From IMG/VR virus record IMGVR_UViG_3300019776_000574, positions 1 through 57,057 of that record: a stretch of DNA of 57,057 nucleotides, one strand, 5' to 3'. A program made the position numbers and the translations under genes. The DNA comes from a virus. Positions 1 to 57,057 of this stretch are shown piece by piece (position 1 is the first letter of the stretch; every line of letters starts with the position of its first letter). The notes beneath the pieces were generated by a model. It was given only the letters and a program-made list of their open reading frames with translations. It searched no databases and was not told where the DNA came from.

Positions 1-25
1 CAGGCACAGGACGAACATCGATGCC
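1..25. repeat. 25-bp terminal direct repeat (circular join)
   Basis: The first 25 bases are identical to bases 57033-57057. A protein-coding frame continues across the overlap: the codon at 18-16 equals the codon at 57050-57048. The simplest reading is a circular assembly with a short overlap, giving a unit length of 57,032 bp. Whether the virion DNA is circularly permuted or has defined ends cannot be seen here. Confidence 0.93.
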
Positions 26-231
26 TTGAGATCGTTGACCGGCAGGAACGCGGCACCGGTCACCAGGTCAGTGGTGGGGGTGGCTTCGGTGTTGGAGATG
101 GCCTTGCTGTACATCTTGCCGCGGATCGCGTAGGTGGTGGCAACGGACAGGTTGATGGTAGTCCCGGCAACACCCAGAAGGGTTGCATTGCCGAACTGGG
201 CGGTGATGCCCTGCAGTGCGGTTTTATCCAT
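1..231 (-). CDS. Virion-region protein, N-terminal part (gene spans the circular join)
   Basis: The start codon is ATG at 231, preceded by an AAGGAG-type ribosome binding site. The frame runs to base 1 and continues at 57032 down to a stop at 56775, giving about 162 residues. The protein begins MDKTALQGITAQ and is rich in Thr, Ala, Val and Gly, with no signal peptide or membrane segment. It lies among the capsid genes, downstream of the major capsid gene in the direction of transcription. A structural role (head decoration or accessory protein) is inferred from position only; I do not recognise the family. Confidence 0.85.
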   Translation of the reverse strand, partial: MDKTALQGITAQFGNATLLGVAGTTINLSVATTYAIRGKMYSKAISNTEATPTTDLVTGAAFLPVNDLKASMFVLCL

Positions 232-257
232 GGTGGAACTCCTTTGTCAGAATGTTG

Positions 258-791
258 TCAGTAGGTGGCCGATGGGTCGAAACCCCCAACGGGCGAAATG
301 TAGATGGTTCCGGGTGCCACGGTTGCGTCATCAAGGGCGGTTGTGTTCCCCACGAAGTTGCCCGTACCTGTCGGGTTGATGATGATGTAACCGATCAGGG
401 TCTTGCCCTCGGGAAAGGCCGGGAACTTGACCGCCTCCATGGTGGCAGCCTCAATACCCATCCGGCTCTCCATGTCGGTTGCTGTCAGGGATTCATCGGC
501 CTTGTTGGCGAAGAAGCAGAACACGTTGAACATCGCGTTGGTGACGGTGCCGGCCAGGGCGGGCATGTCGACGCCGGCAGCGATGGAGAACGGCTGGCCC
601 TTGACGATGCCGTAGGAGATTGCCGCCCCGGTCTTGGGGACTTTCTTCCCGGAGGTGGCGGTAATGACGAGGCCGGCCGTGGTGGTCATCTGGCACCGAA
701 GGCGGTCATACAGCCCCTTCAGCATCTCCAGGACCAGCGAGCCGTCCCGCTTGTCAGCCATTGCCCCGGCTACTTGCGAAAGGTTTTGCAT
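258..791 (-). CDS. Head-region structural protein, 177 aa, family not recognised
   Basis: The 177-residue protein starts with ATG at 791 after the site TCACAGGAGA. The composition is mixed alpha/beta with many Gly, Ala and Thr residues and no membrane segment. It sits between the major capsid gene and the gene that crosses the circular join, and all are read in the same direction with short gaps. A similar ribosome binding context (TCACAGGAGA) precedes the gene at 56234-56686. Its position suggests a head accessory, decoration or fibre-like capsid protein. I see no diagnostic motif. Confidence 0.8.
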   Translation of the reverse strand: MQNLSQVAGAMADKRDGSLVLEMLKGLYDRLRCQMTTTAGLVITATSGKKVPKTGAAISYGIVKGQPFSIAAGVDMPALAGTVTNAMFNVFCFFANKADESLTATDMESRMGIEAATMEAVKFPAFPEGKTLIGYIIINPTGTGNFVGNTTALDDATVAPGTIYISPVGGFDPSATY

Positions 792-814
792 AGAAATGTC
801 TCCTGTGAGAGTCA

Positions 815-830
815 GGGGGCCGGAGCCCCC
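815..830 (-). terminator. GC-rich hairpin after the capsid gene
   Basis: A six-base-pair stem GGGGGC/GCCCCC with a four-base loop lies in the 47-bp gap between the stop of the major capsid gene and the next start. No run of U follows it, so it is not a full intrinsic terminator. It may protect the capsid message 3' end or cause partial termination, lowering expression of the next gene. Confidence 0.4.
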
Positions 831-838
831 GTCATCGG

Positions 839-1915
839 TTAGTCAGTCAGAACGGAAGCGCCGACCTCGGCCACAGCCATGTGCAGGGAGTTCAGGAGCA
901 CGGCGTTGTAGTAGCAGGAAGCGCCGACATAACCACGCTGGCCGGTCGGGTCGTTCTTGTCGATCTGGCCAGGCTTCAGGTCGTGAACGTCGATCGACTT
1001 GGTGCCGCGGAGGGCAACGTCACCCCAGGCATCACGGCCAGCAACAACGACTTGGTACACATCAGGGTTGGTCCCGGTGTAGGAGATCAGGCCAAACGTC
1101 GCCGCCGTGACGCTGGTAGCCGCGTCCTGAATGGAGACCAGTTCCGGGCTGGCTATGATCCGGAATTCCTCGATGGTCCCGAATTCGTACGGGGATACGG
1201 TTTTCATGGTCCCGTACTTGGCGACGGGGACGAAGCCCGGAATATCCCTTACGTCGGGCTTCAGGTCGGTGTGGATGAACACGAAGAACGATGCTTCGAC
1301 ACCGGCAGTTCCGTACTTCGTGGACGGCTGCAGGATCTCGGTCACCTTGTCGGTGTGCTGGAGGTCCAGGGCCTTGGTAATCTTCCGGAGCAGCTTGAGG
1401 GTCAGCTTGCCGTTCACCGTGGCGCGGGAGGTCCCGGTACCACCGTAGAACTTATTGGTACAGCTCTTGATGACGTTGAACCGGACCAGTTCGCGGACCA
1501 GGGCGAGACGCTCGCCGGTCTGCATCTTCATGGCGCCCGGAACGTCATCTTCGTACAGGTCGGCCGTCCGCTTGGTGTAGCCGAACAGGACGGTGTACTC
1601 GTTGAGGGTGACCGTGATGTCCTGCGGGGTCAGCGTCTCAGCATTCGGCGTCACGCCTTCGCTGGAGAGGTGCTGGTTGGCCAGGGTCTGGGTGCGGTCG
1701 GTGGTGGTGGAGTCAGTGAAGAACGTGTTCGGGCTGGAGGTGGTCGCGTTGACCGGCAGCCAGCGACGATAGATCACGGTATCGCCGGAGTTCTTCGGCA
1801 TGGGCCGGGTGTCGCCAATGAGGCCGAGGACTTCGCGGGGGATGGCGTGCTTGAGGATTTCGCCTTTAAGCTTGCCAATCCTCTGTGCGGGGGAGAGCAT
1901 GCTGGAAAGAGACAT
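839..1915 (-). CDS. Major capsid protein, N4-gp56-like
   Basis: The 358-residue product resembles the N4-gp56 family of HK97-fold major capsid proteins in length, gene order and general sequence. Features include the N-terminal segment around RIGKLKGEILKHA, a central region with KRTADLYEDD, and the E-loop/A-domain-like stretch YEFGTIEEFRIIASPEL near residue 240. It forms the icosahedral shell. The ATG at 1915 has AAGGAGCGAC upstream. The gene follows a probable scaffold gene and precedes two head accessory genes, the usual order in podoviruses of this type. The family call rests on memory of the family, not on a search. Confidence 0.85.
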   Translation of the reverse strand: MSLSSMLSPAQRIGKLKGEILKHAIPREVLGLIGDTRPMPKNSGDTVIYRRWLPVNATTSSPNTFFTDSTTTDRTQTLANQHLSSEGVTPNAETLTPQDITVTLNEYTVLFGYTKRTADLYEDDVPGAMKMQTGERLALVRELVRFNVIKSCTNKFYGGTGTSRATVNGKLTLKLLRKITKALDLQHTDKVTEILQPSTKYGTAGVEASFFVFIHTDLKPDVRDIPGFVPVAKYGTMKTVSPYEFGTIEEFRIIASPELVSIQDAATSVTAATFGLISYTGTNPDVYQVVVAGRDAWGDVALRGTKSIDVHDLKPGQIDKNDPTGQRGYVGASCYYNAVLLNSLHMAVAEVGASVLTD

Positions 1916-1945
1916 AGTGTCGCTCCTTTTTGGTTTCGAGTAAGG

Positions 1946-2788
1946 TTACCGGCCGGCCTTGTATGCTGCTTCCATGGCGGCCTCTTCGTCATCATCGCTG
2001 AACCCTGCGGCGCTTCCTCTCGGGACGCCTCGGGGTGTTACTGCTGCGTCCAGGCGGTCCTGTTTTACCTTATTCGCCTGGGCGATCTTCGCCTGTTCTG
2101 CCTGCCATGCCTTGAACTCAGTGAGCTTTTCGGAGACAAAATCCGCGTCCCACACCTCGTCGAGTTTCTCGTTGTCGGTAGGGGCAAGCACGGTGGTTCG
2201 CCAGGTATTGAATGCGGGACTGACGACAACCTGCTCCCAGTCCTTATGGTCGCGGGTCAATAACCGGCGCTCCATGACCTTCAGCGGATCCTCTTCCCAT
2301 GCGGTCTGTGCTGGTGTCGGGGTGGAGACCGGGGCAGCGGGTTCTGCTGGCGCTGTAGCGGCTGGCGCTGGGACTGGCGGATCGTCATCCTCAAACAGCA
2401 TGGCCGCCAATTCCGGAAACTCAGCGGTCAATCTCTCCCGCGTTTTGGCGGAAAAGCTACCGGCTGATTTCATGCCGTCGATGCGCTGTTTGAGTTCTCC
2501 GACCTTTCCGAAAACCTTGTCATGAATCCGCTGCATCTCCTGCTGGTGCTCCTGCTTCTGTGCAGCCAAGGCGGCCGTTAAGTCGTCCTGAGTCAGAAAC
2601 TTCGGAGATTCAAGTGCTGCAGGTGTTGCGGGACTCGGTTCCGGGGTCGTCTCGGAAGTTGCCGGCGGGGTCGTATCCTCAGTGGATACCGGCTCAACGT
2701 CGGTATCATTGAATCCGGCCTCAAGTGCGGCTTCTTCCGCTGCTTCGTCTGCTGCTGACTGCGGTGTTTCTTCAGCTACGTCAAACAT
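1946..2788 (-). CDS. Probable scaffolding protein
   Basis: The 280-residue protein has a highly acidic N-terminal third rich in Glu, Ala, Pro and Thr, followed by a helical Gln/Lys-rich segment (about residues 65-115), a second acidic Pro/Ala linker, and a more conserved C-terminal part ending DDDEEAAMEAAYKAGR. An acidic disordered head and a helical, charged tail directly before the capsid gene is the usual picture of a scaffold that guides procapsid assembly and then leaves. The ATG at 2788 follows CAGGAGGTACC. The function is inferred from composition and gene order. Confidence 0.75.
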   Translation of the reverse strand: MFDVAEETPQSAADEAAEEAALEAGFNDTDVEPVSTEDTTPPATSETTPEPSPATPAALESPKFLTQDDLTAALAAQKQEHQQEMQRIHDKVFGKVGELKQRIDGMKSAGSFSAKTRERLTAEFPELAAMLFEDDDPPVPAPAATAPAEPAAPVSTPTPAQTAWEEDPLKVMERRLLTRDHKDWEQVVVSPAFNTWRTTVLAPTDNEKLDEVWDADFVSEKLTEFKAWQAEQAKIAQANKVKQDRLDAAVTPRGVPRGSAAGFSDDDEEAAMEAAYKAGR

Positions 2789-2807
2789 GGTACCTCCTGC
2801 CGGCCTT

Positions 2808-3008
2808 TCAGTCGGCGGTAATTTTTGGGTCAGGAATGGCCCAATCGAGAATCGTTTTCACTTCGGCAATGCGCCCGCGGATCTTCGCGGTTTCTTCTGC
2901 TGTGCGGTCTCCGTCGTTCTGGATGCGAAGTGTCTCCAGTCGAGCAGTAAGCTCGGCCTCGACCTTTTTCCAGACCAACGACTCCGCTTCGAATGCTGTC
3001 AGTTTCAT
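2808..3008 (-). CDS. Small helical protein between portal and scaffold
   Basis: The 66-residue protein is charged and probably forms two helices (AEAELTARLETLRIQ). Its start overlaps the end of the gene at 3005-3355, which suggests translational coupling. The position between portal and scaffold genes suggests a virion or assembly role. No family was recognised. Confidence 0.7.
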   Translation of the reverse strand: MKLTAFEAESLVWKKVEAELTARLETLRIQNDGDRTAEETAKIRGRIAEVKTILDWAIPDPKITAD

Positions 3009-3355
3009 TTCAGCCCCAACAGGTAAACCGTCTTGGTGTAGATCGACGTGAGCCCGTCGACCAGGTTACCTATACTGGCCGATCCCTGGGCTATCTCGTC
3101 GCGGTTGGCCTCGATCCAATCAGCCTCATCCTGCAGGTATGCGGCGATATCCTTAACCGGCCGCGTCTCTACCTGGAACGTATCGATCTTGCCGTAAAGC
3201 CCCTGATAGTTTTCCACCAGGGCATCAACAGCAGTGATCACTGCATCGTAAAACACCCCCAGCGCCATGTGCTCGGCGTAGGACTTGGTGGCCCAGTGCT
3301 GCCGATGTGCTACGTCCCGGGCTGCAAATGCCCTTGCGGCAAGTTCTGAAATCAT
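3005..3355 (-). CDS. Ferritin-like helical phage protein, 116 aa
   Basis: The 116-residue protein is almost entirely helical. It contains HRQHWATKSYAEHMALGVFYD near residue 17, which has the look of a DUF5856-type phage protein with a Dps/ferritin-like four-helix arrangement. In such proteins conserved His, Glu and Asp residues on the helices could bind metal. It is the gene directly after the portal gene and overlaps the next small gene by four bases. The role in this phage is unknown, and the family assignment is from memory only. Confidence 0.6.
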   Translation of the reverse strand: MISELAARAFAARDVAHRQHWATKSYAEHMALGVFYDAVITAVDALVENYQGLYGKIDTFQVETRPVKDIAAYLQDEADWIEANRDEIAQGSASIGNLVDGLTSIYTKTVYLLGLK

Positions 3356-3357
3356 AT

Positions 3358-5580
3358 CTACTCCGTGAATGCGTGGCCATCACTGGCCCGGCCTGGCGGT
3401 TCAACCAAAGGCTCGGCTACCTGTGTTATGCCGGTGAGTTCCTTCTGTACCCGGAGTTTCATCGACTCCTTGGCCAGTTCAGCCTTGACCTGATCGAGTG
3501 CAATATTGCGCTTGTTGGCATAATCCAGCAGGGCGAGTTCCCGCTTAATGTTCAGCTCTTGAATACGGACGGAGGCCGTGGTCTGGTCTCGCTGTGCCAT
3601 GGCCTCGACGTAAGCCGTGTCCCGATCGGTATCGACCTCCATCTTGCGGAGACCGGTCTGAGCCATGACCTTGGTTTTCCACCGCTCGGTTTCGTCGCGG
3701 ATCTTCGCCACCTCGATTGCCGGCACGACGGGAGCGGGGAGGCTCTTTTTCTTTTGTTCGTCCATCGTCCATTTGTCCGGAACGAACCGCTTGGCCTTCA
3801 GGACTTCGACCATGGCCTTTTCCGGATCCAGACCATAGGCCGGGTTCATGGATAACTGCAGCAATACCATGGACTCCATGGCCTGAATTTCGCGCTCGAC
3901 CAGGGCAGTGGATCCCACCGCCTCTATCTTCAGATCACCCTTGGCATTCTCGGGGCCGTGCATCAGCAGCCACTCGTAGTACCGGCGGATGTGCGGCTCG
4001 GTAATGCACTCGTCGAACACCCTGGCTATCCGGCGAAGTATGGTCGAAGCGTTCTGGTGAAGAAGCTGCATGCCCCCGACCGTATCCGGCGCTGATCCCT
4101 GCTGCCCCTGCATGATGAAGAAAATACCGGTGGAATCCTCCATCATCTTGTAGGCAAGTTCGATGATAGCCATCAGTTCGGCCTGCATCATCGGGATATT
4201 GATAGCGGTGAAGGCGTCGGCTACGGATTTAACGTCTGCGTTGTCGGATGCCCACCAGATCTTGCCGCCCCGTAATTCCCACACACCATCTGCCGGGCTG
4301 ATTGCATTGCGTCTGACGATAACCTGTGGGGCAGCTGATAGACCTGCGTTGTCCATCAGCCGGCGGGCGCCTGCGTTCAGCATGTCCTGGGGGGTGCGCC
4401 CCTGCCTGGCCACACCGACACCCCACGGGCTACCCGGGGTCCGCTGCCACGGCATGAAGTCATAAGGGAACTCGCCAGAATCCAGCGGGTTAATGAACGC
4501 CTTGATAGGTGTCTCGTTTACAAGAGTGACCACCGCCGGCAGTTCCCGCTTTGCGCTGTCCTTTGCCTCGATCTCCACCGACATTGCCGACAGGCCAACC
4601 GTGTCAACCATGCCGTAGAAGTACCAGACCTCGAACTTGTCATCTTCGGCGGTTTGATCCTCGGCGTTGCGGTAGCCATCAGAGTAGTTCTTTTTGTTCG
4701 GCCCCTCGTCGATTACCTTATCGATCTGGTCGTCAAGGTACCCCGGGAGGCCTTTGAGGTTCTTCAACTGCTTGGCCGTCAGGCGGTCTCGCTCAAGGAA
4801 GTAGCTGCCGTTGTGGATGCTGTCGCCACAATTCGGATCCGGGAAGCCGTCCCATGGGTCTATGCTCCGGCTCCCCGGCTGGGTCTTGGTAATAATCTCC
4901 ATGCCGACCTGGCCGCCCCGCGTGGTTGTCCTGCGGGTTGTGACCTTATCGGGGAACGGTCCCTTGAGAATACCGGTACCAAGCTTGGCCGAATTCTCGA
5001 TTACCTTGCGAGCCTCGCCGTGGTACTGGCATTCGGTCAGCCAGTCGTGTATCTGAGTTTCCGCAATGCCGGCCTTCTGTGTGGCAATGGCCTGCTGCTG
5101 CTTAAAGTACTCGTCCGACGCAACACCCTCGGGCGGGGTGTCCTGAAGGGGGGTGGGCTTGACTGCAAAGTTCCAGTCTCCGGACGGTAAGAGGATGTCC
5201 CCCATCCTCGCGGCGGCAGAGTCAACGAACTGGCGGGTGATGTTGAAGAAGGAACTACAGCGGGTCGATGATTTCTGCGGGGTCCGGCTGATACCCCCTG
5301 TGGTGGATGCCGATTTCACCCATGGATGGGAATCGCGGTTGGCGTCGTCAACGCCCTGGTAATACTCCTCGTCTTCCTGCCAGATCGTTTCTATGCCGGA
5401 CTGCTTGCGTCCCTTGACCGCCTCGTCGCGCTTCTTGGCAACGTCCTTGCCTATCGTCTCGATCTTGGCGAGCTGGTTCGCCCGCATCTCTTCGATGAGA
5501 TCCTGGAGTTCGGGGGGTAGTTCGTCGGTCGGTATTCCCCGTACGGTCGCAAGATTTGCCGGATCCATGTCATTTCGCAT
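3358..5580 (-). CDS. Portal protein (head-to-tail connector)
   Basis: The 740-residue protein has the length and helix-rich C-terminal barrel expected of a large podovirus portal. The N-terminal 60 residues are charged and helical, the middle contains the portal core with DPWDGFPDPN near residue 240 and MPWQRTPGSPWGVGVARQGR near residue 390, and the last 120 residues are helical with long Lys/Glu runs. It forms the dodecameric ring through which DNA enters and to which the tail adaptor binds. The ATG at 5580 is only about 15 bases after an intrinsic terminator, with GGAG in between. The gene order terminase, portal, scaffold and capsid supports the call. Confidence 0.88.
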   Translation of the reverse strand: MRNDMDPANLATVRGIPTDELPPELQDLIEEMRANQLAKIETIGKDVAKKRDEAVKGRKQSGIETIWQEDEEYYQGVDDANRDSHPWVKSASTTGGISRTPQKSSTRCSSFFNITRQFVDSAAARMGDILLPSGDWNFAVKPTPLQDTPPEGVASDEYFKQQQAIATQKAGIAETQIHDWLTECQYHGEARKVIENSAKLGTGILKGPFPDKVTTRRTTTRGGQVGMEIITKTQPGSRSIDPWDGFPDPNCGDSIHNGSYFLERDRLTAKQLKNLKGLPGYLDDQIDKVIDEGPNKKNYSDGYRNAEDQTAEDDKFEVWYFYGMVDTVGLSAMSVEIEAKDSAKRELPAVVTLVNETPIKAFINPLDSGEFPYDFMPWQRTPGSPWGVGVARQGRTPQDMLNAGARRLMDNAGLSAAPQVIVRRNAISPADGVWELRGGKIWWASDNADVKSVADAFTAINIPMMQAELMAIIELAYKMMEDSTGIFFIMQGQQGSAPDTVGGMQLLHQNASTILRRIARVFDECITEPHIRRYYEWLLMHGPENAKGDLKIEAVGSTALVEREIQAMESMVLLQLSMNPAYGLDPEKAMVEVLKAKRFVPDKWTMDEQKKKSLPAPVVPAIEVAKIRDETERWKTKVMAQTGLRKMEVDTDRDTAYVEAMAQRDQTTASVRIQELNIKRELALLDYANKRNIALDQVKAELAKESMKLRVQKELTGITQVAEPLVEPPGRASDGHAFTE

Positions 5581-5591
5581 TCAGGCGGCTC

Positions 5592-5642
5592 CAAAAGAAA
5601 AGGTCCTGCCAAATACCTCAGATGAGATATCAGCAGGACCTT
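5592..5642 (-). terminator. Intrinsic terminator in the portal leader
   Basis: On the minus strand, a perfect 10-bp stem AAGGTCCTGC/GCAGGACCTT encloses a 23-base loop that itself can form a CTCAT/TGAG minihairpin, and is followed by TTTTCTTTT. This is a good rho-independent terminator. It lies 12 bases before the portal start codon, with no room for a promoter, so portal transcripts must read through it. Confidence 0.8.
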
Positions 5643-5791
5643 GACGGTACGGCTTGGTTGCTGTCGCGCAGGGCGTGAGGCGCGGCGCTTATCCGGTTGT
5701 GTGGCACCGGCTACTCACCCAAAGGCTTTCACCGGTCCCGGTTGTGGGCTATGCTCGCCCTGGCGTGATCTCGTCCGGCTGCAATACCACC
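5643..5791 (-). promoter_or_regulatory. Portal 5' leader, candidate attenuator or antiterminator RNA
   Basis: This 150-base untranslated stretch contains several GC-rich inverted repeats (for example around ACCGGT and CCGG at 5697-5745). It ends with the motif CAACCAAGCCGTACC (5646-5660), four bases before the terminator stem. The same motif and geometry occur at 37610-37623 before the fibre gene at 36185. This suggests an RNA element that decides termination or read-through. I could not match it to a riboswitch class that I know. Confidence 0.55.
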
Positions 5792-5911
5792 CTATGTGGT
5801 TGCCGGCCCGCCTGTGGTATTTTTCTTCAGCCCGTATTCCCTCTCCAGCAGGGACACGAGAAACTTAGCGGCCTGCCAGATCACCCGTGCCAACTTCTGC
5901 TCGCTACTCAT
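5792..5911 (-). CDS. Small helical protein, 39 aa
   Basis: The ATG at 5911 overlaps the TGA of the upstream secreted protein gene (ATGA arrangement), giving a 39-residue product that starts MSSEQKLARVIWQAAKFLV. The centre could be an amphipathic helix. Translational coupling to the upstream gene supports it being real. The function is unknown. Confidence 0.55.
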   Translation of the reverse strand: MSSEQKLARVIWQAAKFLVSLLEREYGLKKNTTGGPATT

Positions 5912-6297
5912 TGGCCCATGAACCACGTGCCGGAGTCAACCGACAGGAAGTGTGTTTCCACCCCGTTCATGAACACCTTGACCTTGACCTTCGTCGCCGT
6001 GGCCGATGCACTCCTGCAGTCCCAGGTGATAGCGCCGACATTGAGCGCCCGGACGCTGTAGTTCGCAAAGCCCTTGGTCCCCAGCGAGAATGTCCGCGCC
6101 AGACTCGGGTCTGGCGAGAACTGCTGCATCACGTCCCGGCTGTTGCTGGCCCGGGGAAGTTCCCCGGTCATACCGAACACGGCACACTCGGCGGGGGTGG
6201 CCGTGGAATACGCACGGAACCCGACTTTATGCGGAGATACTGCCATCGCCGGCACGGCAGTGGCAAGAATCAGGCATGCAATCAACAGTTTTTTCAT
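5908..6297 (-). CDS. Secreted protein with signal peptide, 129 aa
   Basis: The N-terminus MKKLLIACLILATAVPAMA is a classical Sec signal peptide with an AMA cleavage site, leaving about 110 residues of beta-rich mature protein with two Cys residues that could form a disulfide. It lies among packaging genes between TerL and portal. A periplasmic role during infection (for example exclusion or envelope modification) or a virion role is possible. Signal peptides also occur on the fibre genes of this phage. I do not recognise the family. Confidence 0.7.
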   Translation of the reverse strand: MKKLLIACLILATAVPAMAVSPHKVGFRAYSTATPAECAVFGMTGELPRASNSRDVMQQFSPDPSLARTFSLGTKGFANYSVRALNVGAITWDCRSASATATKVKVKVFMNGVETHFLSVDSGTWFMGQ

Positions 6298-6304
6298 GGT
6301 TACC

Positions 6305-6568
6305 TCACAGGGTTATGATCCTGGATTCTTCCTGAACCTGTTTCTCCTGCCAGCGAGCCCCATCGTGGAACGCATCCATGACGATCTCGCCCAGGATTTG
6401 GCGCATGTCGCCATTTATCCCCTCGGGAAAGCGTTTGTCAAGGAAATTATTAACGTAGTCTGACATTTCAGTGATTACTTTGTCGGCTGTTTTCTCGCAG
6501 GCGTCGCAGACGTGGCCTGTTTCGAGGTTGCATCCACATGATTCGTGTCCGGATCCGGTTCCTTGCAT
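6305..6568 (-). CDS. Small Cys-containing protein, 87 aa
   Basis: The protein has 87 residues. Its N-terminus holds four Cys residues in a CGC...CDAC arrangement that may bind zinc, followed by an acidic helical part. The ATG at 6568 is preceded by GGAGGAG. The gene overlaps the 3' end of the upstream gene by 94 bases in another frame, which is long for neighbouring phage genes but both frames look coding. The function is unknown. Confidence 0.55.
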   Translation of the reverse strand: MQGTGSGHESCGCNLETGHVCDACEKTADKVITEMSDYVNNFLDKRFPEGINGDMRQILGEIVMDAFHDGARWQEKQVQEESRIITL

Positions 6569-6735
6569 GTCTCCTCCTCCGGCCGACAGGCCGCTATGAT
6601 GGCATCGACCACCGCGTCAACTCCGGCCGGCTGCCGGCCTGTTGTGCTGGTGATCAGGTTGGTGAGCAACTGGATTGCCGTTGCTCTTGGGCTTTGTGCT
6701 GCGACTTCGGTCTCTTGTGGCTGTGAGTGAAACAT
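6475..6735 (-). CDS. Small protein downstream of TerL, 86 aa
   Basis: The ATG at 6735 lies just after the TerL stop. The N-terminal half is a plausible helical domain with VDAVVDAIIAACR, and the C-terminal 35 residues are low in complexity (Thr, Ala, Pro, Lys). Its last 94 bases also encode the start of the next gene in another frame, so the tail composition may be a by-product of that overlap. The function is unknown. Confidence 0.5.
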   Translation of the reverse strand: MFHSQPQETEVAAQSPRATAIQLLTNLITSTTGRQPAGVDAVVDAIIAACRPEEETCKEPDPDTNHVDATSKQATSATPARKQPTK

Positions 6736-6737
6736 GA

Positions 6738-8018
6738 TCAGTGCCCCATGGATGAATTGAAAACCTCAAATTGCGGAACAAACGGCATATGGCCCGCGTC
6801 GTCCTCATTGGTCATCGTGTCGACGTTCAGTGCCACATACCGCCAGTTATCGGCGCCGTGGCTGAACTCGTCGTGAACCGGATCCCCCGGCTCGTTGGTG
6901 ACCTGGTTGATCGATCGCCGGTAACGCTTCAGGCACTCCACTAGACGGGCAGCGCGTGTCTTGTCAAAATAGGCTTGTCCAAACGTCATCCTGGCGGCCT
7001 TAATGCCGGATTCAACGGGGATGTTCGGCGTGATTTTCACCTTGCGGCCAAATGCCTTCAGTATCTCCTCGGCCGATTTCCCGGTCTTGAAATCCTTGGT
7101 CCGCCCGTCGTGAGGCAGGAAGTCGTATCCCCAGTTGTAGTTCTTCGCCTTCAGCAGTCCGGCATAATGGTCGAGGGTCTTGTGGTCGTCCTCGATGTAC
7201 TCGATAATTCGGATCTCCGAGCGAATCTTCTGCACCAGGCTGATCGCCATAGAATCGTTCCAACCGAGATCCCATACCGAGTGAACCTTCAGCATTGGGT
7301 CGTAAGGTACATTGCACACCCGGCCGGACGACATTGCCGCGGCTACCTCTTGGGCGTAAATGGCACCGGCCACGGCAGAGCGACACTTACCTTCCCAGAT
7401 GTTTTCATAATCCTCCTTGGTCGCGGTCAGCTTGCAGTGTTCCCGCTCCAGTTCCAGAACCTTGGGGAACCACGGATTGTCGGTGTAGTTGATCGAAATG
7501 ACAACCGAGTCCTGCGGAGGAGACAACACGAACCGGACATAAGTTTCATCACTGTCCAGTTCTGGGTTGAACGATATCCAGATTTCCGACCCGTTCGCCC
7601 GGATGGTGGGGATCAGGATGTCCCACGATTTCTTACTGATGGTCTGGGCCTCTTCGCACCAGCAGATATCAATCCCCTCGAACGATTTCAGCGACGTGGT
7701 GGTCTGGTTCGATAGGCCGGAAAAAACAATCTCGGTGCCGTTGCGTCCGCGGATGATAGTATCCAGGACATCGTACTGGCCTTGAAGCCCCAAGGCTTCG
7801 ATCTGGTCGGACAGCAGCTTGTGCACCGAGTCCTTGATGGACTTCTGTACTTCGCGGGTACAGAGGACACGAATTTTGCGTTGCGTGCCGATAATCAGGA
7901 TAGCCCGAGCGAATGACCAGGACTTCGCAGATCCTCGTCCCCCGTAGGCGATTTTGTAGCGGAAGGGCTTGAAAAGTGGTTTAAGCTTTGGGGGGAATTT
8001 GGCGATGACTTCAGCCAT
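6738..8018 (-). CDS. terL: Terminase large subunit
   Basis: The 426-residue packaging motor has an N-terminal ATPase and a C-terminal nuclease. The Walker A-like motif is YGGRGSAKSWSFAR near residue 26, the Walker B with catalytic Glu is DICWCEEAQ near residue 115, and an RNase H-like nuclease Asp is in HSVWDLGWND near residue 250. It resembles the PBSX/Terminase_3 group. It drives DNA into the procapsid through the portal. The start at 8018 overlaps the stop of the small subunit, as is usual. Confidence 0.93.
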   Translation of the reverse strand: MAEVIAKFPPKLKPLFKPFRYKIAYGGRGSAKSWSFARAILIIGTQRKIRVLCTREVQKSIKDSVHKLLSDQIEALGLQGQYDVLDTIIRGRNGTEIVFSGLSNQTTTSLKSFEGIDICWCEEAQTISKKSWDILIPTIRANGSEIWISFNPELDSDETYVRFVLSPPQDSVVISINYTDNPWFPKVLELEREHCKLTATKEDYENIWEGKCRSAVAGAIYAQEVAAAMSSGRVCNVPYDPMLKVHSVWDLGWNDSMAISLVQKIRSEIRIIEYIEDDHKTLDHYAGLLKAKNYNWGYDFLPHDGRTKDFKTGKSAEEILKAFGRKVKITPNIPVESGIKAARMTFGQAYFDKTRAARLVECLKRYRRSINQVTNEPGDPVHDEFSHGADNWRYVALNVDTMTNEDDAGHMPFVPQFEVFNSSMGH

Positions 8019-8461
8019 CAGTCATCACCAAACATGACTTTGACGCTGACGGGCTCGCCGCCCGGGCCGGATATTTCTGATTTATCGGTGAAAATCTTCA
8101 GGTGCTTACCGAGCAGTTCCAGTGATTTATTTGCGCCTGATGAATCAAAACGGAACTCTCCCGTTTCCTTCCACTCGCCGTCGACCTTCTCCATGACCGG
8201 GACCGCTTGCATACACCGCTCGGCCACGGTTTTCAGACTATCCAGAACCCATTCAGCCGATAATTCGGCCCGTTGAGTGGCTGCAGCCTTGATTCGCTCT
8301 ATCTCAGCGGAAATGACAGCATTTGACAGCAGCCTGGCGCCTTGCTGCCTCGCGGTCTTGGCGGTATATCCGGCAGCAATAGCAGCCTTCGTGGCGTTCG
8401 GCTCCTTGATCCACTCTTCAATGAATCGCCGTTGCCGAATATTCAGGTCCGGCTCTGCCAT
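8018..8461 (-). CDS. terS: Terminase small subunit
   Basis: The 147-residue protein begins with the Terminase_2-type DNA-binding helices: RQRRFIEEWIKEPNATKAAI followed by AGYTAKTARQQGARLL (about residues 9-46). The rest is an oligomerisation region with an EW..DSLK helix, and the C-terminus is probably the part that contacts TerL. It recognises phage DNA for packaging. The family usually has an N-terminal helix-turn-helix and a length of 140-180 residues, which fits. The gene directly precedes and overlaps terL. Confidence 0.9.
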   Translation of the reverse strand: MAEPDLNIRQRRFIEEWIKEPNATKAAIAAGYTAKTARQQGARLLSNAVISAEIERIKAAATQRAELSAEWVLDSLKTVAERCMQAVPVMEKVDGEWKETGEFRFDSSGANKSLELLGKHLKIFTDKSEISGPGGEPVSVKVMFGDD

Positions 8462-8722
8462 TCACTGCCCCTTGTAAGCCGATTCCATGGCCATCTCTTC
8501 GTCACCCATACCCATCATGGGAGGCTCTCCACCCATCTCACCCTCACCGGTTGGCATGGTCCCGGCCTGTGCCAGTTCCTTGATCCCCTGCAGGGCTTCC
8601 TCGATCGACTTAACCGGGATGCGGTTCTCTGCCCCTTCGGTTTCAGCCTCTTCCTCCTTCGTCCCCTGCTCCAGGTACATGCTGCCGTCATCTTCGATGC
8701 AAAGGGTGATCTTGATAGCCAT
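8462..8722 (-). CDS. Acidic Met-rich small protein upstream of TerS
   Basis: The 86-residue protein starting MAIKITLCIEDDGSMYL has AAGGAG before the ATG at 8722. The C-terminal 35 residues are rich in Met, Gly and Glu. The last residues MAMESAYKGQ resemble the end of the probable scaffold (AMEAAYKAGR), suggesting a shared tail that might bind the same partner. This is the first gene of the long late block. The function is unknown. Confidence 0.7.
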   Translation of the reverse strand: MAIKITLCIEDDGSMYLEQGTKEEEAETEGAENRIPVKSIEEALQGIKELAQAGTMPTGEGEMGGEPPMMGMGDEEMAMESAYKGQ

Positions 8723-9214
8723 GGTTGGGCTCCTTGATTCGTGATACTCCACGCGATAGCACGACGGTTAGAGGAAGTCAAGGAAAAGTGAGCAGGTCTG
8801 GACCACGGGAATTCAACCACTTGCAACGCCGATTTTGCGTCGTTATGACGATGTTAACCAACAACATCAAGCACTTACCTGTGTTCGTTACAATGCCTGT
8901 AACACGAAAAAATTCAGCAATGTCAACAGCTTGAGCCGCCCAGAGAGAGAGATAGAGTTGTTACAAAAGAAATATATATTAGAGAGAGAGAGAGAGAGAG
9001 TAGATATACCACTGTCTAGATATTTATTTTAGATATTTTGTGTAAGGCTATTTCTAGTTCTGTGGTGCTGTGTACCCTGCGTAACGCGTAACATCTGTTG
9101 ACGATGGCTGTAGAACGGCTACTGGTGCGGTTCTAATATGTTACGCTTGACGTTTTACATATGGGGTGTTAGGCTGTTTGTAGCAACTAATACGCTATAA
9201 ATACGGAGGTCAGC
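8723..9214. promoter_or_regulatory. Divergent control region between late and early blocks
   Basis: This 490-bp AT-rich stretch has no open frame that I can support. It holds at least six GTTAC/GTAAC pentamers (8887, 8899, 8960, 9081, 9088, 9140), including the pairs GTTAC-7 bp-GTAAC at 8887-8903 and GCGTAACAT/ATGTTACGC at 9086-9094 and 9137-9145. It also has an inverted repeat GATGTT/AACATC (8850-8868) and an AG dinucleotide run (8981-9000). TTGAC hexamers occur on both strands. It probably carries divergent promoters with repressor sites. Confidence 0.6.
8899..8926 (-). promoter_or_regulatory. Candidate late-block promoter overlapping a GTAAC operator
   Basis: On the minus strand TTGACA (8926-8921) is followed after 16 bases by TGTTAC (8904-8899). 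The -35 is a perfect match; the -10 is weak. The -10 coincides with one of the repeated GTAAC elements, so a repressor or activator bound there would control transcription of the terminase and head genes. Confidence 0.4.
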
Positions 9215-9760
9215 ATGGAGCACATTCTTTTCGAGGTGGACCCAGAGCTTAAGAAAAAAGTAAAAATGGAGGCTGTCAGGCAGAGTATTTCAATGCGTGA
9301 ATTTTTAAATGGGCTCATCGTGAATTATTTCGGTGACTCGATACCGGAGGCGGAGAGCATAGAAAAAAACACCTACGAGTGCAAGAAATGTGGGGAGAGT
9401 TGGGACACCCACAAGGTTGATCCCCGTGTCTGCCCATTCTGTAAATCGTACTCATGGAAGGCCCCCAAGGTCAGAGCAAAGTCGTATCCTCACACCTGCC
9501 AGGCATGCACTCATCAGTGGGAAAACAATAAGGAGAATCCCGCCGCCTGCCCGGCCTGCAAGTCAAGGGCATGGAACGGTCCCACCCCTGTCATGATCAG
9601 GACGGACTTCGAAAAGATATACCGGGAGAGCGGTCTACATGCTGCCGCTGCCGCGCATCAGTCCGGTATAGCCCTGGACGAGTTCACGCAGCTTATCCGC
9701 CGGGAGCGGCCAGTGATGGCCAGTCATCTTGAAAAAATGAAGGAGGCGTTCAAGCGATGA
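9215..9760 (+). CDS. RHH-like regulator with two zinc ribbons, 181 aa
   Basis: The N-terminal 45 residues (EVDPELKKKVKMEAVRQSIS) look like a ribbon-helix-helix DNA-binding domain. Two related zinc ribbons follow, CKKCGESW...CPFCKS near residue 54 and CQACTHQW...CPACKS near residue 93, and then a helical C-terminus. The same ribbon recurs in the gene at 10386. It is the first gene of the early block, directly next to the region with GTTAC repeats, and overlaps the next regulator by four bases. A transcription regulator role is inferred. The ATG at 9215 follows ACGGAGGTCAGC. Confidence 0.75.
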   Translation: MEHILFEVDPELKKKVKMEAVRQSISMREFLNGLIVNYFGDSIPEAESIEKNTYECKKCGESWDTHKVDPRVCPFCKSYSWKAPKVRAKSYPHTCQACTHQWENNKENPAACPACKSRAWNGPTPVMIRTDFEKIYRESGLHAAAAAHQSGIALDEFTQLIRRERPVMASHLEKMKEAFKR

Positions 9761-10311
9761 AGATCATCAAGGAAATACTGTGGGCGCTGGATCTCAAGCA
9801 GAAGGATGCCGCCAAGCGCCTGGGGATCTCACAGACCAGCCTGCGCGACTACATATCCGATGTTAGGCCCACCCCTCCCGACATGGCCTACTCCATCGTG
9901 ATGCTGCTCCCGATAGTCGGCACCGATCATGGTGACGAGGTACGACTGGACGCTACCGACGTTCCTGGGCATGACGTCGATCGACTGGATGCCTTGAAAG
10001 AGATGGTGGGTCGGTTTTTGTCCGAACACGCCGCCGAGCAGAAAATAAGGAAGGCCGCGGCCAGGTTTATGCTGGTAAGGATAGACCCGGCAATCGTAGA
10101 TCCGCTTCATGCCCAATTCGTGGACAAGGCGGGTGGGGGGTTCACTAGGGACACAAGACAGGCAGCATCCTTGCCACTCAAGACCGCGAACGAACGGTTG
10201 AAGGAATGGCCCGGAGTGATGGTCATGGACGCTGCCATGGTGCAGAAGGAGGCCGGAGGCGACGGCAAGGTCCGGCGCTTCTACCTGGGGCTGAGATTGA
10301 CGCAGAGATAA
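9757..10311 (+). CDS. HTH DNA-binding protein, 184 aa
   Basis: The first 40 residues contain a lambda-repressor-like helix-turn-helix (LDLKQKDAAKRLGISQTSLRDYI). The rest, about 140 residues, is not recognised and may be a dimerisation or effector domain. The start overlaps the end of the RHH/zinc-ribbon gene (ATGA), so the two regulators are probably made together. One or both could bind the GTTAC elements upstream; this is a guess from position. Confidence 0.75.
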   Translation: MKIIKEILWALDLKQKDAAKRLGISQTSLRDYISDVRPTPPDMAYSIVMLLPIVGTDHGDEVRLDATDVPGHDVDRLDALKEMVGRFLSEHAAEQKIRKAAARFMLVRIDPAIVDPLHAQFVDKAGGGFTRDTRQAASLPLKTANERLKEWPGVMVMDAAMVQKEAGGDGKVRRFYLGLRLTQR

Positions 10312-10330
10312 GAAAAAACGAATTCAGGCA

Positions 10331-10358
10331 TTGACATTCCATGTAAATAGTTTATTAT
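10331..10358 (+). promoter_or_regulatory. Sigma-70-type promoter for the small-gene operon
   Basis: A perfect -35 TTGACA (10331-10336) and a good -10 TATTAT (10353-10358) are separated by 16 bases in an AT-rich gap. The next gene starts 27 bases further on after AAAGGGG. This is the best consensus promoter in the window and points to host RNA polymerase use. Confidence 0.75.
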
Positions 10359-10385
10359 TGCGTTAAATATTTAAAGGGGTGTGAG

Positions 10386-10607
10386 ATGCCTAAGATCCAG
10401 CACAATTGCCAGAGGTGTGGCAATGAATGGTTTTCGTGGATGCCCGAGCCCAAGGCTTGCCCGAAGTGTAAGCAGTATGGGTGGAGGCAGCCGGCGGGAG
10501 CGGTGGGCCGGCCCCGGACCGCAGCAAAGAAAACCGTAGATCTGGCCGCCGAGCAGAACAAGATTTATAAGGAGTTGGGGAAGAAGAAAGGAGAGACGTC
10601 ATGTTAA
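10386..10607 (+). CDS. Zinc-ribbon small protein, 73 aa
   Basis: The 73-residue protein has a single zinc ribbon, CQRCGNEW...CPKCKQYGW (residues 8-35), closely similar to both ribbons of the gene at 9215, followed by a basic AT-hook-like segment (GRPRTAAKK). The pattern suggests nucleic-acid binding. It is the first gene after the consensus promoter at 10331-10358. The function is unknown. Confidence 0.75.
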   Translation: MPKIQHNCQRCGNEWFSWMPEPKACPKCKQYGWRQPAGAVGRPRTAAKKTVDLAAEQNKIYKELGKKKGETSC

Positions 10608-10822
10608 AATCGATACTGTTTCCCTGGCGCCACGAATCAGGACTTGAGCACCGGTTCAATGTGGCATGGCTCGAAGGCAAAGACACCCGCAACACCATCA
10701 TCCCGGAAATTGAGGACTCTGAAACTTTCGGCTACAAGCCGCCGAAGGTGATGAGACTGCAACCGGAGCACAGATTCATTTACGGGTGGAACAGGGAGGG
10801 GACGGCACACAAACCGTTATAA
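10601..10822 (+). CDS. Unrecognised small protein, 73 aa
   Basis: The 73-residue product starts at an ATG that overlaps the previous gene by seven bases and is preceded by AAAGGAGAGACGTC. It is basic with aromatic residues and no membrane segment. After its stop (in TATAAC) lies a hairpin GCCCCGC/GTGGGGC. No family was recognised. Confidence 0.6.
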   Translation: MLKSILFPWRHESGLEHRFNVAWLEGKDTRNTIIPEIEDSETFGYKPPKVMRLQPEHRFIYGWNREGTAHKPL

Positions 10823-10865
10823 CCCACGCGCCCCGCTCCGGTGGGGCAACACCAGGAGAAAACCC

Positions 10866-11078
10866 ATGACCGCCAACGAACTATCCAACAAAATCGGCAC
10901 CACAGCCCTCCTGATCTCCCGGGAGAAATTCGCCGTCCAGGTGAAGATTCTCGACGCCCGGTCGAACTACGGCCGCCACGAGTACCTGGTTGAGCCGGTA
11001 GCCGGCGCCGGGTCCGCCTGGGTCACTATCGACCGTTTGACTTGGGAGGGGCTGAAGATACAGGAGGTCAAGCCGTGA
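10866..11078 (+). CDS. Unrecognised small protein, 70 aa
   Basis: The 70-residue protein (MTANELSNKIGTTALLIS) has a beta-strand pattern suggestive of a small SH3-like barrel. CAGGAGA precedes the ATG. Its stop overlaps the GTG start of the next gene. No family was recognised. Confidence 0.65.
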   Translation: MTANELSNKIGTTALLISREKFAVQVKILDARSNYGRHEYLVEPVAGAGSAWVTIDRLTWEGLKIQEVKP

Positions 11079-11317
11079 GTAATCAATGTGAACAATGCAA
11101 GTGGTGGCACCGTCTCAACAGCCGCCAAAAGGAGTGGGAAAATGCTGACATCACCATGGGTGAATGCCATGGAGCGCCACCGACTGCACAGATTGAGGTG
11201 AGCCGCATAAATCCCTCTGGTCTTGGAATGGGGCGCTGGACGATCCACTACAATCAAGGATATTTCCCGACCACATCGGTAGACGACTATTGCGCCAATT
11301 TCCAGAAAAAGGAATAG
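11075..11317 (+). CDS. Cys-rich small protein, 80 aa
   Basis: A GTG start at 11075 overlaps the previous stop and has AGGAGG six bases upstream. The protein carries CEQCKWW near the start, an ECHG in the middle and YCANFQ at the end, a CxxC...C...C pattern shared with the 59-residue protein at 11847-12026. A single zinc site is likely. The function is unknown. Confidence 0.65.
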   Translation: MSNQCEQCKWWHRLNSRQKEWENADITMGECHGAPPTAQIEVSRINPSGLGMGRWTIHYNQGYFPTTSVDDYCANFQKKE

Positions 11318-11320
11318 GAA

Positions 11321-11623
11321 GTGAACCACCACCGCAACGAACGCACCCTCTCCCGAATCCAGCGATTCAGGGATTCCCAAACCCCACCGGACCCGTGGGA
11401 GGAGGCAATGCTGAAGGAGGAGGGGGAAATGGGGATATGTGAACAAAGGCCGGGAAGTAGGGGCTGCAGTGAATGCGAAGTGTGCGAACAAGTACAGCCT
11501 TCCGCTATGCCTACAGATTCACCTGTGGAGCTTGCAGACGGCGAACCGTGCGGCCACCCCGGATGCCTTCACCACATCAGCCACCCCTGCGAGGGGTGCG
11601 GCAGGATAGGAGGAAAACGATGA
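11321..11623 (+). CDS. Cys-rich protein, 100 aa
   Basis: A GTG start at 11321 follows AATAGGAA. The product has about nine Cys residues, including CSECEVCEQ and a C-terminal CGHPGCLHHISHPCEGCG that looks like a zinc-binding cluster. The N-terminus is basic. The stop overlaps the next ATG (ATGA). The function is unknown. Confidence 0.6.
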   Translation: MNHHRNERTLSRIQRFRDSQTPPDPWEEAMLKEEGEMGICEQRPGSRGCSECEVCEQVQPSAMPTDSPVELADGEPCGHPGCLHHISHPCEGCGRIGGKR

Positions 11624-11850
11624 TCGGCCACGTCTACCAGGTACGCACAGCCCCCGACTTTATCGGGATCGAGCCCCACCAGAAACAGCACTTCGCGGTG
11701 CAGGGATCGCTGGTGGTAATTCAGGATCGATATCCCAGCGGCAACTATATGGGGTTGGCCCCATCGGCGCATGATGGGCAGCAAAGCGCCTACAACTTTC
11801 GTCCCTGCGACCTGAAGCGGATCGAATTCCATGAGGAGGTGAACGAGTGA
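11620..11850 (+). CDS. Unrecognised small protein, 76 aa
   Basis: The ATG at 11620 overlaps the previous stop and is preceded by TAGGAGGAAAACG. The 76-residue product is beta-rich with many His, Gln and Tyr residues and ends HEEVNE. No membrane segment or metal cluster was seen. The function is unknown. Confidence 0.65.
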   Translation: MIGHVYQVRTAPDFIGIEPHQKQHFAVQGSLVVIQDRYPSGNYMGLAPSAHDGQQSAYNFRPCDLKRIEFHEEVNE

Positions 11851-12026
11851 GGCCACCCGACCTTAGAAAAGCCGCGACGTGCGCTGACTGCAGGAATGCA
11901 TCGAGCAAGCCCTTCCGCATGAGCCTGACTGTGATGTGCCTGAAATATAATCGGGTGGTGGAGATGGACCAGATTTGCGCCAGTTTCGAAGAGCCGCCAA
12001 CAGGGGAGGTCAACGAATGCGCCTGA
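11847..12026 (+). CDS. Cys-rich small protein, 59 aa
   Basis: A GTG start at 11847 overlaps the previous stop, with GAGGAGGTGAAC upstream. The 59-residue protein has CADCRN, a central MCLKYNR and ICASFE, the same C..C...C...C layout as the gene at 11075. The two are probably paralogues or share a zinc-binding fold. The function is unknown. Confidence 0.6.
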   Translation: MRPPDLRKAATCADCRNASSKPFRMSLTVMCLKYNRVVEMDQICASFEEPPTGEVNECA

Positions 12027-12193
12027 TCCCCGAATCCACCCTCAACGAACTCTGGGAGCACCACATATACATGACCACGGTCATGCGTGCCCTCGGCGTC
12101 GATACACCCCGAACTGCGGCTGAGTCCGTGGTTGAGCTTCAGGAGATGGCCCGGGAGAACCACGGGGTAACGTTACTGGAGGTACAGGCATGA
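12017..12193 (+). CDS. Unrecognised helical protein, 58 aa
   Basis: The ATG at 12017 has GGGGAGGTCAACGA upstream and overlaps the end of the previous gene by ten bases. The 58 residues are helical (ESTLNELWEHHIYMTTVMRAL). The gene overlaps the next one (ATGA), so the whole run from 10386 to 12488 looks like one translationally coupled operon. Confidence 0.6.
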   Translation: MRLIPESTLNELWEHHIYMTTVMRALGVDTPRTAAESVVELQEMARENHGVTLLEVQA

Positions 12194-12405
12194 AGACTTC
12201 CCTCACATTGATCCTGGTCGCAGATATGACCTGGCTGTTCTGCTTGTCCCTGGACTACGGCATCGAGAAGACATTCCGCGAACCGACCCGCACCGAGATG
12301 AAGACCCGACAGTTGGCGATGGCCACACGATGGCGGGCACCGGATGTGCCTGTCACTATGCCGGAAGAATACCGCAACGTAAAACTGCAAAGGAGGTCAC
12401 CATGA
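12190..12405 (+). CDS. Small protein with hydrophobic N-terminus, 71 aa
   Basis: The first 22 residues (MKTSLTLILVADMTWLFCLSL) are hydrophobic and could be a membrane anchor or uncleaved signal; the remainder is basic and polar. It is coupled to both neighbours by ATGA overlaps. The function is unknown. Confidence 0.6.
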   Translation: MKTSLTLILVADMTWLFCLSLDYGIEKTFREPTRTEMKTRQLAMATRWRAPDVPVTMPEEYRNVKLQRRSP

Positions 12406-12488
12406 TCTGGATCTGGCCGTTGATTGCGATAGCCGGCGGGGCTGCACTGTTGATGATCGCTGGTGGGGATGATGGGCGGGAGGATTAA
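12402..12488 (+). CDS. Membrane micropeptide, 28 aa
   Basis: The ATG at 12402 follows AAAGGAGGTCACC, a near-perfect ribosome binding site. It encodes MIWIWPLIAIAGGAALLMIAG plus a short acidic tail, a single transmembrane helix. The stop codon TAA lies inside the TTAAC that begins the attC-like element at 12485. It could be a tiny membrane toxin or regulator; the role is unknown. Confidence 0.6.
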   Translation: MIWIWPLIAIAGGAALLMIAGGDDGRED

Positions 12489-12533
12489 CGGCTTGAGGGT
12501 CAGCACTCCAAGTGCTGCACCCGATGGTTATAT
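12485..12533 (+). repeat. attC-like site A
   Basis: TTAACGGCTTGAGGGT is followed by a hairpin CAGCACT-CCA-AGTGCTG, a bulged C, ACCCGATG and GTTATAT. The upstream stop codon is inside the left core and the next gene starts 17 bases after the right core. The layout (AAC core, imperfect hairpin with an unpaired base, GTT core) is that of integron recombination sites. Sites E and F have nearly the same arms with different hairpins. Confidence 0.7.
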
Positions 12534-12549
12534 TTCGTAAGGAGGATTT

Positions 12550-12942
12550 ATGAGCGTTGAATGTGTTAAATGCGGATCACATGTTCATGGGTGGTTCCCT
12601 TGCCAAAATTGCGGCTGTGAGTTGCCACCTATTTTGACGGGCCAAGATGCAACAATTGCCAAGCTGCAAGAAGAAATAGAGCATCTTCGAGTCCAGCTTG
12701 CCGGTTGCGGTGTCGCTGCTATGTGCAATACGCTGGAAAGCATGGAGCAGCAGTGTGTTGATCGTGATGCTTACGGATGGTCAGCATCTTACGGAGATGT
12801 GTTAGAGGCAGTGAAACGGGAAATCAAATACCGTGAGGCGTTGAAAGCTCAGTTGGCACTAGTGGACAGCAACATCATCACCACATGGCCGGACATTGCG
12901 GCGAGGTTGATCGCCATCGCTAGGGAAGCAGTAGAAATATAA
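12550..12942 (+). CDS. Cassette gene: zinc-ribbon coiled-coil protein, 130 aa
   Basis: The 130-residue protein has a zinc ribbon CVKCGS...CQNCGC (residues 5-25), then a coiled coil (ATIAKLQEEIEHLRVQLAG) and a helical C-terminus. AAGGAGG precedes the ATG. It fills a unit bounded by GTTATATTTC (12527) and its reverse complement GAAATATAAC (12934), with the stop codon in the second core. This matches one-gene integron cassettes. The function is unknown. Confidence 0.75.
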   Translation: MSVECVKCGSHVHGWFPCQNCGCELPPILTGQDATIAKLQEEIEHLRVQLAGCGVAAMCNTLESMEQQCVDRDAYGWSASYGDVLEAVKREIKYREALKAQLALVDSNIITTWPDIAARLIAIAREAVEI

Positions 12943-13238
12943 CGGGGCCGCGATTCTGCCGCCTGCCCGTAGGGCAGACTGTAGCAATCGCTGGTTCGAC
13001 CCTGCGGAGCAGGGTTGCAACCAGCTAAAGCAAGGGTTTGGAATCTAGAATCTCGCGTTGGTGATCGGAGAGACTGATGGAACTGTATGGACGTTTATTT
13101 GTAATAACTCTGGTCATGTCTGGGACAATATGGGCCATATCGACCGTAATTCTAATTTGTTTACTTGCCTACGATTTATTGCGTTGGATCTTTAGGTAGC
13201 GAGATTCTAGATTCTAGCGGCAGAATCGCGGCCCCGTT
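12941..13238. repeat. Nested inverted-repeat element containing a 40-aa gene
   Basis: A 22-bp perfect inverted repeat (12941-12962 and 13217-13238, AACGGGGCCGCG...) encloses a 16-bp one (13041-13056 and 13199-13214). On the right the two arms are adjacent; on the left they are separated by 78 bases holding two small hairpins. The loop carries a small membrane protein gene. The left end coincides with the core of cassette site B. It may be an elaborate attC-like site, or a small insertion into one. Confidence 0.65.
13077..13199 (+). CDS. Small membrane protein, 40 aa
   Basis: The ATG at 13077 follows CGGAGAGACTG and encodes 40 residues, MELYGRLFVITLVMSGTIWA onward, that are almost wholly hydrophobic, with one long transmembrane helix and a basic end (LLRWIFR). 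Its stop is in the inner inverted repeat. The base composition is richer in A+T than its flanks. It is a possible membrane-active peptide; the function is unknown. Confidence 0.5.
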   Translation: MELYGRLFVITLVMSGTIWAISTVILICLLAYDLLRWIFR

Positions 13239-13256
13239 CGCCCCCGCTCCGCGTGA

Positions 13257-13313
13257 GCGAACGGGGTGAGCTGAACCGCCGCGAAGCGGTCGGCTTCGAG
13301 CGTTTGGTTATAA
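13257..13313 (+). repeat. attC-like site C
   Basis: GCGAACGGGGTGAG is followed by a hairpin with ACCGC-CGCGAA-GCGGT at its tip and GAGCTGA/TCGGC(T)TC below it, then CGTTTG and GTTATAA. It begins the unit that runs to site D. The right core continues as GTTATAATCATCTTGGC (13307-13323), which is exactly complementary to 14146-14162. Confidence 0.65.
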
Positions 13314-13355
13314 TCATCTTGGCGCGGGGCGTAGCCCCTGCCCGGAGGGCACACG

Positions 13356-13541
13356 ATGTGTAAGCAGTGCGGCTGTGAAAATCCGTGGAGGGGCAGAGGT
13401 GAAAAGCCTGTTGCCTCCTGTCAATGTGGCTGGCAGGGCGCGCCGGAAGATCGGCGCACGCAGTGGGGGCGAAAGTCTTATTGCCCTGTTTGTGGGTCAG
13501 AAGCACCAATAAGGAGGAAAGAAGATGATGACGCGATGTGA
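13356..13541 (+). CDS. Cassette gene: zinc-ribbon protein, 61 aa
   Basis: The 61-residue protein has three Cys pairs: CKQCGC at residue 2, CQCG near residue 23 and CPVCGSEAP near residue 45, a typical phage restriction-alleviation-like or Lar-like zinc ribbon. GGAGGGCACACG precedes the ATG. It overlaps the next gene by 17 bases and shares its cassette (13308 to 14162). The function is not established. Confidence 0.65.
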   Translation: MCKQCGCENPWRGRGEKPVASCQCGWQGAPEDRRTQWGRKSYCPVCGSEAPIRRKEDDDAM

Positions 13542-14145
13542 TTTGCACGAAGTTGACGTTGATAGGCGCGGGTGCCCTTGGTGCCAGTTAGAAGAGGCAC
13601 AAGAACAGGTGGCAATTTATAAAGATCAGCGGCAAGACTGGTTTGATGAAGCTGAAAAGCTGAGAAACGAAAAAAGAGACCAAACTGATTATGATGGTCA
13701 TGGTGATAGTTGCGATTGTGGCGAATGTTATGACAAAGCACATCTTGCAGCATTGGTTCGGTCTATGGAACCAAAGCCAAGAAACTGCAACGAAGACTGT
13801 CCCGGCAACATTGAACACAGAACCCCAGTGAGTATTATATCACGGACGAATTATCGGCTGGCACACAATGTATTGTCCTTGGCCGCTGACGACGAATGGC
13901 TTATGAAAGATGCAGTCTCTTGCGTTATGGACTTAGTAGCTGAAATCGAAGAATTGAAAGAGCGCGTCGAAAAATGGAAAATTTGGCATGAATCTGCTTC
14001 CGAGGACGCGAAGAAGTGGCGACGTGATGCGCAAAAGTTTTACGGAGCTTTGCAGGGAATCGCAGAGTATCACGGCACTAAAGATGAAGTATGGGCCAAC
14101 GATATGAGGGCGATTGCAAAGAAAGCACTGGCCGACAGGCCATAA
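13525..14145 (+). CDS. Cassette gene: Cys-rich coiled-coil protein, 206 aa
   Basis: The 206-residue protein has an N-terminal Cys cluster (CDLHEVDVDRRGCPWC), a second DSCDCGECYD near residue 62, and a helical C-terminal half with a coiled coil (EIEELKERVEKWKIW). It starts at ATG 13525 or 13528 after GGAGGAAAG. It ends just before the inverted repeat that closes its cassette. The composition is more A+T rich than the surrounding phage genes, which fits recent acquisition. The function is unknown. Confidence 0.7.
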   Translation: MMTRCDLHEVDVDRRGCPWCQLEEAQEQVAIYKDQRQDWFDEAEKLRNEKRDQTDYDGHGDSCDCGECYDKAHLAALVRSMEPKPRNCNEDCPGNIEHRTPVSIISRTNYRLAHNVLSLAADDEWLMKDAVSCVMDLVAEIEELKERVEKWKIWHESASEDAKKWRRDAQKFYGALQGIAEYHGTKDEVWANDMRAIAKKALADRP

Positions 14146-14205
14146 GCCAAGATGATTATAACGGTTTGAGTTCAGCCGCTTGCCGGCTGCGACGGTTGGT
14201 TATGA
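14146..14205 (+). repeat. attC-like site D with 17-bp cassette-end inverted repeat
   Basis: GCCAAGATGATTATAAC (14146-14162) is the exact reverse complement of the cassette's own first bases at 13307-13323. It is followed by GGTTTGAGTT, a hairpin CAGCCG/CGGCTG, CGACGGTTG and the core GTTATGA. In a circular cassette the two complementary ends would sit on either side of this hairpin and form one long imperfect palindrome, the classic attC design. Confidence 0.75.
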
Positions 14206-14227
14206 TTTTCCGGGCCATGAGGTAGAA

Positions 14228-14410
14228 ATGCGAATCATCAGGGTTTTCCCACGACAAACGAAGGCAACACCGGTTTACGATCTTGTCAGGATCAACTGTG
14301 GCCCTACTCTTTTTGACGAGGCCGACGAAGTTCATGTGTCCGTGGCGTTTACGTGGGACATGCCGAGGGCTGAACAACTGGCGAGAGCATGGCAGGCTTT
14401 GCCACCCTGA
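14228..14410 (+). pseudogene. Truncated radical-SAM-associated protein, N-terminal 60 aa
   Basis: The frame starts MRIIRVFPRQTKATP and includes ADEVHVSVAFTWDMPRAE. From memory, this matches the first about 60 residues of a phage radical-SAM-type protein family that is normally about 200 residues and carries its CxxxCxxC cluster after this part. Here the frame ends within ten residues of that point. It is the first gene after site D and meets a truncated gene from the other strand, with 62 bases of overlap. It is probably a non-functional remnant. Confidence 0.55.
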
Positions 14411-14672
14411 TATAATCTTCCACGTTGTACGGCGTGATGTCATGACTGCTCGGGAACATCACGACACCCTCTCTGGCCGGATAGCTGGTAATCAACGCCC
14501 GCTTTGTCAACGCCTCGTCGTGCCAGCAATCACGGTGGCGAAGCCCAAACCGGTTGGCATTGTGGGCGGCGTAGCAGTACAGGCAGTTGTTCGCGCAACC
14601 ACGACAGATGTTCTCCGTCACTTCCGCCCATTCTGCCGTTCCCGTTCCCTTTCTATCTGCATCGAAGTCCAT
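14349..14672 (-). pseudogene. Radical SAM protein, C-terminally truncated
   Basis: From the ATG at 14672 (a GTG at 14708 is also possible) the frame gives 107 residues. It contains the cluster motif CANNCLYCY (CxxxCxxC) near residue 25 and FPSSHDITP near residue 75, as in phage radical SAM proteins that usually reach 250-300 residues. It stops soon after DYIRVAK, in the region where the convergent fragment at 14228-14410 ends. The 4Fe-4S site is intact but the rest of the barrel is missing, so activity is doubtful. Confidence 0.6.
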
Positions 14673-14688
14673 GGTATACCCTTTCTGA

Positions 14689-14949
14689 TCACTCTGGATC
14701 TGGTTCACTTACGATCCCGCCAGGAAACTGCCGGTCAATCATGGCCTCTACCTTGCCCATGACCCGCGCCATTGCCTGGCGCTCGGCCTGCTGGAATTGA
14801 ATCACCTGCTGCGCTGCTTGCTCGGGGATACCTCTGTTGCCCAGTTCGCGGTCCTGGTACGTTCTGTACGGCCAGCCAAGGACTTGGGCCATTGACTTGA
14901 TGTCGAGGTTTAGGGAAGTGCGTATGTTTTTTAACTCGGTTGAGATCAT
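14689..14949 (-). CDS. HTH regulator, 86 aa
   Basis: The 86-residue protein starts MISTELKNIRTSLNLD and contains a Cro/XRE-like helix-turn-helix (KSMAQVLGWPYRTYQDRE) at residues 17-36, followed by a helical dimerisation-like segment. It lies at the end of the minus-strand replication block. It may regulate that block or be a remnant of an older control module. Confidence 0.7.
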   Translation of the reverse strand: MISTELKNIRTSLNLDIKSMAQVLGWPYRTYQDRELGNRGIPEQAAQQVIQFQQAERQAMARVMGKVEAMIDRQFPGGIVSEPDPE

Positions 14950-14963
14950 TTTATTCGCACCTA

Positions 14964-15650
14964 CTAAAGTGGAAGATTCAACTGCTGTTGTACTGCATGG
15001 ATCCGCTCGCAGGCGATATTGAAGTATCCGCGGTCGAGTTCAATTCCGATGAAGTGCCGATCAAGGTTCATGCACGCAACTCCTGTGGACCCGCTCCCCA
15101 TGTAGGGATCCAGTACTACGTCTGGCATTCCCGCCAACTGAATGCACCATTGCATAAGGGCTACCGGCTTTTGTGTTGGGTGATGCTTTGCGCCGTTCGA
15201 CACATTTTCAGCCCCAGCCCGGACGATGCCACGCCAGAGATGCCGGTATATCCGACAGACCACGTTCAGATTTGTCCATGCCAGTTCACAATCTGAATGG
15301 TTGTCGGGTGTCGTGTGGCACTTTTTATCCCAAACCAGCCACCCTCGAGCATCCGGTAATCTGGATCCGAAATGGTTGCCGCCCCAGAGAATAACCTTCG
15401 GGAACTTCAACAGCGGCGTCGGGTCAAACGGTTGATCGTCTCCGATTATGTTGTTCCACTTGCGATCGGCCTGCAGACCATCACCTTTGCCCCATTCGAG
15501 CCCGCCTTTCTTCCTCGTTCTATTCTTGGTAAAATCAAAATTGATACCGTAAGGCGGGTCACTGATACAGGCATCTGCCTGGATCCCTTCGATCACCTCG
15601 AGGCAGTCACCGTGATAAAGTTCAGCATTTCCAATAACTATCTTTTCCAT
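14964..15650 (-). CDS. Site-specific DNA methyltransferase, 228 aa
   Basis: The amino-methyltransferase has DPPYGINFDF near residue 30 (motif IV) and DPYMGSGSTGVAC near residue 180 (motif I, SAM binding), so the catalytic motif comes before the SAM motif as in the beta class. It would methylate adenine N6 or cytosine N4 in a short site, probably to protect phage DNA. No partner nuclease gene is adjacent, so it is an orphan. The ATG at 15650 has GGAGTGAGTGTG upstream and overlaps no domain; a start at 15668 inside the previous gene is less likely. Confidence 0.85.
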   Translation of the reverse strand: MEKIVIGNAELYHGDCLEVIEGIQADACISDPPYGINFDFTKNRTRKKGGLEWGKGDGLQADRKWNNIIGDDQPFDPTPLLKFPKVILWGGNHFGSRLPDARGWLVWDKKCHTTPDNHSDCELAWTNLNVVCRIYRHLWRGIVRAGAENVSNGAKHHPTQKPVALMQWCIQLAGMPDVVLDPYMGSGSTGVACMNLDRHFIGIELDRGYFNIACERIHAVQQQLNLPL

Positions 15651-15655
15651 CACAC

Positions 15656-18322
15656 TCACTCCACACACGTCAACGGCAACTCAACCGCCCGCGTCGTTGA
15701 TCCCGCACCGAACCGAGTTGGCCCGAGCTTCACCGAACCCGGCAACCTCGCCAGCATCACCCCCCATGACTTCGCCCACGGGGTCTTTTCCAGCAACCGC
15801 TCCAACTCCTTATGACTGTTCGACACAGCAAACGTCTCACCCGACGCCATCACCCTGACCCCATGCCGGCGCAGTACCTGGTCCGCCTCGTCATACGTCA
15901 CGCCCGGGTGAACCGACATAGCAGACTTGGCGATCACCAGCAGTTCCCCGATACTCAGATCGTACGTCTGCCGCGACCCCTGGACCTTCAGAATCGACTG
16001 CAGGATCTTCGACAGGCACCGGTTCTCGTCGCGTGAGTCCTCGGAAGGACGGTGCTCGTCCCAGTTCTGCTTGTCGACCCACTCCCGGGCGGCCTCCTTG
16101 GACAGTTTGGCGGTACGGTAGCACGCATATGCCCCAGCCAGCAGGGCGCCCATCTGATCACCCGTTCGCCGGGACCCCAGCCGCTCAGCTACGGCATCGG
16201 AAAACATGGCAGCGTTCGCCCGGATGGTGGGGATCAGGATGATCATCCGGGCCCGGAACGACTGGCAGTACTCCTCCGTGAAATTGGCGAACCGGAACGC
16301 CTTGATCTCTTCGAACCTGCCCGGGTCGTTGTTAGGTACCAGCGTGAGCACCGATATCCGGTTAAGGTCCGCCTGTTGTACTGCGGTCACCCCGATACTG
16401 CTGAACATGAAACAGCTGCGGATTTTGTACCCCACGGCCTTGCCCGACGTGCTCCCCTTATATATCGACCCCTGACCTTCCGAGCTTGCCTGCCGCGCAA
16501 GCTCCAGTATCCCCTGGATTCGCGCTTGCGCCTGCTTATCTTCGCCCTCTGCCTCGTCGAACACCACCGGCCGGGAGTCGCTGGCCAGTTCCTGCCGGAT
16601 CCCCGCCTCCGAAGTGTTCCCCAAGACCTGAAACGCTATGGGCCCCAGCATGGTTCTGACGATGTTCTCAACCGTCCATGATTTGCCGGCGCCGGAACCG
16701 CCCGACAGCCACATATGAGGCCGCCAGTCCAGCGCCCCGCAGATGGGGGCCACGACGCACCAGCCGGCCAGCAGTAACCCGTGAATCGGTTTCTCCCAAC
16801 TGAGCATATTGCAGAGCGTGGCCAGTTTCTCGGCCTCGTCGTTATCCAGCGGACGGGCCTCCGTGTTGTGCCGGAGTGGCGTCGACGCCTGGTAGATGTA
16901 CCGCCCGGTCGGTGACTTCAGGGGCGCCGGCTTGCCATCGATCATCAGCCCGTCCCCGAGATGTAGGACCGAATGCTTGCCCTCTGCCCATGCCCCCCGG
17001 CCGCGCACCCTCGATTCGTCGAAAATGCCGACGCTCTCCGAGAACCTGACGAGAGTGTTGTGGGCCTGCCCCCAGTTAGCACCATTCTTGCCGGGGAAAT
17101 GTGATTCCCACCATTGGAGCGGTGCCAAGGATAACAGGTGAGATTGGCAGTGTTGACCGGGCTGGAGGGCAAAAATCTGCTGTGCTTTGTGCGGCAGGTA
17201 GTAGTAGACGCCCTGGTCGTACCCGAGGCATGAAAACGGGCTGCCGTCGTCCTGGAGGGGGTGGGCAAGGAGATCATCGTCAAGCGCCTCGTCACTCTCG
17301 GGGATATCCTCGATCGGTGGGGCCTCTACCTCGGGCGGCGGATTCAGCGCATGGTCGAAATGTCGGCGGATAACCTCGGGGCCTTCGAGCAGAGCCAGGT
17401 CATTGAAATCGGTCGGATGCGTCGTGGTATCCTGGAAGCATGGCACCACCAGCACACCACCGACAGTCTGGACCGCCTCAGTCGCCCGGACCACCCCGAT
17501 GTTCACGCGCCGTTTTCCGGCCACGTTGCAGGGCACCCGCTTGTACTCGATGCCGCCACCCTCGGCGGTGATCTTGCACCAGGCGTCATTGTCCGCGGCG
17601 ATAATGATCTTTGCGTCAGGTTTCTTCGACCGGACCACCTCGGCCACCGCCTGCAGGTTGCCGGCGTCAAACGCCACCAGGACACAGTAGCCCGTGGCAG
17701 TGTGAATGCTGGCGGCCGTCGCGTATCCTTCACAGATGACCACGGGGTCGGTCATGCCTCCGATGCGGAAGCAGTTGCCTTGCTTCTGCGTGCCGGTCTT
17801 GAATTTCTTGCTGCCGTCCGGGGATATGAACTGAATGCCGTGAATCGTGCCGTCGCCGGATTTCACCGGGATCATCAGGGCGCCGGCATCGTCGCGGGTC
17901 CGGTACAGGCGGGCATCGTGCGGGGGGATCTGCTTACGGACCAAGTACGGGTGGTCGGCGGGAGCCGGTGGAGCCGATTGGAATTTCTCCGCGCACCAGT
18001 TGCGGCAGTCCTCGGCAATCTTGGCCGCCTCGGTTTCCCGTTGGCGCTTCGCCTCCTCCATCCTCTTGGCGTAGGCGCGTTTCTCTTCCGGGGTCAGCGT
18101 CTTGGTGACCTTGCCGCACCACGTTTCGGAGATGCCCCGCTTCCAGCAGCCGAATGCGCCGGCCGGGAGGTCCGTATCGTCGTAATATACGTACCAGGAG
18201 TTTTTCGATTTCCGGTCGTGCTCGTTGGCGTAGCGGTGGAGTTTCCCGTCTGTCTGGATCTCGGCCGGCGGGTCAATGCCGGCATCGTGCATGGCTGCGC
18301 GGAATGCGTAGAGTGGGTCCAT
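15656..18322 (-). CDS. Toprim/DUF927-type primase-helicase, 888 aa
   Basis: The N-terminal part has a small zinc/primase-associated region and a toprim domain (PVVICEGYATAASI near residue 195, then IIIAADND near residue 240). A DUF927-like P-loop helicase follows, with Walker A GGSGAGKSW near residue 545 and Walker B VVFDEAE near residue 590. It probably primes and unwinds DNA at replication forks or origins. No phage DNA polymerase was found, so it is likely to recruit the host replisome. It sits directly before the methyltransferase gene, separated by a six-base gap or less. Confidence 0.85.
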   Translation of the reverse strand: MDPLYAFRAAMHDAGIDPPAEIQTDGKLHRYANEHDRKSKNSWYVYYDDTDLPAGAFGCWKRGISETWCGKVTKTLTPEEKRAYAKRMEEAKRQRETEAAKIAEDCRNWCAEKFQSAPPAPADHPYLVRKQIPPHDARLYRTRDDAGALMIPVKSGDGTIHGIQFISPDGSKKFKTGTQKQGNCFRIGGMTDPVVICEGYATAASIHTATGYCVLVAFDAGNLQAVAEVVRSKKPDAKIIIAADNDAWCKITAEGGGIEYKRVPCNVAGKRRVNIGVVRATEAVQTVGGVLVVPCFQDTTTHPTDFNDLALLEGPEVIRRHFDHALNPPPEVEAPPIEDIPESDEALDDDLLAHPLQDDGSPFSCLGYDQGVYYYLPHKAQQIFALQPGQHCQSHLLSLAPLQWWESHFPGKNGANWGQAHNTLVRFSESVGIFDESRVRGRGAWAEGKHSVLHLGDGLMIDGKPAPLKSPTGRYIYQASTPLRHNTEARPLDNDEAEKLATLCNMLSWEKPIHGLLLAGWCVVAPICGALDWRPHMWLSGGSGAGKSWTVENIVRTMLGPIAFQVLGNTSEAGIRQELASDSRPVVFDEAEGEDKQAQARIQGILELARQASSEGQGSIYKGSTSGKAVGYKIRSCFMFSSIGVTAVQQADLNRISVLTLVPNNDPGRFEEIKAFRFANFTEEYCQSFRARMIILIPTIRANAAMFSDAVAERLGSRRTGDQMGALLAGAYACYRTAKLSKEAAREWVDKQNWDEHRPSEDSRDENRCLSKILQSILKVQGSRQTYDLSIGELLVIAKSAMSVHPGVTYDEADQVLRRHGVRVMASGETFAVSNSHKELERLLEKTPWAKSWGVMLARLPGSVKLGPTRFGAGSTTRAVELPLTCVE

Positions 18323-18345
18323 TTGTGGTGCCCTCCTGGGCGGAA

Positions 18346-19320
18346 TTAAAAAATAAACGAAGGCTGTTCTTCTCTGTAAGGCACACCTATATAATTTAGA
18401 ACATTCTTCAGACCGAGTTTATTCATGCAGTAGTTGTGAATCTCGGGGTGCGTGCGTTCCATCATGACAAACCTGTTTGGCGACTGCTCCAGGTGGGCAC
18501 CGAAAGTGCAGAACATGCAGCCCGTTCGCTGGACTCCGCTGAAACGCCATAGACCTCCCCCGCTCTCTTCCTGTTTGCCGTAGCAGGAAGCAACCTCAAT
18601 GTTATTTTCCCGCAAATACTGAAGCACATGCTGTTCCGTCCAAAAGATAATAGGGGAAGACACCGGATTATTGTTGCCATAGGCGTTGCAGCCGTATCGG
18701 ATGTAGTTGTGCTCCCTCGCCCCTGACTCATCGGATGTGGTGCCGATGAACGGGGCACTTCCCGTCTTGGCTGCGAACTTTCGCAACGGGTTCACCTTCA
18801 TGACCTTGCAACACTTATGACTGATCTTGAAAGGCGCATCTTTCAGGTAAAGCCATTTGTCGCTGATTTTGGACATCGGGGAGTGTGTCCCATCGGCTCT
18901 ATAACCCGTAGTCCGCAGACGCACGGTGTTTTTGTTGCGCTCGGTCGGTCGCTGGATCTCGGAGATGTACTGCGCCATTTTTTTGGAAATCACCGGCCAG
19001 CCGTACTTTTCGATGACCTTGTTGAAGGGCATATCCGGTTTCAGGAAGATGACGTTGGGAGTCTTCGCGTTGAGCGCCCGCACCTCCGGGTATTCGAGCC
19101 CGGTGTCAACAAACGCTCCAGGCACCTCCGGGTAGATCGTCCGAACCAGGTGGAGCAGCGCGTGGCTGTCCTTTCCCCCGAGTGAGACATAGACGTTGCC
19201 GTCCCAATACTCGTACCACAGCCTAATCCGACGCAACGACATCTGTACCAGGGCGGTCAACGGGAGTGATTGACGCTGCCGCAGGAAGGCGGTCTTTAAT
19301 TGTTGTTCGGAAATATCCAT
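18346..19320 (-). CDS. PAPS-reductase-family (adenine nucleotide alpha hydrolase) protein
   Basis: The ATG at 19320 follows GAGGGCGCAA and gives 324 residues. The PP-loop SLGGKDSHALLHLV is near residue 45, an ISHKCCKVMK Cys pair lies in the middle, and CMFCTFGAHLE near residue 275 closes the fold, all typical of CysH/DndC-like phage proteins. Such enzymes activate sulfur or nucleotide substrates; in phages their true role is mostly unknown, with sulfur modification of nucleic acids one possibility. Here the gene sits between a VRR-NUC nuclease and the primase-helicase. Confidence 0.82.
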   Translation of the reverse strand: MDISEQQLKTAFLRQRQSLPLTALVQMSLRRIRLWYEYWDGNVYVSLGGKDSHALLHLVRTIYPEVPGAFVDTGLEYPEVRALNAKTPNVIFLKPDMPFNKVIEKYGWPVISKKMAQYISEIQRPTERNKNTVRLRTTGYRADGTHSPMSKISDKWLYLKDAPFKISHKCCKVMKVNPLRKFAAKTGSAPFIGTTSDESGAREHNYIRYGCNAYGNNNPVSSPIIFWTEQHVLQYLRENNIEVASCYGKQEESGGGLWRFSGVQRTGCMFCTFGAHLEQSPNRFVMMERTHPEIHNYCMNKLGLKNVLNYIGVPYREEQPSFIF

Positions 19321-19330
19321 TTGCGCCCTC

Positions 19331-19726
19331 TCACAACAACGAAACACTACAGATCGCCACAGCCTCATCAACCGTCCGTGCAATGCCGGCAAGACCTCCT
19401 GCAGCGCGGACCTGCTGGATGAAATTCTTCTGGTCGTCCGTGGGCCGACCGGTCGGAGTCTTGACTTCGACGGCGCAGAAAATCGCCAGGGTTTTGCCGA
19501 CCATATCCGGGGTGATTTCGATTGATCGCCAGCCGATTAAATCCGAAGATCCGGGACATAGGCCGAATTGCACACGCCGACCGCCAGTGACGTGGAAATC
19601 TCCGCCCCTCGGTCCCTGCGTTATCTTGTTCGCCATCAGCCCGTTGCCGACATTATTCCGGAATATCCTACACCGGCCATTCCCCAACGCCAGCATGATT
19701 TCTGTCTGAATCGTTTTTTCCGTCAT
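19331..19726 (-). CDS. VRR-NUC domain nuclease, 131 aa
   Basis: The protein is a single VRR-NUC domain, a PD-(D/E)xK nuclease that acts on Holliday junctions or flaps. Visible parts are RIFRNNVGNG near residue 20, GSSDLIGW near residue 60, and FCAVEVKTPTGR (catalytic E-x-K) near residue 85. It lies directly downstream of the DECH helicase, and phages often pair these two. It may resolve replication or recombination intermediates. Confidence 0.9.
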   Translation of the reverse strand: MTEKTIQTEIMLALGNGRCRIFRNNVGNGLMANKITQGPRGGDFHVTGGRRVQFGLCPGSSDLIGWRSIEITPDMVGKTLAIFCAVEVKTPTGRPTDDQKNFIQQVRAAGGLAGIARTVDEAVAICSVSLL

Positions 19727-19736
19727 CCCATCCCCC

Positions 19737-22253
19737 CTAAAAATTCAATCCCGCACTTTCCGGCCTGCGTCGGCCCTGTCTCTGCTCAAACCTGATCCGC
19801 GCCCATTTCCGCCAGCCGGCGTACCCGCGGGCCTGCCCCAATCTCTCCCAGTCGTCCAGGGTCTGGCATCGCCCCTCTTCCCGCCCCCGGAACTGCTTGG
19901 CCTTCAGCTCCTCCGCCTTGGCCAGTCGTTCCGCGTGCAACTTCTGGTCTATCTCGTGGAGTTCCCCGGCAACCTCTTCGATCTGGCGACCTTCCGGCTT
20001 GTATTCATGGCCGCAGAACGGACAGCGGGGCTCCGGCATGTGGACGGCATAACACTGCGGGCACTGCTTGACCTTCAGTGTCGGCTCATCGTCGCTGGAT
20101 TTCTTGCGCTTGACTTCGCCGTCGAGAGACCATTCAATGTCGCCCTGGGGGAGCCCCAGGAAGTGCAGTCCGTGCCGGTCGATGTTGCCGACGTGATCTA
20201 GAATGGTTGCATGTTCCTTGCCGGGATACACGCGCAACGCCCGGCCTATCTGCTGGAGCACCAGCGACAGGGACGCCGTGGGCCGCAACAGAATGGCTGC
20301 CCCGACCACCGGGACGTCGGTCCCCTCGCTCACGACGTCGCAACTGGTCAACACGTGGAGGCCACCGTTGCCGAGCGCTGCGATACGGTTCTTGCGGTCA
20401 GTGTCGTTCATGTTCCCGTCGATGCTGGCTGCTTGGAAACCTGCCGCCCGGAACTGATCCGCAACGTGTTCGGCATGGGCAATGGAAGCGCAGAATGCTA
20501 TGGCTGGCACCCCGTTGCAGATCTTGCGGTAATGCTCCACCGCGCTGCCGGTGATGACCGGCTTATCCATCGCCGCGGCTACCTCGCCCTGCTTAAACTC
20601 CCCGAACCGCTTGTGCAGGTTGCCCAGGTCGGCGCCAACCGGTGGAGCATACAGACGGGGCTTGGAGAGATACCCGCGGGTGACCAGGGTCGAGAGGGTG
20701 GGACCGTTCACCATGGAATCGAAGTGACCGCCGCAATGAGAACCCATGCCGCTGCCGTCGAGCCGTGCGGGCGTGGCGGTTACCCCGAGGATCTTTGCCG
20801 CCGGGAACGCCTTAATGATGGTGTCCCATGAGTTTGCCCTGGCGTGATGGCAGTTATGGACTACAAAGCCATTGGCCACATAAGTGCGTAATCCCTCAAC
20901 TTCAAAATTGTAGACGTAATCTGCTGCCGGCATTCCTCCAGATTCTCCAGAACGTGTTTGTTCTTGAATCTCAACACTGTCCACCCTCTGCCAGCCAAAA
21001 GGGTTTCCTTCTTCCTGTCTTGTGCCTGTCTGATAAGTGCCCCGTGCGAATACCCGTCTATCTCTATTGCCAGCAAAATTGACGGCACGGCCAAGTCGAT
21101 TTTGTAATGATTTGGGTACCCGTTCCCGCCCATACCGGTTGTAAAAATATACTCCGGGATCAGTAACGGCACTGAATCCAGTAGCATTTGCTGCGGCGCA
21201 GATAGGGGCTTTCCGTTCCCGCCCTGTATTTTGGGCTTGTGGTTTATTGCTCGAAGAGATCGGGACATCTTTTCCCGTATTTCTGGCCTCGACATGGGAT
21301 TGTTTTTGGCCATTCGTTCCGACGCATAGGCGCGATTTGTTTTCGCCATCGTTTTGCTTGAGACGTCTTTGCAAAACGCTTTTGTGCATTCCGTGGAACA
21401 GTACACTGGCCTGCCCGTATTTGCGCGGGTTCTGTGGCTTCTTACTGTGACCGTGAACTCCTTTTTGCACCAATGGCAGATTGCAGTGATAGGCTCCATT
21501 CGCGCCTTCGCCGCGGCCCCGATAGCCTTCATGCCACATTCTGGATTGCAGTAAACTTTTTGCCCCTTTTTGAACCTTGAAATGTGTTGAGACTTTGTTA
21601 CCTCGAACTTCGTCTGGCAAAACGCGCATTTTGCAATATACATGGTCGCCCTCCTTTATGTCGCCGGCAGATATCCACCCTCTCTTTGTCAGAAACGGGT
21701 GATTTGCCGTAGCCACCACACTATTGCACAATGTTGATACTTTCACAAGCCCGGTTTTTGCGGTGCGCTTAAATGTTCTGACTACTTTCCGAGGGTAGAA
21801 TTTACCATCACTTTCCGACCAAGCATCAACAATATCCCCTGCCTTGATGCTCTCTATTGGAACCATGTTTGGCGATATCAACGTCCCCGCAGGGAAACAT
21901 TCATCGACTATAATCAATTGTGGAGGTTGAACCTTACCCAACCGACGCACAAGGGTCTGGACGCTGGCGACCTGAACATTATCCCATGTCGGAGTATGGC
22001 CGGGGGAAATGATCCCGTGGTCAACGCCGATCTCAGTGAGCGTGGCCGATGTCTGTCTGACGAGCTCCTGCCGGTGGACGAGGACCCACACGCGATTGTT
22101 GCGTTTTACGGCACCTTCCGCAATATGGCTCAGCACGACCGTTTTTCCCCCGCCCGTGCTCAACTGATACAGCACAGCCCTGTCACCCTGCCGGAAGTGT
22201 TGGCGCAGCCGGTTCACATCGTGGACTTGGTAGTCTCGGAGTTTATATTTCAT
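19737..22253 (-). CDS. DECH-box helicase interrupted by an intein
   Basis: The 838-residue precursor is a superfamily 2 helicase. Walker A is STGGGKT near residue 33. Motif II is split by an intein: residues 1-118 end IIVDE and residue 468 resumes CHHARA. Later motifs are GVTATPARLDG (III), SEGTDVP (V) and QQIGRALRV (VI), and the C-terminus has a zinc ribbon CPQCY...CPFCGHEY. After splicing the helicase is 489 residues. It probably unwinds DNA in replication or recombination. The ATG at 22253 starts MKYKLRDYQ, the Q-motif-like region of phage helicases. Splicing is needed to restore the ATPase. Confidence 0.92.
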   Translation of the reverse strand: MKYKLRDYQVHDVNRLRQHFRQGDRAVLYQLSTGGGKTVVLSHIAEGAVKRNNRVWVLVHRQELVRQTSATLTEIGVDHGIISPGHTPTWDNVQVASVQTLVRRLGKVQPPQLIIVDECFPAGTLISPNMVPIESIKAGDIVDAWSESDGKFYPRKVVRTFKRTAKTGLVKVSTLCNSVVATANHPFLTKRGWISAGDIKEGDHVYCKMRVLPDEVRGNKVSTHFKVQKGAKSLLQSRMWHEGYRGRGEGANGAYHCNLPLVQKGVHGHSKKPQNPRKYGQASVLFHGMHKSVLQRRLKQNDGENKSRLCVGTNGQKQSHVEARNTGKDVPISSSNKPQAQNTGRERKAPICAAANATGFSAVTDPGVYFYNRYGRERVPKSLQNRLGRAVNFAGNRDRRVFARGTYQTGTRQEEGNPFGWQRVDSVEIQEQTRSGESGGMPAADYVYNFEVEGLRTYVANGFVVHNCHHARANSWDTIIKAFPAAKILGVTATPARLDGSGMGSHCGGHFDSMVNGPTLSTLVTRGYLSKPRLYAPPVGADLGNLHKRFGEFKQGEVAAAMDKPVITGSAVEHYRKICNGVPAIAFCASIAHAEHVADQFRAAGFQAASIDGNMNDTDRKNRIAALGNGGLHVLTSCDVVSEGTDVPVVGAAILLRPTASLSLVLQQIGRALRVYPGKEHATILDHVGNIDRHGLHFLGLPQGDIEWSLDGEVKRKKSSDDEPTLKVKQCPQCYAVHMPEPRCPFCGHEYKPEGRQIEEVAGELHEIDQKLHAERLAKAEELKAKQFRGREEGRCQTLDDWERLGQARGYAGWRKWARIRFEQRQGRRRPESAGLNF
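20853..21899 (-). mobile_element. Intein in helicase motif II, 349 aa
   Basis: The intein occupies residues 119-467 of the precursor. It starts with Cys1 in CFPAGTLI (block A), has the block B motif VVATANHPFL, and ends VYNFEVEGLRTYVANGFVVHN (blocks F and G) before a Cys as the +1 residue. All residues needed for standard splicing are visible. Between about residues 205 and 420 the intein frame has no LAGLIDADG, HNH or other nuclease motif; that DNA instead encodes a separate endonuclease in another frame. Confidence 0.93.
20861..21643 (-). CDS. Homing endonuclease nested out of frame in the intein, 260 aa
   Basis: This gene lies wholly inside the intein DNA and is shifted relative to the helicase frame. 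AAAGGAGGGCGACC precedes its ATG at 21643; these bases also encode the intein residues IKEGDH. The protein has two zinc-finger-like units (CAFCQTKF...CNPEC and CHWCKKEF...CSTEC, residues 7-90), a NUMOD-like NPMSRPEIREKMSR near residue 118, and a Vsr/DUF559-type nuclease core with YKIDLAVP and AIEIDGYSH near residues 195-210, ending GWTVLRFKN. The stop is eight bases before the end of the intein. It should cut intein-free helicase alleles. Confidence 0.85.
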   Translation of the reverse strand: MYIAKCAFCQTKFEVTKSQHISRFKKGQKVYCNPECGMKAIGAAAKARMEPITAICHWCKKEFTVTVRSHRTRANTGRPVYCSTECTKAFCKDVSSKTMAKTNRAYASERMAKNNPMSRPEIREKMSRSLRAINHKPKIQGGNGKPLSAPQQMLLDSVPLLIPEYIFTTGMGGNGYPNHYKIDLAVPSILLAIEIDGYSHGALIRQAQDRKKETLLAGRGWTVLRFKNKHVLENLEECRQQITSTILKLRDYALMWPMAL

Positions 22254-22413
22254 CCCGCCCCTCGTGGTATCGATATTGCACTTTCTGCTTTTGCGGCAGA
22301 ATTATCCGAACCTTTTCGTCGGATCATTTCAGCCAGTTACGTTTTGAGGCCCGCTCTAGTGGCGGGTTTGCGTTGGTGTGTTAGGCAGCCATTGCCTTCC
22401 GTGTAATCAGTAG

Positions 22414-22617
22414 TTATCTGAAAAACATCTCGTACTCTGAATCGGTGAACTCGCACGGTTTCTTTGCAATGTAGCTGTACCGATAGCGAGGAATCCAGAA
22501 CTGCCACCAGCGGGTGCGGTTCGGGTTCGCCCAGCAAGCAACGAAGTTTTTGGGGCAAGTAAATGTGTCCCGCGTCAAGAGTATGTGTCCTTCTGGTATC
22601 TGAACTGAGTTTGCCAT
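22414..22617 (-). CDS. Cassette gene: PEGHILL-type small protein, 67 aa
   Basis: The 67-residue protein has VQIPEGHILLTRD, a Trp-rich WWQFWIP and YRYSYI, and is clearly similar to the 52-residue protein at 28818-28976. The start ATG overlaps the TAA of the upstream gene. The stop lies within CAGATAAC, which is the complement of the cassette's 5' end at 22811-22818. The function is unknown; aromatic residues suggest a compact beta fold. Confidence 0.65.
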   Translation of the reverse strand: MANSVQIPEGHILLTRDTFTCPKNFVACWANPNRTRWWQFWIPRYRYSYIAKKPCEFTDSEYEMFFR

Positions 22618-22787
22618 TATTCCTTGTCCTCCTTCGGTTTACAGTTGTTGCAGGTATGCCCTGCACCGCCCCATTCTCCACACTGCCCCCAATGGAACCC
22701 GTGGCCACACTCGACACAGAACCCAGCGTCAGAGTGGTCAAGGTCCTCATCGCAAACTACACACAGCCCACAAGGCATGTCGCCCAT
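22617..22787 (-). CDS. Cassette gene: zinc-finger small protein, 56 aa
   Basis: The ATG at 22787 follows AAAGGATCAGATC. The 56-residue protein is packed with zinc ligands: CGLCVVCDED, FCVECGHGFHWGQCG and HTCNNC, close to a RING or PHD-like double zinc layout. It is the first gene after attC-like site F and is coupled to the next gene. The function is unknown. Confidence 0.65.
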   Translation of the reverse strand: MGDMPCGLCVVCDEDLDHSDAGFCVECGHGFHWGQCGEWGGAGHTCNNCKPKEDKE

Positions 22788-22810
22788 GATCTGATCCTTT
22801 CCACCGATGG

Positions 22811-22860
22811 CAGATAACCATCGGCTGTTACGCTCAGGGCGCAAAGCCTCAAGCCGTTAT
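22811..22860 (-). repeat. attC-like site F (minus strand)
   Basis: On the minus strand ATAACGGCTTGAG is followed by an imperfect hairpin (GGCT-TTGCG / CGTAA-C-AGCC with one unpaired C) and then CGATG and GTTATCT. The stop codon of the HTH gene is in the left core. The arms match sites A and E almost exactly while the hairpin differs. The right core GTTATCTG recurs as its complement CAGATAAC at the far end of the two-gene unit (plus-strand coordinates 22413-22420). Confidence 0.7.
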
Positions 22861-23057
22861 CCCGCAATATCCTCCAACTTAACCCCCAATTTCCTGGCAA
22901 TAGCCTTAGCGACATGCAAATTCACATTGGCGTGATCCCCCGCCTCAATCTGCGTGATCCGTCTCCGGCTCCGGAAATCCGCAGCGTCAGCGAGTTCCTG
23001 AGTGTCCAGGCCCTTAGCTTCCCGATATTTTTTTATCTTCGCCCCATCGACATTCAT
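22857..23057 (-). CDS. XRE-family repressor-like protein, 66 aa
   Basis: The 66-residue protein is a single XRE helix-turn-helix domain (KIKKYREAKGLDTQELADAA...RITQIEAGDHANVN), with LGVKLEDI at the end as in small phage Cro/CI-like proteins. AGGAGGTTGCC precedes the ATG at 23057. It is the first gene of the minus-strand replication block and faces the plus-strand recombination block, so it may control both through the shared 146-bp gap. Confidence 0.85.
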   Translation of the reverse strand: MNVDGAKIKKYREAKGLDTQELADAADFRSRRRITQIEAGDHANVNLHVAKAIARKLGVKLEDIAG

Positions 23058-23203
23058 GGCAACCTCCTATTTTTGAAAACGCTAACACGAACCCAAACAG
23101 ATTGCAAGTAATTATTTCGCGTAAACATGAAATTATTTCCTTGACAGTGACACGGCCCCGTGGCATCGTTTACGAAAATTCAAAACGGAAGGAGGTGAGC
23201 AGG
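23058..23203. promoter_or_regulatory. Divergent control region for replication and recombination blocks
   Basis: The 146-bp gap contains a plus-strand TTGACA (23141-23146) followed by CACGGCCCCGTG (23151-23162), an inverted repeat placed where a repressor would block the promoter; the -10 is weak. Two copies of AATTATTTC lie 21 bases apart (around 23110 and 23131). A binding site for the neighbouring XRE protein is plausible. Confidence 0.5.
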
Positions 23204-23377
23204 ATGGGCAAAATGAAGCAGTTCCCCAAGGTTAAGGTGGTATCGGTGCGGTTGACGGATGATGAATACTCCATGCTGGAGAAGAAATCCGTCATCTGGG
23301 GTGAGTCAATCAGCGAAACCATGCGCTACGCCGTGAACGAACTGTTGTCTTTGCGTCGCCACGTCCCACAGCAATGA
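23204..23377 (+). CDS. RHH-like small protein, 57 aa
   Basis: The ATG at 23204 follows GGAGGTGAGCAGG. The 57-residue protein (KVVSVRLTDDEYSMLEKKSVIWGES) has the strand-helix-helix pattern of MetJ/Arc-type regulators. It overlaps the exonuclease start (ATGA). It probably regulates the recombination block or a host promoter. Confidence 0.75.
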   Translation: MGKMKQFPKVKVVSVRLTDDEYSMLEKKSVIWGESISETMRYAVNELLSLRRHVPQQ

Positions 23378-24030
23378 TCACCGTCAACGATCCGCATTGC
23401 ATCTGGTACGATTTCGAGCAGGGCTCCGATGAGTGGTTGCAGGCCAGGTGTGGATTGCTCACGGCTTCCAGGATGGCCGACGCCATGGATATGAAGAAGT
23501 CCGGCGGGGAATCGGAGAAGCGCAAGAACCTGCGCATGGAGATAGTCGCCGAGCGCCTGACCGGCAAGCAGGCTTTCGTTTTCCAGAACGGAGCCATGCG
23601 ATGGGGCACCGAGCAGGAACCGTATGCAAAGCTGGCATACCAGGAATTTACCGGCCGGGAGGTGACGAATTGCGGACTGGCGGTCAGTAAGAGCATTGAA
23701 TTGTTCGGTGCATCTCCTGACGGGCTGATCGGTGACGATGGCCTCCTTGAAATCAAATGTCCCACGTCACAGGTCTATCTGCAGTGGGTCATCGATGGAG
23801 TTGTGCCAGAACAGCATCAGCCGCAGATGTTGGCACAGATGGCGGTCACCGGTCGGAAGTGGTGCGAGTTCGTGGCCTACGACCCCAGATTTCCAGCCGA
23901 GAGGGATCTATTCATTCGGCGGTACGAACCGCGCCACGGGGAGATTGCCGCAGTAGAAAACGCAGCCCGCCAGTTTCTGGCCGAGGTCGCTGCGATGGAG
24001 CAGATGTTTTTGAACGCAAAATTATTTTGA
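23374..24030 (+). CDS. YqaJ/lambda-Exo-like recombination exonuclease
   Basis: The 218-residue nuclease degrades one strand of duplex ends to give a 3' overhang for annealing. Visible motifs are GSDEWLQARCGLLTASRM near residue 17, AMRWGTEQEP near residue 72, and the catalytic core FGASPDGLIGDDGLLEIKCPT near residue 110, with Asp, Glu and Lys of the PD-(D/E)xK site. The gene directly precedes a RecT-like gene, the usual pair for phage recombination. Confidence 0.9.
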   Translation: MITVNDPHCIWYDFEQGSDEWLQARCGLLTASRMADAMDMKKSGGESEKRKNLRMEIVAERLTGKQAFVFQNGAMRWGTEQEPYAKLAYQEFTGREVTNCGLAVSKSIELFGASPDGLIGDDGLLEIKCPTSQVYLQWVIDGVVPEQHQPQMLAQMAVTGRKWCEFVAYDPRFPAERDLFIRRYEPRHGEIAAVENAARQFLAEVAAMEQMFLNAKLF

Positions 24031-24041
24031 GGGAGGAAAGT

Positions 24042-25028
24042 ATGAGCAACGAAAATTTACCAGAAGTATCAACCGTCACGGCCATATCCAAGGTCGACAA
24101 TGGCAAGCCCGCCCTGTTCAACCCGGCGGTGTTCGACCAGGTATGGAGAGCAGCCAAGCTGTTTTCTTCCTCCGATCTCGTCCCGGCCACATACAAGGGT
24201 AAGCCCGAGAACTGCTTTATCGCTATCGAGATGGCCGAACGGATGGGCGTAAACCCATTCGCAGTCATGCAGAACCTCGCCATCATCCAGGGTCGGCCGG
24301 CAATGGAGGCGAAGTTAATCATTGCCCTGGTCAATGACTCTGGCCTTTTTGTAGATCCGCTGGAGTACGAAGTTGTTGGCGATGATGCTTTCGCGCAAGA
24401 CTACAAGGTCAGAGCCTTTGCCGTAATGAAAAAAACGGGGAAGGTGTGTTATGGGCCATGGGTCGATTATCGGATGGTGAAAGGCGAGGGATGGCTCGAC
24501 AAAGGCGGTTCCAAGTGGAAAACCATGCCGTCAATCATGTTCATGTACCGGGCTGCCAGTTTCTTCGCCAAGGTTTACGCACCCAACATTACTATGGGAA
24601 TGCAGACAAGAGAAGAGATGGAGGACACTATACCACCAGCAGTGCAGCATATCCGCAACTCTCCTATTGACGACCTGAACGCAGCAGCAGCACAGATTGA
24701 GCACAATGAGCAGTCATCAGTGCCTGCCACCCGCGAACGCGGCAAACCATCCCCAGGCAAACAGCGCCGGACCGCCGCCGAGGTCGAAGAGGACCGCCTG
24801 GCAGACGAGGCTGATGCACGGACGACCGAGCACACGGCGACCGAACCGGCGACCACCGAGCAGACCACCGCGGCAGCCGTAGTTGACGCCGTTGCCGAAA
24901 CCGTCGACCAGACCACCGGGGAGGTTATGGGAGGCGAGCCGCTGCCGAACGTTGACACTGAAGACGATAACTGGCCGGACCCGCCGAATGGACCGGCTCC
25001 GACAGGGCCGCAGGAAGATCTGTTTTAG
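24042..25028 (+). CDS. RecT-like single-strand annealing protein
   Basis: The 328-residue protein starts at ATG 24042 after GGGAGGAAAG. Residues 30-210 form the annealing core, with FIAIEMAERMGVNPFAVMQ and IIQGRPAMEAKLIIALVN as in the RecT/Bet-like families, and MFMYRAASFFAKVYAPN near residue 175. The C-terminal 110 residues are a disordered Ala/Thr/Glu/Pro-rich tail ending in the acidic PQEDLF, which may bind a host single-strand binding protein partner or the exonuclease. It acts with the exonuclease upstream. Confidence 0.85.
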   Translation: MSNENLPEVSTVTAISKVDNGKPALFNPAVFDQVWRAAKLFSSSDLVPATYKGKPENCFIAIEMAERMGVNPFAVMQNLAIIQGRPAMEAKLIIALVNDSGLFVDPLEYEVVGDDAFAQDYKVRAFAVMKKTGKVCYGPWVDYRMVKGEGWLDKGGSKWKTMPSIMFMYRAASFFAKVYAPNITMGMQTREEMEDTIPPAVQHIRNSPIDDLNAAAAQIEHNEQSSVPATRERGKPSPGKQRRTAAEVEEDRLADEADARTTEHTATEPATTEQTTAAAVVDAVAETVDQTTGEVMGGEPLPNVDTEDDNWPDPPNGPAPTGPQEDLF

Positions 25029-25036
25029 GTTTCACT

Positions 25037-25117
25037 CCGGGAGCATGGTTGTCTGCGCGAGTGACATAGTAGCAGTACGTGTGCGGTCGATGGTTCGATT
25101 CCATCACCCCGGCGCCA
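25037..25117 (+). other. tRNA-like 3' half in an intergenic gap
   Basis: The 110-bp gap between the RecT-like and SbcC-like genes contains GGTCGATGGTTCGATTCCATC, a perfect T-arm (stem GATGG/CCATC, loop TTCGATT), followed by ACCCCGGC and GCCA. An upstream CCGGG (25037-25041) can pair with CCCGG of the acceptor. I could not fold an anticodon stem or a full seven-pair acceptor stem, so this looks like a decayed tRNA or a tRNA mimic rather than a working tRNA. Confidence 0.35.
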
Positions 25118-25138
25118 ATTTTATCTGAGGAGGAAATC

Positions 25139-26920
25139 ATGAAAATACACATCAACAATTACAGGGGCGTGTCATCCGCCGACATCGACCTAAGCCGCAT
25201 CGCCCTTGTCGCCGCCCCGAACGGTTCCGGCAAAACGTCCGTCGCCCAGGCGGTGGCCGCCGTCCTGACAGGTGAGGCAGTCCCGGTCAATGGCGTGAAG
25301 AAATCACAGGCGGGGCTGCTCGTGAGGTCCGGTACGGCGGCCGGCGGTGCCACGATTACCACCGATGCCGGCACAACGGAAATCAAATGGCCGGGAGCAT
25401 CCAGCAAGGCCCACGGCGCCCCCCCTGCCGCGTCAGTCTATGCCGCCGGCTTACGATCGATCGTCGACCTGGACGACAAAACCCGCATCCAGGTGCTGAC
25501 GGATTACCTGTTGGCGAAACCGACCAAGGCGGATCTGGAGAAGGCGCTGGCGCCGATGAACCTGCCGGCCGGCACAGCGGACAAACTCTGGGCGCTCATC
25601 GAGTCCACCGGCTGGGACGGGGCATATAACCAGGCGAAAGAAAAGGGCGCCAAGCTCAAAGGCCAGTGGGAATTCATCACGAACGACAACTACGGCGCCA
25701 AGAAAGCCGATACATGGATACCTGCCGGCTACGACGCCGCCCTTGAAGGAGCGGCCGAGGACACGCTGAAGGCCGTCATCACCGATGCCCGCGACGCGCT
25801 GGAGGCTGCCATTGCCACCAACGCCATTGACGGCAGCGAACGGCAGAAACTGGCGGAACTGGCCGGCATGGTACCCGAGCGCACGGCCGCAGTCGAAGCA
25901 GCCAAGGCGGTGAAGGTTGACGACACCGAACTACAGAACCTGAAGCAGCAGCTGGCGGACGGCCAGAAGATGGTGGCGGACGGTACCCGGATAGTCGAAG
26001 ATCTCCGCGCCGAGGTCAAGCGGCTCGAAACCCCTGCCGAGAAGTCGCACCCGTCCGATCGGATGTTTTGCCCGGATTGCAAAACGATGCTGTACGTGTC
26101 CGGCAAGGTCCTGAAGAAAGTCGAAGCCGGCACCCCCGTCGACGAGAAGGCGCTGAAGGCTGCCCGAGAAGAACTGACCAAGGCAGAGGCCACCCTCTCC
26201 GCCGATACTGAGGCGGTACAGGCCATACGCGACGCCCACACCAAGGCCAGCGATGCGAACGTGTCGGCACTGTCCGCACGGGTCCGCGCCATCGACGAGG
26301 CAGAGCGACTACTGAAGGAGAGCCTGGACGCAAAGGCAAAGCTCGACGAGCAGGCAGCGGCACCACAGGGCAAGGCGGTACCGGTCGAAGAGTGCCGGGA
26401 GTCTCTGGCCGCTGCTGAACTGCGTTTACAGGCATTCACGGCCAAGCGTGACGCCGACCGGTTGCATGCGTCCATCACGCAGAACCAGGAACTGCTGGCC
26501 GCCTTGGCGCCGACCGGAATCCGGGGTGATGTGTTGACCGCCGCGCTGGGGAAATTCAACGGGGTCCTCCAGCGGGTCACCACGCCGGCAGGTTGGGGCA
26601 AGGTAGAGATCACGGCGGATTTCCAGACGACGTATGCCGGTACGCCTTACTACCTGTTGTCCGAGTCGGAGAAGTTCCGCGCCCGGGTGGCGCTGCAGTT
26701 CGCCATGGCCGCTTGCGACGGGTCACAGGCCGTTGTGGTGGACGGGGCCGATATCCTTGACAAAGGCGGCCGGAATGGTTTAATCAAAGCTGCCAAGGCG
26801 TCTGGCGGACCGGTGCTTATCTGTATGACCATCGACACCAAGGAACAGGTGCCGAACCTGGAGAAAGCCGGCTACGGCGTTTCGTACTGGATTGATGGTG
26901 GTGTGGTGGGGAGAGTATAA
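25139..26920 (+). CDS. SbcC/Rad50-like SMC-type ATPase, 593 aa
   Basis: Walker A is APNGSGKTS near residue 25 and Walker B is AVVVDGADILD near residue 535. Two coiled-coil arms flank a zinc-hook-like CPDCKTMLYV near residue 312. This is the build of SbcC/Rad50 proteins, though shorter than the host enzymes, as in other phage versions. It may bridge or process DNA ends together with the recombination genes upstream; no SbcD-like nuclease gene was seen. GAGGAGG precedes the ATG at 25139. The stop codon is in the TATAAC of element G. Confidence 0.82.
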   Translation: MKIHINNYRGVSSADIDLSRIALVAAPNGSGKTSVAQAVAAVLTGEAVPVNGVKKSQAGLLVRSGTAAGGATITTDAGTTEIKWPGASSKAHGAPPAASVYAAGLRSIVDLDDKTRIQVLTDYLLAKPTKADLEKALAPMNLPAGTADKLWALIESTGWDGAYNQAKEKGAKLKGQWEFITNDNYGAKKADTWIPAGYDAALEGAAEDTLKAVITDARDALEAAIATNAIDGSERQKLAELAGMVPERTAAVEAAKAVKVDDTELQNLKQQLADGQKMVADGTRIVEDLRAEVKRLETPAEKSHPSDRMFCPDCKTMLYVSGKVLKKVEAGTPVDEKALKAAREELTKAEATLSADTEAVQAIRDAHTKASDANVSALSARVRAIDEAERLLKESLDAKAKLDEQAAAPQGKAVPVEECRESLAAAELRLQAFTAKRDADRLHASITQNQELLAALAPTGIRGDVLTAALGKFNGVLQRVTTPAGWGKVEITADFQTTYAGTPYYLLSESEKFRARVALQFAMAACDGSQAVVVDGADILDKGGRNGLIKAAKASGGPVLICMTIDTKEQVPNLEKAGYGVSYWIDGGVVGRV

Positions 26921-26965
26921 CGGGCTACAGATCAGCCCCGACAATCGGTGGCTGAAACGTAAAAG
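26915..26965 (+). repeat. Degenerate attC-like element G
   Basis: GTATAACGGGCTACAGA is followed by a hairpin TCAGCC-CCGA-CAA-TCGG-T-GGCTGA with one unpaired T, then AACG. The left core and hairpin with a bulge match the other sites, and the upstream stop codon lies in TATAAC. No right-hand GTTAT core is present, so the site is probably inactive. Confidence 0.4.
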
Positions 26966-26976
26966 GAGGATAAATC

Positions 26977-27231
26977 GTGAAGAGCGCAACAAAGGCAATG
27001 GTAGTGGGCTGCATCTGTTTGTTATCTGGTTGCTCTGCCGACTGGACACAGTCACAAGCCAAAGCAATCGAGGCGTTGAAACCGCCCGTGATTGTTGTAG
27101 CCAATGACCCGAAAGGTGGTGTCTTGTTACGGGGATCAGATGGCAAACTGTACCTTGCCCAATATGACACTTATATGGGGCTAACACTTAAAAATACTAA
27201 GTCTGGTGAGGGAATAGTGCCTGCCAGATAA
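26977..27231 (+). CDS. Small lipoprotein, 84 aa
   Basis: A GTG at 26977 with AAAGGAGGATAAATC upstream starts a protein with a lipobox CICLLSGCSAD (lipidated Cys near residue 19). The mature part has KPPVIVVANDPKGG and looks like a small beta domain. It should be anchored in the inner or outer membrane. Phage lipoproteins often block superinfection or belong to lysis; here it sits between recombination genes and a cassette. The stop is in the core of site E. Confidence 0.75.
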   Translation: MKSATKAMVVGCICLLSGCSADWTQSQAKAIEALKPPVIVVANDPKGGVLLRGSDGKLYLAQYDTYMGLTLKNTKSGEGIVPAR

Positions 27232-27278
27232 CGGCTTGAGGGTGCTGCCGTGCAAACGGCAGCACCCGATGGTTATAC
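27228..27278 (+). repeat. attC-like site E
   Basis: ATAACGGCTTGA is followed by a perfect 12-bp stem GGGTGCTGCCGT/ACGGCAGCACCC with loop GCAA, then GATG and GTTATAC. The arms equal those of site A. The right core continues as GTTATACATC (27272-27281), the reverse complement of GATGTATAAC at 27694-27703, which ends the next unit. Confidence 0.75.
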
Positions 27279-27301
27279 ATCGAAAGGGCAGGTGCCACGA
27301 A

Positions 27302-27688
27302 GTGCTAGACATCAAATTCAGCTACATTCAGCAGCACGAAGAAACAGGTCGGATCACGGATAGTCGGTTGACTCTTCAGCAGGTTGAAGCCTTAACCACC
27401 GGGAGCGTGGTTTATCGGGGCTATACACTTGTGGCAAGGCGGCAGTTTACTGGCCTTCTGGACAAGAGCGGCAAAGAGATTTATGAGGGGGACATCATCA
27501 AATATTCAAAATATGTGGACCACGGGCAGTGGGGTGAAACTGTTGATGGTGGCACGGTGCAGGTGACTTGGTTGGCGGAACGTGCGGGATTTTATCCCTT
27601 CTACGTGTGGAGCAGCTACAATGACCAACTCAAAACTTGCGAAGTCGTCGGCAATATCTACGAAAACCCGGAGTTACTGACCAAGTAG
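27302..27688 (+). CDS. Cassette gene: YopX-family protein, 128 aa
   Basis: A GTG at 27302 gives a 128-residue protein of the YopX family. Characteristic parts are SRLTLQQVEALTTGS, QFTGLLDKSGKEIYEGDIIKY near residue 60 and VVGNIYENPELL at the end. These small phage proteins are widespread but their role is unknown. The gene is the only content of a unit bounded by complementary 10-base ends. Confidence 0.85.
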   Translation: MLDIKFSYIQQHEETGRITDSRLTLQQVEALTTGSVVYRGYTLVARRQFTGLLDKSGKEIYEGDIIKYSKYVDHGQWGETVDGGTVQVTWLAERAGFYPFYVWSSYNDQLKTCEVVGNIYENPELLTK

Positions 27689-27691
27689 CCA

Positions 27692-27735
27692 GAGATGTAT
27701 AACATCGATTCTCTGGGCCAAGCCGGCCCGATTCC
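27692..27735 (+). repeat. Distal end of the YopX cassette (site H, degenerate)
   Basis: GATGTATAAC (27694-27703) closes the cassette. A hairpin GGGCC-AAGCC-GGCCC follows. No right-hand GTT core is seen before the next gene, so the site has lost or never had a full right half. Confidence 0.45.
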
Positions 27736-27747
27736 AAGGAGCCACTC

Positions 27748-27909
27748 ATGCCTCTATGCGAAAAATGCCAAAGCGAAGTAACTCCGAAACCGTACGAGCC
27801 CGGCTGTCCTCAGTGCGTCAGGGCACTCAAACTTGACGCCAAATGCAGCGAGTGCATCCGGACTGGCAACGGCGTAAAGAACTTCCCCATGTTCGAGGCG
27901 GCCGGGTAA
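27748..27909 (+). CDS. Zinc-ribbon small protein, 53 aa
   Basis: The ATG at 27748 follows CCAAGGAGCCACTC. The 53-residue protein has three Cys pairs, CEKCQ, CPQCV and CSEC, consistent with zinc binding. Its TAA overlaps the next start (TAATG). The function is unknown. Confidence 0.6.
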   Translation: MPLCEKCQSEVTPKPYEPGCPQCVRALKLDAKCSECIRTGNGVKNFPMFEAAG

Positions 27910-28073
27910 TGATTGTCTACGTGAGCCCGGGGAAAACGAAGCAGAGGAAAACCGTCCACGCCAGCAATGACTGCCCGATGGCCAAACGGTGGGGCGGGTT
28001 GATCCAGGTGGATACCAGCAGCCTGACCGTATGGCGGCGCTGTCAATATTGTTTCAGGGGATACACGCCATGA
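27909..28073 (+). CDS. Small Cys-containing protein, 54 aa
   Basis: The start overlaps the previous stop. The 54-residue basic protein has a His and Cys pattern, HASNDCPMAKRW and RRCQYCF. It resembles small DNA-binding or Ada-type Cys proteins only in general pattern. It overlaps the next gene (ATGA). The function is unknown. Confidence 0.6.
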   Translation: MIVYVSPGKTKQRKTVHASNDCPMAKRWGGLIQVDTSSLTVWRRCQYCFRGYTP

Positions 28074-28354
28074 TCTGCCCACTATCCGCCAGAATGACGG
28101 CCTCGAAATGCGCGGCCACGCGATCATATACTCCGGGCTGCCATGGCTGTGAAGGTATCGGGTTTCGGATAGTACCGGTGCCGGTGCCAATTGCGCTGTA
28201 TGAAAAACTGCTAGCATCCTGTCGGGAGCAGTACGGCAAGGAGCCGACCGAGCAGATGGTCCAGGAGGAAATCACCGGCATGCTGCAATCGATTCAGGCG
28301 GGGGAGATCCTGATACCACAACATGTAAAGGAAAGGGTGATGAGGGATGAGTGA
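28070..28354 (+). CDS. Unrecognised 94-aa protein
   Basis: The 94-residue protein has an N-terminal Cys-containing part (CAATRSYTPGCHGCEG) and a helical C-terminal half. It overlaps both neighbours and so belongs to the same operon as 27748-28976. No family was recognised. Confidence 0.6.
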   Translation: MICPLSARMTASKCAATRSYTPGCHGCEGIGFRIVPVPVPIALYEKLLASCREQYGKEPTEQMVQEEITGMLQSIQAGEILIPQHVKERVMRDE

Positions 28355-28676
28355 AGGCAAAAAATTTGATAAAGGAAAACTTGACTGGTCCCTGCTGGAT
28401 TTCGATCTGGTGGAACCGTTGATACCGGTGCTCATGCTGGGGGAAGATCGGTATGGTTACGAGAACTGGCAGAAGGATTTCGGACCACATTACAGCCGCC
28501 GGTTCAAGGCCGCCCGCCGCCGGCACGAACGGGCTGCCCACCGTGACCCGCTGGCCATCAATAAAGACGACGGCAACGTACATCATCTGGCTCAGGTGGC
28601 AATCAACGCGCTGTTCGAACTCTATCACGCTAGAGTGCAGGCTGGGGAGATCCAAGGTGTCTACGAAAAAACCTGA
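28347..28676 (+). CDS. dATP/dGTP diphosphohydrolase-like protein (DUF5664 type)
   Basis: The 109-residue protein begins GKKFDKGKLDWSLLDFD and continues with YGYENW and an HHLAQVAINALFE metal-binding helix, as in the phage dATP/dGTP diphosphohydrolase N-terminal family. These all-helical enzymes hydrolyse dNTPs. It may adjust nucleotide pools during replication. Related enzymes occur in phages that use modified purines, but no adenylosuccinate-synthetase-like gene is present here to support that. Confidence 0.75.
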   Translation: MSEGKKFDKGKLDWSLLDFDLVEPLIPVLMLGEDRYGYENWQKDFGPHYSRRFKAARRRHERAAHRDPLAINKDDGNVHHLAQVAINALFELYHARVQAGEIQGVYEKT

Positions 28677-28821
28677 TCCCGCCCGGGCACCAGGGCTCAC
28701 CCCCGAGCAGATCACCGAAGCCACCCGGCAGGCTTGCCGGCAGGTGCCGTGCTACTCCGCAGAGCGCGGGGTGTCGCGGTGCCCGTTTTGTCCGCATCAT
28801 AAGAAAGGAGAACAGCAATGA
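28657..28821 (+). CDS. Small Cys-containing protein, 54 aa
   Basis: A GTG at 28657 preceded by GGGGAGATCCAAG overlaps the end of the previous gene by 20 bases. The 54-residue product has a helical middle and ends CPFCPHHKKGEQQ, with Cys and His residues able to bind one zinc. The stop overlaps the next ATG. The function is unknown. Confidence 0.5.
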   Translation: MSTKKPDPARAPGLTPEQITEATRQACRQVPCYSAERGVSRCPFCPHHKKGEQQ

Positions 28822-28976
28822 ACTCAGTACAGGTACCAGAGGGACACATACTTTTGACGCGTGACGTATTTACTCAACCCATGCATTTTGTCGCCTGCTG
28901 GAAGAACCCAAACCGTAGGCGTTGGTGGCAGTTTTGGGTACCCTACTATCGGTACAGTTACATCACAAAGAAATAA
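28818..28976 (+). CDS. PEGHILL-type small protein, 52 aa
   Basis: The ATG at 28818 follows AAAGGAGAACAGCA. The 52-residue product shares VQVPEGHILLTRD, FVACWKNPNR, WWQFWVP and YRYSYI with the cassette protein at 22414-22617 on the other strand, so the two are paralogues. It is the last gene before the convergent terminator. The function is unknown. Confidence 0.65.
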   Translation: MNSVQVPEGHILLTRDVFTQPMHFVACWKNPNRRRWWQFWVPYYRYSYITKK

Positions 28977-28987
28977 TAGTTCATTCG

Positions 28988-29025
28988 AAAAAATCCGCCA
29001 CGGGGAGGAGGGAGCCCCGTGGCGG
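28988..29025 (-). terminator. Intrinsic terminator ending the late block
   Basis: On the minus strand an 11-bp perfect stem CCGCCACGGGG/CCCCGTGGCGG with a nine-base loop is followed by A then TTTTTT. This is a strong rho-independent terminator for the lysis and tail transcripts, placed just before the 3' end of the convergent plus-strand operon. Confidence 0.88.
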
Positions 29026-29048
29026 CGCCTGACTAAGAGGCCATCCTG

Positions 29049-29213
29049 TTATTTCCCTACCTTGAAGTGCCAGTTGACGCGACCGTTGATCGTTGCAGCC
29101 CGGTTCGTGCTTTCCCCGGTGAACTCCGTCTGGCCGGCAGTGACGCCGATGTCGTAAGAGTCGAGGTGGCCGCAGCCGGATATAAGAATCAGCAGCAAAC
29201 TACCACATGCCAT
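29049..29213 (-). CDS. Small lipoprotein, candidate outer-membrane spanin subunit
   Basis: The ATG at 29213 lies inside the end of the previous gene. It encodes 54 residues with a lipobox LILISGCGH (lipidated Cys near residue 14) and a short beta-rich tail. A tiny lipoprotein at the end of a lysis cluster is what an Rz1-like spanin would look like, but it lacks the Pro-rich stretch of lambda Rz1. A role in lysis is inferred from position. Confidence 0.6.
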   Translation of the reverse strand: MACGSLLLILISGCGHLDSYDIGVTAGQTEFTGESTNRAATINGRVNWHFKVGK

Positions 29214-29550
29214 TTTCACGCGCTTTGCCTCCCCCGAACAGAAATGTGGCGTAAAACCACCGCCTACCCTGCCATTTACGCCCCTCTTCGGTCAGCACGT
29301 CCTGCAACACTTGGCTACACTGCCAGTTGGTAAGATTGGTACCGTCGTCCCACTTGCCACGGTAACACAATTCATCATGTATCCACCACCCCCGGCTGGT
29401 AATATCCATTGCGCCGGTAGCCCCATCAGATATGCGCCCCTTTGGAATGCTGATGGTCTTCTTGTACCGTGGGGAGTAATACACTATCGGTTCGTTGAGT
29501 ACATACTTGCCGTCGCTGCGAATAGTCTGAGAGATTGCAAACTTTTTCAC
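29200..29550 (-). CDS. DUF1353-family lysis-region protein, 116 aa
   Basis: A GTG at 29550 with GGAGGGGTAAA upstream gives 116 residues. The parts VKKFAISQTIR, ISIPKGRISDGATGAMDI and WWIHDELCYRGKW match the DUF1353 family, in which conserved His and Asp residues resemble a small cell-wall hydrolase active site. It is found in phage lysis modules. Here it is coupled to the gene upstream (GTGA overlap). Confidence 0.8.
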   Translation of the reverse strand: MKKFAISQTIRSDGKYVLNEPIVYYSPRYKKTISIPKGRISDGATGAMDITSRGWWIHDELCYRGKWDDGTNLTNWQCSQVLQDVLTEEGRKWQGRRWFYATFLFGGGKARENGMW

Positions 29551-29765
29551 TTTACCCCTCCTGCCATCTTCGCCTTTGCCAACCGTGCCACGTCGACACC
29601 AAACAGACCGCCCAGACCGCCGACCGCAGCAGCAGCCGCCAGTATTTTCCAATCCAGCATCCCCATCGATGCGGGAATGGCAGCAGTGCCGATAGCTCCG
29701 CCGACGAACTTGGAGGCGTCAATGGCCGCTTTCTTGGCTATGGCTTTCGCTGGTTTCTTGTTCAT
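29547..29765 (-). CDS. Small membrane protein, candidate holin
   Basis: The 72-residue protein has two hydrophobic segments (about residues 20-37 and 41-60) separated by a short turn, and basic ends. Such a small two-helix protein directly downstream of the lysozyme gene is a reasonable holin candidate. There is no sequence hallmark, so the call rests on size, topology and context. The start overlaps the lysozyme stop. Confidence 0.55.
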   Translation of the reverse strand: MNKKPAKAIAKKAAIDASKFVGGAIGTAAIPASMGMLDWKILAAAAAVGGLGGLFGVDVARLAKAKMAGGVK

Positions 29766-30364
29766 GCGATAATCTCCTTGATTTCTTCCTTGCTGAAGCC
29801 ATCCCGCGTGAGCCAGCCTACCAAAAACTGTTTCTGGCTAGGCTTATCTGCTACTACCTTAAGACGGTGTGCCTTGGCATGTTCCCTCGCTTCAAGGAGC
29901 AATTTGGAAGCGTCAGCGGCATTTATCGCCGCAATGGTCTTCGGGCCTATGCTGCCATCATCTTCAATGCCAAGGGCGCGTTGAATCCACTTGTTGCCCC
30001 TGCTGCCGGTATTTACGGCCCAATCGTACATCTGGTTTGCCACGGTCTGTGATCCCACCAGGTCGAGGCAGTTTGCCTGCCAGAAATTGGCCCGGTAGAA
30101 CTCCAGAACGAGCTTTTGAAGGGAGGGGATATCCTCAAGCTGCTTGTTGATGTACCGCGCCCAGTTGCGGTATTCTGCGGAACCGTAGGGCGGTTGGTTG
30201 ACAGCCGCCGCTAATGTGTTCTTTACGTATTGCCAACCGCGCCACGTCGTATGGTACTTAATGGCAATTCCTTTGTAGGTCATGCCGCCAACGTCAGCTG
30301 GGTTGTTTGCGAACCCGCCTTCATTACCCATTGTTAAATCGTGCGCTACCTCAAACACAGCCAT
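29762..30364 (-). CDS. GH108 lysozyme (endolysin), 200 aa
   Basis: The 200-residue enzyme has the GH108 N-acetylmuramidase motif NEGGFANNPADVGGMTYKGI at residue 14, with Glu as the catalytic residue, and a C-terminal PG_binding_3-like domain with GSRGNKWIQRALG and DGSIGPKTIAAI (residues 115-150). It cleaves the glycan backbone of peptidoglycan. There is no signal sequence, so a holin is needed for release. The start overlaps the preceding small gene by 14 bases. Confidence 0.92.
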   Translation of the reverse strand: MAVFEVAHDLTMGNEGGFANNPADVGGMTYKGIAIKYHTTWRGWQYVKNTLAAAVNQPPYGSAEYRNWARYINKQLEDIPSLQKLVLEFYRANFWQANCLDLVGSQTVANQMYDWAVNTGSRGNKWIQRALGIEDDGSIGPKTIAAINAADASKLLLEAREHAKAHRLKVVADKPSQKQFLVGWLTRDGFSKEEIKEIIA

Positions 30365-30566
30365 GTGAGCACCCCTTTACATGCTTGTGAATTTTCGTCA
30401 GGCGGTCTATGGCCCTGATGGACGTCATTAATGCCTCGTTGACCTTCTCCATTGTCGCCGGTGTCAACACTTCTCCCCGAGCCATTTGGAGGGCGGTGTT
30501 ACAGCGTGTGAAGCCAAGGAGGACCGTTGCGATGTCTTTTTTGAGGTCATCTTGCTGTTCAGGCAT
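30351..30566 (-). CDS. Small helical protein upstream of lysozyme, 71 aa
   Basis: The ATG at 30566 follows AAGGAGGCAAC. The 71-residue protein (MPEQQDDLKKDIATVLLGF) is helical, with a His/Cys-containing end (HKHVKGCSHGCV). It overlaps the lysozyme gene and belongs to the lysis operon. The function is unknown. Confidence 0.65.
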   Translation of the reverse strand: MPEQQDDLKKDIATVLLGFTRCNTALQMARGEVLTPATMEKVNEALMTSIRAIDRLTKIHKHVKGCSHGCV

Positions 30567-30632
30567 GTTGCCTCCTTGTGCTTGATGCACCGGTCAAGGT
30601 CGTTAGCCGCAGGACACTCCCCGCCTTTGCCG

Positions 30633-30764
30633 TCATTCGCATTCAGGCATGGACCCATCGGCCGCCCCCTGGAGCAATGGCCGGTTGGCCGGGTTGATGA
30701 AACAATCCGCACACTGCATCATGCCCCCGCACTGGCTATCTTGCCGTGTCTCTGGACAGAACAT
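30633..30764 (-). CDS. Cys-rich small protein, 43 aa
   Basis: The ATG at 30764 follows CTGGAGGTCCTACAAA. The 43-residue product has CGGMMQCADCF and further Cys residues near each end, probably a zinc-binding protein. A second Cys-rich frame beginning MGPCLNANDG (ATG within this gene) continues into the next gene, and one cannot tell which is used. It is the first gene after the promoter at 30795-30822. Confidence 0.5.
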   Translation of the reverse strand: MFCPETRQDSQCGGMMQCADCFINPANRPLLQGAADGSMPECE

Positions 30765-30794
30765 TTTGTAGGACCTCCAGAAAAATTTTGTAAG

Positions 30795-30822
30795 ACTCTA
30801 TCCTACATCATGTTAATGTCAA
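30795..30822 (-). promoter_or_regulatory. Promoter for the lysis genes
   Basis: On the minus strand a perfect TTGACA (30822-30817) is followed after 16 bases by TAGAGT (30800-30795) in an AT-rich gap, with the first downstream start codon at 30764. This would allow lysis genes to be expressed apart from the tail transcript. Confidence 0.6.
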
Positions 30823-30835
30823 GTATTTAATATTC

Positions 30836-31273
30836 CTATCCAGCAGGTATCCACTTGATGATTGCCTTGACCAGATCGTAATGATAAGCCATGTCGCAGA
30901 CGGTCCCGACCATAGTCATCACTGCAAGGGCCACGGCTATTGATATTGCCGGTCTACTGGTCAGCACGTCGATGAACCCGGTAATTTTTTCGAGACGCTC
31001 GTTGATAGTGTCAAGGGATTCCCTGACGCCCAGTTTGATGCCGGCGCCGTCTCTCCCTACAAGCTGCTCAACCTCCCTGATCCTGGCGAACACTTCGTTG
31101 AAGTTGGCCTTGGTGTCAGCAGCAGCGTCTTCCAGGTGGTCGATCCTGGCGTCTTGCGCTGCGAGTTTCCCGAGTGCTTCGACAATCTTTTCCTGGCCGC
31201 GCTCTACGGCCTCCAGGCTGAAGGCGATATGCCTGATCATGGGGTCCTGCGGACAAGGGTCGTGACTGGGCAT
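30836..31273 (-). CDS. Coiled-coil membrane protein, 145 aa
   Basis: The ATG at 31273 follows GAGGAGGCAAGCCC; an upstream ATG at 31312 has no ribosome binding site. The 145-residue protein has a helical coiled coil (about residues 10-95) and a C-terminal transmembrane helix (PAISIAVALAVMTMVGTV). The topology is like hemolysin/XhlA-type or pinholin-associated proteins. Its place beside the lysis genes suggests a membrane role in lysis or its timing. Confidence 0.65.
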   Translation of the reverse strand: MPSHDPCPQDPMIRHIAFSLEAVERGQEKIVEALGKLAAQDARIDHLEDAAADTKANFNEVFARIREVEQLVGRDGAGIKLGVRESLDTINERLEKITGFIDVLTSRPAISIAVALAVMTMVGTVCDMAYHYDLVKAIIKWIPAG

Positions 31274-31391
31274 GGGCTTGCCTCCTCGGTTGTTGTGGGT
31301 CGTTAAGTCCATGGCAGGACGTTTGCCACATGGCAGCGTAGAGGATGAACCCCGTCACCGCCTGTAGTCCAAATGCGTAGATTACCCGGCG
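31116..31391 (-). CDS. Possible small membrane peptide frame (weak)
   Basis: An ATG at 31391 starts MRRVIYAFGLQAVTGFILYAAMWQ, which looks like a membrane segment, and overlaps the stop of the 39-residue gene. The remaining frame overlaps the next gene by over 150 bases and is rich in Arg, Gln and Pro, like a shadow frame. There is no clear ribosome binding site. It may be an embedded lysis peptide or nothing. Confidence 0.25.
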   Translation of the reverse strand, partial: RRVIYAFGLQAVTGFILYAAMWQTSCHGLNDPQQPRRQAHAQSRPLSAGPHDQAYRLQPGGRRARPGKDCRSTRETRSARRQDRPPGRRCC

Positions 31392-31501
31392 CATAGGCGC
31401 TGCTTCGCCAGTTCTTCTATTTCCGCCCGGCGTCGGCAATACAACTCTGCTTCCGCCAGCATGAGTGCCTTCAGCCACTTTCTGCGTTTATCTGCGTCCA
31501 T
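31382..31501 (-). CDS. Small basic helical protein, 39 aa
   Basis: The ATG at 31501 follows AGGGGGAGTT. The 39-residue product (MDADKRRKWLKALMLAEAEL) is one charged helix. It follows the tailspike gene with an eight-base gap. The function is unknown. Confidence 0.5.
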   Translation of the reverse strand: MDADKRRKWLKALMLAEAELYCRRRAEIEELAKQRLCAG

Positions 31502-31509
31502 AACTCCCC

Positions 31510-34500
31510 CTACTGTGCCGCCACATGATGTAGCACCAGCGACATGTGGCCCAGTGTAATGTTTCGTGCTGCCGTGTGGTTCTGCACGGCAAGCGATATT
31601 TGGTCGTTTGCCGCTAGGGACAAGATAGTCTCGCAGCCAAGGTTTTCCGTTGTCGTAGCACTCCCCGCTGTCGTATGACCGTGGCAACTCTCCTGCGCTG
31701 TTCCGTTGACCATGACGCTAATCGCCATCTCATCACCAGCCGCGCCGGACTTTGCTGATCCCCGAGCGGAGATAACGTATTTCCCTGCGACCGGCACCAC
31801 CAGATAATGGTCCGAATGAGTAACGCCCGTGAGCTGCCCCGCCGTGAAATCCGTCGCGCCCGTGTCCACCTCGTACCATGTGCCGGAAGAGGCAACGGTG
31901 ATCGTGGTTGAGGTGTTGGAGTACATGTTACCGGAGGGGAGGCCGCCGCCGTTGGCAAAATATGCCGATTTACCATCTATCACAAGCCGTTCGGCCCTGG
32001 TAACGCTGGATTCACCGGGAACTGTGGTCTGAAAATATAATTTTGACCCCGAGGTTGTACCCGACCAGTTTTCATTGCCGTATGCCGCTATACCAGCACT
32101 GCTACTGATAGTGTGGGCGTTATCTCTGGCGCCGCCAAAGATAACGTAGCCAAGCCTGTCTCCTGATGCTATGGCCGCACCATCGTCGGTAAAATAATTC
32201 ACCCCCCCGCCAGATGCCGCGCCGGAGGCGCCCGTAAATATCCATCTGCTTTGTGACGTCGCCAGGGTGGTGCCTTCCGCGTGAAAGGCACTGGACGGAC
32301 TTGTAACCCCTGAGCCGAATGATCCGGTTGCCGTTATATTGCCCGTGAAGGCGTTGGTCCCGCTGCGCCCTGCAAGTAACGCATACTGTGAGTGATCGTC
32401 ATCGGCAAGGCCGGTCAACGCTCCATGATCCCCGGAACCGCCATTACTCCCGGTCAGCACCACGCGATTGGTGTTGGCATTATCAGGGTCTTCACCGATG
32501 ACCACGAATTTTCCGGCAGCTAAGGTAATTGGGGAACCTATCAAAGTAGGGAACGGGCTAACGCTACTAGTTTGTAGGGTAATGTTGCCCGCGCTGGTAT
32601 TGGAAATAATAGTCGCCTGCTTGTTGACTGCGCCCACGTTGACTACTGCCCCGGCTGTTGTTACCTCAATTACTGAGTCAGTAGGTTCTATGTATATGGT
32701 GCCAGACGTTACTTTGGTCAGTTGTAAACCGGGAATCTCTCCCCAGCTAGAGCTGGTACCATCGTTTGTCAAATACTTACCACTATTCCCAGTTTCAGTC
32801 GGGACACTTCCTGAACCGCTGAATCGCTTGCCGGATGCAACCTCAGCCCCGTTTCCATCCACAGTGAGGATAGTTGTTGGTGTGGTCGTGTTCTCTGGAG
32901 TCGCTTGGAACAGCCACTTGCTGCCAGCATTGGTCCCGCTGAAATCTCCGACCGCTTGCAAAGCGAACAAACCAGACTGCACGAATGATGTCCCATCGTG
33001 TCCGTACTCAACAAATGAAAACATGTTATCGCCGTCGAGTATGGCGGTTGGCGAAGCGATAGTGCCTCTTGCCCGTTGAGCTAAATTAGTGGGTTGGCCG
33101 CTATTGCCATAATGGAGAGTAGTGAACCCTGGAAATGTTGCCCCCTCCCCTTCGATTATGATATTAGCGGTAGAGTTGATGTTATTGAATTTTTGTGCAT
33201 AAACAGCGCCGGGGGTACCATTTACCGAGTCTCCGGTAAGATGCCCCGTGAATGTGTTGCCGCCTATAATCCTTACCGATGTCGGGGCGTTGACCAACTG
33301 GACAGGGTATGTCTGTGTCTTGCTGGTTTGCGTGTCTGCAATGTGAACGCCCTTGACGGTTACATTGTCTGCCCCGTCGATAACTATGCCGGCATGGCTA
33401 TTGATAACCAATGCACCATTTTGGCCGCTGTTAAGGATCTGTCCACCGGATATCGTAACCCAACGCGGATAAGAGCCTGCTACATTGAATATACCAATAC
33501 CAGCTTCACCTGTCCTAGCTATTTGGTTCCCGGTCATTGTGACTTCGTAAGCATCTCCTGCCAGGTCTATGCCATTTCCAGACACGTCATGAATGTCTAC
33601 CCCCGATATTTGGATGCGCCTGCGTTCTCCTGGATTCGAAGATGAATAAATACCGCTGGAACCAAGAGAGTCATCGACAGTGTTGGTCCCTCCTCGCATA
33701 TGTCCGCCCAATATCTGTGTGTCAAAGGCTCCAGGGGCTATCAATACAGCATCGCCCCATGAACCATTGTAATCAAAATCATTGTTTACTATCTTTGTTG
33801 ATGCACTATCTGTCCACACGCCCAATGAGTAAGATGATTTGTCATTAAGAGCAAATTGGATTTTGCTGTTTCTGACGGTAGCTGTGCTACAGTTGGTAAA
33901 ATAGAACCCTTTAGGACTTAGAACTGTACGAACATTGTCCACTTCTACGTTGTTTGAATTGGAAAAATATCCTGTAAATCTTGTTCCATCAGGTACGTAA
34001 GTCTCACCGTTCCTTATAATGATGTTGCTTTTACCGCTAGACCTGATGCATTCTCCACTCCCACCTATAAAAGATAATCTTGAACTATTCAGATCGATGG
34101 TGATGTCATTAACCAATGTGACATAAGATGCGATTTTGCAATCCCCCCTTGAAGGGAGCATCAAAGTAGCACCCGTTGCTGCATTAATAGCCGTTTGGAA
34201 GGATGTAGTATCGTCTACGGACCCGTTGCACACCATCCCATGTTCGACACCAAAGACATAGCTAGACAGAGCTTTCCTGTCCGTTGTTTTCATCAACCCT
34301 GCTGTGGTTTGATTCGCAAACGGCACCCCCATTCGCGTCTCGCTGCCGGCATCCGTGCAGGTCAGCCCGGAATAGCACCGCAAGATTGAACGCTGCGCCA
34401 GGGTATCACCGGCAGTATTCTTGATGCCGTGTGCGCTACCCGGAGGCACCAGAACCCATGCCACACCGCTCCACCGGTAGGTGGTGTCATTCTCCGCGAC

Positions 34501-34743
34501 GTAAGCTGTCATGCTGGACGAGTTGCGGAAGGTGGGACGGGAGTACATCTGGGTGCTGAGCTGGTAATGAACCGCACCACCCTTACCCTCATTGGCAACA
34601 TGGGTCGGGTAGGTATCTTGCGAATCAAAGGGGCGGATCGGGGCCGCCACGTTGGTACCGGACAGCGCCGAGCCGAGAACCTGAGCAGCGAAGAAAATGC
34701 CAATAGTTATCGCCAGTATATGGGGAAAGTGTCGTCGTATCAT
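31510..34743 (-). CDS. Tailspike with beta-helix and C1q-like tip, 1077 aa
   Basis: From the ATG at 34743 the protein has 1077 residues. It begins MIRRHFPHILAITIGIFFAAQ, a signal-like hydrophobic N-terminus. A pectate-lyase-type beta-helix follows (start FGVEHGMVCNGSVDDTTSFQ near residue 170, repeated Asn/Gly-rich coils to about 550), then stalk repeats, and a C-terminal jelly-roll resembling C1q/TNF trimer domains (last about 140 residues). It should bind and perhaps cleave host surface polysaccharide. The start codon overlaps the stop region of the upstream gene. Confidence 0.8.
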   Translation of the reverse strand: MIRRHFPHILAITIGIFFAAQVLGSALSGTNVAAPIRPFDSQDTYPTHVANEGKGGAVHYQLSTQMYSRPTFRNSSSMTAYVAENDTTYRWSGVAWVLVPPGSAHGIKNTAGDTLAQRSILRCYSGLTCTDAGSETRMGVPFANQTTAGLMKTTDRKALSSYVFGVEHGMVCNGSVDDTTSFQTAINAATGATLMLPSRGDCKIASYVTLVNDITIDLNSSRLSFIGGSGECIRSSGKSNIIIRNGETYVPDGTRFTGYFSNSNNVEVDNVRTVLSPKGFYFTNCSTATVRNSKIQFALNDKSSYSLGVWTDSASTKIVNNDFDYNGSWGDAVLIAPGAFDTQILGGHMRGGTNTVDDSLGSSGIYSSSNPGERRRIQISGVDIHDVSGNGIDLAGDAYEVTMTGNQIARTGEAGIGIFNVAGSYPRWVTISGGQILNSGQNGALVINSHAGIVIDGADNVTVKGVHIADTQTSKTQTYPVQLVNAPTSVRIIGGNTFTGHLTGDSVNGTPGAVYAQKFNNINSTANIIIEGEGATFPGFTTLHYGNSGQPTNLAQRARGTIASPTAILDGDNMFSFVEYGHDGTSFVQSGLFALQAVGDFSGTNAGSKWLFQATPENTTTPTTILTVDGNGAEVASGKRFSGSGSVPTETGNSGKYLTNDGTSSSWGEIPGLQLTKVTSGTIYIEPTDSVIEVTTAGAVVNVGAVNKQATIISNTSAGNITLQTSSVSPFPTLIGSPITLAAGKFVVIGEDPDNANTNRVVLTGSNGGSGDHGALTGLADDDHSQYALLAGRSGTNAFTGNITATGSFGSGVTSPSSAFHAEGTTLATSQSRWIFTGASGAASGGGVNYFTDDGAAIASGDRLGYVIFGGARDNAHTISSSAGIAAYGNENWSGTTSGSKLYFQTTVPGESSVTRAERLVIDGKSAYFANGGGLPSGNMYSNTSTTITVASSGTWYEVDTGATDFTAGQLTGVTHSDHYLVVPVAGKYVISARGSAKSGAAGDEMAISVMVNGTAQESCHGHTTAGSATTTENLGCETILSLAANDQISLAVQNHTAARNITLGHMSLVLHHVAAQ

Positions 34744-34744
34744 A

Positions 34745-35488
34745 TCAGTTCCAGACCACCGTGATTGCTGAACCTGTTTGTAGGTAATTGAACTGGCACA
34801 CGTAATAATTCGTAGTCGATCCGCTGGCGTTGGTGTGCGACACCGTGTTGCAGGTATAATCGGTGAAGCCAAGCCCTCCGACCGTCACACTGTCGAGCGC
34901 CCCGAACGAGGTCGGGAAGGCGTAGGTGGGATACTTGCCCCCCGTGCAATCATACGTGATTGTCTTGCCGTGCCCCGAGGCAAACTCATTACTGGGTGCT
35001 CCGAGCGCCAGGATCGCCGCAGAATCGATTGACGCCAGAGGCGTGGCCGTCGCCCCCCAGTGCCGCCGACGATAGAATGCAACGGTGGTGTTGCCAGCCC
35101 GTGGAGTGGTCCCGTCGGTGATCGATACCGTGTAGGTCCGGTTGCTGGTGATCGACTGTGAGCCATGTGTGTATGTTCTGAGCGCCGTACTGATCGAACC
35201 GATACCATTGTCGATGCTCTGGCTGGTCAATGCCGCGCTGCCAAGGGCAATGGTCCAATTGAGTTCAACACTGGTAACGGTGGAGCCAACCTCGTTGGAA
35301 CTACCACCGGTTACAGATGGACTACCCGGGGCGACATAAGCCAACCCCCGGATCATGCTTGACCAGTGTCGAAACGGACCTACGTTGTCCGGTTTCCCAG
35401 TGTGTCTGTTGGTTACATATTCATCAGGGAAGCCCCAGACAGACACAGTCATAAAGAGCATTATGATTATGCATGATAGCCATTTCAT
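34745..35488 (-). CDS. Secreted-type tail/fibre-associated protein, 247 aa
   Basis: The N-terminus MKWLSCIIIMLFMTVSVWG is a Sec-type signal peptide. The mature part is Ser/Thr/Gly-rich and beta-structured, with a C-terminal domain containing two Cys residues (TYDCTGG and YVCQFNY). It sits between two fibre-type genes in a run of overlapping genes. It is likely a surface-binding or fibre-accessory protein. Export of a virion part to the periplasm would be unusual. Confidence 0.65.
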   Translation of the reverse strand: MKWLSCIIIMLFMTVSVWGFPDEYVTNRHTGKPDNVGPFRHWSSMIRGLAYVAPGSPSVTGGSSNEVGSTVTSVELNWTIALGSAALTSQSIDNGIGSISTALRTYTHGSQSITSNRTYTVSITDGTTPRAGNTTVAFYRRRHWGATATPLASIDSAAILALGAPSNEFASGHGKTITYDCTGGKYPTYAFPTSFGALDSVTVGGLGFTDYTCNTVSHTNASGSTTNYYVCQFNYLQTGSAITVVWN

Positions 35489-35838
35489 GGGAACAGAATA
35501 CCGTTGGCACTAAGTGCCACCACATTGCCAACCGATGCCGATGCGTAGATCGACCATCCCGGGAGAAGGATATCGTCAAGGGTAAATGGGAGGGACGGAG
35601 TGCCATCTGCAGACGGGGTAACCACCATGGTTTTGAACCTGGCGTTGGCATCAGATGTAGCCCCACCAGCCGGGACAACATGTAGGGTGACTGTCACGTC
35701 GGTCGCATTGGTGTTCACGAACCGGATAGTCGAAAGTTGCACCTGTCGGATAGACGGATGATTCAGCGGGGCAGTGTAGACTGCCACCAGTGAGGTTGTC
35801 AGCAGAGTTCCAGGTATGAGAGGGGAGGGAGTTGGCAT
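35485..35838 (-). CDS. Beta-rich tail-region protein, 117 aa
   Basis: The 117-residue protein (MPTPSPLIPGTLLTTSLVAVYTAP) is rich in Thr, Ala, Val and Pro with alternating strands, typical of small phage tail-tip or fibre-connecting proteins of immunoglobulin-like fold. It has no signal peptide. It overlaps genes on both sides. The family was not recognised. Confidence 0.65.
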   Translation of the reverse strand: MPTPSPLIPGTLLTTSLVAVYTAPLNHPSIRQVQLSTIRFVNTNATDVTVTLHVVPAGGATSDANARFKTMVVTPSADGTPSLPFTLDDILLPGWSIYASASVGNVVALSANGILFP

Positions 35839-36188
35839 TATTTCAGGCTCACACTGAGGCCAATTGCGTAGGCATTTACCCCAACCCCAACCCCTATACC
35901 GATAGCCTGCCAGGTCCGGCGATATTCTGAGGGGAGTATGACGGCTATTGCTGTGTGTGTGGCTGCGAAAGTGACGAATGCCGTATTGACCGTGCCGTGA
36001 CTGGGACGCTCCGTCATGCCGTAAGAATCATACTTGGATGCCTTATCGAGAGCGTTATTGACTTGCTCATAACCGGCGTATGTAGCCGCCAGAAATGCCG
36101 CTTGGTAGGCTGTATCGACCCAGGTCCAATCAGCCATGGCCGCCACCGGCACCAGCCACAGGAACGCTGCCAAGATGATGGTTTTCAT
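35838..36188 (-). CDS. Membrane protein with signal peptide, 116 aa
   Basis: The protein starts with a signal peptide (MKTIILAAFLWLVPVAAMA) followed by two or three hydrophobic segments (TAYQAAFLAATYAGY, AFVTFAATHTAIAVIL and the Gly/Val-rich C-terminus). The arrangement resembles phage membrane proteins annotated as exclusion or lysis proteins. The start overlaps the stop of the S74 fibre gene. The function is unknown. Confidence 0.65.
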   Translation of the reverse strand: MKTIILAAFLWLVPVAAMADWTWVDTAYQAAFLAATYAGYEQVNNALDKASKYDSYGMTERPSHGTVNTAFVTFAATHTAIAVILPSEYRRTWQAIGIGVGVGVNAYAIGLSVSLK

Positions 36189-37549
36189 TTGGCCCCCTTC
36201 AGCGCCTTAACCTGTGCGGCCAGATCCTGCACAGCAGATATCAGCAGGCTGGTAATCGCCCGGTAATCAATCGTCAGGTAAGGCTGTCCTTCAGGGTCAT
36301 CCTTGATCCAATCCATAACGGCATCAGGCAGTACAGCCTGTACCTCCTGGGCGATCAATCCCAGCTCCTTGGTGCCCTTGTTCGGGCGGCCGGCGTGGAT
36401 GCGGTCGCCTTCTTCATTCCACTGGTATTCTACCGGGTGGAGCAGATCGAGCGTTTCCAGCGCCTTGGATACGGTTTTGATGTTCTTCTTGAGCCTGGCA
36501 TCTGAAGCCGGCTGGTAATAACTCCCGTGCTGCCCGTCGAGAAGGTCAGCATCCAGACCGGAAGCGGCACCGTCGTTGCCGGCGTGCCAAGCAGTATTAG
36601 TTCCAATAGTTACAGACCCGCCACCAGCGTCTAACTCTATGCCTGCCCCGCTACTGGACGAAATTATAAGTTTCGTGCCATCTGTTGCAGAATCCCCTAA
36701 TTGGGCATATTTGGTGGTTCCTGCATCATCATAGAATTCAATCTTTGATACCCCGCTGACACCCTTTACTTTCAAAGGGTTGGGCAGTGTAGAATTCGCA
36801 TCGTAAACCGGGATCTGGTTTGCGGCTGGGGTCTGTGAAGCATGAAAACCTTCCAGCATATCGGAATTTAGATTAGTGTTCACCGTTCCGTTGCTTACAG
36901 GAACCTGCCCCGATGAGTTCCCGGCGTGGAAGCCATCAACGGTATCGGCATTCAGTGAAGTATTCACCGTTCCGTTAGAGATCGGCAGTGCCCCCGCTCC
37001 ATTGCCGGCATGGTACCCGTCCAGCTTGTCCGCGTTGAGATCAGTGTTCACCGTGCCATTAGATATGGGGATTTTGCCCGTGGTATTGGCGGCGTGGTAC
37101 CCATCCAGCATGTCGGCATTGAGCTTGGTGTTCACCGTCCCATTGCTCACCGGGATCTGACTTGAAAGGTTCCCATAGGCGATGCCCCGCTTGATCGTTT
37201 TCCCAAGGGTGCCGGAGAACAGGGCAACCTCTCCATCAACCGAAACGGATGTGTCACTCGAAACGTCTCCACCCCCGACCGCTGATATCCTGGCATTGAT
37301 CGCCGCTTCTGATGGGTAGTTGGTATCACTCCCTGGCTGGGAGATGGTAGTCACCAGGGTACCCTTGGCATCGAGTTCGGCCTCCACTCCGGCGAACCCG
37401 GCAGATATGGCGGCAAACTCATTGCGAATTGCCGCCGAAGAACCGGCTGCGTTAAAGGCCGGGACGCCGGTTGCATTGAAATTACGGTTGGCGGCAAGGG
37501 CGGTGCATACTGTGGCGAGGGTAATAGCGAGAAAGATTAATCGTTTCAT
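36185..37549 (-). CDS. Tail fibre with S74 intramolecular chaperone
   Basis: The ATG at 37549 follows TTTGGAGGATGG and gives 454 residues. It begins with a signal-like MKRLIFLAITLATVCTALA. The middle holds 28-residue tandem repeats (core SNGTVNT.LNAD.LDG.HA). The C-terminal 110 residues are a peptidase S74 chaperone domain: SDARLKKNI with the catalytic Ser, then LHPVEYQW and LGLIAQEVQAVLPD. Such domains help the fibre trimerise and are then cut off. It is the first gene after the giant polyvalent gene and lies behind a terminator-containing leader. Confidence 0.88.
   Translation of the reverse strand: MKRLIFLAITLATVCTALAANRNFNATGVPAFNAAGSSAAIRNEFAAISAGFAGVEAELDAKGTLVTTISQPGSDTNYPSEAAINARISAVGGGDVSSDTSVSVDGEVALFSGTLGKTIKRGIAYGNLSSQIPVSNGTVNTKLNADMLDGYHAANTTGKIPISNGTVNTDLNADKLDGYHAGNGAGALPISNGTVNTSLNADTVDGFHAGNSSGQVPVSNGTVNTNLNSDMLEGFHASQTPAANQIPVYDANSTLPNPLKVKGVSGVSKIEFYDDAGTTKYAQLGDSATDGTKLIISSSSGAGIELDAGGGSVTIGTNTAWHAGNDGAASGLDADLLDGQHGSYYQPASDARLKKNIKTVSKALETLDLLHPVEYQWNEEGDRIHAGRPNKGTKELGLIAQEVQAVLPDAVMDWIKDDPEGQPYLTIDYRAITSLLISAVQDLAAQVKALKGAK
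36876..37160 (-). repeat. 84-bp tandem repeat inside the fibre gene
   Basis: On the plus strand the sequence GT.TTCACCGT.CC.TT begins at 36876, 36960, 37044 and 37128, exactly 84 bp apart, giving about three and a half copies. Each unit encodes 28 residues of the fibre stalk. The copies differ mainly at third positions, so the protein repeat is maintained. Copy number could vary by slippage or recombination and change the fibre length. Confidence 0.85.
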
Positions 37550-37561
37550 TCCATCCTCCAA

Positions 37562-37604
37562 AGAAAAAGCCCCACTACACCTCAATAATGAGGGAAGCGG
37601 GGCT
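37562..37604 (-). terminator. Intrinsic terminator in the fibre-gene leader
   Basis: On the minus strand AGCCCC pairs with GGGGCT around a region that also forms CCTCA/TGAGG, and is followed by TTTTTC. It lies 12 bases before the fibre start codon. Like the portal leader terminator it is placed so that it must be read through for expression, or it ends the giant-gene transcript. Confidence 0.75.
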
Positions 37605-37683
37605 CTGTTGGCACGGCTTGGTTGGACTTCTTGCGCGGGCGCTCGCGGCGACGGCGCTCTATTTGTGTTAATCCCTTATCATA
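37605..37683 (-). promoter_or_regulatory. Fibre-gene leader, same motif as the portal leader
   Basis: The untranslated stretch contains CCAACCAAGCCGTGCC (37610-37624), six bases before the terminator stem, preceded by a GC-rich segment with GCGCC/GGCGC elements. The match to the portal leader (5646-5660, terminator at 5592-5642) covers both the motif and the spacing. A shared RNA control is inferred. Confidence 0.5.
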
Positions 37684-40600
37684 CTATTTCCCTTTCTTCA
37701 ACTCAAATCGCTGAATGAGGCGGTCGTAAATTTTCTCTTCCTGCCGTTCGAGTTCCTTGGTGCGAGTCCGCTTCTCGACTATGCTCAACGTGTCATCCAG
37801 CCGAATAGCATCGATAGCGTCCCGCTTCGCCTTGGCAAGCTTGGCCTGCTGATCGGCTATCTTGGCGACGGCCAGCAAGTCCGCATTCTCTACCTTCAGT
37901 TTGCCGGCGGTCTCGAAGTCGCGGGCCTTCTTGGCGGAACGGTATTCCTCCGTGGCTTTATCGGCATCCTTGGCTATTTCCCAGAATATGCGCCGGGTAT
38001 CCCTGACAGTGTTCTCCCGAGCCAGTACACTGGCTATGGGGATCTCTGCCGTCTCAGGGATGCCGTCATTCGCCACGACCGTACCCAGATCCACCACCTG
38101 GCCGATGAACGTAGCAGCACCACCCAGGATGGAACGGGTGTAGAATTTCAGAACTTCCGGGGAGATATCGATCGCCCCAGCGCTGTACTTCGTCCCCCCG
38201 GTTGCTTCATTGATCACGGAGGCGGCCGCGTCGTACATTGTGCCCTTGGTACCCCTCCACATATTCTGCGAATCAGGCTTGCCCTCGGAGTCTTTCTCTG
38301 GGGCGATGGGATTGCCGAAACTATTCAGGTTCATGGTCGGCGCCAGAATCATCTTGGGGACGGTCGGCATTATCGCCAGCGGCTGCAGTTGTCCATCGTC
38401 AGTCACCGGATTGCCGATAGCCGACAGTCCGTCGAGTATCGTACTCGCCAGATTCAGCCCCGTGCGCTTGTCGGCCTTGCCGTGCACCATGTCGTTTATG
38501 GCGTAACCAATCCCCACGAACGAACCGTATTCATACGGCAGCGGGATGGTTACCTGCGATTTATCCCCGGTCCTGATCACCAGGTTCCGGTTCTTCGTGC
38601 TGCGGGGCACCTTCTCCCATTCGTCGTCATCACCACCACCCAGCATCCTGGCCCACTCGGCGGCCAGGAATCCGACCAGCGCCATCGATCCTACCAACGC
38701 CTGCGCCTGGCGCCTGTGCTCGCTCTGTGACAGGGCAAACCATGTCCGGTTGATACCCTGGATAGCCGGGTTGTAGAACAGCCAGAGAGCTCCGATCTGT
38801 GCGCCCCACTCGCCGCGCTTGTCAAAGTTGATGGTTGAGTTCTTCGCCGCCTCGCCGGCCTCTGCCTCGCTTTTGCCTTCTTCCACTAAGGTCATGAACG
38901 TGGATACCCGAAAGGCGTTTTCACTCACGGCATTCATCGTCTCGATCATCTTCAGGAAGTGACCGAGCACGGGGACCTTGTGAAATTGCGAGATACCGGA
39001 CTTGGCCAGGGCCACAGTCCGCGCCGCCATGTCAGATCGCCCCTTTGCCTTCTCTTCAGCGAACACGCTGTTGTATGCGGCGATGGCACTGACCTGCTCC
39101 CGGTATACCTTCCGGATATCCTCCCCCACCCGCTCCATGGAGTTCAGGTATGACGCTCCAGTCGATCCACCCTGCTTGCGGTACCGGTTCACCCATTGCG
39201 ACTTGGTGGGGTCGTGCCTCGCCTTCATGAACTCGCGGACGGCGCGGGGGTAATTCAGCGCGATCTTTGCTGCAGTGGCTGTACCGTAGTCACCGGTCAG
39301 GTTCACCATGCCGGCGGTGAAGTCCCGGAACGTGTTCCGAATGGTAAACCGGGGGTCATACCCCGTGTAGACTCGCGACAGGTAATTATTGATCTGCTTG
39401 CCGACCATGAGCAGGGAGTGCAGGTGCTCCTCCCCCATGCCGGTCAGCGCCTTGGCCGCAATATCGTCGTTGATCTGGATGCGGACCTGGTGGCCGTTGA
39501 TGTAGGCGTTGATTTCGTTCTCGCCCAGCATCGGAGTGGTGACCCATGCAACGGTGGGATCACTGGAGGCGTGGATTACGAAATCCTCCAGGTCGCTCTT
39601 GTCCGGTTTCATCTGCTGGTCGATGTACCGCTCTGCTTCGGCGTCGGTGGAAAATGCCGCCACCGGCTCGCGCTGATAGAAAACCGTGTACTGCGGCTTG
39701 TTCTTGAATACCCGGCGCTTCTCGGGCTTACCAATGGTGCCGATCTGGTCGTCTTGTGCCTCGTGGATCAGTTGCGCTACCGACAGGGAGACGTTGTTCT
39801 TTTCGATGGTCTTGACGGCCGCCTCCCGGGCCTTGATGATGTTCTCCAGGACGTACTCATCGCGCAGTCCGTGGCCACTCCGGCGCTGCTGCTTGCCGGA
39901 TACTCGGAGGCCTTTGCCGGTGCGGGGCTCGTTGCCTTCGCCACGGACGGGAACGTAATGCCGGTAGGCGTTATTCCATGCCTCCCGCATCTCGTCGGAG
40001 ATGATGCCGGCATTCTGTAGCATGTCTGCCGTTTCCCCGCTGAATGCCTGCCACCGGTCGGCCAGTTTCTTGAACTCGGGGAAGTCGGGACGGGCCTTGT
40101 ACTCGGCCAGTTTCTGCTTTGCGTCGGCATCGGTGACACCGAACGCCAGGGCGTCGGGGTTGTCGTGCAGTTTGCGCATGGCGGCGTTGGCCTCGGCGGT
40201 GTGCTGCATCAAGAGGTAATCGCTGATGTCGTCCAGGTCGATCTTGTGTTGCGCTGCCTCTTTAATCAACGGGGCAACCTGATTGTCCATGAAGCGCTTG
40301 AGATGGTCGGCAATCTTGCCGTTCATGGTGTAGATGCCGCGGGCGGCGTTGGCCAGTTCGGAGAGCCTGACACCCTGCTGGTCGAGCCAGTCCTGCAGGA
40401 CCTGCACCCGGTTGTAGCGGTCTTGAAGTTTCCGCCAGGCGCGTTGGGTGGCGGTTTCTTCGGGGAGCGCGCTGGGTTTCTTCAGAGAGAACTTGCTGGT
40501 GATATTTACGTCCTCGTCGCTGAAAATTACGTAGTTGTAATTCGCGGCGGGGTCATCTTCCCATGCGATAGATGCTTTGCCGTAGTCCTCCTCGTATGAA

Positions 40601-43600
40601 TCTGCAAGGATTTGTGCTTGCTCTTTGGATTTAAGGGTGTCGGTTGACTTCTTACCATTCGCCCAAGTTACCCGGTATCCACCATTGTTCCGACTCGTCC
40701 CGTCCAGGTACTTGATGCCACGGATGCCGAGGGAGTGGAGGTAGGAGGAGGCCCATGTCTCATCAGGGTCGGGCCGAATTGCCCCATTGCTTTTTTCTGC
40801 TAGTTCTCTTCCTCGCCCTTTGGCGATTTCTCTATACAGTGTGCTGCCAAGTTTGAATTTGTCTATCTCAGCGGGGTCACTTGTGTTTCTTGCCCTTTCC
40901 AAGTAAGAATCGAGATTGCCAAGATACGGTGATTCCTTCAGCGCCTCCTTCACCTTCTCGCTCTGCTCACTCAGCGGCTTGTCCCACAGCAGGTATTCAT
41001 CCTCGGCCGGGGCTAGTTCGACTTGGTAGAGACGGCCCCTGGCTTGCTTTCTAAGACCATCTATCACCTCTTGCAGTTTTGTGGTGTCGAGATCGCGGAG
41101 ACTTGCCTTACGGTTCTGAACCTGTTTTGCAGTCAAGGCGTCCTTGCTTGCTGCCGCAAAAAATATCTCGGCCCGCTCATCACCATCAAACTCTCTGCCG
41201 GGGAATGAGTTTTCAAGTGTGTCACGAATCGGCAAACCACGCCCCCCACGACTTCCCGACAGCGCGTCCCGATAATACTCCGCTACATCCTTATTCCCCG
41301 CGAAGTACAATCCATACCCGTAAGCCTGCGCCCCCTCGCCGGTGCCTATCTGCGAAGTCTTGAACTTCTCGAAGTCATGCGGCGAACCATGCCAGGCTGT
41401 CATGAACTGCGTACCAGCCGCCGGCACCGCCACCCCCTGCGCGTTCCGCTTCAGCTTTCCCGACATCAGATCATTGAAAACATCATCAGCCGTGCGCCAG
41501 CCCTGCCCCTGGAACAGTCCCTTGACCTTGCGGATAAACGCCTTGATACGGTCGAACAGGAGGCGGGCGTAGCCCTTGGCAATCTGCTTGCCGGCCACAT
41601 GGTCAGCGAAGGCATCAGCGCGCCGCTCCGAACTGGCCACCCCATCCTTGGCCGGATACTGCCTCTCCAGGATGCCGATGTCCTTTGCCGACAGCAGCCC
41701 GAGGGATTCAGCGGCGTGCTGCACTTCATGGTAGCCCGTGCGGTCGGTGGCGCCGTCCATGGCCAGGGTAATTATCGACCGAACCTCGCCCGTGGTGATG
41801 TTCTTCACCGACTGGTGCATGCCGGCAATGTTGCCACTGGTTTTCCCGTGGGCGCCCCATGCCTGTTTGGCATCCTCGGGCGGGGAAATGTGGTCGACTA
41901 TGTTGAGCGTGACCTTGCCGCCGGGGAGGGCCTGGGCAATGAGGGATTGGACGCGGTTGATGGCTTCAGCATTGAGAACCCGCGTGCCAGAGCCAACTGA
42001 TTCCCATCCGGTCGAAAACTGCGTCTCTCCCGGCACCCCCTCCAGCGCCGCCACAAAAGCGTCCCTATTCTCAGCCGTACCGAAATGGAACCCGCGGATT
42101 GCCCCGGCCCCGTTGAATCCGGAATAGTGTCCGCTGTGTCGCTTCGCCAGGGTAAGGGCGGCCTTGTAATCGGCATCGTTCAGTTTGCGCTGCACCGTGG
42201 CTACGTAGATGGGGGCACCGGTCTTGGTGTGGTTGAACTGGGCGGATACCACGCCGTCGACATTCGGGGGAGCGGGGAGCGGGGCACCGCTGACGGTGGT
42301 TGCTTCCGGGAGTTTGGCCCCGCGGCTTGACAGTATCTCGGCAACACCCGACTCTGCCGGAGCCTCTGGAACGATCCTATCCGGCACGCTCGCATCTTGA
42401 ATGCGGTCAAAAAAACCCTTGATGGTCGTCTCATCAGTCCAGTCACGCAGAATCTGCGGCGTGGTGCCGTTCTTGTCCAACACCACCACGCGGGTCATTA
42501 CCGCCGTGCCTGCCCGCTCAAAGGTGACGGACGGAAGGAGGTAGGAGGCGGTGAGCTGCATGTCGTTTGCTGCGCGTTTCTCGCGCTTGCCCTTGGCCTC
42601 GATGCCGGAAAGCCGGGTTGTGGGTACCGGCATGTGTTGGCCGTTCGGAAGCTTGATGTGCGCGTACTTCTCGGTTGAACTGGAATCAATGACCTTCGTG
42701 ATAGTCACCTTGACGCGCTGCTCGAAGATACCTGACTTGCGCTGCTCTGCCGGATCAAGGTAAAAGTTCGCAGTATCCCCTGAGTAGATCGGCTGACCGG
42801 CAATCGATCCGACCGGCTCCACCGGTTGCACATCCTCCTCATACAGCCACTTGTCGAACTTCTTATCAGCCGCCGGCCCGGTGGGAATGATCGCCACTAT
42901 TCGGCCGCCGTCCTTCAGGTGCTTCGCGGCCTTAGCCAGATGGTCGACGGCCGTGCGACCGCCAGACCCGAAAGGCGGATTCATCACGATGGCGTTGTAC
43001 TTATTGACGATGTTGTGATCTTCGAACGTGCCTTGCACCAGATCCCCGTCGAACACCAAGGCGGCACGGCTGGCCAGCTCAAGAGATGGCTCTATCATTC
43101 TCCTCTTGGCATCCTCGGGGAACCAGCGGGCAATGGCGCCGTGGCCGCCAGATGGCTCCAAAACCGAATCACCCGAGCGGATACCAGCCCACTCCACCAT
43201 CTTGAGCCCCAGCGGTTCGGGAGTGGCGAAGTAATCAGCTCCGACGTCGTTCTGTCGGCCTTTCTTCTGGCCAAAATAGAATGCCGTGGCCCGGTCCCAC
43301 TCGGTCAAGGCGGAATTCGCCAGACGGTCCCGCTCCTTGCCGCCGGTGCCTTCCCCCTCATGACCAGCCGGGTAGGTGTCGGACTCCTGGAATCCCTCAA
43401 TGAACGCGTCACGGAGAGCCCGGGCCGACTCGCCCAGCGCCAGGTTTTCGGCGGCACTGGTCCGGTTGGCAATCGTGGTGGCAAATGCGTACCGCTCCCA
43501 GTTCGTGCCGGTGTTGAGGTACCGGAACATGGCGTTGCTGGCCTGCCCTATGCGGTAGGTGCGGCCTTCCTGCTGAATGGATGTTACGGGCTTCGTCGGC

Positions 43601-46600
43601 AGCCCCAGGTTGAACGTGACTCGCTGGGCGCTCCCCGTCGTATCGTGGAGAGAAATACCCGCCTTGCCGGCATCGGATTGAACGATGATCACCTTGCGCG
43701 GGTCGTTGTCGTCCTGGAACGCCTGGATTGCCGCCTTGCGGTTCTTGGCTGTCTCGGTGCCGTTGATGATCAGGATGTCGGGGAAGGCCTTCTGCAGCGC
43801 AACTAGGGGCGATGGGAGCCTCCCCAGATCCATTTTGATCAGGTCCGGACGGGCGGCCATAAATTCGCGCACGGTTTCCCCGACCGTTGTCGTTACCGGC
43901 TGGCTGGAACCATCTGGGTAGTAGCTGAAGGTTCCGGTATCCGCCTGGAGCCCCGTCACATCGAACGGGTTGAACCCGCCGCCCTTGTTGAAATCGTGGA
44001 ACACGACAACCTGCCGGCCAAGGGCGAGATGATCCTTGATTAGCGGTATGACCGCCTCCGCCTTGATGGCCTCCAGCAGATACCGGCGGGAGAGGTGGTC
44101 AAACTTGGCTTGCACTGCCTTAGCCACTGCCCCCATGCGGCGGTTGTCTTGCAGATACTTCAGGCCGTCGTCAATCTTCGACCCGATGGCCGAATCAATC
44201 AGCACGAACTTCCGATCATAATCCGAATCCACGTCGAGGATCCGCCCGGAAAGCACCCCCTGCCGCTTCAGCCAGGCGTTAAACTGGCGCTGCATGATGC
44301 CGCGGTCTACCTCGGGAGGCGGTTCGGTCAGCTTGTTGTAGCGCATCCGGTAGCCGAAATGCTGCATCATGAAGCGGTCGTAGTTGTTCCCGGAGTTGTA
44401 CCGCTGGCTGTTGACTTCCGGCCCGTAGCTGAACAGGTACCCCTCGGCGTAATCAATCGATTTCTCATAGGCAAACGGGGTGGCAGAGAGGAACGCAACG
44501 CGGGTCCGGTTCTCGCCCTGTGCTGCCTGGACATCGGCGCGGGTTTTCTTGAGGACGGCCTGCCATTCCTGGTCAATAGCGTTGGCCTTTTTCTCCAGGG
44601 ATTCGGCGGGAAGTTTCAGTTTGCGGGCTTCATTCAGGGCGGCATAGGCCTTCCTGCGGCGTTCGGCCAGGTCGGGGTGCAGCATCTCTGCACGCTGGTA
44701 CGCACCACCAGGATGGAGGGACAGCGCCTGCAGCGCCTTGGATGCCAGGGAGGGGTTGCCGTCTTTGTTGGAGGAAAGGTTATCGGCCTCGTCGGTGATG
44801 ATCAGATCCCAGTTCCGCCGGGCAAGGCTGGTGTTCTGGCCTAAATTGGCATAGGTGGTGATAACCGCCCCGCTGCCGCCGTTGTCCTTGGTGTCGTTCA
44901 GCTTCTTGAGATCGAGCAGGTTCAGGTTCTTGCCGAGGGTGACCCATGCCGCAATGATATCCTGGTTCGGGGCGACGATGAGGATATTCTTTTTGCCCTT
45001 GTTGACGAACCGGCGGGCGATGCCCAGGCCGAGAGCAGTCTTGCCGGTGCCGGTACCGTTGGTGAACATGACCCCGTAGCCGTCCGGCTGACTAAACCGT
45101 GCCTCGGCAAAGGCCACGTCCTCGCGCTGGCCCGGGTGGAGCTGCGGCAGGTCGGCGTCAATGCTACCCTTCGCGGCCTTTACTGGTACAGGTCGCTCAA
45201 CAGTTTTTGCAACTGCTTCTGCTGAGACGGATTCAGCAGGTATTCCAGCGTCCCCAGCATCACCGCTTCGTTCACGCTCGTCACTTCCGGCAGGCTCTGC
45301 CTCAGTTCCGGATCGTTCTTTTCTTCCACGAACCGGCTTATCGCTTCGTTCTCCAGGAGTAGCGGTTTCAGGTCGAGGAAGGAGAGAATCAGCATCTGGT
45401 TCAAACCCCTCTTGCGAAGTGTCTTGCACTCGCTGGAGTGATTCGCTATCAGTCCCTCCTGGTCGAGGCTGAATGTCCTCTTGGCCCAAGGCGTCTTGAG
45501 TTGCTGCGTCTTGGCTATCTCGTTCCAGATCGCCGCGTTCACCATCGGTTTCTCCTCCCTCCAGTATTGTACCATTGCGCTCGGCGTCGGCAAGCTCGCC
45601 GTAGAACTTCAGGGCGAACGGTTTGATCTTGGCGCCGAACTTGTCGATCAGTTGCTTTGCGAATGCCTGCGCTGCTTCCTTGAACGAGAAGCCGGCCGCC
45701 CGGATTTCCGACCACATGGTTACCAGGTGCGGCTTGAGCCGCTGGTATGTCTCGTCGTCGAAAGCTGGCCCACTGCCCAGCTTGTTCGGGTCGGTGATGC
45801 CCTTGAATATCTCGTTGATGGCGTCGGCGCCAGCGTCCACCGCCTTGACTATGTGGTCTTGCATGGATACGGGCTTGGCATCGAACAGCCCCGCCGGTTC
45901 CGGGGTGAATGCGTCCATCAGGTCGGACGTACTGGCCCGTTTGCCGCCTTGCTTCTGCACGCCGCCGATGGTCGGGGCGCGTTTGTCGCCCTTGACTGCT
46001 ACGTCCTGTTTCCAGTCGGATGCGTCGGTGGTGGGTGCCGGATCATAATAATTGCGTCCCGTAGCATAAAGAGGCTCCGTGCGAGTCGCGTCTGATGCCG
46101 GCTGGAAATCTGGATTTACGTTGAAGGATATTATTGAATCGGCGTTGACCTCTGCCTTTCCGTTTACGATGGGCGCGACGTTCACGATATTGTGGCGGGC
46201 CTGCATCACAAGGTATTCTCGGCCGGTACCATCGGTAACTATGCTGCCATTACCGGGGTGCTTGTCGGGCGTTATCTTGTCGGCGGTGTCAGTCTCACCC
46301 CCCGCCTCATCCAGCATCCTCTCAAAATCATCTACGCTGGGTATTTCTTCCCGCGCAGCTCCAACATCTTCTTGGCTGCCTTCAAAACCTGCACTCTCTC
46401 TCGCGGTTTCAGCACCTGCAGTGCGGCCCGTATCTTCGTTTTCGCTGGCAATTTCATCAGCTACCCCCTGTTCGGCAATGATCTGGTCAAAGAAATCGAA
46501 CACGTCGGCGCGGTCGGCCTCTGATACCTCAGATTCTACCACATCCAGTACCGTATTCAATGCCTGCTGTTGCTGTTCGTTAAATTCGTCGAGCAGTCGG

Positions 46601-49600
46601 TCCTCGTACTCCTTTGCCATGCGGTCGGCTTCGCTGTCAAGGTCCCGCTCGGTCGAGATGGTGGCGCGCCCCCGTGTGTGGCTGTCGATGGCGTCGAACA
46701 GGTCGTTGATGCCGGCACTTTCCGGCAGGTAACCGTGACCGACCAGCGTTTCCCGCATCTGGTCGAGGGGTAGCCCGGTCTTCTTGAATACGTGACCGAA
46801 CCGCCGGGTTTGCGTCAGAACGTGCTTGGCCAGATCCTTGGCGTTATCCTTGACGAGCGAGCCCCATTCCCGGGACGCCTGCGCGGTGTCGATGCCGCCG
46901 AGCTTGGAGATGGCGACGATGATGTCGTCCTTCTGGCGGTCGACCTTCGGGGCAGGTTTGGCAGGCTTTGTCTGGATGGTGGCGGCCGTGGACTCGGGTT
47001 GGGGCGCTGGTCTCACCAACGGCTTCAGGATGCTCGGGACCACCTTTGGCTGTTCTTCGCCGAACAGGTACATTTCCGCTGAATCCTTGTCGGACTGTGA
47101 CGGTTTGTCCCGGTTGCGCTTGAACTGCGGTAGATTGAAATCGTCCCCCCTGGCCTCGGCCTCGGCAATGGCATTGTCCATGAACCACTGAGCAACGCGC
47201 TTCTCGGAGGCGGACGCCTTGCCATTGGTGGAGAAATCGAACTTCGGAAAAGGGGTCGTTTTCCTGCCGCTGGCCGTCGTGACCACTTCACCGATTGCCA
47301 GTTTGCCACCTATCTCGCCCCGTTTTACCTCGCCTTCTTTCTTGCCGAGTTGCTTCGCCTTGGTTGCCATGGTGGAGGGGGCGGGCTGTGCTACTGGTGC
47401 TTCTCCTGCAAGTATCGCCCTGGCTTGCTTCATTGCATCAGCAAATGGAAGATGGTTCGGAAGGGCGTCTTTCACAAGTCGTTCGGCTATTCTGTTCGCT
47501 GATTGCGGCTTTTCCGGTACGGCTGCTTGTACGTTCGGCTCACTGGGTCCCCCTATCGGCGGAGCCTGGAAATCCTGATAAGCTGCCTCACCGCCGATGA
47601 TCTGGTTGTACTGGTCAAGCTGGATCTGCAGTTGCATCGCCCGGGCGCTCTCCGGGTCGACGGTGGCCAACTCGGAAACAACCTGCTGCTTGGCGGCGAT
47701 GGCATCCTCTCGGGAGATTTGCGGGATACCGGACGGCACCGGTGCCTGCCCCGGCAATGGGGAAATGTCACCAAACCTTGCGTTGATGATGCCGGTTGGA
47801 TCTCCGTTTGCCCCCGTGACGAGGTGAATAGTTTCGTTGTTCGATGCCTCTGGGTAATTGTTCATTGCCCTGGCGTTCTGTAATGCCGCCTGCTGCATAC
47901 CCTCGGGTGTGCCGTCATGCGGGGTGACTTCGTAGCCAAGAACTTGACCATTAAGTCCGTTCACTTGGGTGATTATGCTGTTCGGAGGAGTCGGACGTTG
48001 TGGCACCGCTACCGGCGCGGCTTCGCTGGCCTGACCGACGAGGTTAGTTTCTGGCTGGCTTTCGGGCACCGGTGCAGGGGTGGGCCTGCTACCAACAGGA
48101 GAGAATTCACCCACGTTGCTCGCCGGGAGGTCAACAACCGGCGCGGCAGGTACGGGGAGCGCTCCCGTCTCACGTCCTGCTGCCATCTGGCTGGCCAGCA
48201 GAGGGTCGGCTTGATTCCGTTCGACGTCTTCAAGCGCGTCTCGGCTCAGTACCGTATCTCCGGCAAAGGTCCGGTTGAGATCCACTGCCCGCTGTTCGTC
48301 AGGGAGAAGCTCACCACCGAGGGCCGGCTGACCGGTGAACTGTTCACGCATTGCCGCCCGGGCCGGGTCAAGAAATGCAGTATTGATTTCATCGGCGGTA
48401 CTGACTGCCGTGGGCGCGACGGCGGCCGGCGCGGCAACCTCGCCACCCAGTTCCTGCAGCAACCGCTCCTGTTCCTGGCGGGTCCATCCGGCGGATACCT
48501 CGGCGTTGGCCTGGGCGATTGCGTCGTCTACGGATACGCTCGCATCGGTTATGCCGGTGTCGGGAATGGGTACGTCTGTGGTCGGCTTGCGGCGCATTGA
48601 CTCCAGGCGCTGGCGGATAACATTGACGCCACCGGTTTCGGCAACAAGGTTCATACTGCCACCCATGCCCATGCCGGCTACTAAGCCTTGTGCTGCAGCC
48701 TTGCCGATGCCTTCGTCCCACGGCTTGCCCAACGCCAGATTGGTAAAGACCTGTTCCTGCGCGGACTGTGGCAATTCCTCAAGAACGCCTTCTTTAAACA
48801 TCCCCTTGGCGATTTCTTTGCCGGAAGCAAGAATGGCCCTGGTTGATGATCCACTCAGACCTGTTGTTGCTGCAGCAACCTCGGCGTCTCTCAGCCCCGG
48901 TATCTTTGACGTGCCAACCCCTATTGCTGACGTGATGAGCCCGCCACCCAATGCCGGGGCTACAGTTTGCGTCCAATCTTTCCCCGCTTGGCGGCCTTGC
49001 TCCTGGATGCTGCCAGCAGTTAACGCACCTTCTGTCCCGGATGACGCAGCAATCAACGCTGTCTGCACTTTTGGATCGGCAAAGAATTTTGTTGCTGCTG
49101 CGGTCCCCGGCTGGATACCAGCCTTGGCCAGCATGCCCACTGCGACCCTACGGGCTACCGCTGCACTCCCTATGGACATGGGGGCCGATTCAACGATGTT
49201 TCCGAACGCAACTGATGGGTTATCTACCAGTGCTGAGAGTGTATCAACAAACCCCTTTGCCTTCTCAACTTCCAGATTTGCAGCCTGACGTTCAGGGCTG
49301 TATCCGCTGGATATGATTTGTTTGGTGGTTTCAGGGTCATAGCCAATAGCCGCCAGACCCTTGCCTGCCAAGTTGCCCGTTGCTATATCCGCTACACCGA
49401 CAACTGACTCACCGAGACCTACTACCCCCTTGGCGAGATCCATGGCCGTATCTTTTGCAAAGCTTGGTGCACGGGCGGCCACGGAGCGGTCAGACGGCGA
49501 AGCAATCCCCATGGTCGATATGGGTTTTTCCTGAAAGGTGGGAGTGGATGACATCTTGCCGGCGGCGTCGAACACCTCGGCAAGATCTGATTCGGTTGGA

Positions 49601-49671
49601 GGGTTGGGATCATTCCAGTCAAACGTAATCGTCCGTTTGGTGGCGTTGTCGAAAACAGTGTACTCAGCCAT
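37684..49671 (-). CDS. Giant polyvalent protein, 3,995 aa
   Basis: This single frame fills a fifth of the genome. N-terminal residues 50-360 are Gly/Ala-rich and partly hydrophobic. A disordered region follows. A SNF2-like helicase has Walker A GTGTGKT near 1540, DEAD at 1627 and QQEGRTYRIGQ near 1960. An adenine-methylase-like domain has VLEPSGGHG near 2165 and NPPFGSGG at 2231. A zincin-like HEVQH is at 2648. An ADP-ribosyltransferase-like domain (AWHGSPHDF, YGYGLYFAG) starts near 2760. The C-terminal 900 residues match large polyvalent-associated domains (LPD38 type). Such proteins are thought to be packaged and injected with the DNA to counter host defence. It lies among internal virion genes. 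Confidence 0.88.
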   Translation of the reverse strand: MAEYTVFDNATKRTITFDWNDPNPPTESDLAEVFDAAGKMSSTPTFQEKPISTMGIASPSDRSVAARAPSFAKDTAMDLAKGVVGLGESVVGVADIATGNLAGKGLAAIGYDPETTKQIISSGYSPERQAANLEVEKAKGFVDTLSALVDNPSVAFGNIVESAPMSIGSAAVARRVAVGMLAKAGIQPGTAAATKFFADPKVQTALIAASSGTEGALTAGSIQEQGRQAGKDWTQTVAPALGGGLITSAIGVGTSKIPGLRDAEVAAATTGLSGSSTRAILASGKEIAKGMFKEGVLEELPQSAQEQVFTNLALGKPWDEGIGKAAAQGLVAGMGMGGSMNLVAETGGVNVIRQRLESMRRKPTTDVPIPDTGITDASVSVDDAIAQANAEVSAGWTRQEQERLLQELGGEVAAPAAVAPTAVSTADEINTAFLDPARAAMREQFTGQPALGGELLPDEQRAVDLNRTFAGDTVLSRDALEDVERNQADPLLASQMAAGRETGALPVPAAPVVDLPASNVGEFSPVGSRPTPAPVPESQPETNLVGQASEAAPVAVPQRPTPPNSIITQVNGLNGQVLGYEVTPHDGTPEGMQQAALQNARAMNNYPEASNNETIHLVTGANGDPTGIINARFGDISPLPGQAPVPSGIPQISREDAIAAKQQVVSELATVDPESARAMQLQIQLDQYNQIIGGEAAYQDFQAPPIGGPSEPNVQAAVPEKPQSANRIAERLVKDALPNHLPFADAMKQARAILAGEAPVAQPAPSTMATKAKQLGKKEGEVKRGEIGGKLAIGEVVTTASGRKTTPFPKFDFSTNGKASASEKRVAQWFMDNAIAEAEARGDDFNLPQFKRNRDKPSQSDKDSAEMYLFGEEQPKVVPSILKPLVRPAPQPESTAATIQTKPAKPAPKVDRQKDDIIVAISKLGGIDTAQASREWGSLVKDNAKDLAKHVLTQTRRFGHVFKKTGLPLDQMRETLVGHGYLPESAGINDLFDAIDSHTRGRATISTERDLDSEADRMAKEYEDRLLDEFNEQQQQALNTVLDVVESEVSEADRADVFDFFDQIIAEQGVADEIASENEDTGRTAGAETARESAGFEGSQEDVGAAREEIPSVDDFERMLDEAGGETDTADKITPDKHPGNGSIVTDGTGREYLVMQARHNIVNVAPIVNGKAEVNADSIISFNVNPDFQPASDATRTEPLYATGRNYYDPAPTTDASDWKQDVAVKGDKRAPTIGGVQKQGGKRASTSDLMDAFTPEPAGLFDAKPVSMQDHIVKAVDAGADAINEIFKGITDPNKLGSGPAFDDETYQRLKPHLVTMWSEIRAAGFSFKEAAQAFAKQLIDKFGAKIKPFALKFYGELADAERNGTILEGGETDGERGDLERDSQDAATQDALGQEDIQPRPGGTDSESLQRVQDTSQEGFEPDADSLLPRPETATPGERSDKPVRGRKERSGTEAEPAGSDERERSGDAGDAGIPAESVSAEAVAKTVERPVPVKAAKGSIDADLPQLHPGQREDVAFAEARFSQPDGYGVMFTNGTGTGKTALGLGIARRFVNKGKKNILIVAPNQDIIAAWVTLGKNLNLLDLKKLNDTKDNGGSGAVITTYANLGQNTSLARRNWDLIITDEADNLSSNKDGNPSLASKALQALSLHPGGAYQRAEMLHPDLAERRRKAYAALNEARKLKLPAESLEKKANAIDQEWQAVLKKTRADVQAAQGENRTRVAFLSATPFAYEKSIDYAEGYLFSYGPEVNSQRYNSGNNYDRFMMQHFGYRMRYNKLTEPPPEVDRGIMQRQFNAWLKRQGVLSGRILDVDSDYDRKFVLIDSAIGSKIDDGLKYLQDNRRMGAVAKAVQAKFDHLSRRYLLEAIKAEAVIPLIKDHLALGRQVVVFHDFNKGGGFNPFDVTGLQADTGTFSYYPDGSSQPVTTTVGETVREFMAARPDLIKMDLGRLPSPLVALQKAFPDILIINGTETAKNRKAAIQAFQDDNDPRKVIIVQSDAGKAGISLHDTTGSAQRVTFNLGLPTKPVTSIQQEGRTYRIGQASNAMFRYLNTGTNWERYAFATTIANRTSAAENLALGESARALRDAFIEGFQESDTYPAGHEGEGTGGKERDRLANSALTEWDRATAFYFGQKKGRQNDVGADYFATPEPLGLKMVEWAGIRSGDSVLEPSGGHGAIARWFPEDAKRRMIEPSLELASRAALVFDGDLVQGTFEDHNIVNKYNAIVMNPPFGSGGRTAVDHLAKAAKHLKDGGRIVAIIPTGPAADKKFDKWLYEEDVQPVEPVGSIAGQPIYSGDTANFYLDPAEQRKSGIFEQRVKVTITKVIDSSSTEKYAHIKLPNGQHMPVPTTRLSGIEAKGKREKRAANDMQLTASYLLPSVTFERAGTAVMTRVVVLDKNGTTPQILRDWTDETTIKGFFDRIQDASVPDRIVPEAPAESGVAEILSSRGAKLPEATTVSGAPLPAPPNVDGVVSAQFNHTKTGAPIYVATVQRKLNDADYKAALTLAKRHSGHYSGFNGAGAIRGFHFGTAENRDAFVAALEGVPGETQFSTGWESVGSGTRVLNAEAINRVQSLIAQALPGGKVTLNIVDHISPPEDAKQAWGAHGKTSGNIAGMHQSVKNITTGEVRSIITLAMDGATDRTGYHEVQHAAESLGLLSAKDIGILERQYPAKDGVASSERRADAFADHVAGKQIAKGYARLLFDRIKAFIRKVKGLFQGQGWRTADDVFNDLMSGKLKRNAQGVAVPAAGTQFMTAWHGSPHDFEKFKTSQIGTGEGAQAYGYGLYFAGNKDVAEYYRDALSGSRGGRGLPIRDTLENSFPGREFDGDERAEIFFAAASKDALTAKQVQNRKASLRDLDTTKLQEVIDGLRKQARGRLYQVELAPAEDEYLLWDKPLSEQSEKVKEALKESPYLGNLDSYLERARNTSDPAEIDKFKLGSTLYREIAKGRGRELAEKSNGAIRPDPDETWASSYLHSLGIRGIKYLDGTSRNNGGYRVTWANGKKSTDTLKSKEQAQILADSYEEDYGKASIAWEDDPAANYNYVIFSDEDVNITSKFSLKKPSALPEETATQRAWRKLQDRYNRVQVLQDWLDQQGVRLSELANAARGIYTMNGKIADHLKRFMDNQVAPLIKEAAQHKIDLDDISDYLLMQHTAEANAAMRKLHDNPDALAFGVTDADAKQKLAEYKARPDFPEFKKLADRWQAFSGETADMLQNAGIISDEMREAWNNAYRHYVPVRGEGNEPRTGKGLRVSGKQQRRSGHGLRDEYVLENIIKAREAAVKTIEKNNVSLSVAQLIHEAQDDQIGTIGKPEKRRVFKNKPQYTVFYQREPVAAFSTDAEAERYIDQQMKPDKSDLEDFVIHASSDPTVAWVTTPMLGENEINAYINGHQVRIQINDDIAAKALTGMGEEHLHSLLMVGKQINNYLSRVYTGYDPRFTIRNTFRDFTAGMVNLTGDYGTATAAKIALNYPRAVREFMKARHDPTKSQWVNRYRKQGGSTGASYLNSMERVGEDIRKVYREQVSAIAAYNSVFAEEKAKGRSDMAARTVALAKSGISQFHKVPVLGHFLKMIETMNAVSENAFRVSTFMTLVEEGKSEAEAGEAAKNSTINFDKRGEWGAQIGALWLFYNPAIQGINRTWFALSQSEHRRQAQALVGSMALVGFLAAEWARMLGGGDDDEWEKVPRSTKNRNLVIRTGDKSQVTIPLPYEYGSFVGIGYAINDMVHGKADKRTGLNLASTILDGLSAIGNPVTDDGQLQPLAIMPTVPKMILAPTMNLNSFGNPIAPEKDSEGKPDSQNMWRGTKGTMYDAAASVINEATGGTKYSAGAIDISPEVLKFYTRSILGGAATFIGQVVDLGTVVANDGIPETAEIPIASVLARENTVRDTRRIFWEIAKDADKATEEYRSAKKARDFETAGKLKVENADLLAVAKIADQQAKLAKAKRDAIDAIRLDDTLSIVEKRTRTKELERQEEKIYDRLIQRFELKKGK
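45180..45545 (-). CDS. Nested gene inside the giant polyvalent gene, 121 aa
   Basis: An ATG at 45545 with GGAGGGAGGAGAAACCG upstream opens a 121-residue frame shifted relative to the giant gene. The product (MVNAAIWNEIAKTQQLKTPW to the end QLQKLLSDLYQ) is balanced in composition and predicted helical, with many Leu, Glu and Lys. In the same stretch the giant protein is low-complexity (Glu, Asp, Gly, Ser, Pro, Arg), as expected when another frame is under selection. It ends just before the helicase domain. No family was recognised. Confidence 0.6.
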   Translation of the reverse strand: MVNAAIWNEIAKTQQLKTPWAKRTFSLDQEGLIANHSSECKTLRKRGLNQMLILSFLDLKPLLLENEAISRFVEEKNDPELRQSLPEVTSVNEAVMLGTLEYLLNPSQQKQLQKLLSDLYQ

Positions 49672-49679
49672 TTCGCCCC

Positions 49680-50732
49680 CTACTGTTTGACGGATTTTAT
49701 GACAAACCTGCTACCAGCTGCAGCCGGTTTCTTGCCGGCGGCGTTCGCCGTCGACACTATCCCCTTGCCCTGTTTTTTTTCGGTGACAGGCTGCGCGGTC
49801 CCGGCCATGATCTCTTTGGTCCGGTTCTCGATCCAGGCGTTACGGTCTCCACCGGTCTCGGGGAAATCGGCACTGTCCGAGCTCATCCAACCGGCTTTTC
49901 CCGCTGCTTCCTTAGTAGCCTGTGCTCTGGCCTCTTCCTTGGATATCGCCGGGGCATCCTTCAGCTTCACGCCGGCCTTGGCTATGGCAGTGTCAACAAT
50001 GGTGCGCTCGTCATCGGTGAGTTCGCGGCCTTCCTTCGTGGCACCGTCCATAACCTTGCCACCAAGCGCCAGAGCGTTAAGCTTGAGTTCTTCTTTCTTT
50101 AGGGCGATCTCTGCGGACTTGTCACCCTGTGCACGGGCAACACGGAGATCTGCTATCCTATCACGCATCTCCATTTCGGCTTTATGTAGGCGCTCCTTCG
50201 TCTCCAACTGGAGCGTGGCAAGTTCCTTCTGTTGCGCCAGTTTTGCCTCAGCTGCGGCTTCCTTGGAACTGGACAGCGGTTTGCCGGCCTCTTTTCTCGC
50301 CAAGACTTCGGCCTCGGTGAGCAGTTCGCCGTCCTCTCCCCGGATATCCTTATCGATGGTGGTCTTGCGCTTATATTCGGCAGAAGACAGTATGCCGGTA
50401 GCGCCTGGTGGTGGCGGTCCATTGGCCCCGCTGGCTTCCTGTACCTGCGCCCGGGTGAGAGGTACCCCCTCGGGCGTAACCTGCCCAGACTCCCCGCGGG
50501 CAAAGGTGCGCTCCTCCCCAGCGATCTTCGATTCTTCGCCGCGGGCGTGCGCCTTGACTGCGGCCTCTTCGGCCCAAGTATTACGCATCCGGGCAAGGTT
50601 CTCTTCACGCAAGGCCCGCGCCTGTTCCAGCTCGTTCTGGCGGTTGGCCTTTGCGTTCTCTATTACCAGTTGAGAACCGGTATCCGCTGCGGCCGCAATA
50701 CCGCCGGCCAATGCCTGGGTGAGCAGTCCCAT
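49680..50732 (-). CDS. Coiled-coil internal virion protein, 350 aa
   Basis: After an Ala-rich N-terminus the 350-residue protein is dominated by charged helices: residues 30-80 (ELEQARALREENLARMRN) and 155-225 (Glu/Lys/Ala repeats) form coiled coils. The C-terminus is basic. It is read just before the giant gene, a position held by internal core proteins in podoviruses. Ejection with DNA is likely but inferred. Its start overlaps the upstream stop. Confidence 0.7.
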   Translation of the reverse strand: MGLLTQALAGGIAAAADTGSQLVIENAKANRQNELEQARALREENLARMRNTWAEEAAVKAHARGEESKIAGEERTFARGESGQVTPEGVPLTRAQVQEASGANGPPPPGATGILSSAEYKRKTTIDKDIRGEDGELLTEAEVLARKEAGKPLSSSKEAAAEAKLAQQKELATLQLETKERLHKAEMEMRDRIADLRVARAQGDKSAEIALKKEELKLNALALGGKVMDGATKEGRELTDDERTIVDTAIAKAGVKLKDAPAISKEEARAQATKEAAGKAGWMSSDSADFPETGGDRNAWIENRTKEIMAGTAQPVTEKKQGKGIVSTANAAGKKPAAAGSRFVIKSVKQ

Positions 50733-51244
50733 TACACCCTCCCCTTGCCTTCGTTGTACTGCCGGGCCGTCTGCTGAATGCGAATCTGCGACTGCTGGAT
50801 TTCTTTGCGCTGCTTCGGTGGTAACTTCCGAAGATCCGCCTCGATGGCTACCTTCAGTTGTTGAGCGTTAATCCGCTTGGCGGCAATTTCGGCCTTCACG
50901 TAATCCTGAACTGCTACGGAAAGTGCGAGTTCCAGGAGACGCTCGTCGAGCTTCGCTTTGCCCGATGCCTCGGCAACCTCTGCCACCATGGAGATAATCT
51001 CGTTGGCGCCGAAAACCTTGATCGAGTCCTGGACCTCAACACCAGCGTCACGGGCTGCCGCATCCAGGCGCTGCATGATCATTACCGTTGCATTGGCCAC
51101 CCGCTGGACGGGGTTGTCGCCTTCAAGCATACTGACGACCGAATCCCGCGTTTCCTTCGCGTGAATCAGCGTCATTGCCTTGGCAACGTACTGCTCGAAA
51201 TCCCTCTTGTAGTTGGCTGCCTGACTGGGCTGAGTTGGGTTCAT
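50732..51244 (-). CDS. Helical internal virion protein, 170 aa
   Basis: The 170-residue protein is all-helical (MTLIHAKETRDSVVSMLEGDNPVQRVANATVMIMQRLD), with the central segment resembling phage internal core proteins of the gp14/N4-like kind in general character. The C-terminus is Gln/Arg-rich. It overlaps the genes on both sides. A role in the internal core or in ejection is inferred from context. Confidence 0.7.
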   Translation of the reverse strand: MNPTQPSQAANYKRDFEQYVAKAMTLIHAKETRDSVVSMLEGDNPVQRVANATVMIMQRLDAAARDAGVEVQDSIKVFGANEIISMVAEVAEASGKAKLDERLLELALSVAVQDYVKAEIAAKRINAQQLKVAIEADLRKLPPKQRKEIQQSQIRIQQTARQYNEGKGRV

Positions 51245-51975
51245 GCGGGGACTCCTTGCGGGCCAGGAACGGGCGCCTGTGGTGTCAAGTTACGGTAAGA
51301 CATCAAAGCCGTGGCGTCCGGTAGGGCTGTAGACTGTGGGGCGATTACGCTCGGCGTCGTTACCGTGGGGGCGGTGGTCGCTGTGGTGTCTTTGGCAAAT
51401 GAGGCCTTGAGTTGTGGGGCGCTGACTACGGTGGTCTTGAGCGCCTTGATCCTGGCGTCTTCAGCTTCCTGTGCAGCGTCCCCGGCGATGAGACCTTTTG
51501 CCGCCCCACCCACCCCGGCCAGGAGAGTAGCTGTTGTTGCATCTCCCAGTCCTTTGCCGGCGGCGGCCGTGCCAAGGACTCCAGATCCTGTTCCGGCCGT
51601 GGTCCCGGCGGCTGCCAGTTCTGGCGATGCCGATGAAAGAGCAGGGGCCCCGAGGCTGACTTCCCCAGCAGAGGTCGCCGTAGTCATTGCGGCGCCTTCG
51701 GTTGCTGCGCCTCCGGCACCTGCCCCGCCAGCTGCACCAGCCCCACCGCCGCCGGCCCCGGCACCTGCGGGAGCAGCAACAGCGGCCAGTCCGCCAACTG
51801 CCCCGCCGATCAACCCGCCGACCAGTATGCCTTTCAGGATATTCCCGCCCCTGATGGCTGCAGTCACACCGCCTATCACGGCCCCGACAACGACCCCGCC
51901 GACGATGGCAGCTGCGGTTCCTGTGGCAATCCCTGCGGTTACTGCTGCTCCGATGGCGGTGAGTGTGGCAACCAT
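51241..51975 (-). CDS. Gly/Ala-rich membrane-active internal protein, 244 aa
   Basis: The N-terminal 90 residues are a nearly unbroken set of Gly/Ala/Val/Ile hydrophobic stretches (ATGTAAAIVGGVVVGAVIGGV and similar), followed by a low-complexity Gly/Ala linker and a polar C-terminus. Such proteins in podovirus virions insert into the host membrane during DNA entry. AGGAGGTTTATC precedes the ATG at 51975. The function is inferred from composition and position. Confidence 0.7.
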   Translation of the reverse strand: MVATLTAIGAAVTAGIATGTAAAIVGGVVVGAVIGGVTAAIRGGNILKGILVGGLIGGAVGGLAAVAAPAGAGAGGGGAGAAGGAGAGGAATEGAAMTTATSAGEVSLGAPALSSASPELAAAGTTAGTGSGVLGTAAAGKGLGDATTATLLAGVGGAAKGLIAGDAAQEAEDARIKALKTTVVSAPQLKASFAKDTTATTAPTVTTPSVIAPQSTALPDATALMSYRNLTPQAPVPGPQGVPA

Positions 51976-51985
51976 GATAAACCTC

Positions 51986-52447
51986 CTACAACGGTCCTAT
52001 GAAGTTGTTGTCGATATGGATGAGCCTGTCTTTTTCGTACATCTCTTTGACGCGGGGCGATTCTTCGCGCACGGTCGATACCATCATAATCACCGTGGCG
52101 CCGTTGTCCTTGCCCCACTGTCGCAAACGCTTCCGGAGAGACATGGCCGCCATGGGGTACTTGCGCCGGTTTCCCTTCGGGATGAACCAGCCACGCTCTA
52201 CTACCATCTTGATATTGGTATTGCCCCACCAGGTTGTCAGCGTGCCTGCTATGGCTCCGACCACTTGCCCGTCGACCTCGGCCACCAGGACGCAGTGCTC
52301 GTCGAGTTCGATGCAATCCTGGACGAAAAATTCGACTGTATCCGCATCCAAGGAGAGCCCAGTACCGTTCAACTCCCCGTTGGCGAAAAAACTGGAAATG
52401 AGGTCGATGAGCACGGGCGCGTCTGATGGTATGGCCGGTCGGATCAT
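51986..52447 (-). CDS. GNAT-family N-acetyltransferase, 153 aa
   Basis: The 153-residue protein starts MIRPAIPSDAPVLIDLI (the first strand and helix of GNAT folds), has CVLVAEVDGQVVGAIAGTL (strands 2-4) near residue 53, and IPKGNRRKYPMAAMSLRKRLRQW, corresponding to the acetyl-CoA-binding helix though without a clear Q/R-x-x-G-x-G/A motif. It lies within the tail and internal protein genes. It may modify a virion or host protein; the substrate is unknown. Confidence 0.78.
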   Translation of the reverse strand: MIRPAIPSDAPVLIDLISSFFANGELNGTGLSLDADTVEFFVQDCIELDEHCVLVAEVDGQVVGAIAGTLTTWWGNTNIKMVVERGWFIPKGNRRKYPMAAMSLRKRLRQWGKDNGATVIMMVSTVREESPRVKEMYEKDRLIHIDNNFIGPL

Positions 52448-52451
52448 GTGC

Positions 52452-53435
52452 CTACGCCCCGGCTCCCGGGTTCATCCATGGCTCATAAGTAGCTGTTGGC
52501 GCAGTCACCGATTCGGCCCCGGCCCTTGTAGCAGCAGCCAATTGCCCTTCAGTTGGTGTGGCTGTTGGTGCACTCCAGGTGATGGGATACCGGTACAGCT
52601 GCGTAATGGTCTGAAGCTGTGTCGTCAAGTTGGCATTCAGTTGGTTGATGGCGTTCAGCTTGTCATCGTAGCTCAAAACTGAATCCGGGGTTCGCTGGAT
52701 CTGTGAAATTTCCGCCTGTACCTGTTGGATGACCGGGCTGATTGCACTGGTGTATGATTCGCGCTCCCGTGCCGCCAGTTCCCTGAGATCGATCTGGATG
52801 TCAAGGTTCTTGAGGGTGGTCTGCAGGTTGAGGGCTGCCTGCTCCGACTGTGTTTGCCGGACCAGATCCGATGCTTGCTTGGATGCCTCCAGTGATGCTG
52901 TTGCTTTCTGTGCCGATTCCAGACGGGCGGCTTCGGCTTCCAACTGTTTGGACTGCAGGCCTGCCTGTGCCTCTTGTGCTTGCTTCTGTAGCCCTAGATT
53001 GCCGGCAATGTTCTGCTCGTTCTCGGCCGTACGGAAACCGAAATTTTCCGTTTGCTGCGCCGAATCCAGCAGAGACTTATACCCGGTCAGGCTCTGGTCT
53101 TGCCGAGCCGTTTGAGCCGACAGGCCGGACGTGGCAAAGGTATTTGCATCCTGGGTGGCAATCGGTAGGGCTGCATCGATGGCGGCCTTTTCGGTGGCAC
53201 CAGCGGCGATTGACGAGTTGATCAGTCCGCGGCTATTTGCGGCTTCCGCACCTTTGGCCCTGGCACTCTGGATATAAGAACTATCCTCTTTCAGCAGGGC
53301 ATTCAACTGGCCGGATACCGTTTCCGGTTCGGTTACTTGGCGGATCTGTGGGGTAGGGGGAGCGACCACCGACGCCACGTTAGCAGGTGTCTTGACGGTC
53401 GGGAGGGCGGTGGTGCTGAGTAAGCCTGTTGCCAT
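52452..53435 (-). CDS. Helical tail or internal protein, 327 aa
   Basis: The 327-residue protein has a Pro/Val-rich N-terminus and a long central coiled coil (about residues 60-230) rich in Gln, Ala and Glu, for example QEAQAGLQSKQLEAEAARLES. The C-terminus is Thr/Ala/Pro-rich. GAGGTGACCC precedes the ATG at 53435. Located between the stabilisation protein and the internal proteins, it may be a tail-needle or core protein. Confidence 0.65.
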   Translation of the reverse strand: MATGLLSTTALPTVKTPANVASVVAPPTPQIRQVTEPETVSGQLNALLKEDSSYIQSARAKGAEAANSRGLINSSIAAGATEKAAIDAALPIATQDANTFATSGLSAQTARQDQSLTGYKSLLDSAQQTENFGFRTAENEQNIAGNLGLQKQAQEAQAGLQSKQLEAEAARLESAQKATASLEASKQASDLVRQTQSEQAALNLQTTLKNLDIQIDLRELAARERESYTSAISPVIQQVQAEISQIQRTPDSVLSYDDKLNAINQLNANLTTQLQTITQLYRYPITWSAPTATPTEGQLAAATRAGAESVTAPTATYEPWMNPGAGA

Positions 53436-53438
53436 GGG

Positions 53439-55496
53439 TCACCTCATCATCCTACGGGGCAAATAGTGAACGAGAATGCTGTTGATCGTAAATGCCGGGA
53501 TATAGTCGGATGACCCGGAGATGAACATTGCTATGTTTTCGGCTGTCCCTTCCAAGGGGCATTCCATGAGCTCTGCTCGGCCTGAATCCCAGAAAAACGA
53601 GTCCCACCTGAACGAGTCCCACCGCGTTTGCCCTGTGTGCTGAGTATATGCAACCGCGACCGCCTGGGCATACTCGGGCGAATCGTACCCCAGAACATAA
53701 GCAAAGTCAAATGCTACATAGGTCCCCGTGCTGGCCGATAATTCAGGCACTGCCTTATAATATCGCTTCAACGTCCTCGGACTCTTGGCGCTGGAGAAAT
53801 TCAGGGTAAGGTGCCAATCGATAGCCGTACCATCAAACGATGTACCGCGCTCCATCTGGTAGACCATACCGTTTGTTGACCCGAAATAGATGATATCGGT
53901 GCCGTCGTTCTTCTTCCCCTCATAACAGCATGTCACAGCATTCGGGAAATATACGGGAGTGCAGCCAATGAATTTATTGTTGACCACTGTGACGAACAGG
54001 CCGAACCCATCGCTGAAGAACAGCCGGTATTGAGACTTGCGCCGGCAGAGGGTGGCATAGGTCAACAGGTTGATCCGCTCGTTGATGAATGGCAGAACCT
54101 GATTGGTCAGCGCCGACTGCGTGAAGTTGCCGAATTGCAGAGATGTCTGAACGGAATTGACGCCACGGTCGTCAAACACGAACGTCTGTGCCATGTTCTG
54201 TGCAGAGAACGGTAAGGCCCCGGTACCGGAGTTGTACGTCACCAGATTCCAGTCACTCGGCCCGGTGCCGTACAGGATGAACGTGTTATTGCGGCTGAAT
54301 ATGCCCAGCGTGGCGGTACTGGTTCCCCCGGGCATGATGATCATGTCGGTGATGGTATCGCCTACAGGGACCTCCGATGCTCCACTGATCGCAGTCCAGT
54401 CATACGGTAGGCCCGGCGCCGAGTGCATGGCGGATGACCCTATAGAGAAGAACAGGAACTTTTTGTGCTCCATGACGTGCGTCGGCGTGTCGGTGGTCGC
54501 GCCCGTTGTAATCGGGACAAGAACGTCTCCATCGAACTCGAAACCCTTGTTCACTCCATCGCAGCCGTAGACCCGTTGGGTAGCAACCTGCCCGGCGAAG
54601 TTGGTCGTTATGAACTGGAACTTGCCACCAGGGAGAAGGGCAAGAGAGGCCTGTGCACCGGAGAGCGTTACGTTCGTCGAGCCAATAGTCGCCGCGCCTG
54701 CAGCGAAATTACCACCGGCCGGCGTGGTGATGATTATCTGCCCTGCTGCCGTGCCTGCCTGCCATGATCCGGACGTCCTGACGACCCGCTTGATCGTGGA
54801 TGTCACACCGCCTTGGGTGAGGGTGGCTCCGTCTGCCGGTATGACCGTGCCGCCGGCCGTGAAGCTGACTGTCTTGTACAGGGAGACCTGCGACCAGCCG
54901 GAAGCGGTCGACTTGTAGATGTCCAGCGCCGTGCCGCCGGCATTGTCCCGGAAGGCATAGACAACATCGTTGAATTCAACAACCCCGCGGATTGATCCGC
55001 TCCCCGGGACTGCGGCAATGTCGGCACGGTAGATATCGGCCACAGCATTGCGGGTAACGGCGTCCTGTAGAGGGGTGGTCGGCCCTGCGTAGATGTCGCT
55101 GACTGTGCCGATGGGTGTTGCCCCAACCGCTACAGTCTCCCCGACTGCCCACGTTCCGGAAGATTTGGCCAGGACCATGACCAGTCCGGTGATGTAGGCA
55201 ATGACGCCGGTAGCGCCTCCGCTGGCAGTCAGGGTGTTGCCCACTGCCGGAGTGTTGGTGAATGCAGACACGGCAATGAATCGATGGGCACCGGTGCCGG
55301 CGGTATCGGCCGGCGAGGCGTGGCCGTCGAATCGCTCGTACCCTTCGATCCGGGAATACCCACCGGTAACCGCGCACTCGAAGTTGAGCATCTGGCGGGC
55401 GGTGCCGCTGGGGAGGGAGAGTGTCGGAGTAACCTGATCCAGACCCCCCTTTAGGACGATGGCCTCGATCGATGGCGGGGTGAGTTTGACGGTCAT
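53439..55496 (-). CDS. Tail stabilisation protein (P22 gp10-like / tubular B-like)
   Basis: The 685-residue protein starts MTVKLTPPSIEAIVLKGGLDQ and continues with SLPSGTARQMLNFECAVTGGYSRIEGYERFDG, the hallmark start of podovirus stabilisation or nozzle proteins. The rest is beta-rich, consistent with a propeller. It attaches below the tail adaptor ring and closes the channel. The start overlaps the adaptor gene stop, which supports the pair. Confidence 0.85.
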   Translation of the reverse strand: MTVKLTPPSIEAIVLKGGLDQVTPTLSLPSGTARQMLNFECAVTGGYSRIEGYERFDGHASPADTAGTGAHRFIAVSAFTNTPAVGNTLTASGGATGVIAYITGLVMVLAKSSGTWAVGETVAVGATPIGTVSDIYAGPTTPLQDAVTRNAVADIYRADIAAVPGSGSIRGVVEFNDVVYAFRDNAGGTALDIYKSTASGWSQVSLYKTVSFTAGGTVIPADGATLTQGGVTSTIKRVVRTSGSWQAGTAAGQIIITTPAGGNFAAGAATIGSTNVTLSGAQASLALLPGGKFQFITTNFAGQVATQRVYGCDGVNKGFEFDGDVLVPITTGATTDTPTHVMEHKKFLFFSIGSSAMHSAPGLPYDWTAISGASEVPVGDTITDMIIMPGGTSTATLGIFSRNNTFILYGTGPSDWNLVTYNSGTGALPFSAQNMAQTFVFDDRGVNSVQTSLQFGNFTQSALTNQVLPFINERINLLTYATLCRRKSQYRLFFSDGFGLFVTVVNNKFIGCTPVYFPNAVTCCYEGKKNDGTDIIYFGSTNGMVYQMERGTSFDGTAIDWHLTLNFSSAKSPRTLKRYYKAVPELSASTGTYVAFDFAYVLGYDSPEYAQAVAVAYTQHTGQTRWDSFRWDSFFWDSGRAELMECPLEGTAENIAMFISGSSDYIPAFTINSILVHYLPRRMMR

Positions 55497-56191
55497 ATCA
55501 GGCTGGCTCCGGTCAGCATCTGCGGCAGCTGGTCGATCTCCATGCGGTTGATCAGTTTCGAGAAGCCTTGCCGGCCGGCCTCGATTTGTTCCGCTGCCAC
55601 GTTGAACAGCCCGTATTTCTGCATTGCCTTGTAGACGATAGACAGGTGGTATCGGGACGGGAAGATGGGTGTGTCAGCATCCACGGTGAGGGTGTGAGGC
55701 GTCCGGTAATATTCACCGGTTACCACGTAGATATCGTTCGGCTTGAAGCCAAGGAGAAGGCTGCGGCTTGCCGGCTCGATGGTGATGTAGAGCGGACGGC
55801 CCGAGACCAGTTGCCTCGACCCGAGCAGGTAAAAATCCCTGAACTCGGAGTAGCTGTAATACTGAGCCAGGATGATCTGTGTGGCGATGCCGGCCGACTG
55901 CAGGTAGGCACGGAACGAATCGTTGCGCCATATTCCGAAGTCGTCCAGGTCGATATCATACGACGCACCGTCGCCGACAGTGTAAGTCTGCTGCTCGGCA
56001 ACGGTGTTGAACGTCATGGACTCGCGGAGGAAATCCCAATCCTGGTGTTCTTCCTGGATCTCGGTGTACGACTGCGCTACCCAGTCGATGATGCGCTGCA
56101 TTTCGCGGTTGGCGCCGACGATGGTGGTCAGCGCCTCGCCAGGTACGCCGCATTCTTGCTTGGTGCGATTAACGAGTTCGAGGAAGGTCAT
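55493..56191 (-). CDS. Tail adaptor protein (P22 gp4-like / tubular A-like)
   Basis: The 232-residue protein begins MTFLELVNRTKQECGVPGEAL and has WVAQSYTEIQEEHQDWDFLRE near residue 37, the typical helical start of podovirus head-to-tail adaptors, followed by a beta-rich domain with LLLGFKPNDIYVVTGEYYRTP near residue 160. It forms a ring on the portal and connects it to the stabilisation protein. CGGAGACCCC precedes the ATG at 56191. Confidence 0.85.
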   Translation of the reverse strand: MTFLELVNRTKQECGVPGEALTTIVGANREMQRIIDWVAQSYTEIQEEHQDWDFLRESMTFNTVAEQQTYTVGDGASYDIDLDDFGIWRNDSFRAYLQSAGIATQIILAQYYSYSEFRDFYLLGSRQLVSGRPLYITIEPASRSLLLGFKPNDIYVVTGEYYRTPHTLTVDADTPIFPSRYHLSIVYKAMQKYGLFNVAAEQIEAGRQGFSKLINRMEIDQLPQMLTGASLI

Positions 56192-56232
56192 GGGGTCTCC
56201 GGGTTATTCTGCCAGGGGTCTCCGGGTTGCGA
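56192..56232 (-). repeat. Duplicated ribosome-binding segment
   Basis: The 14-base segment AACCCGGAGACCCC occurs twice, 24 bases apart on the minus strand, between the stop of the 56234 gene and the adaptor start. The second copy is the ribosome binding site of the adaptor gene; the first has no start codon at the usual distance. A small local duplication is likely. Confidence 0.6.
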
Positions 56233-56233
56233 G

Positions 56234-56686
56234 TTAAACCACTTCAGCCAGCCGACGACGCAGCCACTCGGCGCCGCGGGGGTTCCGATCCTCAACAACC
56301 ATGAACGGGTATTTGTGAGCAGATTGCTGGCGAATGGATCTCGCCCGCTCACCTGCGGGATTGATATACTCAGGGGTTGACACTCGACCGGTTTTCACGA
56401 TCAGGCAGTCAACGAACTTCCGTTGCGTCACGGTAGGGACCCCCCGGAAGAACTGGCGGAACATACCGTTGTTCCCCACAATGACCGGGTTCTCCGCATT
56501 CTCGTCGGACGATTCATTGACCATAATGGTCATGTGTTCGTCCATAAAGGCGAGCTCCTTGAAATAGTCGTCGTTCAGTGCTTTCTCCCCGATGGATTCG
56601 ATAGCTGCCCCACCGGTAACGCCGAGGACGCCATCCTTGAGGATGATGTCTGCTGGCTGCCCAACATTGAGATCTCTGGTATCCAT
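56234..56686 (-). CDS. Head-completion region protein, 150 aa
   Basis: From the ATG at 56686, with AAGGGGGAG nine bases upstream, the protein has 150 residues; an ATG at 56713 would add nine residues. It includes VGNNGMFRQFFRGVPTVTQRKFVDCLI and YPFMVVEDRNPRGAEWLRRRL, a mix of beta and helix. It lies between a head gene and the tail adaptor, where joining or decoration proteins are found. The family was not recognised. Confidence 0.7.
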   Translation of the reverse strand: MDTRDLNVGQPADIILKDGVLGVTGGAAIESIGEKALNDDYFKELAFMDEHMTIMVNESSDENAENPVIVGNNGMFRQFFRGVPTVTQRKFVDCLIVKTGRVSTPEYINPAGERARSIRQQSAHKYPFMVVEDRNPRGAEWLRRRLAEVV

Positions 56687-56733
56687 ATTTTTACTCCCCC
56701 TTGGTCTGGACATTGGTATGGTTCTCCTGTGAA

Positions 56734-56763
56734 GGCCGCCCCGGCTATCACCTCGGGGCGGCC
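56734..56763 (-). terminator. GC-rich hairpin before the 56234 gene
   Basis: A ten-base-pair stem GGCCGCCCCG/CGGGGCGGCC with a ten-base loop lies in the gap downstream of the gene that ends at 56775. It is followed only by TT, so it is at best a partial terminator. It resembles the hairpin at 815-830 after the capsid gene; both may set stepwise expression levels in the head operon. Confidence 0.45.
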
Positions 56764-56774
56764 GTTGCTATTGC

Positions 56775-57032
56775 TTACGGCTGCGGACGATCCGGCAGGG
56801 TGGCCACGTTGACGAACGTGTAGGTGATGCCGGTAACGCCGGTCGTGTTGTGGGTACCGAACAGCCAGCCGGTCGTGGTGGCGACGTAGGCGGCCGATGC
56901 CTTGACGATCAGGTACCCGATGGGGCAGACGGTCTCGGGGATCTGCGGGAACTCGAACGCCCCCAAGATGTTCCCGGCGGCGTCGGTATCCAGGACCTTG
57001 CCCTGCACGGCCTTCAGTGCGCCGGCAGAATC
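56775..57032 (-). CDS. Virion-region protein, C-terminal part (gene spans the circular join)
   Basis: This is the second part of the 162-residue protein that starts at 231. The frame continues LCLDSAGALKAVQGKVLD and ends LPDRPQP at 56775. Within the linear window the frame also shows an internal ATG at 57050, but the true start is at 231 beyond the circular join. The C-terminal half is beta-rich with many Thr and Gly residues. A head accessory role is inferred from position. Confidence 0.85.
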   Translation of the reverse strand, partial: DSAGALKAVQGKVLDTDAAGNILGAFEFPQIPETVCPIGYLIVKASAAYVATTTGWLFGTHNTTGVTGITYTFVNVATLPDRPQP

Positions 57033-57057
57033 CAGGCACAGGACGAACATCGATGCC
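57033..57057. repeat. 25-bp terminal direct repeat, right copy
   Basis: This is the second copy of the sequence at 1-25. Removing one copy closes the circle and joins the two parts of the 162-residue head-region protein encoded on the minus strand. Confidence 0.93.

What the first reader, a model, noticed from the sequence alone, without database searches (positions are those of the whole stretch)
20853..21899. Homing endonuclease encoded out of frame inside an intein
The DECH helicase is split at VDE|CHH by a complete intein. The 260-residue endonuclease with two zinc fingers and a Vsr/DUF559-like core is not fused in frame. It is read in another frame, lies wholly within the intein DNA (256 bases after its start, 8 bases before its end) and has its own strong ribosome binding site, AAAGGAGG, formed by codons for the conserved intein residues KEGD. 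About 780 bases therefore code for two proteins. The intein frame in this stretch has no nuclease motif, so it appears to be tolerated linker created by the nested gene.
Basis: partly seen in the sequence, partly recalled or inferred. Interest (0 to 1): 0.88.

Follow-up and report, generated by a model that had tools for sequence, protein, structure and literature searches.

The report
Intein hiding an out-of-frame homing endonuclease
A phage helicase gene carries a self-splicing protein insert whose DNA also encodes, in a second reading frame, a DNA-cutting "homing" enzyme; the same double use of DNA occurs in over a hundred diverse phage and bacterial loci, although selfish inserts of this kind are thought to carry their cutting enzyme in the same frame.

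Summary
On the minus strand a SF2 helicase is interrupted at VDE|CHH by a complete class-1 intein (20853-21899). A 260-residue endonuclease gene (20861-21643), in the +1 frame with its own strong ribosome binding site, lies wholly inside it.

It is not an assembly artefact. In 112 non-redundant loci (including isolated phages CP-T1, K391, phi673 and MR14) the homologous nuclease is always in the same +1 phase and the intein frame is always open. The third frame averages 17 stops.

The HE frame is under purifying selection (dN/dS 0.29) while the overlapping intein frame is neutral (1.03) but purged of stops: 0 of 5015 chances used, versus 25% at other codons. The intein frame is constrained again in its last blocks F/G (0.08). 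AlphaFold gives a confident nuclease whose core matches I-Bth0305I and Vsr, and a HINT fold with a disordered linker.

Near-identical Vibrio phages carry the nested intein, a mini-intein or an exact empty site, as expected of a mobile element. A "fractured" (split-intein) clade falls inside the nested family, suggesting that nested inteins gave rise to split inteins. I found no earlier description; the key 2009 paper was not readable. Cleavage, homing and nested translation are untested.

The parts
21900..22253 (-). N-extein of an SF2 (ResIII/RadD-like) helicase, up to motif II VDE
   Evidence: Pfam ResIII E 4e-22 on precursor residues 2-119, PHROG 16 DNA helicase
20853..21899 (-). Continuous class-1 intein, 349 aa, Cys1 ... 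His-Asn | Cys+1
   Evidence: PF14890 and TIGR01443 hits; C1, T64xxH67 and N349 invariant in 43 homologues; HINT fold
20861..21643 (-). Nested homing endonuclease gene, 260 aa, frame +1 relative to the intein
   Evidence: DUF559 E 1e-10; AF2 pLDDT 91.5; I-Bth0305I and Vsr fold; dN/dS 0.29 in the family
21650..21657 (-). Shine-Dalgarno AAAGGAGG of the nested gene, inside intein codons for K-E-G(-D)
   Evidence: sequence; duplex -12.1 kcal/mol
21699..21710 (-). Intein block B TANH (TxxH)
   Evidence: T64 and H67 invariant
21000..21629 (-). Intein-frame linker (intein residues about 91-300) overlapping the nested gene
   Evidence: pLDDT mostly below 50; family intein-frame dN/dS 1.03 with no stops
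20853..20915 (-). Intein blocks F and G (VYNFEV...VVHN), overlapped by the 3' end and stop codon of the nested gene
   Evidence: intein dN/dS 0.08 in the last 24 codons; pLDDT 97 at residues 331-349
19737..20852 (-). C-extein of the helicase, starting CHH (rest of motif II)
   Evidence: Helicase_C E 3e-13; intein-free homologue in Bordetella phage, 50% identical

Best explanation
This is a dual-coding ('overprinted') intein. Read in the helicase frame, the DNA makes a precursor whose HINT domain (intein residues 1-90 plus 300-349, joined by a disordered linker) splices out and restores motif II of the helicase. Ribosomes starting at an internal Shine-Dalgarno/ATG read the same DNA in the +1 frame and make a separate zinc-knuckle plus EDxHD/Vsr-like endonuclease. 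That enzyme is expected to cut intein-free helicase alleles at the conserved DE|CHH codons, so that repair copies the whole intein in (homing). The intein-frame linker has no sequence of its own to conserve; selection only keeps it free of stops. Shown here by computation: the two frames, their selection regimes, the folds, recurrence, and the presence/absence alleles. Inferred: splicing, internal initiation, cleavage and homing.
For: Exact anatomy. 112 non-redundant loci, all +1, intein frame open; third-frame mean 17.2 stops, none with zero. Stop avoidance: T before AA/AG/GA codons 0/5015 in nested genes versus 24.6% before other codons; standalone DUF559 genes 32% versus 35%; fractured 33% versus 30%. 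Overlap: HE dN/dS 0.29 (0.20-0.35), intein frame 1.03 (0.86-1.20); intein-only 5' part 0.30; blocks F/G 0.08. SD at start codons stronger than at matched internal codons, Wilcoxon p 1e-4, ATG in 70 of 80. HE model pLDDT 91.5, I-Bth0305I Z 11.7, Vsr Z 9.8. HINT hits and disordered linker. Vibrio phage K391 nested intein versus 234P10 (98.5% identical C-extein) exact empty site, and K389/K453 mini-intein at the same site.
Against: No experiment shows that the nested protein is made. About a third of loci have weak SD scores, so initiation or frameshifting there is unclear. No cleavage or homing data. Flanking identity in the Vibrio alleles shows no clear co-conversion tract. The dN/dS test uses 10 pairs and none includes the window itself, which has no close relative. 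The nested set was gathered with HE profiles seeded on nested members.
Confidence: 0.86

Rival explanations
1. The nested gene is real, but the endonuclease is made as an IntN-HE fusion by +1 ribosomal frameshifting from the helicase frame rather than by internal initiation.
For: Some loci have no good SD. L275 has IntN fused in frame to the HE with IntC in another frame, so a fused form can exist.
Against: The window has a near-perfect SD and ATG (-12.1 kcal/mol), and its HE frame opens only about 26 nt upstream of that ATG. Across loci an ATG with SD above control is usual. Free-standing relatives exist (L063, L095, L096).
Confidence: 0.1
2. Sequencing or assembly indels have shifted an ordinary in-frame endonuclease domain out of frame.
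For: Intein endonucleases are described as in-frame fusions (PMC3943268), so an error was a fair first guess.
Against: 112 non-redundant loci from isolates and metagenomes all show the same +1 phase and an open intein frame. Stop avoidance 0/5015 and the two-frame selection pattern cannot come from errors.
Confidence: 0.01
3. The nested protein is a nuclease with another role (for example phage-phage exclusion or superinfection control) and not a homing enzyme for this intein.
For: Free-standing relatives sit upstream of intein-free helicases (L063, L096), where they could act on rival phages.
Against: Almost all family members lie in the same site, motif II of SF2 helicases. Precise presence/absence alleles exist. 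The fold is that of a homing endonuclease.
Confidence: 0.1

Closest known systems
Canonical full-length intein with homing endonuclease domain (e.g. PI-SceI)
   Same: HINT splicing domain, endonuclease located between blocks B and F, insertion in a conserved motif of a nucleic-acid enzyme
   Different: There the endonuclease is an in-frame fusion (stated in PMC3943268); here it is a separate +1-frame gene and the intein frame is a neutral linker
Fractured genes with split inteins and Vsr-like endonuclease (Dassa et al. 2009, NAR gkp095; known to me from memory, text not held)
   Same: Vsr/EDxHD-type endonuclease as its own gene within intein DNA, mainly phage
   Different: In fractured genes the intein is split into two ORFs and splices in trans; here the intein ORF is continuous across the whole endonuclease gene. 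The fractured clade found here (8 loci) is phylogenetically inside the nested family
I-Bth0305I, EDxHD homing endonuclease of a phage group I intron
   Same: Catalytic fold (Z 11.7, 91 residues, rmsd 2.2) and profile match E 0.003
   Different: Hosted by a group I intron, where the ORF need not share DNA with a translated frame; different DNA-binding parts
STALEMATE engineered sequence entanglement (PMC12455656)
   Same: A nuclease/intein gene sharing DNA with a second frame that has an internal RBS
   Different: Synthetic, designed for biocontainment; the present case is natural and widespread

Membership tests
Class 1 intein | Cys1, block B TxxH, terminal Asn, Cys/Ser/Thr +1 | tested here: met
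   C1, T64, H67, N349 invariant in 43 rows; 108 of 112 loci carry Cys1, TxxH and terminal Asn; Cys+1 in the window
Class 1 intein | Protein splicing activity | not testable with these tools
   needs expression of the precursor
Canonical full-length intein | Endonuclease domain fused in frame within the intein | tested here: not met
   HE is +1 in all 112 nested loci; intein-frame linker disordered and neutral
Fractured gene / split intein | Intein and extein broken into two separate ORFs | tested here: not met
   Window precursor is one 838-codon ORF without stops; fractured relatives have 15-35 stops
EDxHD / Vsr-like homing endonuclease | Vsr-type catalytic fold with conserved E, D, H, D residues | tested here: met
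   3r3p Z 11.7, 1cw0 Z 9.8; E194, D196, H200, D209 invariant in 54 sequences; all 54 match DUF559
EDxHD / Vsr-like homing endonuclease | Site-specific cleavage of the intein-free allele and homing | not testable with these tools
   only presence/absence alleles seen

The most novel reading that the evidence does not exclude
A widespread, old class of dual-coding inteins exists in phages and bacteria, in which the homing endonuclease is overprinted in the +1 frame of a continuous intein. Because the intein-frame linker is under no constraint except absence of stops, these inteins are the evolutionary source of at least some fractured, naturally split inteins: stop codons in the linker plus a start for IntC convert cis- to trans-splicing.
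Probability: 0.65. Interest if true: 0.92.

Novelty: new variant of a known kind. Interest (0 to 1): 0.87.

Why it matters
Reviews state that intein endonucleases are translated as fusions with the intein (PMC3943268). Here a large family breaks that rule and has been overlooked; in the 40 phage records matched by the nested protein, only a helicase or hypothetical/coil-containing gene is annotated over the match. The arrangement gives a clean natural case of long (median 75% of the intein) same-strand dual coding in which one frame is conserved and the other is neutral but stop-free, and it recurs over large divergence. It also offers a testable route to the origin of split inteins, an open question with practical weight because split inteins are widely used tools.

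Tried and rejected
Rejected: assembly indels (recurrence); chance open frame; an in-frame HE elsewhere in the intein (no nuclease family in the precursor frame; linker pLDDT below 50). Co-conversion of flanks around the Vibrio insertion was looked for and not clearly seen. The first computation of flank identity was out of register by one codon and was redone. Dassa et al. 2009 could not be read. Paper searches for out-of-frame, overlapping or nested intein endonucleases found no precedent. In the structure search the zinc-knuckle part was barely tested because the nuclease core fills the list.

Full report
Observation. On the minus strand, ORF 19737-22253 encodes an 838-residue SF2 helicase precursor (ResIII, Helicase_C; PHROG 16) interrupted after VDE by an intein that starts CFPAG and ends VVHN, followed by CHH. 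The intein is 20853-21899. Inside it, in the +1 frame, ORF 20861-21643 encodes 260 residues with two Cys-rich knuckles and a DUF559 domain. Its ATG follows AAAGGAGGGCGACC, and the predicted anti-SD duplex is -12.1 kcal/mol.

Recurrence. tblastn of the nested protein against annotated phages found 40 records in which the only feature annotated under the match is a helicase, hypothetical or 'coil containing' gene. Reading their DNA shows the same geometry: the nuclease in +1 and the intein frame open, in Vibrio phages K391, 1.088.O, CP-T1 and 159E43-1b, Corynebacterium phage phi673 and Pseudomonas phage MR14. Profile scans of viral and genome contigs gave 188 rows, or 112 non-redundant loci at <90% DNA identity, with both intein halves in one open frame. 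Every one had the nuclease in the +1 phase. One is in the isolate genome of Ktedonobacter racemifer (L100). Fifteen rows (8 non-redundant) had 15-35 stops between the intein halves; these are fractured genes. One contig (L275) had IntN fused in frame to the HE. No nested locus used another phase. The third frame averaged 17.2 stops and was never open.

Selection. If the intein frame must stay open, the codon before any AA-, AG- or GA-starting codon of the nested gene may not end in T. In 83 non-redundant nested genes this happened 0 times in 5015, against 24.6% T before other codons. In fractured loci it was 33% versus 30%, and in standalone DUF559 genes 32% versus 35%. The nested set is defined by absence of stops, but the unbiased count is that all loci with both intein halves in one frame are stop-free except that one fractured clade. 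Counting substitutions by their effect in both frames for 10 independent pairs (70-94% identical) gave, in the overlap, a nuclease dN/dS of 0.29 (95% 0.20-0.35) and an intein dN/dS of 1.03 (0.86-1.20). In the intein-only 5' part the intein dN/dS was 0.30 while the +1 frame gave 0.96. In the last 24 intein codons (blocks F/G) the intein dN/dS was 0.08. The nuclease is therefore the conserved product of the overlap, the intein frame there is neutral sequence kept open, and at the 3' end the roles reverse.

Folds. AlphaFold2 of the nested protein with 54 family members gives pLDDT 91.5. Its core matches the EDxHD homing endonuclease I-Bth0305I (Z 11.7), a putative endonuclease-like protein (3hrl, Z 12.7) and Vsr (Z 9.8). 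E194, D196, H200 and D209 are invariant. The intein-frame model has confident HINT strands at residues 1-90 and 301-349 (pLDDT mostly 90 or above, dipping to 77-79 at 311-330), and a linker with pLDDT about 40-60. It matches mini-inteins such as Mtu RecA and Ssp DnaB.

Expression. In 80 non-redundant loci with a candidate start, the best one was ATG in 70, and its SD energy exceeded that of matched internal start codons (Wilcoxon p 1e-4). 68% of best starts had an SD of -6 kcal/mol or better, against 14% of background positions. Internal initiation is thus likely but not shown; frameshifting is not excluded for loci with weak SD.

Mobility. All insertions lie in or next to motif II (DExH) of SF2 helicases, 86 of 121 as DE|CH. 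Vibrio phage K391 (nested intein) and 234P10 (empty) share a 98.5% identical C-extein, and the empty site reads ...CAAGATGAG|TGTCACCAC exactly where K391 has 1068 nt. 1.251.O is also empty. K389 and K453 carry a mini-intein without endonuclease at the same site. Three alleles of one site are what homing predicts. Cleavage and transfer themselves are inferred.

Relation to split inteins. The fractured loci form one clade (SH-aLRT 99). Rooted with standalone DUF559 genes, it falls inside the nested diversity (several deeper branches are weakly supported). Its IntN is 88-89 residues and ends where the nuclease begins, and IntC has conserved start candidates 57 and 44 residues before its end. The simplest order is nested first, fracture second: because the linker is neutral, gaining stops costs only the need for an IntC start. 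How the nested state first arose is unexplained, since shuffling predicts about 9 stops per gene.

Known or new. Reviews describe intein endonucleases as in-frame fusions (PMC3943268) and fractured genes as split inteins around a free-standing endonuclease (as summarised in PMC7891396). I found no description of a continuous intein overprinted by an out-of-frame endonuclease, but Dassa et al. 2009 was not readable. I rate it a new variant of a known kind.

Noticed in passing
L050:3893-3911: A phage contig with a free-standing relative of the nuclease just upstream of an intein-free helicase has a +1 frameshift exactly at the DE|CHH intein site (GATGAACGGACACCAC), as if cut and imprecisely repaired there; a sequencing error is possible.
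   Followed up: partly
L275:1846-3425: N-extein, IntN and endonuclease are fused in one frame while IntC lies in another frame; an intermediate form or a single indel.
   Followed up: partly
L096:2971-5036; L063:2992-5260: Free-standing relatives of the nuclease directly upstream of, and overlapping the start of, intein-free helicase genes, possibly protecting or attacking the same site without an intein.
   Followed up: no
L277, L278 (Vibrio phages K389, K453): A mini-intein of about 150 residues without endonuclease occupies the same DE|CHH site in phages nearly identical to nested-intein carriers; separate endonuclease genes are annotated just downstream.
   Followed up: partly
L035, L037, L038, L047, L051 near the nested start: Several nested genes lack a strong SD but share a GGTGC/CACC-like motif just before the ATG (listed), perhaps a hairpin controlling initiation.
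   Followed up: no
window 18346-19726 (-): Next to the helicase lie ORFs that look like a PAPS-reductase-family protein and a VRR-NUC nuclease (by eye only).
   Followed up: no
window 37684-49671 (-): A 3995-residue ORF, unusually large for a 57-kb phage genome.
   Followed up: no

Follow-up and report, generated by a model that had tools for sequence, protein, structure and literature searches.

The window analysed here, a virus record, comprises 57,057 bases and carries on its minus strand a giant DarB-like gene with a second, much smaller open reading frame nested within it. The features referred to below are as follows.

37684..49671, minus strand: giant DarB-like/polyvalent gene, 3995 aa, frame 0, with the Pfam domains LPD38, Helicase_C_4 and ResIII
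45552..45558, minus strand: Shine-Dalgarno sequence GGAGGAG, 6 nt 5' of the nested ATG, assigned from the sequence and from family-wide enrichment
45180..45545, minus strand: family-A nested gene encoding 121 aa from an ATG, read in +1 with respect to the giant gene
43300..45180, minus strand: segment of the giant gene lying immediately 3' of the nested gene and opening with a helicase domain of the SNF2/SF2 type
42886..43014, minus strand: weak methyltransferase (MTS) match, giant residues 2220-2262, E 5e-4, below Pfam's curated cut-off
38038..38628, minus strand: LPD38 polyvalent-protein domain, giant residues 3682-3878 (Pfam)

The giant protein was matched by Pfam above cut-off to LPD38 (1.8e-29), Helicase_C_4 (6e-10) and ResIII (2e-8), and with LPD38 and a helicase it is a large multidomain protein of the polyvalent/DarB-like kind. 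The MTS region falls inside the alignment of the window giant with that of Serratia phage Parlo, and might, on this weak match, represent the second half of a methylase-helicase dyad. The N-terminal 224 residues of the giant had no match among phage records. A related DarB-like giant, JC1 gp69, has been found to be virion-associated by mass spectrometry (PMC9144972).

The nested frame begins with the ATG at 45545, runs for 121 codons and closes with a stop ending at 45180, thereby spanning giant codons ~1375-1497, just ahead of the helicase part, in the +1 frame relative to ORF 37684-49671. The preliminary description had singled out this 121-residue frame for its good ribosome binding site, and the ATG is indeed preceded directly by GGAGGGAGGAGAAACCG. 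Two alternative in-frame starts lie upstream, ATG 45575 and TTG 45593; the start at 45545 was preferred on the basis of the family alignment and the Shine-Dalgarno sequence. The same description had regarded the giant peptide as compositionally biased over this stretch, and across 125 homologues the residues ILMFWVYC made up 11% of the giant frame compared with 32% of the nested frame. The giant frame here reads as a hydrophilic linker, little constrained in sequence, and the nested frame as a constrained one that is predicted to fold. An open frame of this length is not in itself remarkable, since the +1 frame stayed open over the nested stretch in 40% of 2000 redraws in which synonymous codons were drawn from the same giant gene (P(open) 0.40). 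A claim of significance from the single ORF of the window was therefore dropped, and the case for the nested gene is made from comparative evidence only.

When 50,697 phage records were searched by tblastn with the nested protein as query, 8 records matched, which come from six different phages (Klebsiella ZX1, Ruegeria 45A6, Pseudomonas Skulduggery, Serratia Parlo, Vibrio D274 and Vibrio 1.232.O) at 30-40% identity, and in all six the match lay in the +1 frame of an annotated giant gene. The giant was the sole annotated feature under the match in the 8 records, family A itself being unannotated. Three other family-A members used as queries retrieved the same 8 records, as did the helicase segment of the giant, which found exactly these and no others, and likewise a Vibrio helicase. 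Three mutually overlapping scans of IMG/VR with family A gave 2, 37 and 42 loci; contigs from GTDB gave 3, and among plasmids a single Comamonas replicon carried family A, also in the +1 frame. In all 46 entries (the window and 45 loci, several of them repeats of one contig) and in 10 of 10 further loci, the nested frame lay +1 within a longer frame that stays open for 1,457 codons or more. Relatives of the 121-residue protein are thus found both in phage records and in IMG/VR, always +1 in a giant gene.

Loci were also recruited through the helicase, a procedure blind to the nested gene, which yielded 23 loci and then the best 80 of 244, with some contigs common to both. The nested-family HMM matched 102 of these 103 loci; all 102 matches were on the plus strand, in the +1 frame, covered by an open giant frame and located 9-645 nt before the helicase match, and in the one locus without a match, which is truncated, the sequence starts only 2 nt ahead of the helicase match. 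No case was seen of a nested frame broken by stops while the giant frame was intact. A more distant helicase scan (best 80 of 240, 79 of them new) showed family A in 67 loci, 66 of which had the usual arrangement; in the remaining one, L199, the giant shifts frame just downstream, with the nested gene keeping its +1 relation to the N-terminal portion of the giant. The 12 of these 79 loci that lacked family A were compact stand-alone helicase genes of ~850 codons (L200, L201, L202, L204-L206, L209, L212-L214, L217 and L218), which are possibly ancestors or escapees of the module in the giant. None of the 12 had a family-A copy nearby or elsewhere in its own viral record, several of these records possibly being fragments. 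Free-standing copies of family A were found in none of the phages, plasmids, IMG/VR or 399 bacterial genomes of one family that were searched; a locus from the search of those bacterial genomes, L355, is also nested +1. A divergent member of the family, at L258:~3390-3848, is without the usual N-terminal motif or a recognisable start, under an intact giant frame.

The relation between the two frames allows selection on each to be read from the positions of the giant codon, as the second codon position of the nested frame is the wobble position of the giant and is therefore expected to evolve slowest if the nested frame is constrained. Among 126 distinct sequences, pairs of 90-98.5% identity differed at giant positions 1, 2 and 3 in the nested stretch at 0.109, 0.050 and 0.041, compared with 0.063, 0.046 and 0.209 in the downstream flank. 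Of the three positions, the giant wobble was thus the slowest to change within the nested stretch and the fastest in the flank. This inversion was present in 6 of 6 identity bins, and in every bin the nested frame had the greater amino-acid identity of the two, with the qualification that lower-identity pairs were aligned by the nested protein, so that their alignment leans towards the nested frame; the inversion was repeated in 48 gapless pairs for which no alignment was used. The pair bins are not independent, and a test on disjoint pairs was made alongside: in the nested stretch all 51 informative pairs (one tie; p 9e-16) showed less change at giant position 3 than at position 1, compared with 1 of 52 in the flank. 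L258 was excluded from the gapless-pair and disjoint-pair tests. A scan of eight genomes along the ~4000-codon giant gave a ratio of position 3 to positions 1+2 that fell to 0.09 in the nested stretch, to which the strong inversion was restricted. The drop in synonymous variation that had been predicted for 45180-45545 is therefore strong and lies in exactly that stretch; together with the unbroken nested frames, it supports the earlier proposal of overprinting in a linker ahead of the SNF2-type helicase, and the rates point to purifying selection specific to the nested frame. Another 45-codon window in these giants (L021, L024, L025, L029, L030, L032, L033 and L039), 1114 codons before the nested start, showed a marginal dip to 0.55, which could be noise or another overlapping element.

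The start signals of family A were analysed after deduplication by nested nucleotide sequence, which reduced 148 sequences to 104 (126 in the rate set). The start codon was ATG in 103 of the 104 and GTG in one, starts having been taken as the in-frame ATG (else GTG/TTG) near the model start, a choice that favours ATG and was also made for the rate set and for family B. At L048, a locus from a Bacteroidales MAG, a GTG start follows AAGGAGG. Ahead of 88% of the 104 starts there was a Shine-Dalgarno match of 4 nt or more, compared with 18% of 2150 control ATGs taken downstream in the same frame (Fisher p 7e-52). A stop in the nested frame stood directly before the ATG in 14 of the 104 sequences and no more than 10 codons before it in 41.

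A second family of nested genes came to light in the comparison of Klebsiella phages ZX1 and LASTA, both classed as Lastavirus. The two giants can be aligned closely as far as '...DDMVAQFD-EVTPN', whose codons contain a Shine-Dalgarno sequence and nested ATG common to both phages, and diverge thereafter. LASTA has neither the A-type helicase nor family A; instead, a different +1 ORF of 108 codons, family B, runs from the corresponding ATG. Family B (L274:5824-6150 and L287-L353) was found in 21 phage records and 67 IMG/VR loci, and its giants include those of LASTA, PEp14, Pavtok, POI1126, Atu_ph08, VvAW1, Itty13 and Mwe-JY07, among others. It was nested +1 in 65 of the 67 IMG/VR loci; of the other two, one ends at a contig edge under an open giant frame, and in the other the giant frame is interrupted locally. 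Disjoint pairs of family B gave the same selection signature in 25 of 28 informative cases compared with 0 of 28 in the flank (L353, L295, L309 and L329 being excluded from the rate counts), and all 61 distinct sequences had a Shine-Dalgarno match of 4 nt or longer. The family is weakly TnpV-like and is matched by the end of PHROG 938; its Pfam score for TnpV, 18.0 bits, lies under the gathering cut-off of 27. A comparison of families A and B by hhalign found no homology (probability 0.5%). Two family-B loci deserve mention for their own sake. In L283 (PBC5), at ~4733-5309, the N-terminal giant frame runs without a break into that of family B and the methylase frame opens separately, an arrangement that would fit a natural fusion, a frameshift or an old sequencing error. 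In L282 (Pseudomonas phage Itty13), CDSs are annotated opposite an open frame of more than 3,400 codons that carries family B, and the annotation looks wrong-stranded.

Families A and B never occurred in one locus: none of 125 loci with A, these being the 126 entries of the rate set less the window, and none of 76 with B. All 125 loci with A contained the A-type helicase and none of the 76 with B did, which is to be read as pairing at the locus and not as independent recruitment, given that most A loci were recruited by the A-type helicase or lie next to it, and B loci were recruited by B alone. Sequence comparison thus showed a fixed place before the methylase-helicase module, occupied by the unrelated family B when the module differs. 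In the Bcep22-like phages the DarB giants contain a third +1 ORF, preceded by AAGGAGG and encoding 107 aa (L277:5089-5412) with matches in 8 records, which may be a distant member of family B. P1 darB had no counterpart of the nested gene.

The family-A protein was modelled with AlphaFold2 from a 32-sequence alignment as a compact protein of eight helices (mean pLDDT 94.6, pTM 0.86); a second model was less confident (pLDDT 84.2). Searches with the nested protein gave no match in Pfam, NCBIfam or PADLOC, a best E of 0.3 in PHROG and only E 0.64 in a sequence profile search of the PDB, and a scan of all 32 members of the set A2 against families gave scattered weak matches only (best E 0.0079). 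Fold searches with the two models reached E 2.5 (PDB) and 0.23 (BFVD) at best with Foldseek, and Z of at most 3.8 with VIA. Ten P1 proteins, including Ulx, DdrA and Hdf, showed no homology to the HMMs of families A and B (best E 0.037, for Hdf). Small acidic proteins of the Ocr/ArdA type act as DNA mimics against restriction. Such mimicry was judged unlikely here, as family A is not strongly acidic throughout: the window protein has a pI of 5.8, and the family a median of 5.1 with a 10th-90th percentile range of 4.3-8.1.

For the window ORF alone, the P(open) given above would leave room for a chance ORF whose apparent homology derives from conservation of the giant protein; the giant peptide is, however, the less conserved frame at every distance and the codon-position rates are inverted, so that this reading has a negligible probability, and 45180-45545 is almost certainly a real gene, as judged from sequence. 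Programmed frameshifting, in which ribosomes translating the giant would slip +1 to fuse its N-terminal part to the nested sequence, could draw on the constant +1 relation and on PBC5, in which the family-B frame continues from the N-terminal giant frame. Against this stand the near-universal ATG with its Shine-Dalgarno sequence, the nested-frame stops directly or closely upstream of it, and the onset of conservation at the ATG itself. As the upstream stops and the start signals favour internal initiation over frameshifting, we regard slippage as very improbable and internal initiation as the highly probable route to the nested product.

What the product does is a separate matter. The explanation that we favour overall, with somewhat better than even confidence, is a functional out-of-frame nested gene whose product partners the methylase-helicase dyad of the giant. 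Ribosomes would start at the internal ATG on the late message of the giant and yield, alongside it, a soluble helical protein of ~14 kDa, which may, less certainly, serve the neighbouring methylase-helicase part as its dedicated partner. Such a partner would most likely aid the folding, inactivity or virion loading of the dyad, much as P1 Ulx assists in localizing DarB. The partner role is proposed from position and co-variation, with neither homology to P1 Dar proteins nor a fold match behind it, and taken by itself we consider it evenly balanced; a role specifically in folding or loading is put forward more tentatively still. Overprinting itself fixes the position of a gene whatever its function, and a recombining downstream module would drag a neighbouring gene along, both of which count against a partner role. 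A real nested gene with a product independent of the giant, serving host take-over, counter-defence, lysis timing or assembly, would be trapped by overprinting and travel with the module in just this way; that A and B are unrelated would permit different jobs, and neither resembles a P1 Dar accessory protein. We nevertheless think this the less probable reading, although one to be taken seriously, for family A is absent from all 12 stand-alone helicase records, is never free-standing in the searches made, and gives up its slot to another nested gene when the dyad differs. The module-by-module pairing of nested family and dyad type would also suit a safety catch, by which the nested protein would keep the giant's helicase or methylase inhibited inside the producing cell, to be left behind or released at injection in the manner of an immunity protein, and the strong start site could permit its excess over the giant. 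This idea is, however, one that we infer, with no similarity to known families to sustain it, and it appears rather improbable.

Returning to the favoured reading of a dyad partner, the data could be accommodated by an 'overprint slot' at the hinge before the methylase-helicase module of DarB-like giants, where a conserved Shine-Dalgarno-ATG would start mutually exclusive, unrelated +1 genes (A, B and probably C in the Bcep22-like phages). The gene body would be exchanged with the module behind it, each giant carrying the partner that its module needs; we would not lean to either side on whether this holds. As to origin, the sequences would fit a giant frame that came to read through an older small gene, and birth of the nested gene inside the linker is possible, an option that is kept because no free-standing copy was found. 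Whichever applies, two unrelated nested genes in one slot provide a natural experiment on the birth and exchange of overprinted genes, and an overlapping gene has been kept in essentially all examined members of a widespread giant-gene family and missed in the phage records matched. If the nested product is a partner of the dyad, it would bear on a question raised for the Bcep22-like phages, in which, according to PMC9144972, P1 accessory Dar proteins have no identified homologues.

Through its LPD38 and helicase domains the window giant belongs with the DarB-like/polyvalent giants of Iyer et al. 2017 (PMC5512222), in the main text of which 'overlap' is absent and 'nested' is shown for a hairpin, so that no such gene is described there in these words. 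No description of nested or overlapping genes in DarB or polyvalent genes was found in the accessible portions of the open-licence literature, including PMC5512222, PMC13299392, PMC6606913 and PMC10052179, and one may thus exist unseen by us. Closest in the proposed action is P1 Ulx, listed as 'Aids DarB localization' in PMC9024508. Like family A it is a small protein encoded beside the DarB gene and would act similarly in the proposed model, but its gene is separate and adjacent, not nested, and it has no detected sequence similarity to family A or B. The nearest parallel in arrangement is offered by the spanins, and embedded spanin genes have been noted for Parlo itself (PMC6606913). Out-of-frame embedding of this kind has an example among phage genes in Rz1 and Rz. 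Rz1 lies inside Rz as an out-of-frame embedded gene, and common to both systems is a whole small gene, on the same strand and with its own start, in another frame of a larger gene. Here, in contrast, the host gene is a polyvalent gene of ~3,000-4,000 codons, the nested product is predicted to be a helical bundle, for which no known relative was found, and the slot can be filled by an unrelated gene.
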